Source of the DNA: a virus
Length of the DNA: 37,226 bases
Reading direction: 5' to 3' (one strand)
Virus record (IMG/VR): IMGVR_UViG_3300021108_000005
Span: 1 to 37,226 of that record
The first letter of the stretch is position 1. Each line of letters opens with the position of its first letter. This document shows positions 1 to 37,226 of this stretch, piece after piece. The notes under the pieces are model-generated. The model made no database searches. It was not told the DNA's origin and saw nothing but the letters and a program-made list of their open reading frames with translations. A program made the position numbers and the translations under genes.

Positions 1-99
1 GGGCTGGAGATACCGTTTGGGGATACTTGGCAATATTGCATGATTGCTCCTTATGCGATTGAGATTGTGCCGTTGCCCGATGTAAAGCTGTATACGAGA
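1..99. repeat. Terminal direct repeat, left copy
   Basis: Bases 1-99 are identical to 37128-37226. The repeat lies inside coding sequence: the 5' end of the gene at 36593-37168 and the 3' end of the gene at 51-1016. A physical phage terminus there would be odd. A 99-base overlap is typical of an assembler's k-mer overlap on a circular molecule. I read it as proof of a closed circular genome map of about 37,127 bp. Confidence 0.95.
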
Positions 100-1016
100 T
101 TAGCCCCGACAGTGGCCGACGAATAAGTGAGATTAGAAACGGTGATTGAATTTGTTGATGGCAATCGAAGAACCACAATTCCAGATCCACCAGTACCACC
201 GTCTGTGCCGCTAGGTGAGCCAGATGGGTCGCGAGTATTGCCACCACCACCACCACCACCAGTATTTGGTGTTCCAGGTGAACCGTGTCCTGTAGCAGTG
301 GCATTTGCCCCACCGTTTCCTCCACCTCCAATACCACCTAACCCCTGCAAAGCACCGAGATACGGGACTCCATTATAGGTGTAAATTCCACCACCGCCAC
401 CACCACCATAGTAAGTCACGTTTCCGGTGATGTTTGACGAAATGCCAGCGCCACCCGCTCCAGCCCTTGCGTTTGAACCAGTAGCAGACGCACCACCCGC
501 AGCACCAGCACCACCCCCGCCACCACCGTTTAAAGGCTGATTATTGGCAGCAGTTCCACCGTTATTGCCTTGACCAGCAGTTCCAGCACCACCGACGCCA
601 GCAGTTCCACCCAGTGCAGTTGACCCCGATCCACCACCACCTGATCCACCAGCTGATCCGGCAATATTATTTGGCGACTGCCCTTGTACCGTATGGCTTG
701 CTCCAGCGCCACCACCGATTGCCACAAGCGTATTGAAAACCGAATTTGTGCCATTGTTTCCCAAGGCAAACGGCGCAGCGGTTGCACCACCATTACCAAC
801 TGTCAATGCGTAAGTGTCGCCTACGTTTACGCCTATAGTGCCTTGTCGCACGCCACCAGCACCACCACCTCCACCAGCAGCGTTAAACTTTGATCCCGAT
901 CCCCCAGATCCTCCACCTGCGACAATCAAATAATCGAGGCTTATACCGCCCACGATGCCGCCTCCTCCACCACCGATACCAGTCTTTTTTGCGTTCCTGA
1001 TAATGTCAGATAGCAT
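51..1016 (-). CDS. Glycine-rich receptor-binding tail tip protein
   Basis: This 321-aa protein begins MLSDIIRNAKK and then consists largely of glycine-rich stretches (runs of 5-8 Gly) alternating with short Asn/Thr/Ser/Ala segments and a few aromatic motifs such as LDYLIVAGGG. Such polyglycine-sandwich architecture is known from distal tail-fibre adhesins that contact the host receptor. It ends with a less Gly-rich Ser/Thr segment. The ATG at 1016 overlaps the stop of the upstream tail fibre gene (TAATG), so I use it rather than upstream in-frame starts. The next gene in the operon starts just past the stop, across the circular junction. The GGT/GGA-repeat DNA (for example the CCA runs near 240-262) is prone to slippage and could vary between strains. 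The function is inferred from composition and context. Confidence 0.8.
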   Translation of the reverse strand: MLSDIIRNAKKTGIGGGGGGIVGGISLDYLIVAGGGSGGSGSKFNAAGGGGGAGGVRQGTIGVNVGDTYALTVGNGGATAAPFALGNNGTNSVFNTLVAIGGGAGASHTVQGQSPNNIAGSAGGSGGGGSGSTALGGTAGVGGAGTAGQGNNGGTAANNQPLNGGGGGGAGAAGGASATGSNARAGAGGAGISSNITGNVTYYGGGGGGGIYTYNGVPYLGALQGLGGIGGGGNGGANATATGHGSPGTPNTGGGGGGGNTRDPSGSPSGTDGGTGGSGIVVLRLPSTNSITVSNLTYSSATVGANLVYSFTSGNGTISIA

Positions 1017-2728
1017 TAGAAATTCTGCCCCCCAACAAAACCAAGCCAGTTTGTGCCACCGTTGCTGGTGAAAAATGCAAACGAGTCCGTTTTGCCTATC
1101 GCAGATGTGATTGTTGGCGGAGTTCCACCAGCCCATTTAATCGACGTGGGCCAACTAACTGACCTTGGCGTTCCGTCTGCAGTGAATATCAGCGTAAATG
1201 AAGCGCCGGAACCGCTTGCAGGGACGTTCGTTATAACTATGGGCGTGGTGATTGCTGCGTTTAAGTTGACGGTAAAGATGTTCGATGCTTCAAGATTCAG
1301 CGTGAGCGTGCCAGATGAGATCGTTGGGCTAGAGACAGATTCGCTGTAATCACGAAGTTTGGCCCGAAACAGCTCGTTATCCTGTAGGTTTTGCGTGCCT
1401 GTAAAGGTATTTGCACCTGTGCTAGACTTGCCATCCAGTGCGGTCTGAAGTCCTGTGACCTCTGAAATAGCGTGCGTATGAGCGGATGGTGCAAATGTGC
1501 TTGGCTTGCCAGTCAGGTTTGCATAAGTGAAATTTGCTGATGGGAGCTTGGCGTCAAGTGCGGTTTGCAAGCCTGTCACGTTCGCGATTGCGTGCGTATG
1601 TCCTAAGACTGAGTAGGTGGCGTTGGCACTGGAAATGGTCAGGTATGGCGTCAGATTGGCCGATGTTAGGCCATCCGTGATGCCATATCCAGCGAGCGTT
1701 GTGGGCTTTCCTGTGAGGTTGGCAAACGTCAGGTTTGCGGATGTGAGGTAAGCCCCGATAGCCTGATAACGAGTGTCCGCATAACCTTGGGTTAGAATCG
1801 AGTTGGATGTGTAGGCTGGCGTTGTATTTATGTGAAGAAGTTCGGCATTATTGACCGATGCCCTAATTTCTGTCCCAGTTCTTACGCCTGAAACGACAGC
1901 ATCGGCTGTGTGCCGTAAGGATGTATGACTTGCAGTTACGCCCAATCCAGTCGGGTTATCAAAGCCCAATCCGTTGGTCATTGTGTAATTAACGCCAGAT
2001 GCCGTCCAATAATAAACAAAACCAAACAGCGATTTGCGTGCAACTTGCTCTAATGTGATACCTTTAGAAGGTTGTGAGGTATGCCCAAACACAAGTCGGT
2101 AGTCTTCTGCATTGCCTCCAGTTCCTCCATTGTTCCCACGTAATTCAAAGTAGGCATTACCAGCTACACCAGTTATCTTTCCATTAACTAATGTGATGCT
2201 ACTGCCTGTGGTTGCGTTACTTGCTGACATAAATGCGGAGCCGGGTTGAGATCCAATGACAGAGAAACCCGTAAGGCCCGAGGAAACAAGAGATACGGTA
2301 GACCCATCAGTTTCAACACTCGTAGCGAATTCAAGGGTTCCGTTTGCGTTGTAAAGGTAACTGCCGATTGCATAATTGTCAGGGTCGTAGTAAGTCCCAG
2401 TACCTGTTTCCTTCTGACCTCGCAAGCCAATATAATATCTCTTCAGACCGTCAGTAACATACTCGCCTCTGATATAGTAGCTGGCATAGGGGTTTAAAGG
2501 GATATTCGTGTCAGTCAAGCCGTAAGTCGTGTTCGCAAGTTTTGGCTGAAACGTATTGGCTACCGACAGCACCCCGTTGCCCGTGATCGACAGATTATCC
2601 CCAACGATGACGCCACCCAGCGTGCTATTTGTAGCGGGAACCAGCGTCTGCCCGACGATTGTTACTGGAGCAGGGTTTACAGCTACCTTATCGCCGCCGG
2701 CTTGCTTGATTACGATGATGTCAGACAC
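1016..2728 (-). CDS. Tail fibre protein
   Basis: This is a 570-aa fibre-like protein. The N-terminal part holds short beta-rich segments (IVGQTLVPATNSTLGGVIVG). The middle, roughly residues 330-450, carries imperfect repeats of the type common in phage fibre shafts: ANLTGKPTT and ANLTGKPST, GHTHAIANVTGLQTALDAK and AHTHAISEVTGLQTALDGK. The C-terminus (about 460-570) is a beta-rich domain ending WLGFVGGQNF. The ATG at 2728 overlaps the upstream gene by 8 nt and the stop overlaps the Gly-rich tip gene by 1 nt, so the three fibre genes look translationally coupled. The role in host attachment is inferred from the repeats and neighbours. Confidence 0.85.
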   Translation of the reverse strand: MSDIIVIKQAGGDKVAVNPAPVTIVGQTLVPATNSTLGGVIVGDNLSITGNGVLSVANTFQPKLANTTYGLTDTNIPLNPYASYYIRGEYVTDGLKRYYIGLRGQKETGTGTYYDPDNYAIGSYLYNANGTLEFATSVETDGSTVSLVSSGLTGFSVIGSQPGSAFMSASNATTGSSITLVNGKITGVAGNAYFELRGNNGGTGGNAEDYRLVFGHTSQPSKGITLEQVARKSLFGFVYYWTASGVNYTMTNGLGFDNPTGLGVTASHTSLRHTADAVVSGVRTGTEIRASVNNAELLHINTTPAYTSNSILTQGYADTRYQAIGAYLTSANLTFANLTGKPTTLAGYGITDGLTSANLTPYLTISSANATYSVLGHTHAIANVTGLQTALDAKLPSANFTYANLTGKPSTFAPSAHTHAISEVTGLQTALDGKSSTGANTFTGTQNLQDNELFRAKLRDYSESVSSPTISSGTLTLNLEASNIFTVNLNAAITTPIVITNVPASGSGASFTLIFTADGTPRSVSWPTSIKWAGGTPPTITSAIGKTDSFAFFTSNGGTNWLGFVGGQNF

Positions 2729-3080
2729 GACTATAGACCTCCACTTCTCCGGCCACGATGGTTCGTTCGTATTGATTTGAGTCGATCATGACCAGATACC
2801 AAGTTCCGGTTCCGACAGTCAGATTCGATGTTTGCGAGTCCGTCCATTTAACAGCCATCGACCCAATAGCCGAGCTTAAAATGCTGATCTCGCCGGTGAT
2901 TGTCGAAGCACCCACCTTTATGGCCGACTCAAACTGGTACCCGGTGATATTGGTTGGTACGAACGATGTTGTGTTGTTTGTGGTAACGCAAGCGCCAATC
3001 TGGAACGGCATGGTCAAGTCGTCGCCAATTACGAATGAAAGTTCTTCGTCGGCGGGTAGCTGGTTAAATGATATGGCCAT
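2721..3080 (-). CDS. BppU-like N-terminal domain protein, tail/baseplate attachment
   Basis: This 119-aa protein reads like the Ig-like N-terminal domain of phage upper-baseplate (BppU-type) proteins. It has an early GDDLTMPFQI strand, then an NITGYQFESAIK segment, a strand ending GSMAVKWTDSQT, then GTGTWYLVMID and a closing ERTIVAGEVEVYSR strand. Such domains usually anchor a fibre to the virion. Here the domain is a separate gene placed just before the tail fibre. Start and portal stop overlap as TAATG at 3080. The family match is by pattern only. Confidence 0.6.
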   Translation of the reverse strand: MAISFNQLPADEELSFVIGDDLTMPFQIGACVTTNNTTSFVPTNITGYQFESAIKVGASTITGEISILSSAIGSMAVKWTDSQTSNLTVGTGTWYLVMIDSNQYERTIVAGEVEVYSRV

Positions 3081-4720
3081 TATTCTTCGTCCCCTTCTTC
3101 GTCCTCTTTGGCACCTGCGCCACTTAGGTTGGCACCAGATTGGTCACCGCCAAAACCGCCGCCGCCCATCATCTCGTCTGGTGGTTGGGCGATGTCCTGA
3201 ACAGCTTTATTGGCTTCCGCTTCCGCTGCCCGATCTTCCTGTATGATGGCCAACTTTTCTCTAGCCTGTTCAAGCGTGATTCCGTCCATCATGGCGATGA
3301 CGCCCGCCGCGCTTTCCAGGTTGTTAATCAGTAAGAATTGAGCGTGCTGGTCAGCCTCTTGACCAGGTCGATTTTTGGTCATCTTGCCCCAGTTGACCGA
3401 CACGTCGAAACCCGCTGCGATGGCCGCGTTTAGCTCAGGCACGTCGCCCAGGTATTCGTTGGCTACCACGAGCGTTACGATGGCCGCGTCACGCTCGTAG
3501 CGCTCCAGTTGCTTCTGCCGCCGCTCAGACTCTTCAATCACTGGCAGTTGCTCAGAGATCACTTGAACACCGCTGGAGGCGCTAGCCCCGTCCAGCCTCC
3601 AGGCTGAGTCTGGTATGCCCATGGAATCGGCGAACAGTTTCATGTCGTAATCGAGTTGCTCGCGGTCGATCTGGAGATAGCCCAGGTCACAGTAAGCGTA
3701 TTCAATCGTCGGTTCTAACCCGTTGCCCAGGGAATCGAGAACAGGCGCGATACGCAACATGTCGCCCGCTTGGTACTGGTCGGGTATTTTGAAATCGCCC
3801 TTGGCGTTGCGAACGTGAAGGATAGGCCGCTGGAAAAGCACGTCGTCGTTCTGCTTCCAGAGGCGTGCCACCACCGTTTCGTTAAACATTTGAATTGTAT
3901 TGCCAGGCCCATTGCTCCAGAAATCCGTCGTCGGGTTGCGCCACCAGACAAAGAAGAATGGAATGACGCCCAGAAGGTTCTTTTCTTCGGCCACCAGCTC
4001 ATAGGCGTTGCCGTCCCATGGCGACTGAGGATCATATTTAGTGGTTCTGTACTCGACCAGGCGGTCAGAAGTCCATACCCTCATTCGCCTTTGCTGGTCG
4101 TAATAGTCAATGACGCCCACGCACCAGGGAACGCTTGGGTGATCTGGGTGAGTCCAGACGACAAATTGATCCGCTGGCCATAGCCGGTGACTAACCGCTG
4201 GCTTCTCCAGTGATCGCATTGCGTTGGCTTCAGAGTCGTCAGCCGGTTCGTTGACTTCCACCTGTACCGCGCAGACGTCGCCGACGAACGCATACTTGTT
4301 CGCTTGGGTCATCACCTGATCGAACGTGGACTTGCTGTAAGTTTTGGCTAAATATTCGGTCAGCGCTTCGTTGTCCGCGATGGAGCGTTTAGGCGAACCG
4401 ATATAGAGATACTTGGTGGCGACGCTGGCGAACGTTTCCATCATGTTCACCGAACGTGCCGACTGCCGCCGCAGGCCCAGTTCGCTGGCCATGGCTTCCA
4501 GAAATGGCTCCAGGTTACCCTCAAACCATTGCCGGTTCTTCCAGGCGTCCATGAGCCGCTTACGTTCGTTCTTTAGGCCGCCGCGTATCTCGCTATCGAC
4601 GCGTGTGAAGTCCATAGCCGCCGGTTGTGGCTTAGACGCGCGTGCCAACATGCTCACCAGAGGCAACATACGATCCGTAATCATCCCGACGTTATCGAAA
4701 CCGTACGCACCGTATGCCAT
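3080..4720 (-). CDS. Portal protein
   Basis: A 546-aa portal protein, the dodecameric ring at the capsid vertex through which DNA is packaged. Evidence is length, position directly after TerL, and typical content: a helical N-terminus, a WxxDQFVVWTHP-type central region, a segment with WWRNPTTDFW and GNTIQMFNETVVARLW, the wing/stem-like region LDYDMKLFADSMGIPDSAWRL, and a charged C-terminal tail rich in Gly and Glu (ending KEDEEGDEE). Portals with SASSGVQVI and EESERRQKQLERYE helices are common in siphoviruses. The start ATG at 4720 is preceded by AGAGGAT. No protease, scaffold or coat gene follows directly; tail fibre genes do, which is unusual. Confidence 0.9.
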   Translation of the reverse strand: MAYGAYGFDNVGMITDRMLPLVSMLARASKPQPAAMDFTRVDSEIRGGLKNERKRLMDAWKNRQWFEGNLEPFLEAMASELGLRRQSARSVNMMETFASVATKYLYIGSPKRSIADNEALTEYLAKTYSKSTFDQVMTQANKYAFVGDVCAVQVEVNEPADDSEANAMRSLEKPAVSHRLWPADQFVVWTHPDHPSVPWCVGVIDYYDQQRRMRVWTSDRLVEYRTTKYDPQSPWDGNAYELVAEEKNLLGVIPFFFVWWRNPTTDFWSNGPGNTIQMFNETVVARLWKQNDDVLFQRPILHVRNAKGDFKIPDQYQAGDMLRIAPVLDSLGNGLEPTIEYAYCDLGYLQIDREQLDYDMKLFADSMGIPDSAWRLDGASASSGVQVISEQLPVIEESERRQKQLERYERDAAIVTLVVANEYLGDVPELNAAIAAGFDVSVNWGKMTKNRPGQEADQHAQFLLINNLESAAGVIAMMDGITLEQAREKLAIIQEDRAAEAEANKAVQDIAQPPDEMMGGGGFGGDQSGANLSGAGAKEDEEGDEE

Positions 4721-4737
4721 TATTCATCCTCTGAGAG

Positions 4738-4746
4738 CTGAGTGCT
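4738..4746 (-). promoter_or_regulatory. AGCACTCAG motif upstream of portal
   Basis: This copy of the recurrent 9-mer AGCACTCAG lies in the 41-nt gap between terL and portal, in the sense of the portal mRNA, a few bases before the AGAGG Shine-Dalgarno site. See the corresponding finding. Its function is unknown. Confidence 0.4.
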
Positions 4747-4761
4747 GTTCCGCTGATTGTA

Positions 4762-6150
4762 TCAAGTGTCCGGCATGAATGCAAACGTCATAGAGAGCGA
4801 GTCGGCATAGTCAGGACTGGCCCCAATTCTTGACACGATATCATCTTTGGCGATGATCTTGGATTTGTCTTTATTGGTCAGTTCGAACGTGGTAGCCAAC
4901 ATTTCGCGACGCAATCGCTGGCCGTACTCACGACCGATGTGGAACATGGTGGGCGAGATCGCTGGATTCATCCGCCGCCTTAGGTTGAAGTAACTGGCCG
5001 CCCGCCAGTTCTCGTATTGGTTGCTGGTGCCACGCCCGCCCTGAAATCGCACCGCCCCGCGTACTCCGTGCGACTCCAGCATGCTGCCGAACGTTTCTCC
5101 TATCCCTGTGCCATCAAAGACGATGTGATCGGCTTCTACGTCGTGCTTGCTGGCCACCAGCGCCACTCTGGCCGCCAGGTCGGGTACGGATATTGTGTTG
5201 CTGTCAAATATTTCAATGATGCCCGCCTGATCGCGTACCAGGATCACACTACAGTCACCACCGCGACCGGCTGCGATATCGACGCCCAGCCAGACTGGCC
5301 CGCTACGTCGTTCGGGTGGCTTGCCGTAGATCGCTTCATCCAGCCAGGAGACTTCGAATAGTTGCCCCTCCACCGAGTCGGGAAACTGTGCTTCCACATG
5401 GGATAGCCACCATGCGGAACCTTCACCATAGTCACGCCTTGCGCGGTCGAGAAAGTCCAGGTCAGCCAGTCCGGTCTTGGATCGCTGGACGCCCGCCAGA
5501 ACCGGCGGTGTCTGGTCGGATCGGATCCGTATCAGGCTGGTGTCGGGGTGAGGGTCGAATATCTGGCGCTGGCATCGTTCGTAGAATATGCCGTCAGGCA
5601 CCAACGGATTCCCAATCATCAGCACCTGTGACGGGTTAAGTGAATTGAGCGCCTCGATCCGGTCGGCTTCCACTCCCGACGCTTCATCAATCAGAACCAG
5701 GAGATTTTCGGCGTGGTGCCCCGACGCCGCTTCTACGGTGCTGGACGATATCCCGATACAGTACCCGCCCAGCGTCTGGTTCTCGATCAACAGTGGTGCC
5801 CGCGTTGTTCTGGATGCAAACAATGGCGCTGGTAGCTTGTTCCACGCCCCCCAGATGGCCCGCCATAGCACGTTGGAGAGCTGGTCAAACGTTGGAGCCG
5901 TGGTCACGATAACGGACTGTGGCCGCGTCGTCAGGTACCAAAGCGCTAAACCGGCGGTCATCCAAGATTTGCCGGTCGCGTTGCCACTTGGCACCAGGAT
6001 TGTCTTACGCCCGTCCATGAGCGCTTGGCAGACTTCCTTTTGCTTGCCCCAGTACGGGTATCGCTTTAGGAAATGGGTGTTGAACTCGTCAGGACTGTTC
6101 AGCGTCGCCGCCAGCGCCCTGCGTTGCGTCGCCGTCATTGTCTCGACCAT
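4762..6150 (-). CDS. terL: Terminase large subunit
   Basis: This 462-aa DNA-packaging motor has both terminase domains. In the ATPase domain the Walker A is PSGNATGKS (about residues 54-62) and the Walker B is LLVLIDEAS (about 150-158, with the catalytic Glu present). The RNase H-like nuclease domain has its acidic residues in WLGVDIAAGRGGD (Asp about 291), HIVFDGTGIGE (Asp about 346) and SPDYADSLSM (Asp near 447-450). It couples ATP hydrolysis to DNA translocation at the portal and cuts the concatemer. The chosen ATG at 6150 has AGGA 7 nt upstream and overlaps the small-subunit gene by 62 nt. A second ATG four codons in is possible. Confidence 0.95.
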   Translation of the reverse strand: MVETMTATQRRALAATLNSPDEFNTHFLKRYPYWGKQKEVCQALMDGRKTILVPSGNATGKSWMTAGLALWYLTTRPQSVIVTTAPTFDQLSNVLWRAIWGAWNKLPAPLFASRTTRAPLLIENQTLGGYCIGISSSTVEAASGHHAENLLVLIDEASGVEADRIEALNSLNPSQVLMIGNPLVPDGIFYERCQRQIFDPHPDTSLIRIRSDQTPPVLAGVQRSKTGLADLDFLDRARRDYGEGSAWWLSHVEAQFPDSVEGQLFEVSWLDEAIYGKPPERRSGPVWLGVDIAAGRGGDCSVILVRDQAGIIEIFDSNTISVPDLAARVALVASKHDVEADHIVFDGTGIGETFGSMLESHGVRGAVRFQGGRGTSNQYENWRAASYFNLRRRMNPAISPTMFHIGREYGQRLRREMLATTFELTNKDKSKIIAKDDIVSRIGASPDYADSLSMTFAFMPDT

Positions 6151-6427
6151 TCATGATTCCTGTGACTAGGTCGGACACGCTCATTTCAGGTGCGATCACT
6201 TCAATCTGCGTGACGGTCTTGCCGTACCCGCGTTCCATCAGCGCCACGCCCGCCTTGTAGTTGCGATCTTCTACCGCGCTTGCCAACATCGCGTTCAAGA
6301 CACGCTTCATGTTTGCGCTGTCATCTTTTTCAAGCAACTCGCGAACCATTTGGGCCGCGACGTCGAACCGCTTAGGACGTCCAGCCGGATTACCAGATTG
6401 ACCTTTTACCCAGTTCGGATTACCCAT
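6089..6427 (-). CDS. DUF5681-domain protein, probable terminase small subunit
   Basis: This 112-aa protein opens with NWVKGQSGNPAGRPK, the signature of DUF5681, a family usually found directly before phage terminase genes. The middle is helical (VAAQMVRELLEK through VALMERGYGKTV) and the tail is acidic and Gly-rich. Position and overlap with terL suggest it recognises phage DNA for packaging. The Shine-Dalgarno site is weak (GGGCG), so expression may rely on coupling with the upstream gene. Confidence 0.75.
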   Translation of the reverse strand: MGNPNWVKGQSGNPAGRPKRFDVAAQMVRELLEKDDSANMKRVLNAMLASAVEDRNYKAGVALMERGYGKTVTQIEVIAPEMSVSDLVTGIMNGRDNDGDATQGAGGDAEQS

Positions 6428-6447
6428 ATGTATCGCCCGTGCGTAAG

Positions 6448-6681
6448 TTACGCGGTTTCGTCAATCGGATCGGTTTTGTCTTCTTCTACATCTTCCGCAT
6501 CTATATCAAGATACGACTGGCATATTCCAACCGCCGCCGGTATGGGCAAATAGACGATATGCGACACTGCCGCCAGTGCCAGCTCGTCAGGAGTGATACC
6601 GACAATTTCAGCCATCTCGCGGACGAAACCCGCGACCGGTGGGTGAATCGTGATAGAGAGAGACAATTCGTCGTGTTCCAT
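6448..6681 (-). CDS. Small acidic-tailed protein of unknown function
   Basis: This 77-aa protein has an N-terminal beta-like stretch (LSLSITIHPPVAGFVREMAEIVG), a helical ITPDELALAAVSHIVYL segment and a strongly acidic end (IDAEDVEEDKTDPIDE). The ITIHPP...ITPDELALAAVSH pattern slightly resembles ribbon-helix-helix proteins, but this is weak. It lies 20 nt upstream of the TerS-like gene and may be co-expressed with it. A possible promoter sits just before its start. Confidence 0.65.
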   Translation of the reverse strand: MEHDELSLSITIHPPVAGFVREMAEIVGITPDELALAAVSHIVYLPIPAAVGICQSYLDIDAEDVEEDKTDPIDETA

Positions 6682-6687
6682 AGTTCT

Positions 6688-6716
6688 ACCCTACTGAGTG
6701 CTTAGTGGTAAGTCAA
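6688..6716 (-). promoter_or_regulatory. Possible promoter for the packaging/late genes
   Basis: On the minus strand a TTGACT box (6711-6716) is followed by 17 nt and TAGGGT (6688-6693). The -35 matches the other phage promoters exactly but the -10 is poor. The spacer contains the recurrent AGCACTCAG 9-mer (6694-6702). Transcription would start almost at the start codon of the gene at 6681, so a long leader is excluded. It may need an activator or may not be a promoter. Confidence 0.35.
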
Positions 6717-7222
6717 GCCTTACGCTTACGCTTGACCGATGGTGTGTATTCAGCCAGCAACCACGGTCGTGTATCGCCATAGTATCGCCGAACAAACGAG
6801 TTGCGCACCTCTATTGCTTCCTCCATCGTTGGCCTTACGGCTGTATGTGGAGTGCATCCAGGGCCGAGAGGTGGAGTGAACCGAGCCGACCATGATCCCA
6901 TTGGGTTTTGATGAACGCCAATCAATCCGTTGCGTTTAGCCTTAATACCCATCGCCTTGGTTCGTGAACGTGCGATAACGACTTGCGCCAGCACTTCCGG
7001 TGCCGGTGGCGTGTACTTCTTCGGTTTGCGAACCTTGTGCAGCGCCTCAACCTTCCGGCTATGCTCCAGTTCGCCTAGAATGATATCGACTTCTCCAGGC
7101 GTGGGCATGGTGCCCATTTCGGCGTCGGTGGGCTTCCTGCCCAGCTTGCTCTTGAGGGACTCGTACTTGGCTACGCGAGCTATTAGCGCCTGCGTAAATT
7201 CCGATGTGGACTCAATTGACAT
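6713..7222 (-). CDS. AP2-like DNA-binding domain protein
   Basis: This is a 169-aa basic protein. Its C-terminal half, about residues 98-152, reads GLIGVHQNPMGSWSARF, then a loop, then PTMEEAIEVRNSFVRRYYGD. That is close to the AP2 domain layout (three strands with GV...W.A, then an EEA-containing helix ending in YYG). The N-terminal half contains basic, proline-rich RKPKKYTPPAPE and a helical stretch. AP2 domains in phages occur in homing endonucleases and DNA-binding proteins. No HNH motif is visible here, so a regulatory or structural DNA-binding role is possible. It ends in KRKRKA. It overlaps the upstream gene by 11 nt and has AAGG 9 nt before its ATG. Confidence 0.55.
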   Translation of the reverse strand: MSIESTSEFTQALIARVAKYESLKSKLGRKPTDAEMGTMPTPGEVDIILGELEHSRKVEALHKVRKPKKYTPPAPEVLAQVVIARSRTKAMGIKAKRNGLIGVHQNPMGSWSARFTPPLGPGCTPHTAVRPTMEEAIEVRNSFVRRYYGDTRPWLLAEYTPSVKRKRKA

Positions 7223-7547
7223 CGACCAACCTTTTTATCTCTCGCTGCTCATCCACCAGGTGCGTCACGTGTTCGATCTGCTGTACAGCCATCACCCGCC
7301 CAGGTATATCGCTTACCGTCTTGCGGACGAACTCAAGCGCCTTGGCAGTCCAGAACCTCATGGCGAGAATGTCGTGCCCTGTATCCTCAGTCTTCCAGCC
7401 CATACGGAACCGGTGTTCCATGGCCGACTGTATCGCGTGGGCCGCGCTGGGGTGGAGCGTGAACAGGTGGCCGATACACTTTTCATGGAAGAAGTCCACA
7501 AACTCGGTGCCGTCAGCCAGGAGATAGTACGTTGGGCAATTAGACAT
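7212..7547 (-). CDS. DUF3310-like small protein
   Basis: The chosen ATG at 7547 gives 111 aa and has GAGGAT 7 nt upstream; longer in-frame extensions run over the upstream gene and look non-coding. The sequence has YYLLADGTEFVDFF near the start and a central HAIQSAMEHRFRMGWKTED followed by DILAMRFWTAKALEF. This helical pattern resembles DUF3310, small phage early proteins of unknown role (the family is sometimes called nucleotide-kinase-like without proof). It is followed by an 11-nt overlap with the AP2-like gene. A GC-rich hairpin lies in its leader at 7569-7586. Confidence 0.65.
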   Translation of the reverse strand: MSNCPTYYLLADGTEFVDFFHEKCIGHLFTLHPSAAHAIQSAMEHRFRMGWKTEDTGHDILAMRFWTAKALEFVRKTVSDIPGRVMAVQQIEHVTHLVDEQREIKRLVDVN

Positions 7548-7568
7548 AAATATCCTCGATAAAGGTAT

Positions 7569-7586
7569 CCCCGCGTCCTTGCGGGG
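7569..7586 (-). promoter_or_regulatory. Leader hairpin with GGA in its loop, candidate CsrA site
   Basis: On the minus-strand RNA, CCCCGC and GCGGGG form a perfect 6-bp stem around the loop AAGGAC, about 22 nt before the start codon at 7547. CsrA proteins bind ARGGA displayed in a hairpin loop. This phage encodes a CsrA homologue. No U-tract follows, so it is not a Rho-independent terminator. Regulation by CsrA is inference. Confidence 0.45.
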
Positions 7587-7627
7587 TGGATTCAACCCCA
7601 ACCACCGGACTGTGGAGAGTGGTTGGC

Positions 7628-7873
7628 TTAGATGACGACTTCCATTCCGCCTGTTGATTCTGGCGATGGAACCGGAACCGGTTCGATCTTGCTTCCGTTC
7701 AGGCACTTGCGTAGATGCGTCAGCGCCCGTTCCGCGTCGATGCTGGTACGTTTCAGCATGTAGGCGTAGTAATCACTATCGTGATCGGCGACGCCCGCTG
7801 AAGCCTGTTCAGCCCGCTCCAGGAACCGCTGGACTTCCACTATCGCCTTCTTGATCTCGATCAAATTCAGCAC
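7628..7873 (-). CDS. Small helical protein of unknown function
   Basis: This 81-aa protein with a GTG start (7873) has AAGGAA 8 nt upstream. It is helical at the N-terminus (EIKKAIVEVQRFLERAEQA), then DSDYYAYMLKRTSIDAERALTHLRKCLN, with a Pro-rich end (IEPVPVPSPEST). Its first 65 nt overlap the 3' end of the nuclease gene in another frame, and it sits within the run of small early genes. No family is recognised. Confidence 0.65.
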   Translation of the reverse strand: MLNLIEIKKAIVEVQRFLERAEQASAGVADHDSDYYAYMLKRTSIDAERALTHLRKCLNGSKIEPVPVPSPESTGGMEVVI

Positions 7874-8201
7874 TTATCTGTTCCTTGCTTTCAAGTACAA
7901 TGTCCGCGAACTCGACCAGGTGGTTTGTGTGAATCACCACGTAAGCCCCGCGAACGTTCTTGCTGCCCAGCACCAGCATGGGCAGCTTGCCTTCTTTTTT
8001 GGCCAGCTTGGCCGTCTTGTCGTAGATTGGCATGAACGCCCACTTGCGAGCGAAATGCTTAATCTCGATGAATAGCTGGGGGTGCGTTGTATCGCTGGCG
8101 GTCTTGTCGTCACGCCCGCATGACCCAGATAGGATATTGCGCTTGCATCCAAACATCGCCGCTACCCTGCGTTCAAACTGTTTCCATAGCTTGTCAGCCA
8201 C
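7809..8201 (-). CDS. PD-(D/E)XK nuclease, Holliday junction resolvase-like
   Basis: This is a 130-aa protein with a nuclease-fold signature: an early acidic residue in FERRVAAMFG (Glu about 10), SDTTHP (Asp about 37), then a strand LFIEIKH with the E-x-K pair (about 46-48), and a later VRGAYVVIHTNHLVEF strand. Similar small phage enzymes are annotated as Holliday junction resolvases or endonucleases and act on recombination or packaging intermediates. I use the GTG at 8201, which has AAAGGATG upstream and lies just downstream of a well-spaced promoter (-35 8252-8257, -10 8229-8234). An upstream ATG at 8261 would overlap that promoter. The substrate is not known. Confidence 0.65.
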   Translation of the reverse strand: MADKLWKQFERRVAAMFGCKRNILSGSCGRDDKTASDTTHPQLFIEIKHFARKWAFMPIYDKTAKLAKKEGKLPMLVLGSKNVRGAYVVIHTNHLVEFADIVLESKEQISAEFDRDQEGDSGSPAVPGAG

Positions 8202-8228
8202 TGTGAAACCATCCTTTCCTGCCCCCGA

Positions 8229-8257
8229 ATTGTAGCAAAACAGGGGCCAGAAGTCTA
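8229..8257 (-). promoter_or_regulatory. Minus-strand promoter for the nuclease gene
   Basis: TAGACT (8252-8257), a 17-nt spacer and TACAAT (8229-8234) on the minus strand are followed by the GTG start at 8201 with a Shine-Dalgarno site. The palindrome 8256-8270 abuts the -35 box, which suggests regulation. Confidence 0.6.
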
Positions 8258-8270
8258 GCACTGAGTGCTA
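8256..8270. promoter_or_regulatory. 15-bp palindrome, candidate operator
   Basis: TAGCACTGAGTGCTA is a perfect palindrome around a central G. It touches the -35 of the promoter at 8229-8257 and overlaps the stop codon of the small gene at 8268-8414. Its 13-bp core recurs exactly at 27092-27102 and flanking bases, and the half-site CTGAGTGCT recurs elsewhere in the genome. Confidence 0.5.
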
Positions 8271-8414
8271 TTTCTTACGAGAAAATTCCTGATCTCCAGC
8301 CATTAGGTTAAGCTGGTCAGGCAATGGCTTTCTTGCCCTTTTTGGCTTCACGCTTGGCACCGCCTTGGGCAGTTTGTAGAGCTTGTCGTCATGGCTTGAC
8401 ACCTTGCGAGTCAT
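8268..8414 (-). CDS. Small basic protein, 48 aa
   Basis: This short gene begins MTRKVSSHDDKLYKLPK and ends QEFSRKK. It is rich in Lys, Arg and Pro (VKPKRARKPLP). Its ATG overlaps the stop of the upstream 77-aa gene as ATGA and has AAGGA 8 nt upstream, which is good evidence for translation. It may bind nucleic acid through its basic centre, but no family is recognised. The stop codon lies within the palindrome at 8256-8270. Confidence 0.65.
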   Translation of the reverse strand: MTRKVSSHDDKLYKLPKAVPSVKPKRARKPLPDQLNLMAGDQEFSRKK

Positions 8415-8644
8415 GGCCAGTTCCTTGCGTGCGTAACCTTGGTGCAACCGGCACGCTTGAGCGTTCGCTTGAACGACCGAAGCTGTTCACCGGCTTCGGA
8501 ATAAGTGATGGTGTTCTTGTCGCCAAATGACAACCAGAACTCGACCATGTGATAGGTGCCCTCTGGGGTGAGGAACCAGACCTCTGAACTATCTTCACCA
8601 CCGCCGCACTCGATCACGTAAGGGGCTTTTTCGGCAACAGGCAT
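8411..8644 (-). CDS. Small protein of unknown function
   Basis: This 77-aa protein has alternating strand-like segments (YVIECGGGEDSSEVWFLTPEG, TYHMVEFWLSFGDKNTITY) followed by a basic helix (GEQLRSFKRTLKRAGC). It could be a small alpha/beta domain. The ATG has GGAGA about 10 nt upstream. The nearest promoter is at 8849-8877, leaving a leader of about 200 nt. The stop overlaps the next small gene as ATGA. No family is recognised. Confidence 0.65.
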   Translation of the reverse strand: MPVAEKAPYVIECGGGEDSSEVWFLTPEGTYHMVEFWLSFGDKNTITYSEAGEQLRSFKRTLKRAGCTKVTHARNWP

Positions 8645-8820
8645 TGTTTCAGTCTCCAGCTATCAAAAGTGAAAAGACTCGCCGCTTGCTATCTGCTCTC
8701 GATGGATCAGGCTTCACAGGGTCAAGCCCGACGAACAATGAGAAAATCGGTAACCTGTGGGACATACAGATAGCGCCGCCGGCTCGTTCAGGCGGTTCAC
8801 GGCGAGTGAATGTTTTGTTG
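8645..8820 (-). other. Leader between promoter and the 77-aa gene
   Basis: About 180 nt of non-annotated transcript leader. A 38-codon ORF (8649-8765, minus) ends 4 nt before the next start codon but has no Shine-Dalgarno site, so I do not call it. No strong terminator or riboswitch-like fold is evident by eye. Confidence 0.4.
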
Positions 8821-9219
8821 TCAGGCGACTCGCTCGCTTGACGCTTTCATTATACCGAGAAGAACCGAACTAGTCAAATTATCTTCTTTGTTTTCCGTTC
8901 GATTATCCTCTTGTCCCCTGAGTGCTGGAATCTGGCGTTTCTCTTTTCGAGCCAGATTAGTGAACTCAATCAGTTTCGCCCAGCCCGCTGGAGTCATGCC
9001 ACGACACCGGAAACCCTCGACACCTTCACCCAGGGAGAATGTCGCAAACTGGCCCAGGTGGTCGATCTCCCAGGCGGTTGCCAGTCGGAACCGCTCGACC
9101 GCCCAGTCCTGCCACATGAATCTGGCCTCTAGCGTTTCCTTAAAGGCCGCTATCTTTGAGCGTATGACCGCCACACGCTCCGATCTGTCCAAATCTACTA
9201 CGTTGCTCATAGATGTCAT
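8821..9219 (-). CDS. Early protein of unknown function
   Basis: This is a 132-aa protein. The ATG at 9219 is favoured because GAGGTG lies 6 nt upstream. The N-terminus is helical and charged (DLDRSERVAVIRSKIAAFKETLEARF). The centre holds WAVERFRLATAWEIDHLGQFATFSLGEG (two adjacent segments) and an aromatic/Pro motif GMTPAGWAKLIEF. It ends in a polar, probably disordered tail. It is the first gene after a strong promoter (9265-9293). Its 3' end overlaps the next promoter (8849-8877). No family is recognised. Confidence 0.7.
   Translation of the reverse strand: MTSMSNVVDLDRSERVAVIRSKIAAFKETLEARFMWQDWAVERFRLATAWEIDHLGQFATFSLGEGVEGFRCRGMTPAGWAKLIEFTNLARKEKRQIPALRGQEDNRTENKEDNLTSSVLLGIMKASSERVA
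8849..8877 (-). promoter_or_regulatory. Consensus-like promoter with embedded operator motif
   Basis: On the minus strand TTGACT (8872-8877), 17 nt and TATAAT (8849-8854) form a near-consensus sigma70 promoter. The spacer holds CGAGAAGAACCGAA (plus-strand reading, 8856-8869), 13 of 14 bases identical to the arms of the operator at 17.0 kb. It lies within the 3' end of the upstream gene and should drive 8411-8644 and onward. Confidence 0.75.
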
Positions 9220-9248
9220 CTGCCGCACCTCTTGTTCGATTAGTAAGA

Positions 9249-9293
9249 CGAGTTCAGCAGAAGTAGTATAAGAGGAATCTAGTGGCTAGTCAA
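9249..9293 (-). promoter_or_regulatory. Promoter with degenerate operator for the early gene block
   Basis: On the minus strand TTGACT (9288-9293), 17 nt and TATACT (9265-9270) precede the gene at 9219. Just downstream of the -10, plus-strand bases 9249-9262 match the shared operator motif at 10 of 14 positions, so the site is weaker than the others. Confidence 0.7.
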
Positions 9294-9604
9294 GTCTGCC
9301 TGTATCAAACCCTGTCAAACCGTAGTCAAGATCATATTTCATCGTAACCTCTTACTCCTAAATCATATCTATCATATCTATCTTTTTATAAATATATAAT
9401 AAATAAATAATAGAGATAGCACAGAGGGCATGGTATGCAAAACGGCTATATGCCCTAGGAGCGTTTGAGAGTGCCAAAAACAGTGACTATTTTGTATATC
9501 TTTTAGCATCAAGTGTTTAGGTGGTTAATATCGTCTTGAATAGGTTTGATTTGGCTTAGTTGAATCTTGAATACCGGATGAAAGGTTACCCATTTTAACA
9601 GGAA
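9294..9604. other. AT-rich non-coding region, candidate replication origin
   Basis: No convincing gene lies here. Bases 9362-9379 are two tandem copies of ATCATATCT, followed by about 35 nt of nearly pure A/T (9383-9411). An inverted repeat AGGGCAT...ATGCCCT with arms near 9425-9431 and 9450-9456 follows. The region sits directly downstream of the primase-helicase gene. A melting-prone AT tract with direct and inverted repeats beside the replication gene is a reasonable origin candidate, but nothing proves it. Confidence 0.4.
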
Positions 9605-9628
9605 CGGCACCGGTTTGATCCGGTGCCG
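9605..9628 (-). terminator. Strong hairpin after the primase-helicase gene
   Basis: CGGCACCGG and CCGGTGCCG form a perfect 9-bp stem around a 6-nt loop, 32 nt downstream of the stop at 9661 on the minus strand. No clear U-tract follows on either strand, so it may end or stabilise the transcript, perhaps with Rho, rather than act as a classic intrinsic terminator. Confidence 0.5.
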
Positions 9629-9660
9629 ACAGTCGGTCTTTTAACTATGGTCGTCTCAGT

Positions 9661-12258
9661 TCAGCCGAACCGCCCTTGGTTGCGTCTGGCGTTGTCCAGA
9701 TTGACCTGTGTGAGTTCCTGCTGGTTCACGCGGTGTTGCTCCGTGGCCTTCCATTCCTGTAGGAGTCGCTCGCCCAGCTCGCTTAGGTACCGATCAGGTA
9801 TGTACTCAATTTGATGCCCCACACCGCCCACCTTGACCGTCTTGACGCTATTCGATCTCAGCTCACAGCGTAGCTTGTTTTCTGTCCAGCCGCGTTTCTG
9901 CCCGTTCTTGGCGTCCAGGTATCGCAGGAACGCTTGGAATGATTCTTTGAATGGTACGAGTCCACCGCTTCCTGAGACGAAACATTCTTCCAGGTACCCG
10001 ATGACCGGCGTGGCTGACAGGCGAACGGCTTCGGATGTCTCGCGGCTGGCTTCCGTGCTGGTAAACGTGAACCCGTTGGCGACGAAGTCAGCATGGTAGG
10101 ACACCGCCGCCGCCAGTATTCCGCTCGCCTCACGATTCCAGATCTGCAAGTCTAAGTCTGGCGCTTCGGTCGCCAGAAAGCTGTGGTCAAACGATAGGGC
10201 GTGAACCCGATTGGCGATTGTGCCGCTGGCGTCTGGTAGCGCCACGACGTCGTTGCTGCCCATGACAAACTTGGCCCGCAGTGTGGCCGCTATCGTCTTC
10301 TGGTTCTTCCGGCGGATGTTCTGCCGGTCTCGACCCGTCAGGCTCAGAAGGGCTTGCGTAGCTTGCCCCAGGTCAGCGCCGGTCTTGTCGGTCGGTCTGT
10401 AGTCAGGATAAGTCAGAAGCGACTTTCCGATAATGCTTTCCAGCCCGAAATCGGAACCCAGTTCCTTCATGCAAGTGGGCGTGCTGTTGTCCAGCCCCAC
10501 CAGCCGCTCCATAAACCGGATCATTGAACCTTTGCCAGTTCTGGTCTTGCCGTAGAGAAAGAATAGTTTCGATAGAGGGTTGTCGCCGTGAAGCGTATAG
10601 CCCAGCAACCACTCGGCTTGTTGTCGCCCCAGCGCGTCAGGTTGAACCTTTCGTAGCCACGCCTTGAACTCTGGCGCTGGGGTGTCGTGACCAGTCCATT
10701 CGACACCGTTGGTGGTGGTGCCGAAATAATCCTGAGTAGATGCGATAAAGTCACCCGTCTTCAGGCTTAGAAGACCGTTGGCACAGCAAACAGCCCACGC
10801 CGAGTCTTCTGGCCACCAGTCTGGCCGCTTGGATTCATCCAGCCAGTACCCAGCGTCCTCCGCTGGCCCATCGACACCGGATATAGCCCCCAGGCACTGA
10901 ATCACGTTCGTCAGCCCCGAACATGAAAAGTGATGGTATCCGGTAATCTCGCCGTCTTTATTGTACTTTGGGTTAGCTGCGTAAACATCCATCATGATCC
11001 GCGTCACTTCTGCCTCAAATCTGGCGTCTCCAGTGACGTTACGGTAACACGACCCGCCAAATTGCCAAAGCTCGCCGCTCCAGAAAACGACACGCTGCTG
11101 ATAGTGCCCAAAGAATCGCTTGAGAAACGCGGCCATTTGACCAGGATCATTCGGGTAGTCGATTTCCAGCGACAGGGTGGGCACGGTGCGCTCCTCTGGT
11201 TGTTCTTCTGCTGAACTCATTGATGATTCTACTGAGTCCTCAGCAGTCGCGCCGTTGTGTATGGTCACCCCTGATGGTGGTACCATTCTAGCTTTTGGTG
11301 CCGCCGGTGCGCGTTGTGGTGGCCCGCCCGCCGCCCGCACCCAGTTCACGAACGATCCGAACCGCGCTTTGCCACGTGATGAACCGGCTCCAAACGAACG
11401 AGCCTTGTGGTGGCAGCATCCCTCTGTGTAATTCATGCCGCGACGGCTCCAGGCGTCCCAGAGGTCGATCCCAGCCGCCCCGAACCGCTCATGAAGCGCA
11501 AAACCGACTTCCAGCCAGACATCGTAATCCTCGACCCGATTGTCCAGCCATCCGTCCATCAGCATTTTCGTGGCGTAGTCAAAATCGTCACGTTCCGCGC
11601 CGTCGTATGTGATTGCTGGAGGTGGCGTGTTGCGTCTCGTTTCCCGTATAGCCGCTTCAGTTTTGGCGTACAACCAGTCTATTGATTCCTGTTTTTCGAC
11701 CAGCTCAGAGGGCTGGCTGGAGCGCCAGACGTCTGGCAGATATCCAGTCATGGCCAGGTATCGGCCAGAATCGTAAATCTCGACCCCTTCATGGTTTTTA
11801 ACGCGAGATAGGCTATGTGGCACTTGGCCCCGAACGATGATATGAATACCGGTGCCGCTGGGGCTGAGTTCGATATAGCAGTCTTCAAACCGCTCCAAAA
11901 TCTCCAGCGCCCAGGGTTTGACGGAAAATATTGGCCCGCCTTCAAGGTCGTCCACAGCAACCGCGTTGTCCAGGTCGATGAAAATCACGTTGTCGTTCGC
12001 CCCGCGTTCACCCAGGCTGTACCCATAACCGGATATCACGCCCGCCCGATAGGCTTTATCAACCTCATGCCAGTCAGCCCGCGCCGCTTCCTGACCGTCC
12101 ACCGATCCAGTGTGGATATTGAATGGCTTCTTGATTCGACGCCCGTCTGGAGCCTCTACAAGCAACCAGCCGACCCATCGCCGCTGTAACTTCATAACAA
12201 CTGGTAAAAATTCCGGTTGAATCTGGATCAGTCCGCGATCTGTTGAACCTGACGACAT
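9661..12258 (-). CDS. Primase-polymerase / SF3 helicase replication protein
   Basis: This 865-aa replicase initiator carries a prim-pol-type N-terminal domain: acidic pair in VIFIDLDNAV (about 95 and 97), SPSGTGIHI (about 132-140) and EIYDSGRYLAMTG (about 160-172). A middle D5_N-like region follows (WWPEDSAWAVCCANGLLSLKTG split over about 481-502, typical before SF3 helicases). The helicase domain has Walker A YGKTRTGKGS (about 569-578), PDYRPTDK (about 618) and sensor strand KFVMGSND (about 663-670). It should make primers and unwind the origin, like P4 alpha-type proteins. I choose ATG 12258 because GAGGT lies 6 nt upstream; the longer ORF start lacks a site. A terminator upstream (12286-12321) suggests separate control. 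Confidence 0.88.
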   Translation of the reverse strand: MSSGSTDRGLIQIQPEFLPVVMKLQRRWVGWLLVEAPDGRRIKKPFNIHTGSVDGQEAARADWHEVDKAYRAGVISGYGYSLGERGANDNVIFIDLDNAVAVDDLEGGPIFSVKPWALEILERFEDCYIELSPSGTGIHIIVRGQVPHSLSRVKNHEGVEIYDSGRYLAMTGYLPDVWRSSQPSELVEKQESIDWLYAKTEAAIRETRRNTPPPAITYDGAERDDFDYATKMLMDGWLDNRVEDYDVWLEVGFALHERFGAAGIDLWDAWSRRGMNYTEGCCHHKARSFGAGSSRGKARFGSFVNWVRAAGGPPQRAPAAPKARMVPPSGVTIHNGATAEDSVESSMSSAEEQPEERTVPTLSLEIDYPNDPGQMAAFLKRFFGHYQQRVVFWSGELWQFGGSCYRNVTGDARFEAEVTRIMMDVYAANPKYNKDGEITGYHHFSCSGLTNVIQCLGAISGVDGPAEDAGYWLDESKRPDWWPEDSAWAVCCANGLLSLKTGDFIASTQDYFGTTTNGVEWTGHDTPAPEFKAWLRKVQPDALGRQQAEWLLGYTLHGDNPLSKLFFLYGKTRTGKGSMIRFMERLVGLDNSTPTCMKELGSDFGLESIIGKSLLTYPDYRPTDKTGADLGQATQALLSLTGRDRQNIRRKNQKTIAATLRAKFVMGSNDVVALPDASGTIANRVHALSFDHSFLATEAPDLDLQIWNREASGILAAAVSYHADFVANGFTFTSTEASRETSEAVRLSATPVIGYLEECFVSGSGGLVPFKESFQAFLRYLDAKNGQKRGWTENKLRCELRSNSVKTVKVGGVGHQIEYIPDRYLSELGERLLQEWKATEQHRVNQQELTQVNLDNARRNQGRFG

Positions 12259-12285
12259 TTTAAACCTCGATGTGTAGCTGGCTGA

Positions 12286-12321
12286 ATCCAAAAAGAAACC
12301 CAGCTCAATGGAACTGGGTTT
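12286..12321 (-). terminator. Rho-independent terminator after the SSB-like gene
   Basis: On the minus strand AAACCCAG and CTGGGTTT pair over an 8-bp stem with a 10-nt loop (arms 12296-12303 and 12314-12321), followed by a U-rich run (CTTTTTGG). It lies between the SSB-like gene and the primase-helicase gene and would reduce read-through into the latter. Confidence 0.7.
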
Positions 12322-12354
12322 TGTGACTTCTGACTGCTGACTGCTGAGATAAGA

Positions 12355-13065
12355 TCAGAATACGATATCTTCGTCATTGTCGATAGCAGCACTGCCGCCG
12401 AACACTTCGTTGGCTTCCGCTTCAAACGCGTCGCCCTTTTGTTTGGCCAGGAACGCCTTGTGCTGCTTGGAGTTCTCGGCACCCGTGAACCACTGGTTAC
12501 CTTTGATATGCCGCTCAGGCACGCGGTCATCCTGTAGCTCAGGATCGGACTCAACCGACCAGAAGAACGACACCTTGGTAGTCGGCGTGAACTTCATGGC
12601 GTCTGGGCACGCCATGACCGCCCCAACCTTGGTAGTCTTGGATCCGTCCTGCTTTGTGTGCGGAACGATGGAGATCAAGGCGAAGTGATTGATAAGAGCG
12701 TCGAAATTGTACGCCTCACCAATACCAGGCTGGTCGTCACCCAGCCATGAATCCATGATCTTGGTGAAATTGGACTTAGGCGACATCGAGAATGTCAGGT
12801 TGATCGACTCGGTACGGTTGAAGTCGGTGCCGTCGCGTTTCTTGTTTAGCTCAAATTCGAACACCATATCGCGCTGCTCGGTGGTGTAAACCGTGCCGTC
12901 ATCACGTTTTCCGGTCTTGTCGAATAAGCCCTTGTCGTAAACACGTACCAGGCAAGCCGAATAGGTGCCCGCTGGAGTCGGCGTGTAGGCGGTTTTGACT
13001 GGGGCTGCCGTTTTGGCGTAAGGGTTGCCGACAGCAAGGGATGAACCGATTGCAAACTTAGACAT
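12355..13065 (-). CDS. Single-stranded DNA-binding-like protein
   Basis: This is a 236-aa protein. A polar N-terminus leads to a beta-rich core (GTYSACLVRVYDKGLFDKTG, then RDMVFEFELNK and ESINLTFSMS), and the very end is acidic with a hydrophobic tip (AIDNDEDIVF). That end resembles the DDDIPF tip of SSB proteins, which recruits partner enzymes. Position between the helicase and primase genes supports a role in coating ssDNA during replication. A promoter sits at 13140-13168. The Shine-Dalgarno site is poor and an inverted repeat (13070-13089) lies next to the start, so translation may be controlled. The family is not certain. Confidence 0.65.
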   Translation of the reverse strand: MSKFAIGSSLAVGNPYAKTAAPVKTAYTPTPAGTYSACLVRVYDKGLFDKTGKRDDGTVYTTEQRDMVFEFELNKKRDGTDFNRTESINLTFSMSPKSNFTKIMDSWLGDDQPGIGEAYNFDALINHFALISIVPHTKQDGSKTTKVGAVMACPDAMKFTPTTKVSFFWSVESDPELQDDRVPERHIKGNQWFTGAENSKQHKAFLAKQKGDAFEAEANEVFGGSAAIDNDEDIVF

Positions 13066-13069
13066 AGTA

Positions 13070-13089
13070 TTTTGCTTTCTATAGCAAAA
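13070..13089 (-). promoter_or_regulatory. Inverted repeat next to the SSB-like start codon
   Basis: TTTTGCT and AGCAAAA form a 7-bp stem with a 6-nt loop, 4 nt upstream of the start codon. In the mRNA this would partly hide the weak AGAAAG ribosome site. A translational switch is possible; there is no direct evidence. Confidence 0.35.
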
Positions 13090-13139
13090 AGTTTGATGCC
13101 GCCTGATTTACCGAAGTGGTGTTTTTTGGCGACATCTAT

Positions 13140-13168
13140 ATAATAGATACAAGAAGAACAGAAGTCAA
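13140..13168 (-). promoter_or_regulatory. Promoter with operator motif upstream of the SSB-like gene
   Basis: On the minus strand TTGACT (13163-13168), 17 nt and TATTAT (13140-13145). The spacer contains CAAGAAGAACAGAA (plus-strand reading 13150-13163), 13 of 14 bases identical to the shared operator. Transcription would start about 70 nt before the gene. Confidence 0.75.
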
Positions 13169-13210
13169 CAAGAATTAAATCTTTTTTCTTCTTTTCTGTG
13201 TTCTGACTGC

Positions 13211-14713
13211 TCAGTTCTGGATGAACCAGGTAAGTTTCGATATGGCCCGACTGGCTGCCGTATAAGCCCAGAAAGGGAACTGGCGTTCGCCGCTGCTTCG
13301 GTCAATGAAGTTGGTGGGCATATCTTGATAGACTGCCACATGATCGAAGCCAGACGCCTGAGACTTATGAACCGTCATACAGTAGGCGAACCGCGCCGGT
13401 ATCCCATAGTGAGGATTGAGGGCAATGACGCCACTCTGGGCAAAATCTTTGTCATCGAGCGACATCATCAATCGCTGGTAGGCTTCGTGGATTTTGATGA
13501 ACGCGACCGCTTCACCGCCTCGATCTGGGTGGTGGATCATGGCCAGCTTGCGGTATGTCTGGTGAACTAAACTCTTCCGGTCACTGCTGTACCGGCTGAC
13601 GTTGATCTGGTCAATGGTGATACCCATAGCCTCACAGTCACGTTTGAATGATGCGCTGGTGTATCGCACAGAACCGGCCACCGTCTCCATTTTCTTTGGC
13701 TGTTTGGCGGGCTTGTCACGGTTGAAGAAATTGGCGTCAAATGTCGCCGTGAACTCCAGCCCACTTTTGTCCAGGCGAACCGTCAAGATCGGGTTTTGAT
13801 CCGTCAGAACGACCGCCAGCACCGTGGCGCGGTCGCTGGAAATCCATTTGCCCTGCCGCGTTTCCTCCATGATGATCTTGTCGCCCACCGACACCAGATC
13901 GGTGTTCCCGTTCTCCCACCGGCAAAACTGGTTGATGCGAAGACACTCGCGGTTCGTCCAGGCCAGCGACTGGTCAGCCCCCAGGTTCTGGAAGTCACCG
14001 TGGATGATCTGAACGGTATCGTCGGTAGGCTGGAACCGCGCCGGATCCCCACCGTCACGAACGAACATGGCAAACCGTGCAATCTCGCCGCCGTTGCGGT
14101 AGATCTTAGTCAATTGGAAGTCCAGGTGCTTCATCAGGCTGAACTTAGGGTCAGACGACTTGACCGGCTGGAGCTGGCCGTGGTCACCCGTGAAAATCAA
14201 AGGCACGCCGTAGCTTGTCAGGGTAAGAAAATCATCCCTGCCAATCATGCTGGCTTCGTCGCAGATGACGCCGGAAACCGGTAGCTCATCTTTCCCTTCA
14301 AAACTAGGCGTGCATAAATCCAGTTCTCTGGGTGTCAATCGTTCGCCCGCCGAGAGCTTTCGGGCGATTTCCTCGACCTCTGTTTCTGTGCCGACTGCGA
14401 CATCTGGCGTGTGGATCAAGCTGGAGAGCGTTTGAGCCTGACCGATACCACGGTCACGCAAAACGCCCGCAGCCTTATTGGTTGGGGCACAGACTGCAAA
14501 GTCGGGTAGCGCTCTGGCGAGTGCCGCCACGATCACGCTTTTGCCTGTACCAGCCAGGCCGCCCAGCGTGGTCACCCTGACGCCGTCTTCAACCCGTTTG
14601 AGAATATCGGCCAGAACTTGCTTCTGGTAGTCGTCCAGCTCGACCGTACCCACTGAAACAGGGGTACGGGCTGGAACTGCCGAAACGAACGGGGAAATCG
14701 TTTGTAAACTCAT
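13211..14713 (-). CDS. SF1 helicase (Dda/RecD2-like) with inserted J domain
   Basis: This 500-aa helicase has the SF1B motifs in order: Walker A GGLAGTGKS (about 51-59), CAPTNKAA (75-82), Walker B VICDEAS (149-155), motif III FTGDHGQLQP (174-183), motif V MTVHKSQASGFDHV (446-459) and motif VI YTAASRA (484-490). Between motifs III and V, about residues 370-420, lies a DnaJ-type J domain: a helix with HQTYRKLAMIHHPDRGG (HPD about 395-397) and then FIKIHEAYQRLM. HPD is the tripeptide with which J proteins stimulate DnaK/Hsp70 ATPase. The enzyme probably works in phage DNA replication or recombination, with possible recruitment of host DnaK. ATG 14713 overlaps the csrA stop (TGATG) and has AGGTG 5 nt upstream. 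Confidence 0.88.
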   Translation of the reverse strand: MSLQTISPFVSAVPARTPVSVGTVELDDYQKQVLADILKRVEDGVRVTTLGGLAGTGKSVIVAALARALPDFAVCAPTNKAAGVLRDRGIGQAQTLSSLIHTPDVAVGTETEVEEIARKLSAGERLTPRELDLCTPSFEGKDELPVSGVICDEASMIGRDDFLTLTSYGVPLIFTGDHGQLQPVKSSDPKFSLMKHLDFQLTKIYRNGGEIARFAMFVRDGGDPARFQPTDDTVQIIHGDFQNLGADQSLAWTNRECLRINQFCRWENGNTDLVSVGDKIIMEETRQGKWISSDRATVLAVVLTDQNPILTVRLDKSGLEFTATFDANFFNRDKPAKQPKKMETVAGSVRYTSASFKRDCEAMGITIDQINVSRYSSDRKSLVHQTYRKLAMIHHPDRGGEAVAFIKIHEAYQRLMMSLDDKDFAQSGVIALNPHYGIPARFAYCMTVHKSQASGFDHVAVYQDMPTNFIDRSSGERQFPFWAYTAASRAISKLTWFIQN

Positions 14714-14940
14714 CACTTCACCTGATCTTTCTTGGCATGGTTTTCAACTTGGGTACGACCAATAAATTCTCTGATAGCCTCAGCACTCAGCTCTGAACGG
14801 ACAAAAGCAACCTCTGAACTTCCCGTGAAGCCCAGCTTGATCTTGTCCTTACCGGTTGCAACCAAAGTAACCTCTGCCACTTTGACGCCGCCCAGATAGA
14901 GCGCAACAGCTTCATTCCTCGTCCTTGAAAGCACTAGCAT
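14713..14940 (-). CDS. csrA: CsrA family RNA-binding regulator
   Basis: This 75-aa CsrA homologue starts MLVLSRTRNEAVAL, as in cellular CsrA (ML-L-R---E). The KIKLGFTGSSEVAFVRSEL segment aligns with the conserved VRIGVNAPKEVSVHREEI strand, and the RNA-contacting residues Leu4 and Arg6 and the late Arg (HR in Escherichia coli, VR here) are present. CsrA dimers bind GGA motifs in mRNA leaders and block or change translation. It is encoded between the RHH regulator and the J-domain helicase in the first leftward operon, so it should be made early or in the lysogen. It could retune host carbon-storage regulation or phage mRNAs; the target is not known. Confidence 0.9.
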   Translation of the reverse strand: MLVLSRTRNEAVALYLGGVKVAEVTLVATGKDKIKLGFTGSSEVAFVRSELSAEAIREFIGRTQVENHAKKDQVK

Positions 14941-14955
14941 GACTGACCGCCTTTC

Positions 14956-15180
14956 TTATTCTGATTCGTGTAAGTATGAGAGTTCTGGAAGCGCGTCGCG
15001 GCTGGCCGACTTGGCTTCATTCACCCAGGCTTCCGTCAATTCTTCCAGCAGCACCTTGACTGGCAATTTGCGTGCGAACGAAATACGCCGCAAGATTTCG
15101 CTGGTGCGATCTGTGACCGTGATCGCTTTGCCGTGGGTATTGGCGTTTGTTCGCGGTCTAGCTTTTGTCGATCCCGCCAT
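14956..15180 (-). CDS. Ribbon-helix-helix-like regulator
   Basis: This 74-aa protein has a basic N-terminus (STKARPRTNANTHG), then a short strand KAITVTDRTSEILRRISFARK followed by a helix PVKVLLEELTEAWVNEAK in adjacent segments. That strand-helix-helix layout is typical of Arc/MetJ-type dimeric repressors. I prefer ATG 15180 with AGGAG 9 nt upstream over an upstream TTG. It is the first gene leftward from the divergent promoters and transcribed with csrA. A 15-bp palindrome (15220-15234) lies in its leader. It is a good candidate for the phage repressor or Cro-like protein; this is inference. Confidence 0.7.
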   Translation of the reverse strand: MAGSTKARPRTNANTHGKAITVTDRTSEILRRISFARKLPVKVLLEELTEAWVNEAKSASRDALPELSYLHESE

Positions 15181-15219
15181 AGGAACTTCTCCTGACTTCA
15201 ATCCTTACAGTCGTTACCA

Positions 15220-15234
15220 GTGGAACAGTTCCAC
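15220..15234. promoter_or_regulatory. 15-bp palindrome in the RHH gene leader
   Basis: GTGGAACAGTTCCAC is a perfect palindrome around a central A. It lies about 12 nt downstream of the minus-strand -10 box (15246-15251) and 40 nt before the RHH start. Position suggests an operator for autoregulation, or an mRNA hairpin. Confidence 0.5.
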
Positions 15235-15245
15235 CGCACACGAGA

Positions 15246-15303
15246 AGAATACAACAAAATAACTTAGAAGTCAATAGACTTCTGTAGAAGTCGTGCATAT
15301 AAT
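15246..15303. promoter_or_regulatory. Divergent promoters sharing an inverted-repeat operator
   Basis: Leftward: TTGACT (minus strand, 15269-15274), 17 nt, TATTCT (15246-15251). Rightward: TAGACT (15275-15280), 17 nt, TATAAT (15298-15303). The inverted repeat AGAAGTC-AATA-GACTTCT (15266-15283) covers both -35 boxes, and a third half-site AGAAGTC lies at 15286-15292 in the rightward spacer. The leftward -10 also overlaps CGAGAAGAATACAA (15241-15254), a 12 of 14 match to the operator found at other promoters. One bound repressor would block both promoters. This is the likely lysis-lysogeny switch. Confidence 0.8.
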
Positions 15304-15368
15304 CAGATCAGTTCGCTAGAAATGGGTTCTACCGAACTACACAACTTAGCTCCCAGAAGGTTATTTCG

Positions 15369-15713
15369 ATGTCGGAATCAAAAGAAACGCTATCATCAGG
15401 GCGACGCCCACGCTTTGTCAGTCTGGTCATGCCCGCCGAAGTCTGGCCGATCCTGGAGGATATCAAGGACGAATGCCAGAACCGTGACATGCACCTGTCA
15501 GAGCGCCAGCGTATCGGTCGCGACGGTGTCATACTGGCGCTGTTGGCTGCGACGCTGACACTACCAGAGGAACAAGTGATGGAGCTGGTCGTCAAGGGCG
15601 TCGGGCTGGTTGCCGATATGCCAACGGTCAAAAAAGCTGGTGGTATCGGAAAGCAACTTTCCGGCCATCGAGTCACGAAACCCAAGGCACCACAGACGCC
15701 ATCGGTCAACTGA
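15369..15713 (+). CDS. Small regulator-like protein
   Basis: This 114-aa protein is the first rightward gene from the divergent promoters, with AAGG 9 nt before its ATG. A basic start (SSGRRPRF) leads to VSLVMPAEVWPILEDIKDE, a strand then helix like an RHH motif, then RQRIGRDGVILALLAATLTLPEEQ, a helical stretch, and a Lys/Pro-rich tail. By position opposite the RHH gene and before integrase it may be the second switch regulator or an excision/integration factor. No firm family match is possible by eye. Confidence 0.65.
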   Translation: MSESKETLSSGRRPRFVSLVMPAEVWPILEDIKDECQNRDMHLSERQRIGRDGVILALLAATLTLPEEQVMELVVKGVGLVADMPTVKKAGGIGKQLSGHRVTKPKAPQTPSVN

Positions 15714-15754
15714 CTACACTGCTATAAACCTTGCTCTGGCCGACGGAAACACCT

Positions 15755-15795
15755 TTCTAATCCGTTTGTCGCAGGTTCGAATCCTGCCGGGCGTA
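15755..15795 (+). other. attP: attP core: 3' half of tRNA-Arg(TCT)
   Basis: From the anticodon loop (TTCTAA) to the discriminator base this segment reads as the end of a tRNA-Arg(TCT). The T-arm GCAGG-TTCGAAT-CCTGC is at 15771-15787 and the acceptor 3' strand CGGGCGT plus A is at 15788-15795. No matching D-arm or acceptor 5' strand occurs upstream, and the 5' anticodon stem is broken, so it is not a full tRNA. Phages that integrate into a tRNA gene carry exactly this 3' part to rebuild it. It lies 139 nt before the integrase. Confidence 0.8.
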
Positions 15796-15934
15796 CTTTT
15801 TCGTAACTATCACAGATACAGAGGCTTAAAGATGTGCTATGTTTATTTGCTCCTTCCAATCTTACGCAAAACTCATGGATATATAGTTGTACCAGTACAC
15901 CTTTATTGCGTCTCAGACACCTGTTGTTGAACAA

Positions 15935-16963
15935 ATGGGACGCAAGAAAAACACGGTTCCAACCCATTTAATCCGGTCTGATACCGGTATGGGGTTCATC
16001 AAATGGGAACTACAACTTTACTACACCTCTATCGACCCGATAGAGGCGAACCGGCGATACCTGGAGTATTGCCGGAACATCGACATCTACGGCCACCCTG
16101 TGCCGCCAACTTTTGCCGTCGGTATCATGGTGGCCGATGTGGCCACAAGGTATCACGTACACATCGTTAAAACCAAACCGCCGGAATCGAAAGAAGACCG
16201 CCCGATAGGCGTGGCCATGCGCTGGCTCGCCCAGGTCGATTGTCCTGCCGACAAGTTTACGCCCGCCCGACTGGTGGCCTTGCGCCAGCTCTGGGTGGAC
16301 GACGGGCAATCTGTCAGCACTATCGCCAAGAAACACAACTACATCTTGAATGCGTTCCGGTGGGCCGCCCAGATGGACTTGGTACCCGCCACCGTCTGGA
16401 GCGCCCTCCAGACCGTCCAAAAACTTAAGCCAGGTCGCTCTGCCTGTAAGCAACCCAGAAAGGTTCATCCTGTGGAACGTGCTACCATCGAAGCCGTTAT
16501 GCCATTCCTATCCGCCCAGGTGGCCGCCCTGGTCGAGTTCCAGTGGTTAACCGGCTGCCGGAGCGCTGAAGCCTTAACCGTCACCACCGCCGAAATACAA
16601 GGCAATATCTATAGCCCCGCCAAGCACAAAAACGCCTTCCGTGGAAAACGTCGGGTGATCTTCCTTGGCCCCAAATCGCGGGAGCTGGTCACCAGGTGGG
16701 CTACCGATGACCCGAATAAACCCTTGTTCGCCCAGATGACAAGCTGTGAATATGGCAAGCGCATCAAGCGAGCCTGTAAACGTGCCGGTGTTGCTCGTTT
16801 CTGCCCTCACCAGATACGTCACGCCCATGGGACGCTGGTACGTGAACAATACGGTTTAGACGCTGCCCAGGCTGCGCTTGGCCACTCATCTGCCCGCACT
16901 ACCGAGATTTACGCCGAAGTCTCCAAGGGATTGGCTCAAAAAGTTGCCGACGATATCGGGTGA
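15935..16963 (+). CDS. int: Tyrosine recombinase, phage integrase
   Basis: This 342-aa integrase (from ATG 15935) recombines attP with the host attB. Catalytic residues are visible: Arg in WLTGCRSAE (about 209), a Lys candidate in AKHKN or FRGKR (about 231-240), H-x-x-R in PHQIRHAHG (about 292-295), His in ALGHSSART (about 317) and the nucleophile Tyr in TEIYAEVS (about 326). The N-terminal half is the core-binding SAM-like domain. A TTG start 16 codons upstream gives a less likely extension; neither start has a strong ribosome site, so expression may be low. The tRNA-derived attP is immediately upstream. Confidence 0.93.
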   Translation: MGRKKNTVPTHLIRSDTGMGFIKWELQLYYTSIDPIEANRRYLEYCRNIDIYGHPVPPTFAVGIMVADVATRYHVHIVKTKPPESKEDRPIGVAMRWLAQVDCPADKFTPARLVALRQLWVDDGQSVSTIAKKHNYILNAFRWAAQMDLVPATVWSALQTVQKLKPGRSACKQPRKVHPVERATIEAVMPFLSAQVAALVEFQWLTGCRSAEALTVTTAEIQGNIYSPAKHKNAFRGKRRVIFLGPKSRELVTRWATDDPNKPLFAQMTSCEYGKRIKRACKRAGVARFCPHQIRHAHGTLVREQYGLDAAQAALGHSSARTTEIYAEVSKGLAQKVADDIG

Positions 16964-16988
16964 TAGAAAATAATTTTCCAGTGACTAC

Positions 16989-17039
16989 TTGACTCAGTTC
17001 TGTTCTTCTCGTATATTTAAGTTGTCGAGAAGAACAGAA
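16989..17039 (+). promoter_or_regulatory. Promoter flanked by a 42-bp inverted-repeat operator
   Basis: TTGACT (16989-16994), 17 nt and TATATT (17012-17017) form a strong promoter for the 17.07-19.14 kb operon. TTCTGTTCTTCTCG (16998-17011) fills the spacer and its exact reverse complement CGAGAAGAACAGAA (17026-17039) lies just after the start region, 14-bp arms with a 14-bp centre. A protein bound to both arms would clamp the -10 box. The same 14-mer occurs at other promoters. Confidence 0.85.
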
Positions 17040-17068
17040 TAGAAACCTAGCGAACAAGGAACAAGACT

Positions 17069-17290
17069 GTGACGACTTTGACCCCAAAGATTCAGCCGAC
17101 CGTAACAGAACTGCTTAAGATGTCAGCCCAGGAACGCAAGCTGTGGCGTAACGATCTGTGCCGCCGCGAGATGGAGCTGGCCGATCATTGCGATTACTTA
17201 TCTGGCTGCCCCACGGGCAACGATAACGAACTGCTGATGGAGCTTTTCACCGTGACCGAACTGCTGGAAGTCATCCGCACAATTTCCTAA
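17069..17290 (+). CDS. Small helical protein of unknown function
   Basis: This 73-aa protein starts at GTG 17069 with AAGGA 8-9 nt upstream. It is mostly helical and charged: VTELLKMSAQERKLWRNDL, RREMELADHCDYL, and ELLMELFTVTELLEVIR. Two Cys and one His in DHCDYLSGC could bind a metal but the spacing is not a known motif. It is the first gene of the methyltransferase-deacetylase operon. No family is recognised. Confidence 0.65.
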   Translation: MTTLTPKIQPTVTELLKMSAQERKLWRNDLCRREMELADHCDYLSGCPTGNDNELLMELFTVTELLEVIRTIS

Positions 17291-17302
17291 ATCTTAGCCC
17301 TA

Positions 17303-17311
17303 AGCACTCAG
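17303..17311 (+). promoter_or_regulatory. AGCACTCAG motif before a ribosome site
   Basis: The recurrent 9-mer lies in the 34-nt gap between two genes and runs directly into AGAGGAA, the Shine-Dalgarno site for the gene at 17325. This orientation matches the copies before the portal gene and the gene at 6681. Confidence 0.4.
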
Positions 17312-17324
17312 AGGAATAGAACCA

Positions 17325-17699
17325 ATGTCTACCGTCACCCGCTCCAAAGTCTCTGCCAAGTCCGCCGAAAAAGCCCGCCGCAAGGCGTACGTCGTACTCT
17401 ATCAGCATACCGGTCGCGACTATGCCGATATGTACCGCCGCAAGCGTAACGGCTATATACACGAAATCGACTTCCGCACTGTGCGGATGTATCTTGAATT
17501 TGCTACGCGTTCGGCGAAATGCATAGTGGACAACTTGCCATACGACCGCAATGGACGCCGCCGCTGGCTCGGAATGCTTAGCAAGGAAAAGGCCCGCGTT
17601 CGTTACGCCCTGGCCGAAATTGCAAAGGATCGTTTGGCTGGCCATGGTTTATGGCGTCCCATTGGCGGTGACGTTCCATTCTCGGAAGGTGGTGTATGA
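17325..17699 (+). CDS. Basic protein of unknown function
   Basis: This 124-aa protein is strongly basic: SKVSAKSAEKARRKAYVVL, then YADMYRRKRNGYIHEIDF, a helix VRMYLEFATRSAKCIVDNL and DRNGRRRWLGMLSKEKARV. High Arg/Lys content suggests nucleic-acid binding. GAGGAA lies 8 nt before its ATG. Its stop overlaps the methyltransferase start (ATGA), so the two are probably translated together. No family is recognised. Confidence 0.65.
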   Translation: MSTVTRSKVSAKSAEKARRKAYVVLYQHTGRDYADMYRRKRNGYIHEIDFRTVRMYLEFATRSAKCIVDNLPYDRNGRRRWLGMLSKEKARVRYALAEIAKDRLAGHGLWRPIGGDVPFSEGGV

Positions 17700-18289
17700 T
17701 GATCCTTAGTCACTCCACCAGTCAGGATGGAATCATTCAGTCGATCATGGATCTTCACTGCAATGGTTCTATCCAGTGCGATGCGACCTACGGCTTCGGT
17801 GGGTTCTATAAGAATCTGCCGAAGCCAGAATTAAAGTTTGATATTTCGCCACAAGTGGAAGGCGTCGTTCAGTCGAGTTCCGAAAACCTTCCGGTGCCAG
17901 ATGCCAGCCTGAAGTCGATCATGTTCGACCCACCGTTTTTGACATACATCAAACAGGGTCGGGAACATAATTCAATCATGGCAAAAAGGTTCGGCGGATA
18001 CTACACTTATGACGAGCTAGAAGATCATTATATCCACTCGATCTCGGAGTTCTACCGCAAGCTGGAACGCAATGGCGTTCTGGTATTCAAGTGTCAAGAT
18101 ATCGTCCACAACCACAGATTACATCCGACGCATATCAAAGTCGTATTGTGGGCCGAATCTGAAGGATTCAGGCTGACAGATTCTTTTGTGCTGGTTGCTG
18201 ATAGGCGTATGCCGGTAGGGCAAGGCAGAACGCAAAGACACGCCCGTATTGCCCATTGTCATTTTTTGGTCTTCACAAAAAAGGGTTGA
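17696..18289 (+). CDS. DNA methyltransferase (N6-adenine/N4-cytosine type)
   Basis: This 197-aa methyltransferase has an AdoMet-site-like segment CDATYGFGGFYKNL (about 28-41) followed by the catalytic motif IV, SIMFDPPFLTY (DPPF about 79-82), and later strands RNGVLVFKCQDIVHN and CHFLVFTKKG. DPPF/DPPY is diagnostic of amino-group DNA methylases. The short length leaves little room for a target-recognition domain, as in compact phage Dam-like enzymes. No restriction enzyme is adjacent, so it is a solitary methylase, plausibly protecting phage DNA or affecting gene control. The stop is 4 nt before the deacetylase start. Confidence 0.8.
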   Translation: MMILSHSTSQDGIIQSIMDLHCNGSIQCDATYGFGGFYKNLPKPELKFDISPQVEGVVQSSSENLPVPDASLKSIMFDPPFLTYIKQGREHNSIMAKRFGGYYTYDELEDHYIHSISEFYRKLERNGVLVFKCQDIVHNHRLHPTHIKVVLWAESEGFRLTDSFVLVADRRMPVGQGRTQRHARIAHCHFLVFTKKG

Positions 18290-18293
18290 TACC

Positions 18294-19142
18294 TTGAAAG
18301 TCTTCTACAGTCCGCACTATACCAGTGCCGCTTATGCGTTTGACACCACCCGCAAGGCTGCCCACGTGGCCGCGCTGGTGGCCAAGAACCCGACCATGAA
18401 GCTAGTGGCACCGATACCCGCCACAGATGAACAAATCAAGCGGTGCCACGATAGCACCTATATGACCGCAGTGGCCACTGGTCACCCGCGACAACTGGCC
18501 GAATCGAGTTGTTTCACATGGTGTAACCAGACTTACAAGGCTGCCACTTACACCAATGGCGGTGTCATCAGTGCCGCAAAACAGGCTGTTAAAGTCGGTG
18601 TAGCGGGCACCCTGTCAAGTGGACTACACCACGCCCGTCGTGACCATGGCGCTGGTTTCTGTACGTTTAACGGGCTGGCTATGGCCGCCATGGACGCTAT
18701 CGAAGTCGGGTATGCCGAACAGGTCTTGATTATCGACTTTGACGCCCACTATGGCGACGGTACCGCCGACCTGATTTCCGCGCGTCGCCGTATTCGTCAG
18801 GTGGACGTTTCGACCTACCGGATACCGACGAACTCGACTTACCTGGACGAGTGCCGCAAGGCGCTGGAGAGTGTGGAAGACCACGATTTTGACCTGGTGC
18901 TGTATAACGCCGGTATGGATCCCCATGAAGACTGCCGACTTGGTGGTCTGAAAGGCGTCACTACCCGCGTGCTATCCGAACGTGACCAGCTTGTTTTCGA
19001 GTGGTGTCAAGATCGTCGGTCACCCGTGGCGTTTACCCTGGCGGGTGGTTATTCAGGCGACAAGTTCAGCCCTGACGAGCTGGCCCGCTGCCACTATAAT
19101 ACGTGTCTGCAAGCGGTGGCCGCTTACCAGATTCACTCATGA
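18294..19142 (+). CDS. HDAC/AcuC-family zinc deacetylase
   Basis: This 282-aa protein of the arginase-deacetylase fold has all catalytic features of class I/II histone deacetylases and bacterial acetoin-utilisation or acetylpolyamine hydrolases. The active-site His pair is in SGLHHARRDHGAGFC (His112, His113). Zinc ligands are in IDFDAHYGDGT (Asp150, His152) and NAGMDPHED (Asp209), and the transition-state Tyr is in LAGGYS (Tyr253). It should remove acetyl groups from lysine side chains or small amines. I start at TTG 18294 (AAGGG upstream, 4 nt after the methylase stop); upstream codons overlap the methylase. The last gene of its operon, before a strong terminator. Such an enzyme is rare in phages; the substrate is unknown. 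Confidence 0.92.
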   Translation: MKVFYSPHYTSAAYAFDTTRKAAHVAALVAKNPTMKLVAPIPATDEQIKRCHDSTYMTAVATGHPRQLAESSCFTWCNQTYKAATYTNGGVISAAKQAVKVGVAGTLSSGLHHARRDHGAGFCTFNGLAMAAMDAIEVGYAEQVLIIDFDAHYGDGTADLISARRRIRQVDVSTYRIPTNSTYLDECRKALESVEDHDFDLVLYNAGMDPHEDCRLGGLKGVTTRVLSERDQLVFEWCQDRRSPVAFTLAGGYSGDKFSPDELARCHYNTCLQAVAAYQIHS

Positions 19143-19166
19143 AACACCTTGGGGACGTTGGTGTAA

Positions 19167-19200
19167 AGCTCTGCCGTAGCGTTTCCGGTAGGGCTTTTTT
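19167..19200 (+). terminator. Rho-independent terminator
   Basis: AGCTCTGCCG (19167-19176) pairs with CGGTAGGGCT (19186-19195) over 10 bp with two G-U pairs, then six T residues. It ends the rightward operon 25 nt after the deacetylase stop. The leftward tail operon converges here; on that strand only three T residues follow the stem, so it may work weakly in both directions. Confidence 0.85.
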
Positions 19201-19201
19201 G

Positions 19202-20680
19202 TTAGATGCCGCAGTTGATTTTCACCTTGAGCGTTACCGATAAATTGCATACACCCTGAATCGTTCGCCCCGTCTGTGGATCCACCTCGTCGTAATTGTC
19301 GCCGGAGACTCCTACAGACTGATTTGCCGTCACCGTCCATTCCTTGTCAATCGGGTCACCCTCGACCGCTGTTGTGCGAGCGATGTTTCCGCCGAAGCCG
19401 CTGATACTTCCAAAGGCACCAAGCGAAACGGTTCGGTCAGGGTTTGGGAACTTGCTTGGGTCGCACCCTGCCGCCGTAGCCGATGATAAGCCAATAGAGA
19501 ACGACGGGTTTGTTATTGTGTTACCCACGTACAACCTTGCTTCAGGATCCGCCGACGTGATCGCACCCAAACACTTGCTAAGACTCCCGCTCATATGGAT
19601 CGCGTCTGTCCCGATCAGTGGTTGCGTGTTTTGTGATGTCTGAACGCCAGCCCTCCCGCCGAACACGTCCACCGCACATCGACCAGCGCCCATGAAGGTT
19701 GGCGTGAACGTGCCTATCTTGGTGGTCGTCGAGTCAAACGGAAAGCTACCCATGTATCCTCCGTTACACAGACCGCCCGCACCCGGCCCCGAATTTGTCG
19801 CCCGTGTATCGGAATAGCCCGAAATAATCCCGCCGATTTGGTTCCAGATGGTGGCCGCGTCTGCGTTGGCTATCTGGTTCCGGTTTGTCTGCCCGGGATT
19901 GAGTGCCGCCGCTGTGGCTGCGACAGTAACAATGGTTACCGTGACGCTTTTGGGGTACGGTATAGGTGGCCAGTTTTTCACCGGTGCCGCCGCCGCCGTG
20001 ATGGTGCCGGTCGTATCACCATAGCTGCCGCCAAAGCAGTTGATGCCCGTTATTGTGCCGTTGGCCGAGTCGATGGAGTTGCTGGCCGCCGCCCCGTCAT
20101 ACATGCCAGATCTTATCTGCCCGTTGACAAAGATCGCGTTTACGGCGTATCCCACCCGCCGCGTCGGTGCCAGCGTCACTTGATAGCGATAGCCCGAATA
20201 TGGAGCTGGCATAGCCGGTACGCCTTGCGAGCTGGCTGTAGCCCCGTCCACCACGCTGGCATACGTCCATACGAATCTGCCAGAACATATGGTGTTGCCA
20301 AAAAAGTCAGTAGCAGGATAACTCCAATCACACCGGCACACCCAAACCCATTCGTTAAGTTGCGTATTAAAACACTCAAACGATATAGCCGAATAATATG
20401 GTGCCCCAGGGTATTCATCACACGCCCCTGATAGCAGGGTTGCGTTCTGCTGGCAATCGACCAATATCGAACCCGGTGCCGTATTGACGGTCGGCCCATA
20501 AATTCGGTAGCAGACTGGAACGGCGATACCGGTATAAGCCCATTCCAGCGTCAAAACGTTGCCCAGGTACTGTGCTGCCATCAGGGCCGCGTTGGAACGT
20601 GCCAGTTCCTTATCGGCCAGATCTTCCAGCCGGTAGACGCGCCGTTCCATTTCGAGCTGCCGCCGGGTTAAGTCATCCAT
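19202..20680 (-). CDS. Minor tail protein, last gene of the tail module
   Basis: This 492-aa protein has an N-terminal charged coiled coil (about 1-35, LTRRQLEMERRVYRLEDL) followed by a long beta-type region with many Gly, Ser, Thr and several Cys (CRCDWSYP, CNGGYMGSF, GCDPSKFPN). This layout fits a trimeric tail or baseplate appendage. Its ATG overlaps the stop of the 53-aa gene as TAATG. It is the promoter-distal end of the leftward transcript, ending at the convergent terminator. The exact role is unknown. Confidence 0.65.
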   Translation of the reverse strand: MDDLTRRQLEMERRVYRLEDLADKELARSNAALMAAQYLGNVLTLEWAYTGIAVPVCYRIYGPTVNTAPGSILVDCQQNATLLSGACDEYPGAPYYSAISFECFNTQLNEWVWVCRCDWSYPATDFFGNTICSGRFVWTYASVVDGATASSQGVPAMPAPYSGYRYQVTLAPTRRVGYAVNAIFVNGQIRSGMYDGAAASNSIDSANGTITGINCFGGSYGDTTGTITAAAAPVKNWPPIPYPKSVTVTIVTVAATAAALNPGQTNRNQIANADAATIWNQIGGIISGYSDTRATNSGPGAGGLCNGGYMGSFPFDSTTTKIGTFTPTFMGAGRCAVDVFGGRAGVQTSQNTQPLIGTDAIHMSGSLSKCLGAITSADPEARLYVGNTITNPSFSIGLSSATAAGCDPSKFPNPDRTVSLGAFGSISGFGGNIARTTAVEGDPIDKEWTVTANQSVGVSGDNYDEVDPQTGRTIQGVCNLSVTLKVKINCGI

Positions 20681-20841
20681 TAGTTCCGCACCACCACGTT
20701 TGAGGTCAAACCACCGCCTAGCGCCTTCAGCATGGTGATAATCTTTTCATTTTGGGCTGCGATTGCGACCAGCTTTAACTCTAGCCGGTTTTGCCGCCGC
20801 TCCACTTCCATCAATCGTCTCGCCTGTTCGCTGGGGTTCAT
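20680..20841 (-). CDS. Small coiled-coil protein, 53 aa
   Basis: This short gene begins MNPSEQARRLMEVERRQ and continues with helical heptad-like sequence (NRLELKLVAIAAQNEKII) before a Gly-rich end. AGGAG lies 9 nt before its ATG. Its first 95 nt overlap the 3' end of the 94-aa gene in another frame, and its stop overlaps the next start (TAATG). Its N-terminal coil resembles that of the following gene's product, so the two may form a bundle in the tail. Confidence 0.7.
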   Translation of the reverse strand: MNPSEQARRLMEVERRQNRLELKLVAIAAQNEKIITMLKALGGGLTSNVVVRN

Positions 20842-21031
20842 CTGTTGTGTCTCCTATCCAGTCTCCTACGATCACATACGTTGCCCGCAATACTTCTCCC
20901 TCGTCATGGACATACGACGAGTCCATCAGCTCCGCCGCCCGCTGCTCCGCCGCCTCTCGCGTCGGATAAGTTGCAATCTCTTCCTGCCGGTCGTAGCCGC
21001 TGTAGTGCCTGTTTGCCATCAAGTAGAACAT
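20747..21031 (-). CDS. Small protein of unknown function in the tail module
   Basis: This 94-aa protein starts MFYLMANRHYSGYDRQ and has EIATYPTREAAEQRAAELMD then VLRATYVIVGDWIGD, an alpha/beta pattern like small DUF domains that follow SPASM-like 'YPTREEAE' repeats, and a polar, basic tail (KPARVKAGRNRS). It has a strong GGAGGGG ribosome site and TAATG overlap with the hub gene. Its tail is encoded by DNA that also encodes the start of the 53-aa protein. Function unknown. Confidence 0.7.
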   Translation of the reverse strand: MFYLMANRHYSGYDRQEEIATYPTREAAEQRAAELMDSSYVHDEGEVLRATYVIVGDWIGDTTDEPQRTGETIDGSGAAAKPARVKAGRNRSPK

Positions 21032-23823
21032 TATTGCGCCCCTCCAGGTTTGTAGCTCTTGCCATCCGTTCCGTACCCTACCGGAATATCACCATCGGCG
21101 GTGTGGTAATTCCCTGACCAGCCCTGACCGTCGCCTTCAAGCGTTCCAGCCGCCGCCGCCGCGACTGCGTTACGGGTGGCGTTATCTGCTTCCACTCCAG
21201 ACATATAAGCCGCCTGTAGGCCGAACTGGTTGGCTGTTGGCGTCAGGCCCGCCGCCTGTAATCGACCCACTTCGCTGGCCGCCGCGAACGTGTCGATGTT
21301 CACGCCCAGGTTGGTTTGCACCGCAGTAATCTGGTTGTCCAGGTCGGTTGTGTATTTCGATATCGAATCTGACTTCGTGTAAGCGAGCGAGCCAGAACCG
21401 TATTCGATCTTGTATTCACTGCGTGGTGCCGCCGGATACTGGCATGGATGATAAACGATAGGTGTCTGGCTCGCGTACGGGTCACGCCGGTTCGATAGCG
21501 TGAACTGCGTGTGGATCGGCACCACAGCGCTGCCATGGTTCCAGGTGATCGTACAGCCGCGAATATCGGTTGTCATCCTGTCCAGGCCGTCAGCTCGGCA
21601 TGGATCCGTCCATTCCAGCCAGTAACCACTACCGATCAACGGCGCGTAGCCTAGCTTGGTGGCTTGACCCTCTACCAGCGTATCCTGGATTCCGGCCAGC
21701 AGTTGCGCACCCCATTGCTTTACGACATCTTTGTCTACGTTCGCGACCCACTGCATATCGTTGATAAATTTGGTGCGTTTCAGCCCGTCTTCCGTGAAGC
21801 TGGTGCCTTGATAGTTTGGGGTGATCGTCGGTAGGTTTGGGTCGATAGCGTTCGCCGTGACGGTGTCGTCTGGTATCGCCACCTCCAGCGCTTTCAGGCT
21901 CACGGGAAGATAAACCTGTATGTCAGATGGAATTCCGTCGGTTGCGTTGCCGCCTGTTGTCAGGTTCGCGTTCGATCCGAAACAGGTGACCACTGGCCTA
22001 TCAATAATCACGTGTTCGGTTTGGCGGTCGGTCTGGAAGCCCACCAGCATCTGCTGAACCGTGCTGTTCCCCGTGCCTGGTGCCTTTACCAGCCCAGCGC
22101 CGACTGTGGTTGTAGAAATAACGCCACCGCTGGCGTCGAGCCATACAGAAGCCGCCGGAAACGACGCCTGTACCCGCTTGGCAACGTTAGTGCCATCGGG
22201 AAGGAACTTGTTAACCTTGTACCGCCGCCACGTCATCAGGCCCGGCCACCGCGTCAGCACCATCGAATAGCGCTGGAAGTCTGTCTGTGACAGTACGGAC
22301 GAGAGCGACATATAAGACGTACCATCGGCCACTTGTTCGGTGTTGTCTACGACCGTGCGAACTTCATTGAGCGTCCATAAACCATTGGTGGGGTTCTGGC
22401 GGGTCAGCGTGATGTTGGCCGCGAACTCGTTGGAGTTTTGCCCTAACAGATGCTCGCCCCATGAAGCAGATATGTTGCTGAGCGAGCCGTTCGGGAGCGT
22501 GACCGTCTCGTTCGCCTTCTGTACCAGAAAATAGCTGCCACTGGCCAGCTTGGCGTCAGTAATGTTGGCAATATAGTTGGGGTTGGGAATCGTGCCGTTC
22601 GGGTTGGCTGGATCCGGTATGGTCGGTGTAACTTCATTGATCGTGCCGGAGTTGATCCGTGGCCGCCGGTTTAATCCGGTGCCGGTGATCGTCCTCCTGG
22701 TCGTGTTCGTCCATACGCTGAGTTTCCAGGCGTCCTTGGCTTGCTGGTTGTTCGTGTATGGATTCACCACGAAGTCTTCCACCAGCTCGCCCGCCGAGAG
22801 CTTTAGTATCATCGGCTGAACGTCTGGGCCGCCACGTACGACCACACGCGAAAAGCTGTTCTGGTACGACCGCTGAATCTGGGGTAGGGGGTCGGTATCC
22901 AGCCCCATCGTGATTTTCTTAGCAGGGTTACGCTTGTTCGTGGCGTCAAAAGCCTTAGCCGTGTCCGCGAACCGGATAATTCCCATAGGCCGCTTTGGAT
23001 CAGGTGTTCCAGCCCCTGCCGGTTGCTCATAGACCGGTTCAACCCACATCGTATGATTGGGCGCTACAGCCTGAAGTATTGCCCTGATACCTTGCAAAAA
23101 ATCGTCACCGTTAAACGTGACCGGTATGGGAGACTTGATCTGGGTCAGGTAGGTATCGTTCAGCAGATCGTTACGCGTTCGCTGGTCGATGCGCCACGCT
23201 TTCCGCGCCGGGTTCGTCAGGTCGATCTGTTGATACTCGTAATTACCCAGCGCCGCCCCGATATATCGCCCGTCGGTTGGATCGACCAGTTTAGCCAGCT
23301 TGTCAAAATGGGCACAGGTGGTCGGTTCTTCGAGAATTAACAGAAACATCTGGGCTAGATTCAAATCGGCATAGCCCGCGTCATAGTTCGGATCGGTCAC
23401 TGCCAGGTTGAACGTGACCGATCCGGTGCCGTCAAACGGCGAGACAATCGGCCACTGGCTCGCGAGATAATCCAGCCCCAAGGCTTCGTACCCGTACACC
23501 CAGCCCATATCGCCGTTATTAGCTGTCCGTCGGTGCATCTGCCCCAAGAACACCATCTTCCACCACGGGGTGGTAGGCATGGCTGTTATGGGCGTGGACG
23601 GGTCAGGTGGAGTGTAACCGGCTGTAACCGTGCCGTCGTCGATCCATAGCGCGACCGTCTTGTTAATCCACGGATCCGACGTGATAGGGTGAATCGGTTC
23701 CTGTGTGATCGTCAGGCTGGACACCTCATCTTTGATCCACGGAGTCACCGCGTTGATTCGGATGTCGTTTTCCGTCAGGTCGATATACTTGCCGTCAATC
23801 CACAGTTGGACGTCGCGTATCAT
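21031..23823 (-). CDS. Tail hub / baseplate protein
   Basis: This 930-aa protein directly follows the tape measure. The N-terminus (VQLWIDGKYIDLTENDIRINAVTPW in two parts) is like the first beta domain of tail hub and Dit-like proteins, and the long central region is beta-rich with a C-terminal linker of Ala/Gly and the helix DLDNQITAVQTNLGVN. Size, position and composition fit a hub that caps the tube and carries the fibres. No peptidoglycan-hydrolase motif is visible. Start ATG lies right at the tape measure stop (TAAATG). Confidence 0.7.
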   Translation of the reverse strand: MIRDVQLWIDGKYIDLTENDIRINAVTPWIKDEVSSLTITQEPIHPITSDPWINKTVALWIDDGTVTAGYTPPDPSTPITAMPTTPWWKMVFLGQMHRRTANNGDMGWVYGYEALGLDYLASQWPIVSPFDGTGSVTFNLAVTDPNYDAGYADLNLAQMFLLILEEPTTCAHFDKLAKLVDPTDGRYIGAALGNYEYQQIDLTNPARKAWRIDQRTRNDLLNDTYLTQIKSPIPVTFNGDDFLQGIRAILQAVAPNHTMWVEPVYEQPAGAGTPDPKRPMGIIRFADTAKAFDATNKRNPAKKITMGLDTDPLPQIQRSYQNSFSRVVVRGGPDVQPMILKLSAGELVEDFVVNPYTNNQQAKDAWKLSVWTNTTRRTITGTGLNRRPRINSGTINEVTPTIPDPANPNGTIPNPNYIANITDAKLASGSYFLVQKANETVTLPNGSLSNISASWGEHLLGQNSNEFAANITLTRQNPTNGLWTLNEVRTVVDNTEQVADGTSYMSLSSVLSQTDFQRYSMVLTRWPGLMTWRRYKVNKFLPDGTNVAKRVQASFPAASVWLDASGGVISTTTVGAGLVKAPGTGNSTVQQMLVGFQTDRQTEHVIIDRPVVTCFGSNANLTTGGNATDGIPSDIQVYLPVSLKALEVAIPDDTVTANAIDPNLPTITPNYQGTSFTEDGLKRTKFINDMQWVANVDKDVVKQWGAQLLAGIQDTLVEGQATKLGYAPLIGSGYWLEWTDPCRADGLDRMTTDIRGCTITWNHGSAVVPIHTQFTLSNRRDPYASQTPIVYHPCQYPAAPRSEYKIEYGSGSLAYTKSDSISKYTTDLDNQITAVQTNLGVNIDTFAAASEVGRLQAAGLTPTANQFGLQAAYMSGVEADNATRNAVAAAAAGTLEGDGQGWSGNYHTADGDIPVGYGTDGKSYKPGGAQ

Positions 23824-25905
23824 TTACCGTCTCCCTGCGTTGAACTGCCGCCCCGGCATACCCACCTGGCCGCCAGCGTTCTGGGCCAGCATCCTCGACA
23901 GCTCCAGCATGGTGCCTTCAATCTGCTGGAACTTCTGGAGCGTGACCTGACCATTCTGGGCGACCGCCTTAACCATTTTATCGCCAGCGTTGGCGACTTC
24001 TTTGGTGTTTTCTTCAGTCTTTTCGGCTGCTGGCGTTCTGTTATTTTCCGCCGATGGTGCGACCGACCTCATGCCACGGCGCTGGGGCACCCGTTGCCGC
24101 CCCGCGTTGCCGATGTCCCTGAGTCCTGCCGCCTGTTCGTTTTCATCCATGCCACGCCTAGCCATTCTGGCCCGCAGCTCTGCCGCCTGAGCGCCTGCCA
24201 CGCGATCACGGGCTTCCTGCCTCATTCGCCCGTTGGGCATACGTGCCGCCGCTTGCTCCTGCTGCTGGGCCAAACCTTCAGGAGTTAATCCCTCCTGCTG
24301 CATGAAGTTGTCGAGCCGTTTTCGACGCCCTTCTTCCAGTGCTTCGTTTTTTTCCTTCTCAACCTTGGCGTCAATGATTTTCTTCTGGGCTACCCGTTCC
24401 GCTTCCCGTTCTTCTGCCTGTCGCTGGGCCGCTACGTTGTTGCGGAACGCCTGTTCCGGTGGCCCGATACCGGCGAGCCGCTCCTGTTCCTTATTTTCTT
24501 CCATCTCCCGCTTTTCGCGTTCGATCCGCTTTTCACGCCACTTGGCGTGAACCTCTTGGGCTTCCTTGTCGGCTGCCACTTCGGCTTCGTATTCTGCAAA
24601 CTCTTTATCTGCCGCCGCGATCTGGGCTAGCGCTTTCTTGTCGCCCCGTGCCGCCGCCGCCATTGTTCCGGCTGCCATTTCCTTGGAACGGTCGATGGTT
24701 TCGGCGTCGTCTGACTTGCGACGATTGTCTATCTGATTGCGTGCGAAATCCCTACGCATATCTTCCGACATAGTGCTGACGTCAAACCCTAGCAGCGTCG
24801 AACCTTTAAACGCCCCGTTACGCTCCAGTGCGTTCATCTCCTGATCGACTAGCTCTTGGCGTGCCTTGTCGCGCAAGTCCTTGGCTAGTGCATCCTGTTT
24901 AGCTCTAGCCGCGTCGCCACCTTGACCCTCAATATATTCCTTGTACGTCGCGCCCCGCTCTTTTTCTGGGGCACCTTCATCAATTTTATCCAGCATTGCT
25001 TCGCCCGCGTTACGGTCAGCACGATCTCTGGCGGTTTCTTTCTGTAACTCTTTCCACTCTTTACCCTTAGCAAGAAGTTTGTCGAACGCCTCGTTCGATT
25101 GTTCCCATGTCTGCCACATGGACGTACCGAACTCGGTGGCGCTTTCTTTCATGTCGTTTGTTAGACGCTCGAATTCGCCAGCGTCAGCCACGTAACTGGT
25201 GATAAACTTTTCCCATACTGCCGCCAGTTCCTCTAACGGTATCTTGGTGTCTTTAAGTAGTGGGCCTAAAATCTTAAAGCCTTCATTCACCGCTAGCCCG
25301 GCGATAGCCAGCGTACCCGCCGTGCTTGCCGCCAGCCCGAACCCTTCCGCCAGCATAGGTATATTGTTCAGGATGGCGGAAAAGCCGCCCTGGTACAAGT
25401 CCTGTAGCGCGTAGGATAGATTCAGAATACCGCGATTATTACCACCGCCGCCACCGCCAGCTCCACCACCGCCACCAGCTCCACCGCCGCCACCGCCACC
25501 GCCAGCCGCGTTCTGAGCCGCGTTCCCAAGATTGTTGAGTTGGCCCGCCGCTTGTGCTGCCGCTTGGCCCGCCTGGGTGACCGCGACGGTAGTTTGAACC
25601 GCCGCCGAAGCCGCCCCAGCCATCGCCGTGGTGGCCTGAAATGACGCTTGGCCCACTTGGATGACCGCTTGAGCCGTGGTCGTGGCTGCCGTTCCCACCG
25701 CCGCAACTGCTGGGGCTGCCGTTGTGGCCGCCTGCGTAGTCTGGCCCACCGCTTGGGCGGTCGTGGTCGCTGCCGTGGTCACCTTACCCAATGAAGCGTC
25801 TGTAGCCCCCATAGCGGTCGTGAGGGCTAACATCTCTTTCTTGAGTGCCTCGATATCCTGGACGCCGGTAACGTCCAGGACTAGGCGAACGGTTTCATCT
25901 GCCAT
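23824..25905 (-). CDS. Tape measure protein
   Basis: This 693-aa protein sets tail length. The N-terminus VRLVLDVTGVQDIEALKKEM is typical of tape measures. Residues about 40-135 are an Ala/Thr/Gln-rich helix, 135-155 a nearly pure Gly stretch, and 158-218 hydrophobic (IPMLAEGFGLAAS, TLAIAGLAVNEGF). The rest is a long charged coiled coil (Glu/Lys/Arg/Ala). At about 0.15 nm per residue, a tail near 100 nm is implied. No frameshifted G/GT chaperone genes are visible upstream; the gap to the tail protein gene is only 13 nt. Confidence 0.85.
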   Translation of the reverse strand: MADETVRLVLDVTGVQDIEALKKEMLALTTAMGATDASLGKVTTAATTTAQAVGQTTQAATTAAPAVAAVGTAATTTAQAVIQVGQASFQATTAMAGAASAAVQTTVAVTQAGQAAAQAAGQLNNLGNAAQNAAGGGGGGGGAGGGGGAGGGGGGNNRGILNLSYALQDLYQGGFSAILNNIPMLAEGFGLAASTAGTLAIAGLAVNEGFKILGPLLKDTKIPLEELAAVWEKFITSYVADAGEFERLTNDMKESATEFGTSMWQTWEQSNEAFDKLLAKGKEWKELQKETARDRADRNAGEAMLDKIDEGAPEKERGATYKEYIEGQGGDAARAKQDALAKDLRDKARQELVDQEMNALERNGAFKGSTLLGFDVSTMSEDMRRDFARNQIDNRRKSDDAETIDRSKEMAAGTMAAAARGDKKALAQIAAADKEFAEYEAEVAADKEAQEVHAKWREKRIEREKREMEENKEQERLAGIGPPEQAFRNNVAAQRQAEEREAERVAQKKIIDAKVEKEKNEALEEGRRKRLDNFMQQEGLTPEGLAQQQEQAAARMPNGRMRQEARDRVAGAQAAELRARMARRGMDENEQAAGLRDIGNAGRQRVPQRRGMRSVAPSAENNRTPAAEKTEENTKEVANAGDKMVKAVAQNGQVTLQKFQQIEGTMLELSRMLAQNAGGQVGMPGRQFNAGRR

Positions 25906-25918
25906 GGGCGTAGGATCC

Positions 25919-26956
25919 TTAGGCGGTGTAGGAAACCTTCATATCCCAATCGGTACAGTCATAATTAGGACGAAGCACCGCGTTCTGGGTGCTGAATTCG
26001 GTCGCTGACAGGTTGTCAGTCAGGGACTGGAACACCATGCCCATCCACGTGAATGTCGTGTTACCCGCCGTCCCTGTGGCTACGGTATCCGTCAGAACCA
26101 GCGTGCTTTTGGTGTACTTTGCGGAGTCCATGCCGTTAATGATGGCGCAATACTTGGTTTTGTAATCCCACGAATCAATATCCAGCGTCACGGACATTTG
26201 CGGAGTCCAGCCGGTTTGAACCATGTTCGTAACCGTGGCCCCTTTGTTCATCCGCGAACTCATCTGGTGCTGAATTTCCACCGACCATGAACGGATAATC
26301 GTATCCAGTACGATAGGGGTAGTGCCGCTGGAGTCCAGCGTCAGCGTAGACTTGCTCCATCGGTACGGCTTCTTCGGTATGAAATCACCAACACAAGCCG
26401 GCGGAGCGAACGTGTTCACTTCTGACGTCGGTATCTCGATACGGGTGGAGCCTTGCCAGTTTACCGACAGCGCCACTGGAGCGCGTGGGCCTTCACTTGA
26501 GCTGGTAAGCGTCGCTGACGCAAACTTGCATCCCGTAATTCGATCCGTCCACCGGATGTCCCCGTTGACCGTCATATAGCGGTCAATCTGGTAGCTCGGT
26601 AAATCCTGAACTTTGAACGGGTTGCTGGTTGCCGCAACGGTTGGTTCAAGAACGGCTTCTTTCCAGAATTTCGCCTGTTCATGGAATAAAAGCGTTTGAA
26701 ACTGGCCGCCGATGGTGTATTGCTCGGCACCGGTCAGGCGGTTGGTCACGCCTCGGTTCGGTACGACAGACTGGTGGTTCCAAAACGAAAACACCTGATT
26801 GATGGCTGGAACTTGAACGCCATAGTCAAGCCAGATGTAGTCTTGGTTTAGCGTTGGAACCACGATAGCACCGCTGTTGTAGCCGCCAGAAGCGGTTATG
26901 TTGCCAGCAGCCGCCACATACGGCTTTTCTTTGGTGATTTTGATGTAGCACTGCAT
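25919..26956 (-). CDS. Major tail protein (probable)
   Basis: This 345-aa beta-rich protein sits immediately before the tape measure, the usual place of the tail tube protein. It has repeated strand-like Thr/Val segments (IEIPTSEVNTFAPP, TPQMSVTLDIDSWDYKTKY, STLVLTDTVATGTAGNTTF) and no membrane or enzyme motifs. AGGGAG lies about 9 nt before the ATG. Assignment rests on position, size and composition. Confidence 0.65.
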   Translation of the reverse strand: MQCYIKITKEKPYVAAAGNITASGGYNSGAIVVPTLNQDYIWLDYGVQVPAINQVFSFWNHQSVVPNRGVTNRLTGAEQYTIGGQFQTLLFHEQAKFWKEAVLEPTVAATSNPFKVQDLPSYQIDRYMTVNGDIRWTDRITGCKFASATLTSSSEGPRAPVALSVNWQGSTRIEIPTSEVNTFAPPACVGDFIPKKPYRWSKSTLTLDSSGTTPIVLDTIIRSWSVEIQHQMSSRMNKGATVTNMVQTGWTPQMSVTLDIDSWDYKTKYCAIINGMDSAKYTKSTLVLTDTVATGTAGNTTFTWMGMVFQSLTDNLSATEFSTQNAVLRPNYDCTDWDMKVSYTA

Positions 26957-26960
26957 GGTT

Positions 26961-27452
26961 TTAGCACTCCCTGATAGCTAGCGAAACGGATAGAACGGCG
27001 GTCGAAATCAATGCGCGAGAATCGAAGTTTGGCGTATATGTGATCGCGGCTTGCTGCCAAGCCATATTGCGATAGGTCACGTGAGGAACAGCACTGAGTG
27101 CTGAGGCTAGCCAATCGTCGTTATGAACGTTCACACACTTCCTGAGGGCGTGCCACAGGTTCATCAGGTCGCCGTGGTACCCCTGGGCGACTTCCAAGAC
27201 GAACCCGATCTGAAGTGTATTGGTATCGCCCAGCTTATTTTGAGGCGTGATCGAGCCAGCGCCCGCTTCAATCCTGATCGCCGGTAGCTTTTGGATCGGT
27301 GCCGGTGCGAAGTTGAACGGGGTATGATGCCACGACTGAACGATGCCCTTCAAGACTGGGTCGTCCGTCACGCGAGCGATAACCAGCTCGTACACCGTGA
27401 GTTCTGGCGACTTGTCAAGCAGTAGCGTCGATGTGACGAGAGGTATAGGCAT
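26961..27452 (-). CDS. Tail terminator / tail completion-like protein
   Basis: This 163-aa alpha/beta protein contains PAIRIEAGAGSITPQ and a strand LQIGFVLEVAQGYHGDLMNLW followed by a helix, a pattern seen in neck proteins that cap the tail tube and join it to the head. Position between head-completion genes and the tail tube supports it. TAATG overlap with the upstream gene. The palindrome CAGCACTGAGTGCTG (about 27090-27104) lies inside this gene. Confidence 0.55.
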   Translation of the reverse strand: MPIPLVTSTLLLDKSPELTVYELVIARVTDDPVLKGIVQSWHHTPFNFAPAPIQKLPAIRIEAGAGSITPQNKLGDTNTLQIGFVLEVAQGYHGDLMNLWHALRKCVNVHNDDWLASALSAVPHVTYRNMAWQQAAITYTPNFDSRALISTAVLSVSLAIREC

Positions 27453-28195
27453 TAACGCGGTCTCCGTCGTGGCAGAATACCCGTAAAGTCAGGGATATGG
27501 CCAGCTTGCTTAAAGTATTCGCGCTGTTCGCTCATGACTTCCGCGATCCATTTCCGTAAGTCTTCCCTGGCCTGCTTCTTGCCCCATGCACGTAGCCCGC
27601 ACATATTGCGACGTGGTAGATTCTTGCCACGTCCGACGCCTATCATACCAAATAACGCCCCCGATGTCGTAGAGGCTAAAGTTGAGTTGAAGTGAAATGG
27701 CAGAAATGGTACGCCTGACCGACTTGTGACGTCCACCCAACTGCCTTCCACGCCGAACTGGTTATTTGTGCCCAGGATCGGACTGATTAGGTAATTACTG
27801 ATGATCCGGCTGGCCATGCCTCTGGGCGCGAGTGGTGGCCCGCTGAGTTGCTTGTATTGCCTGGTCGTCAGGTTCCCCGACCCGCCTGGCTTGAAACCGT
27901 CCTTGGGCATACCGGAAACGTTCACCTTCCAATCCTGTCCACCGAACGGGTTGGGAACAAACTTGACGTAGGTAGGCCGATCATAGCCCGCCTGGGTGAA
28001 GCTGTTTCGGTAGATCGTGGCGGTCACCGGCTGGTCGTCTTTATCCAGTCCCGCCAGAACGCCCTTGCGGTTATCTTGAACAAGGCAATTGGCCCACGAT
28101 TCCATCAGGCTGCCGACGTAGTTCTGGACGGTGCCCAGCGACGTGACGAACGCCGTTTCTCGATCAAACGAACCGGTGACGCTGGCGTCAATCAT
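27452..28195 (-). CDS. Head-tail joining region protein of unknown function
   Basis: This 247-aa protein starts at ATG 28195, which overlaps the stop of the upstream gene as ATGA; longer in-frame ORF is only antisense-like sequence over that gene. It contains NRKGVLAGLDKDDQPV, LSGPPLAPRGMASRII and GVPFLPFHFN, then basic Gly/Arg segments and an RRRPR end. I know similar GPPLAPRG proteins from prophage neck regions but cannot assign a role. It may be a virion morphogenesis protein. Confidence 0.6.
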   Translation of the reverse strand: MIDASVTGSFDRETAFVTSLGTVQNYVGSLMESWANCLVQDNRKGVLAGLDKDDQPVTATIYRNSFTQAGYDRPTYVKFVPNPFGGQDWKVNVSGMPKDGFKPGGSGNLTTRQYKQLSGPPLAPRGMASRIISNYLISPILGTNNQFGVEGSWVDVTSRSGVPFLPFHFNSTLASTTSGALFGMIGVGRGKNLPRRNMCGLRAWGKKQAREDLRKWIAEVMSEQREYFKQAGHIPDFTGILPRRRPR

Positions 28196-28953
28196 CGTCG
28201 TTTCTTCTTTCGGCGGTTGAAGTTGGTGCCGACGAACAGCCCCGTTCCTGGCCCCGTTGCCACCGCTGGGCCGCCGGTTGCAAAACCGGTGCCGGTGTTC
28301 ACGACTCGGTTCTGGAAGTCGTACTGCATTGTCTGGACGCCCAGCTTGGCCCAGTCCGCCTGGGTGGTGGGGCGCGTTAACATTGGATCGAACGGAATTG
28401 CCACCACGGTGCCACCACGTGGGGTTAGCTCCGATTGGACGGGTGGCACTAGCCCCTTGCGCCATGCCTCAATAGCCCGCCTGGAAACCTCAGCCCGCCC
28501 TTTGGGTGAGATACCGAACACGTTCCGCACGGGTAGCCGCCCGACGCACTTTCCGCCACGTACCAGCATGGCCCCGCGCCGGTGGTAGTCGAGTATCCTG
28601 GCCCAGCCCATGGCCCAGTAAAACGTGACCTTGACGCCCATGGTGATTGTGCGTAATAGCCGCCTGGTTCTTGACATTGCTCTATGAGGCATGAGTGGGT
28701 CGCCGTCTAAGACTTGGCCCGACCGGTAACGGAGCTTTCTGGCCCGAACCGGTTTGAGCTTACGCCCGGCATGGTCAAGACCTTGCGATAGTTCACGCTG
28801 TTTCACTTCCATTGCGATACGTGCCGCGACCTTCCAGAACTCTTTACGCCGTTCTGGTGAGGCGCTGGCCAGTTCCGGTGGGGTGGCGATATCGGGCGTG
28901 AACGTCAGAGGTAGCGTGCCTGGTTGCACCACCGACCGGCAAGGCGCGGGCAT
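28192..28953 (-). CDS. Virion morphogenesis / head-tail completion-like protein
   Basis: This is a 253-aa basic protein. The middle (KLKPVRARKLRYRSGQVLDGDP, given here in part, then RRLLRTITMGVKVTFYWAMGWARILDYHRRGAML in two pieces) fits the pattern of phage virion morphogenesis proteins (Mu gpG or HK97 gp10 type): a basic 'SGxL...I' motif before strands and a 'hrrG' turn. The C-terminus is Gly/Thr-rich and ends NRRKKKRR. ATG 28953 overlaps the previous stop (TAATG). Confidence in the family is modest. Confidence 0.5.
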   Translation of the reverse strand: MPAPCRSVVQPGTLPLTFTPDIATPPELASASPERRKEFWKVAARIAMEVKQRELSQGLDHAGRKLKPVRARKLRYRSGQVLDGDPLMPHRAMSRTRRLLRTITMGVKVTFYWAMGWARILDYHRRGAMLVRGGKCVGRLPVRNVFGISPKGRAEVSRRAIEAWRKGLVPPVQSELTPRGGTVVAIPFDPMLTRPTTQADWAKLGVQTMQYDFQNRVVNTGTGFATGGPAVATGPGTGLFVGTNFNRRKKKRR

Positions 28954-29180
28954 TACTTAGACCGCCTGTACTTATTCAGGTCGATCTTGCCGCCGCCCGC
29001 TTCACCTGATGGCCGCTTGAATTGGGCCTTGGGCGTGCCGTCCCAGTTGTACGCGTCGGGATTGTCCAGCATCTCTTGCGGTGCCGATCCATGGATGAGC
29101 TGCCACGGTATCCCTGAAGTTTTGGCGATACGTTTGGCGTGCTTGACCTGATCGTCATCGCCGTTAGTTGTAGATGTCAT
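28953..29180 (-). CDS. Small polar protein of unknown function
   Basis: This 75-aa protein begins MTSTTNGDDDQVKHAKRIA, has IPWQLIHGSAPQEMLDNPDAYNW (shown in two adjacent parts), and ends in a Gly/Lys-rich tail KIDLNKYRRSK. AAGGA lies about 9 nt before its ATG, which overlaps the 3' end of the large upstream gene by 17 nt. Position suggests a virion or neck component. No family is recognised. Confidence 0.65.
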   Translation of the reverse strand: MTSTTNGDDDQVKHAKRIAKTSGIPWQLIHGSAPQEMLDNPDAYNWDGTPKAQFKRPSGEAGGGKIDLNKYRRSK

Positions 29181-31785
29181 AATTCCCGTTCCTTGAGGCG
29201 TTTATACTTACGTTGGAGAGTGACCATTCCTGATTGCGCCGTTTCTTCCAGTTCTTTTGGTACGCCTTCATAGTCGGGTGATTTGGGTCGGATATCTCCA
29301 GTGAAATCCTGGTAGTACCTCGACCATTGGCCCGCCACGCGTCACGCGCTGCCAGTGCAACCGCTGGGTCGGGGTGGTGGATGGCGTCTACGAACTGACT
29401 GTTGGAATCAAAGTTTGCCAGCGATGGGTGAGCGTTGCGGAATACGTTGGCCCCAGAACTTCCGACTGGCCCGCTAAAACCGAACTCCACCCATGCGTGG
29501 TACCCCGTCCATTCGTGCCGACTTGTGTCTGGCTGCCCGTCGCCGTATCCGGCACCCGATACCCTGATCCGCTGGATACCCGCCGCCCGTGCCGCGAGAA
29601 TCTGCCGATTGTAGTGATCGGTTGCCATGCCTTCCGCCCTTGCGCGGGCGTTAGGTTTGTACACGTTATTATAAATCATTGGCCGGTTGTCGATTGGGTC
29701 AATCTCAATCGTTCGCGTATGGCTGCCGCCGTTGGGGTGGGTGTTCGTCAGTGTGATAGAACCGTCACGGTTCGCCGTCACCCTAATATACCTAGCCGCT
29801 TCTGGCGGTGCGCCCAAAATACTGGCCAAGTGATTGAATTTCTGGTCAGCAGAACGCCCCTGGAGTTTCAGCCCCAGACTCGCAGCTTTGGCGACAGCTT
29901 CGCCCCGCTGGGCGACAGACTGGCGCGAGTTCGTCGTGTAATCGCCGAACGTTCCCGCCTGCCGTTTGGCCGCTCTAAGCTGGGTGGGCGTGTAGCTGGA
30001 TCCAGCACCATACGTAACGCCCGCTGGTTGGGCCGCTGCTGCTGCCGCTTGCTGGGCCGCCGCTGCCTGTGCTGCCGCTGCCCGCCGCGCTGCCGCCGCC
30101 TGTGCCGCTGCGTCGCGTTGCCCATCGCTAAGCCTTTGACGGAACCTGTTGGACACTTCCGTTCGGTTAACGCCCGATAAAGCCACGTGGTGGCTAGCCG
30201 TCGTTCCAGGTAAATGGGCGCGTTGCATGTTTTGATTAGCGATCTGAGTCGCCCCAGCCGCCGCTCGCCAGTGTTCACGTGGGCCACGGTCGCCCGACAC
30301 CGCAAAACTGGCGTTTCTTGTCCGTCTGACTTCGGCGAGTTCCCTGGCCGCTGCAGAACGGATGGCTGGAGCAGTTGTCAGGTCGCGTGAAATCCCCATA
30401 CCTAGGCTGTACGCTTTATCGTTTGCACGGTTGCCACGGGCATGAAACCGCCGCCCAGCATCCACGCGCATCTGGACGATAGCCGAACCGACATTGTCGC
30501 CCCGTCGCCCCGTAGAGGAACTGCTGGTGAGTCGCCGCACAGCTTGAGCGTCGCCCCGTCCGGCTGTCCCCGCCTGGCGTAGCGCGACCAGCCCCCTGGC
30601 TGCCGCTGAACGTGATTCTGCCACGCCCGGCTGGGTGCGTAACGCGCGGCTGGCGCGATAGGCTTCCAGCCCGATACGCGGGGCTTTTGGGCCTTGGATG
30701 ATCGGTTGCTTGGCGACACCCTGACGGCTGGCCTGATTCAATATCTCAAGTGGCGAAGCCCGACGTAAACTGTTATTCAGATTCCTGCTTAAACCGTCCC
30801 TGGCGACGATTTTCATACGAGCCATACCGCTGAGGTCACGTGCCTGTTGCCCGCGTCCTGTGGCCCGCATATTGCGAAATAACGCCGCCGCTTCCGACCT
30901 GATACCCGATTCGGTGCGAACTGGTGGTGCTGGAACGCGCCGAAACGAGTCGGTAGCTCGTGCTTCCACTTCGTAAGCCATTAGATTCTGGCGTCCTACC
31001 CTGCGTTCGTTTGAACGCACATAAGCGCGGTCTGCGTCGCTTAAGTCAAAATCTGGTTGAGTCGGTGATCGCCGCTCTACCGCATTATATGCGGTTCGTC
31101 GCAAGTTCTTGGCTTCCAATCGTCCCGCTGGGCCGCGTTGCCGTAGCGTGGTAAAAGCTGAAGCCGCCAGGCGTCGTTCGCGTTCGTGAAGTTCACGATA
31201 GCCTTGCCGGTCAGCCGCGTTCGCCCGTAGTTCCCGTGCTGGGGCAGGGGTGGCCGCTGGTGGTGGCGTTGCCGCTGGCGTGGTGGTTCGTCGGGTTCTT
31301 GTCGCCCGAACGCCCTGGAGCCGTCTAAGCCCCGCTGATGGCCCACTAGAGTTGCCCGATACCCGGCTGGCGATATCGTTGGCCCGCTGCCGATCCGCGT
31401 CGGATATCGTACGACCAGCCCGCTCGCGGATCCGTGTTTGAAGTTCCGCCTTCCGGCTGGTGGCGGTGGCCAGGCTTCGATCAATCCGGCTGGTGGTGGC
31501 CCGATTGGCCAGCGCTGCCCCTGCCGCTGTGCCCGCTGCCAGTCCCGCCTTGGCGGTTTTATTGGCCGCCCGACAATGGGCCAGCGTCTTGTAGACTTCC
31601 GCCCCTGGGCTGCCACCACTTCGGATAGCGATCTGCCACGCACTAGCCGCTTCAGAACACTTGATATTCTTCGTCTTGGAACGCTTGCCGAACCGGCTGG
31701 AGCGCTTCCGTGGGGCATTGGGCGAGTCTGGGCCTTGTGGGCCTTGTGGCCCGCGTGGCGGTGCTGGTGGGCGTGACCTGGGCAT
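29164..31785 (-). CDS. Large Arg/Ala-rich virion protein with GNAT-like C-terminal domain
   Basis: This 873-aa protein is extremely rich in Arg, Ala, Thr and Gly over its first 640 residues, with short helical repeats (KAGLAAGTAAGAALANRA, RAAAAQAAAAQQAAAAA). This looks like an internal or minor capsid protein that contacts DNA. The last 200 residues are different and folded. Around 666-772 strands and a helix GMATDHYNRQILAARAAG lead to IQRIRVSGAG and a GYHAWVEFGFSG motif, close to the acceptor region of GNAT-like folds that occur at the ends of MuF-type capsid proteins. It may be an injected effector. Only composition and pattern support this. Confidence 0.6.
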   Translation of the reverse strand: MPRSRPPAPPRGPQGPQGPDSPNAPRKRSSRFGKRSKTKNIKCSEAASAWQIAIRSGGSPGAEVYKTLAHCRAANKTAKAGLAAGTAAGAALANRATTSRIDRSLATATSRKAELQTRIRERAGRTISDADRQRANDIASRVSGNSSGPSAGLRRLQGVRATRTRRTTTPAATPPPAATPAPARELRANAADRQGYRELHERERRLAASAFTTLRQRGPAGRLEAKNLRRTAYNAVERRSPTQPDFDLSDADRAYVRSNERRVGRQNLMAYEVEARATDSFRRVPAPPVRTESGIRSEAAALFRNMRATGRGQQARDLSGMARMKIVARDGLSRNLNNSLRRASPLEILNQASRQGVAKQPIIQGPKAPRIGLEAYRASRALRTQPGVAESRSAAARGLVALRQAGTAGRGDAQAVRRLTSSSSTGRRGDNVGSAIVQMRVDAGRRFHARGNRANDKAYSLGMGISRDLTTAPAIRSAAARELAEVRRTRNASFAVSGDRGPREHWRAAAGATQIANQNMQRAHLPGTTASHHVALSGVNRTEVSNRFRQRLSDGQRDAAAQAAAARRAAAAQAAAAQQAAAAAAQPAGVTYGAGSSYTPTQLRAAKRQAGTFGDYTTNSRQSVAQRGEAVAKAASLGLKLQGRSADQKFNHLASILGAPPEAARYIRVTANRDGSITLTNTHPNGGSHTRTIEIDPIDNRPMIYNNVYKPNARARAEGMATDHYNRQILAARAAGIQRIRVSGAGYGDGQPDTSRHEWTGYHAWVEFGFSGPVGSSGANVFRNAHPSLANFDSNSQFVDAIHHPDPAVALAARDAWRANGRGTTRISLEISDPNHPTMKAYQKNWKKRRNQEWSLSNVSINASRNGNYDIYN

Positions 31786-32082
31786 TTATAGACCGCCTCT
31801 CATGGCTGTACTTCTGGAGGATGCTGCCGCTGAACGTGCCACCCGCCGCCGACGCAGACTATTGAGGCGCTGCTGGCCGCTGCTGGGTGTTGGTTCTACC
31901 TTGCGTGACGCCTGTGATTGAAGCTCCGTAGGACGAACCGCCCGCTGGTTGATCTGGCCGCTTTGCATCGAAGCCGGTGCGTTTTGCTGCCCCATACCCG
32001 ACTGGGTGGGTGGCTTCTTTCGCCCAGCCCCACGACGGGAACGGCTGGCCATGGCGTTTCTGAGTGAGTCGATGGAGTTCAT
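31786..32082 (-). CDS. Small basic protein, probable virion component
   Basis: This 98-aa protein is almost entirely Arg, Ser, Gln, Ala and Pro (SRSRRGAGRKKPPTQSG, LRRRRVARSAAASSRSTA), so it is likely disordered. Its stop is followed directly by the start of the large Arg/Ala-rich gene (TAAATG), and the two share composition. It may be a DNA-binding internal protein or an N-terminal part split off from the large protein. AGGT precedes the ATG. Confidence 0.6.
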   Translation of the reverse strand: MNSIDSLRNAMASRSRRGAGRKKPPTQSGMGQQNAPASMQSGQINQRAVRPTELQSQASRKVEPTPSSGQQRLNSLRRRRVARSAAASSRSTAMRGGL

Positions 32083-32158
32083 GGTGATTACCTGTAAAAT
32101 GCGGACGGCTAGAAACTAAGGGCTAGGGAACGGAATGAATTCCAGCCGCCCGCATGTT

Positions 32159-32263
32159 TTAATGCTTGCCGCACGAACACGATTTGCCCTTGGGCTTGGC
32201 CGCTGGCTTGGAAGCTGGTTTAACGACTGGCGGTTTTGCTTTGAGTGCTGATTTTTTAGCCAT
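32159..32263 (-). CDS. Tiny Lys/Pro/Ala-rich protein with Cys-x-Cys tail, 34 aa
   Basis: The sequence is MAKKSALKAKPPVVKPASK then PAAKPKGKSCSCGKH. AGAGG lies 5 nt upstream of its ATG, which overlaps the connector gene stop by 8 nt, so it is probably translated. The Lys-rich body suits charge neutralisation of packaged DNA. The CSCGKH end could bind a metal. No family is recognised. Confidence 0.6.
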   Translation of the reverse strand: MAKKSALKAKPPVVKPASKPAAKPKGKSCSCGKH

Positions 32264-32648
32264 GGGAACCTCTTTTGACTACGCCAAGCTGAATATCGTA
32301 AGTATCGCCGCGTTCATTTCTTACGCGTACGACCAATGTGGATAACTCGTTTTCTGCCACGCGTTGAAACCTGGATGCCAGATGTTCGTATGCGTTGTCA
32401 GATTGAAGTGGTGTAATTTGCGTTGCCAGTATTTCACTGGCCGCCTTGTAAGCACACGCCTTGATAACGCGACGGTCAGGGACAACGGTGGCCGTAAAGC
32501 CAACCGCTGCCACCCGTACCGCGTTGTCCAGCCATATGTTCGCCGCCATCAGATAGAAGTCGAAATCATCGTCTGTGGACTGCCGTATCTGGTCAATCCA
32601 TGGGCAGATTTTCTTGACATCATCGTAGGAGGCGTATGGCTTTGGCAT
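32256..32648 (-). CDS. Head-tail connector / adaptor protein
   Basis: This 130-aa helical protein follows the coat gene, where gp6-like adaptors sit. It has YASYDDVKKICPWIDQIRQ, FDFYLMAANIWLDNAV, and a long helix DRRVIKACAYKAASEILATQ, then a last strand TYDIQLGVVKRG. The N-terminal 'Y-S-xxDV' and several helices are typical of DNA-packaging adaptor proteins, which add a ring below the portal. Assignment by position and pattern. Confidence 0.7.
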   Translation of the reverse strand: MPKPYASYDDVKKICPWIDQIRQSTDDDFDFYLMAANIWLDNAVRVAAVGFTATVVPDRRVIKACAYKAASEILATQITPLQSDNAYEHLASRFQRVAENELSTLVVRVRNERGDTYDIQLGVVKRGSHG

Positions 32649-32660
32649 TTATGACGATCC

Positions 32661-33602
32661 TTAAACGACCGAAGTGTGGAGAACAGCGTGATCTTTACGC
32701 CATGGCTTGCCACCCATAAGGGTATGGAACCACAGGGTGTGCTTCGGCTGGTCTGCCGTGTACTGGATCGTAATCAGGATTGTCAGTGGCCCAAAGGATT
32801 CGTAGCTATAAGCTACGGTAGCCTCTGGGGCTGGCAGTGGTGCCGTTACCATCGCAAAGGCACGTTCGTGCCAGTATGCGGAGGTGTAAGTGCCAGCCGC
32901 TGGGCTGGGCATCTGGTTATCACGTAAGGGCATAGCGCCATAAGTGATTGGCAGTACGCCAGTACCGATTTGGTTCATAGCGCGAGAGTCGCCCACTTTG
33001 GCCGCTTCACGCCACTCGGCATCCTTCAGGAGTCCGGTATAGATCTTGGAGTGAGCCGTAAAATACAGCTTGCCTGGATCATCAACCTGAATGTCACGAC
33101 CAGCCAGGGTGCCAAACATGTCTGTAAAGTCGCTCAGTTGAACGCCCTTACCAGATGTGCCCGTCACGTTGCCCGCCGTGCTGTAGTTGGCGACAGTGAA
33201 CTTGTCAGCGATATACTTGTTAGCCGCGCGGACTAACTTTGTAATGGCTTCATCCACATACGCTTGACGCAGTTGTGCCGCTGAAGCCGCGGTGACTTCC
33301 TCTAGGCTGGTCAACTCGAAACCCCAGGCTGGCATGTAGTCCAGAGAGATTTCGGTGGCGTCGTGGGTGAGGTTCACCGGCGTCGGTTTGGTCGTGATGG
33401 CGTCTACAGCGCTTCCCGATGTGTTGGGAACCTGGAGCGTCACCTTTTTAAACTTGGCCATAGGCTCGCTACGAACGTCTGTGAAGATGGTCGGCGAACC
33501 GTTATTGCCTGTAAGGAACGTGGCTTGTGGCCTCAGGACGCGATTGGCTTCCTGAAACGCACCGGCCATGCTGTTAAAGAACCCGTCGATTGAGTTAGCC
33601 AT
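32661..33602 (-). CDS. Major capsid protein
   Basis: This 313-aa coat protein lies between scaffold and adaptor. It has an N-terminal helix (SIDGFFNSMAGAFQEANRV), a conserved-looking beta region (KFKKVTLQVPNTSG, EISLDYMPAWGFELTSLEE), a long helix around 115-135 (AQLRQAYVDEAITKLVRAAN) and P-domain-like strands, and resembles P22/HK97-fold coat proteins. The start at 33602 follows GAGGAG by 9 nt; an upstream GTG sits directly on that site and is unlikely. No cleavage site is obvious, though a protease gene lies upstream. Confidence 0.85.
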   Translation of the reverse strand: MANSIDGFFNSMAGAFQEANRVLRPQATFLTGNNGSPTIFTDVRSEPMAKFKKVTLQVPNTSGSAVDAITTKPTPVNLTHDATEISLDYMPAWGFELTSLEEVTAASAAQLRQAYVDEAITKLVRAANKYIADKFTVANYSTAGNVTGTSGKGVQLSDFTDMFGTLAGRDIQVDDPGKLYFTAHSKIYTGLLKDAEWREAAKVGDSRAMNQIGTGVLPITYGAMPLRDNQMPSPAAGTYTSAYWHERAFAMVTAPLPAPEATVAYSYESFGPLTILITIQYTADQPKHTLWFHTLMGGKPWRKDHAVLHTSVV

Positions 33603-33619
33603 AGTGGCCACTCCTCAGA

Positions 33620-34255
33620 TCAGCGCGCTGCGTCTGCTCTGGCGTCGGCTGCGCGTTTTAAGGCTTCAGCCGGATCTCTTAGCCTGGTGGCTGTTAAAGA
33701 GGTTTCCGTTGGCGGTGGGGTACCACCCCCAGAGCTGCGTTGCATAAACGTAGGCATGCTACGCTTGGCAATCGACTGGCCCTGACTTGCCGATTCCGTG
33801 GCTGCCGTGTTCCCCGCGTCCTGCGAAGACCGAAAAAGGAATCCTGCCCCTTCTCTGGCGCTGCGAACCATCTGGTTCACATAGTCATCATTGATGGACT
33901 CTGAATCGAGTTCACCGATGTCCGGTAGGAATTTCAGAACGTCGTTAAACTTCACTCCGTCCTGGAGCTGGCCGCGCGTAAGATCGCTAAACTTGTATTC
34001 CAAGTCCTTGCGTGCCAGTTGCGAACGCATGGCGGAAAGTTCTTTGTCGTAGTCGGTTGGAGGCGCGTTCTCTTGCTCTTCTAAATACTGGTCAATCGCG
34101 TCGCGAGTCTCGTCATGCTCAGCCTGGAGCTGCGCGTGCTGCTCTTCCAGTGCTTTATTGGTAGCCTGGAGCTGCTCAAACTTCTGGAGTAAATCCCGAT
34201 ACTGGAATTTCCGTCTTGCGACTTCACCCAGCAACTTTTGTAGATCATCCGACAT
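33620..34255 (-). CDS. Scaffolding protein
   Basis: This 211-aa acidic/helical protein precedes the coat gene. The first 65 residues are a long coiled coil (LLQKFEQLQATNKALEEQHA and onward). The middle has LTRGQLQDGVKFNDVLKFL, and the C-terminus is Gln/Ser/Thr-rich then basic (ALKRAADARADAAR), a coat-binding-type tail. Size, composition and position fit a capsid assembly scaffold. AGAGG lies 8-9 nt before the ATG. Confidence 0.8.
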   Translation of the reverse strand: MSDDLQKLLGEVARRKFQYRDLLQKFEQLQATNKALEEQHAQLQAEHDETRDAIDQYLEEQENAPPTDYDKELSAMRSQLARKDLEYKFSDLTRGQLQDGVKFNDVLKFLPDIGELDSESINDDYVNQMVRSAREGAGFLFRSSQDAGNTAATESASQGQSIAKRSMPTFMQRSSGGGTPPPTETSLTATRLRDPAEALKRAADARADAAR

Positions 34256-34308
34256 AGTGCGTACCTCTTAGCCCTTAGTTCCGTTCTACTCAGATTAGCA
34301 TAAACTCG

Positions 34309-35211
34309 CTACCAGTTCAACCGCCCAAAGGTTAACCCCTTACGTTCCCAGCCGGTAAGGTCGGATAGGGCGAACGAATCGCCAGCCCGCAGCATATGAT
34401 TAATAGTGGCCGCCGCCACCCATTTTGTCGCCGGTGACATGTCCGCTGGGCCGCCCGTGTAGTAAGCCCCCCAGCTATTGGCGACCAGCGCCCCCGGCTT
34501 GTCGTGCCTGACTCCCACGATGCACATCTGGTGCGCCCATGATCCCTGTGGGCGTGCGAACCCGTCGGCGTCGCGTTGCTTGCTGAATCCCTGATCGCTG
34601 GCGACGGTCACCGGGTAGCCCGACTCAATCGCCGTCGCTAGTTCTTCGAACGTTTTGACCTGCGCGTACGCCTTTACGGGGTGCTGCCTTGCTATACTTT
34701 CGAGCGAATCGGGAACCCCTAATCTGGCGTTCACGCCACAACAGACGGAAGCGTCGTATTGGGATAGGTCGATTGCCGGGTACTTGGTTTGTGGGAGGAC
34801 TCCATAATCTTTCAGGTATTTGGCCGCCCACACTCCGACGCTGCCTTGACCCCATATCTTGCCCTGCCCGATTTCGCGACGGCTGCCCCAATAGATGGTC
34901 ATGGGATCGGTACGCCCTGCGGGCTTTTCCATCCCGTGTTCGACAATCTGGATTGCCGCAAGCACATCGCACGCCAGCGCCGCTCCAAAGGCGACGCAGG
35001 AACCACAAGAGCCTTGATGCAAGTACCATGGGTCACCGTGTACTTTCTCCAGGTAGACGGTCAAGTCGGTTCTGACCGACCGCCCAATATCCTGTGGCCC
35101 GATGTGGTCTGATAGCGGCTTGATGCCATCGGCCTTGATGACCGCTTCCACTTCTTCGGGGTCATTCACCCAGCCTTGGCCGAAGTTCAATTCGTCAAAA
35201 TCCAGGCTCAT
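34309..35211 (-). CDS. Papain-like cysteine peptidase (C1 family)
   Basis: This 300-aa protease has the full papain set: oxyanion Gln66 and catalytic Cys72 in HQGSCGSCVAFGAA, His227 in GSWAHQMCIVGV, and Asn245 in LVANSWGAYY. No signal peptide or pro-peptide is evident; the first 60 residues precede the catalytic Cys directly. It sits just before scaffold and coat, so it may replace the usual S78/S14-type prohead protease. Its start overlaps the gene for a secreted protein (ATGA), so a lytic or entry role is also possible. Papain-like C1 enzymes are not a known class of phage maturation protease. Confidence 0.88.
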   Translation of the reverse strand: MSLDFDELNFGQGWVNDPEEVEAVIKADGIKPLSDHIGPQDIGRSVRTDLTVYLEKVHGDPWYLHQGSCGSCVAFGAALACDVLAAIQIVEHGMEKPAGRTDPMTIYWGSRREIGQGKIWGQGSVGVWAAKYLKDYGVLPQTKYPAIDLSQYDASVCCGVNARLGVPDSLESIARQHPVKAYAQVKTFEELATAIESGYPVTVASDQGFSKQRDADGFARPQGSWAHQMCIVGVRHDKPGALVANSWGAYYTGGPADMSPATKWVAAATINHMLRAGDSFALSDLTGWERKGLTFGRLNW

Positions 35212-35780
35212 TTGATTGCCCCCAGGCCGCGTTTGATTTCGCCTAGTGCCGTCAACAGTTGCTCGCGTGTTGTCACCTTGGCTCCAGTCAGGATCTCGCC
35301 CAACTTGAAGCCCTTTAGCAGTGTATTGACCTGGGCCGATTCCGCGTTATTTGCCAACAGATTGATGATCGCTTGAGCGTCCTGAATTCCCAGCCCACCA
35401 GATTCACTAATGGCCGAGTCGATAGCACCTGATAGCGCTGCGACGCCTAAAACTCGATTCTGGGCCTCTAATGGCAATGCCATGACACTTTCATAGGTCT
35501 GCTTTGCCAATCCCGTCAGAGGCGGTGCTGGCGGGTTGTATGGCGGTGGCACCGGTGACGGTGCCGACCCATCGACCACAATCACTTTTCCGGTGGTCAC
35601 GCCCACAAGATAGGTGCGTCCACCGTCGGAAAATACGACCGATCTTTCCAAGATTGGTGGCACAGTCACGCTGGCAATGACACCAGGCGACGACGCCACG
35701 GCTGCGGTGTCTACCGGCGCGGCCCACAAGTCCAAACCGATAAAGAACGCCAGAAACACGATGTTACGTAGCGCCTTCAT
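35208..35780 (-). CDS. Secreted protein with signal peptide, unknown function
   Basis: This 190-aa protein starts MKALRNIVFLAFFIGLDLWA then APVD, a signal peptide with a likely cleavage near residues 20-21. A beta-rich segment (VVFSDGGRTYLVGVTTGKVIVV) leads to a proline-rich linker SPVPPPYNPPAPPL and a helical C-terminus. The Pro-rich part could span the periplasm like an outer spanin, but there is no lipobox Cys. Together with the membrane proteins upstream, it may belong to a lysis cassette. The stop overlaps the peptidase start as ATGA. Confidence 0.65.
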   Translation of the reverse strand: MKALRNIVFLAFFIGLDLWAAPVDTAAVASSPGVIASVTVPPILERSVVFSDGGRTYLVGVTTGKVIVVDGSAPSPVPPPYNPPAPPLTGLAKQTYESVMALPLEAQNRVLGVAALSGAIDSAISESGGLGIQDAQAIINLLANNAESAQVNTLLKGFKLGEILTGAKVTTREQLLTALGEIKRGLGAIK

Positions 35781-35971
35781 ATGGTGTATCCTCCATCGAA
35801 GCCGACAGCTTTGAGCTGCGACTGAACCTGGGCTTCGCGGTGCAACATGGCTGCCTTAACACTGGATTCGTCAATACTGACGGTTTCGCCGCTAGCCAGC
35901 TTGGCTAGTAACTCGCGAATCACTTCAACAATAACCGGTGTCAGAAGACGGATAATCATAGCGCTAATCAC
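35777..35971 (-). CDS. Small amphipathic protein
   Basis: This 64-aa protein starts at GTG 35971 with AGAGGTG 5 nt upstream. It has MISAMIIRLLTPVIVEVIRE, a hydrophobic helix that may touch the membrane, followed by a polar helix (ESSVKAAMLHREAQVQSQL). Stop overlaps the next start as ATGA. In context it is a lysis-cassette candidate. No family is recognised. Confidence 0.6.
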   Translation of the reverse strand: MISAMIIRLLTPVIVEVIRELLAKLASGETVSIDESSVKAAMLHREAQVQSQLKAVGFDGGYTI

Positions 35972-35981
35972 TTTACACCTC

Positions 35982-36164
35982 TTATATCTTGTCTCGTAGG
36001 GAACGTTTGTAAGCTGCGATTGCGTAAATTATCGCCGCCATCGCGTACATAGTCTGTGGAATAGACGGATCAATTGGCGTTGATTTGACAACATGGTCGG
36101 TTGCAATCTGAGCCACAGGAACGATCCATCCGTAGTCAGGGTTGATGACATCCTCGATACGCAC
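35982..36164 (-). CDS. Small membrane protein, 60 aa
   Basis: A GTG start at 36164, AAGGG about 10 nt upstream. The N-terminal part is polar (VINPDYGWIVPVAQIATDHV) and the C-terminus holds one transmembrane segment (QTMYAMAAIIYAIAAY) with a basic end KRSLRDKI. Possibly a holin or antiholin partner. No family is recognised. Confidence 0.6.
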   Translation of the reverse strand: MRIEDVINPDYGWIVPVAQIATDHVVKSTPIDPSIPQTMYAMAAIIYAIAAYKRSLRDKI

Positions 36165-36168
36165 AGGC

Positions 36169-36390
36169 TTAACCCTTTGGTGCTGGTGGCTTTTGGCCAG
36201 AGTTGAGATAGATGAGCGTTTGGGCGATCCCGAACGCCAAAGCCATCCCTAAAGGGCTGGTGGTTGCAACAATAGAGTCAAGGTGTTGACTCAAAACGCC
36301 CAGCGCCGTCACAGTTCCTGCAAGAGCCATGCGAACAATTATTGCGCGGGCTTGCCGGGCGTTGATTTGTCCGATCCAATCCGTGTTCAT
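36169..36390 (-). CDS. Small membrane protein, holin-like candidate
   Basis: This 73-aa protein begins MNTDWIGQINARQARAII. The ATG at 36390 overlaps the upstream stop as ATGA and is preferred to upstream codons. Two hydrophobic stretches (IIVRMALAGTVTALGVLS and LGMALAFGIAQTLIYL) suggest two membrane passes with a short loop, and the tail is KPPAPKG. Size and topology fit class II holins, but sequence alone cannot prove lysis function. Confidence 0.65.
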   Translation of the reverse strand: MNTDWIGQINARQARAIIVRMALAGTVTALGVLSQHLDSIVATTSPLGMALAFGIAQTLIYLNSGQKPPAPKG

Positions 36391-36593
36391 TTCGACCCCC
36401 TTGGTACTGTAAAACAATGTCCTAGGACGATTCCCACTCCGAGAGCAAAGCTGAGACTGTGCTGATTCACTTCCCAGATCGCTTCCGACCATGTCACGCC
36501 GCCAGACTGCCATTTGATCAGATCAACAATCAGCAGCACGATTGCAACTGTGATCAACACGACAAAGTTCTTGGCGGCAGCACTGAAAGTCAT
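36387..36593 (-). CDS. Small membrane protein, holin-like candidate
   Basis: This 68-aa protein has two transmembrane segments (FVVLITVAIVLLIVDLI and LSFALGVGIVLGHCFTV) joined by a polar loop with VTWSEAIWEVNQH. The second of a pair of adjacent two-pass proteins; together they may act as holin and antiholin. The ATG overlaps the upstream stop as TGATG. Confidence 0.65.
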   Translation of the reverse strand: MTFSAAAKNFVVLITVAIVLLIVDLIKWQSGGVTWSEAIWEVNQHSLSFALGVGIVLGHCFTVPRGSK

Positions 36594-37168
36594 CAGATTG
36601 GCCCGTTGGCTGTTCCGTTGGATGTTCCGTTGCCATTGTTTGTGGGCCAGAGAGGTGGCAGTGATGCGAAGAATTCGCCCACGGTTGGAAGTGCCTGAGT
36701 ACCCGCCTGAACAGCCTGAACCATGCTATAAAACAAGCTCCAGATTGAGTCGCGGTAAGCGATTGCGGCATCACCTTCAGACTTGTAGGTCGTGATGTTG
36801 GAAAGTGTCCAGCTTGTAGCTGACAGAATAGAATCGTACTGCTTTACCGAAACTGCCTGGTCAAGAAACGAGCCGATGCCGTTGCCGATCTCGGTGAGCC
36901 TTTGGATTATGTAGGCTTGTTGTTCTTCGGCTGTCAGATTAATGACCGTCCATGTGTCGCTCACAGATGTGCCGTCAAAGGCAAAGCTCTGGGAAAGTCG
37001 CTGTGTGGCAGGGTTAAACGATGGTATGGGCGACGAGGTGTATGGATAATAGCCGTATGTGGCTAAGGATGCATCATCCAAAGCGTTAAAATTGGATACA
37101 GTCGTGAATGACTGTGGTAGCCACTGTGGGCTGGAGATACCGTTTGGGGATACTTGGCAATATTGCAT
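36593..37168 (-). CDS. Tail fibre assembly-like protein
   Basis: This 191-aa protein starts MQYCQVSPNGISSPQWLP. It contains LATYGYYPYT, FNPATQRLSQSF, and SDTWTVINLTAEEQQAYI, the conserved pattern of phage proteins that act in tail fibre assembly or attachment (Tfa/DUF4376-like). The C-terminus is Asn/Gly/Thr-rich. AAGGAG lies 6 nt before the ATG and spans the circular junction; its first bases are duplicated at 1-41. It follows the Gly-rich tip gene, consistent with chaperoning or holding the fibre. Confidence 0.7.
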   Translation of the reverse strand: MQYCQVSPNGISSPQWLPQSFTTVSNFNALDDASLATYGYYPYTSSPIPSFNPATQRLSQSFAFDGTSVSDTWTVINLTAEEQQAYIIQRLTEIGNGIGSFLDQAVSVKQYDSILSATSWTLSNITTYKSEGDAAIAYRDSIWSLFYSMVQAVQAGTQALPTVGEFFASLPPLWPTNNGNGTSNGTANGPI

Positions 37169-37226
37169 GATTGCTCCTTATGCGATTGAGATTGTGCCGT
37201 TGCCCGATGTAAAGCTGTATACGAGA
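37128..37226. repeat. Terminal direct repeat, right copy
   Basis: Identical to bases 1-99. The copy includes the start codon and ribosome site of the gene at 36593-37168, and the last codons of the Gly-rich tip gene. It marks the circular closure of the assembly. Confidence 0.95.

Follow-up and report, generated by a model that had tools for sequence, protein, structure and literature searches.

The complete genome of a temperate phage contains, at the end of a short operon, a gene for an enzyme of the histone deacetylase family, which raises the question of what such an enzyme may do for a phage and whether it works together with the methyltransferase encoded directly upstream. The locus lies in IMG/VR record IMGVR_UViG_3300021108_000005, whose 37,226 bp were analysed as a whole and are referred to here as the window. 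The record is a complete temperate phage with no join to host DNA, because its ends are 99-bp direct terminal repeats and it carries genes for a terminase (1.6e-31), a portal protein (a weak match), tail proteins and an integrase. A tail tube protein, a tail fibre, a DNA primase and a Dda-like helicase are encoded as well. The region was checked for host DNA wrongly joined to the phage, a possibility raised when the sequence was first read; the terminal repeats and the phage genes flanking it on both sides rule out a host-phage chimera. A search of a phage collection with the first 25 kb of the record found no near relative, and a pattern-based scan of IMG/VR found only two terminase relatives, both distant.

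The operon and the elements around it, in order along the window, are the following.

15887..16963, plus strand: tyrosine integrase (PF00589 at 2e-15, phrog_1), upstream of the operon.
16989..17017, plus strand: promoter-like site TTGACT-17-TATATT, matching the consensus at 10/12 positions and serving the four-gene operon.
16998-17011 / 17026-17039, no strand: perfect 14-bp inverted repeat with a 14-nt spacer, overlapping the promoter; a candidate repressor operator.
17069..17290, plus strand: small ORF of 73 aa, the first gene of the operon, with no family match.
17325..17699, plus strand: small basic ORF of 124 aa with no family match, overlapping the methyltransferase start by 4 bases.
17696..18289, plus strand: solitary amino-methyltransferase of 197 aa with a DPPF motif, phrog_24333.
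18294..19142, plus strand: predicted class IV-like (HDAC11-like) zinc N-deacylase of 282 aa with a TTG start.
19165..19200, plus strand: intrinsic terminator, a 12-bp stem and a T run, separating the operon from the convergent structural genes.

The deacetylase gene closes a series of four genes read from a single promoter that the candidate operator overlaps; it starts 4 nt past the methyltransferase stop and precedes the terminator. The inverted repeat 16998-17039, of which shuffled sequences are expected to hold 0, occurs once in the window, and no exact copy was found in other IMG/VR contigs; the terminator has a fold z of -3.7, with 0/200 shuffles equally stable. The promoter-like site, the overlapping repeat and the terminator thus lend in silico support to the tightly operated promoter described in the sequence-only reading, and an early-type, operator-controlled operon is supported. 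The span named in that reading, 17696-19142, does contain both genes, but it covers these two alone, whereas two more small ORFs belong to the operon. Two other stretches on the integrase side of the operon may be mentioned here. The plus-strand stretch 15765-15800, just 5' of the integrase gene, looks by eye like a tRNA 3' end (GGTTCGAATCCTGCCGGGC) and is probably the attP core; ARAGORN found no whole tRNA gene in the phage record, and an Rfam search gave no match. At 15200-15320, divergent promoter-like sites flank the palindrome AGAAGTCAATAGACTTCT, which sits between a minus-strand ORF of 81 aa (ribbon-helix-helix-like by eye) and a plus-strand ORF of 114 aa, an arrangement that is possibly a lysogeny switch.

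The deacetylase gene is real: the 282-aa frame runs from TTG 18294 to a stop at 19142, and its product matches PF00850 (Hist_deacetyl) with an E of 9.5e-36 and 124.1 bits against a curated cut-off of 27.9. Since the N-termini of homologues align with it at the first residue (MKVFYS or MKVYFS), the TTG start is right. Searches of PHROGs v4, NCBIfam and a defence library with the protein gave no match. In an alignment with Vibrio cholerae HdaH (VcHdaH) and 83 relatives, every catalytic residue is kept (H112, H113, D148, D150, H152, D155, D209 and Y253), as had been proposed at first reading. The His pair, the zinc ligands and the Tyr are invariant across the 84 sequences, and H112/H113, D150/H152/D209, G121-F122-C123 (GFC) and G251-G252-Y253 (GGY) are all present and invariant or nearly so. 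The analysis thus supports an intact zinc deacetylase-fold protein, predicted to be active, in a real and complete phage.

Which branch of the family the enzyme belongs to was addressed by a global overlay of its AlphaFold model, which holds no ions (AF2, pLDDT 96.7, pTM 0.94). VIA-align superimposed the model on VcHdaH with a Z of 38.8 and 1.9 A over 276 residues, and on Leptospira HDAC11 with a Z of 36.3 and 2.0 A, while class I, class II, HDAH and APAH chains found by Foldseek and VIA-align reached a Z of 31.9 or less. The top two matches of a profile search were VcHdaH (9gkv) and chrHDAC11-1/A (9rje); PDB entries 9RJE and 9RJD are chrHDAC11-1/A and Leptospira HDAC11, respectively (PMC13325672). 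Judged by its nearest neighbours rather than by a class-wide tree, the modelled enzyme is closest to the class IV (HDAC11-like, cluster 5) branch. Because the model matches class IV deacylases best, we regard the enzyme as probably HDAC11-like rather than of the AcuC or polyamine type considered in the sequence-only reading, although no AcuC chain was among the structural matches listed, which excludes nothing about AcuC. No acetoin genes were found among the ORFs of the operon.

Class IV itself is divided: clade B enzymes, Leptospira HDAC11 included, are long-chain deacylases that act on lysine peptides, while clade A enzymes have no peptide activity and nonpeptidic substrates were proposed for them (PMC13325672). 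VcHdaH (cluster 5b, clade A, PDB 9GKV/9GKY) is like the window enzyme in fold and catalytic residues at 29% identity, but it is bacterial and not phage-borne, it has Tyr rather than Leu111 as foot gatekeeper, and its loop after the strand QVDVST is longer by about 17 residues. Both lack the RPP foot-pocket motif, which is replaced by SGGYHH in VcHdaH and by the open foot-pocket motif SSGLHH in the window enzyme, where a small residue also precedes GGY (LAGGY). Cluster 5 enzymes lack RPP and hold fatty acids, and the replacement of RPP is a trait tied to long-chain deacylases (PMC11532494). Leptospira interrogans HDAC11 (clade B, PDB 9GZ5/9RJD; 25% identity) shares the zinc site and the FD of loop 1 with the window enzyme, whereas its HPFD motif, its L2 Glu and its Phe gatekeeper are unmatched there. 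The HPFD motif of loop 1 (described in PMC13325672), Glu at L2 and a Phe or Tyr gatekeeper mark clade B, and in their place the window enzyme has YAFD, Cys73 and Leu111; the class IV FD (F16, D17) and a conserved Lys four residues on (K21) are kept. Clade A is marked by an L1 Arg, an L2 Gly and a Thr or Ser gatekeeper. At the L2 position, an equivalence read solely from the sequence alignment, Gly is found in 78/84 sequences, so that the subfamily shares a Gly-type L2 with VcHdaH, but the window enzyme has Cys and, at the position of the Arg, Ala15. Y14-A15 of L1 and the gatekeeper L111 match neither clade, and the enzyme fits neither cleanly because the loop-2 acid of clade B is absent and the gatekeeper is Leu.

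With odds that we put slightly above even, the enzyme is a single-domain zinc N-acyl amide hydrolase near class IV, the product of a stand-alone accessory gene of a temperate phage, which deacylates a host N-acyl compound or an acyl-lysine. Zinc would be held by D150, H152 and D209; H113 (with D155) and H112 (with D148) would activate the water and the leaving group; and Y253 would polarise the acyl carbonyl. S109-G110-L111 and A250-G251-G252 would line the foot pocket that receives the acyl product. The acyl groups, probably of medium or long chain, would be cleaved off a host N-acyl compound or an acyl-lysine residue in a protein of the host or the phage. In this scheme we infer the catalytic activity, the acyl-chain preference, the substrate, the timing and the benefit to the phage. 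A nonpeptidic N-acyl compound or an acyl-lysine is the most likely substrate, and we lean to the former because L2 appears to lack a backbone-clamping acid, as in class IV clade A. Since clade A enzymes have no peptide deacylase activity (PMC13325672), the reaction could also be something else. It is possible that the enzyme retunes the host.

The strongest of the alternatives, although we would give it rather less than an even chance, is that the enzyme acts on proteins as a lysine deacylase or deacetylase: by undoing the acylation of a regulator, a metabolic enzyme or a defence protein of the host, it would reset host physiology, either in the lysogen or at an early stage of infection. It draws on the high structural score of Leptospira HDAC11, a clade B enzyme that deacylates lysine peptides (PMC13325672), on the operator control of the operon, and on the precedent of phage sirtuins, which were proposed to deacetylate host proteins (PMC5107563). 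The substrate-positioning L2 acid is nevertheless absent, as in the peptide-inactive clade A, and no match to the acetyltransferase family PF00583 was found in the window, although the acylation could come from an enzyme of the host. PF00583 exceeded the cut-off in 4/37 records of HDAC-encoding phages, and we set aside the reversal of phage-encoded acetylation on these grounds.

It is improbable that the enzyme is an N-acetylpolyamine amidohydrolase (APAH) and thereby supplies phage replication with free spermidine, as was shown for giant-virus APAHs. Viral APAHs of the HDAC fold are active on N-acetylspermidine (PMC9992855), and the fold is the same, with APAH chains aligning at a Z of about 31; class IV chains rank higher, however (38.8 and 36.3), and no polyamine gene is among the recurring neighbours identified. 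The giant-virus enzymes (Tupanvirus, Klosneuvirus, Hyperionvirus), whose activity was demonstrated, are virus-encoded like the window enzyme but belong to the APAH branch, are 345-354 aa long and come from viruses of eukaryotes, and the viral APAHs identified are all from Imitervirales (PMC9992855).

The view that enzymes of this kind are very rare in phages did not hold. Two profile scans of IMG/VR gave 117 and 161 confirmed stretches, with relatives on over 100 contigs, although in collections of isolate phages homologues are few (7/50,697 records, some of them duplicates). These include Rhodococcus phage E3 gp202, Microbacterium phage Magritte gp204 and two huge-phage genomes. E3 gp202, already annotated as a 'putative histone deacetylase protein', is a phage-borne member of the same subfamily with 48.6% identity to the window enzyme (49% over 96% of the query), but it has DAHCGGGT in place of DAHYGDGT, i.e., has lost the dyad Asp, and its FD loop is longer; its gene adjoins tail genes, with no methyltransferase of the phrog_24333 family there. 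A terminase was found in 31/50 records checked; the others are perhaps fragments, with possibly a few of bacterial origin. Seven IMG/VR contigs (L004-L008, L010 and L011) were excluded as probably bacterial DNA that had been classed as viral: next to the HDAC gene they encode two tandem proteins of ~1010-1040 aa, weakly similar to each other, which by size and pairing were read as RND pump subunits, and no terminase match was found in the record of L006. We found no studies of zinc deacylases in tailed phages in the open-access literature searched, and the phage versions are apparently a large, undescribed group.

Clustering of the collected relatives at 70% identity left 66 viral and 40 bacterial groups. 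A maximum-likelihood tree, for which variable columns were removed, has a starred clade of 72 rows that includes the window, and within it a further starred, well-supported clade of 37 rows holds 33 viral and 4 bacterial ones, as counted from the tree drawing. The window lies outside this phage-dominated clade, in a zone without resolved order that it shares with E3 and bacterial genes, and this placement makes it seem that phages took up the enzyme more than once and that one lineage diversified in them. By path the closest rows to the window, whose branch is long, are L078 and E3. That L078 and L120, which lie on bacterial contigs and have no recognisable phage genes around them, are among the nearest relatives, and that the long branch is not firmly placed, could be expected if the gene were a transient host-derived passenger with no role in the phage. 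This too we consider improbable: the active site is intact despite ~50% divergence, the gene is part of a regulated operon, and the starred phage-dominated clade shows that phages have kept such genes for a long time.

The same alignment revealed a coupled change at the active site. D155 of the window enzyme occupies the position of HDAC8 D183, which we take to be the Asp that pairs with the general-base His. This dyad Asp is replaced by Gly in 69/84 sequences, and an [FY]D motif in a loop of 24-46 residues is found in 67/69 of the Gly rows and in 1/15 of the rows with Asp or Asn; the 67 cases are not 67 events, since most Gly rows share ancestry. This co-occurrence suggests that the [FY]D loop may compensate for the lost Asp. 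The window, L078 and L120 keep the Asp and have loops of 13-15 residues; a clade of these three was neither recovered nor rejected (AU p 0.47). We tentatively propose, at somewhat less than even odds, that the window enzyme belongs to a so far undescribed subfamily of zinc deacylases, class IV-like and enriched in phages, which many unrelated tailed phages would have retained for a role in host takeover or metabolism. In this subfamily the Asp-to-Gly change would accompany an [FY]D loop that may provide a substitute acid or reshape the pocket, with the window enzyme as the Asp-retaining, short-loop form.

No constant partner gene was found across the phage homologues, which fits a self-sufficient accessory enzyme. 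Genes for ThyX, class II ribonucleotide reductase, an SNF2 helicase, a phosphatase-like protein, ParB and PAPS reductase recur only in sub-groups. The phosphatase-like protein, a weak match to dual-specificity phosphatases with an HCHAGISRS motif (L260:7451-7996), is encoded directly 5' of the HDAC gene at 30 viral loci (8 HDAC groups). In five phage groups (for instance L169:9472-11194), HDAC is followed by PAPS-reductase-like and ParB-like proteins, the latter recognised by eye. On Nocardiaceae chromosomes (L080:5069-5713, L086:5114-5755) HDAC follows a von Willebrand A-like protein, also recognised by eye (LVFLLDRSGSM).

The upstream neighbour (17696-18289, plus strand; METHYLTRANSFERASE) matches phrog_24333 'DNA methyltransferase' at 1.2e-63 and has DPPF at residues 78-81, in agreement with the solitary DPPF methyltransferase of the sequence-only reading. 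Its model (AF2, pLDDT 86.9) has Rossmann methyltransferase matches; DNA as the target is likely but not settled, since the model matches N4/N6 DNA methyltransferases and Trm11 tRNA m2G enzymes about equally. Relatives are found at 62 viral loci and in mycobacteriophages and Pseudoalteromonas phage H103, whose gp51 belongs to the same small phrog_24333 family with 48.5% identity to the window protein, but no deacetylase is annotated near it. That the two enzymes form one functional system, for example for joint DNA or protein modification or for counter-defence, as their adjacency within one operon had suggested, is highly unlikely: PF00850 was found in 0/49 other methyltransferase records and a full-length phrog_24333 protein in 0/49 other HDAC records, two of which have weak short matches; a first test for co-occurrence had given 0/12, and many records are fragments. 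The pair is rejected as a general system, and the methyltransferase looks like a chance neighbour of the deacetylase in a pairing that is local.

The better account is that of a subfamily of class IV-like deacylases, enriched in phages, whose active site has undergone a coupled change. Bacteria use the acylation of proteins and small amines as a general layer of control, and to our knowledge few natural substrates have been established for class IV deacylases. The phage toolkit includes zinc deacylases besides sirtuins, and the many phages that keep such enzymes provide a test bed in which phage need, timing and host range can reveal the substrate.
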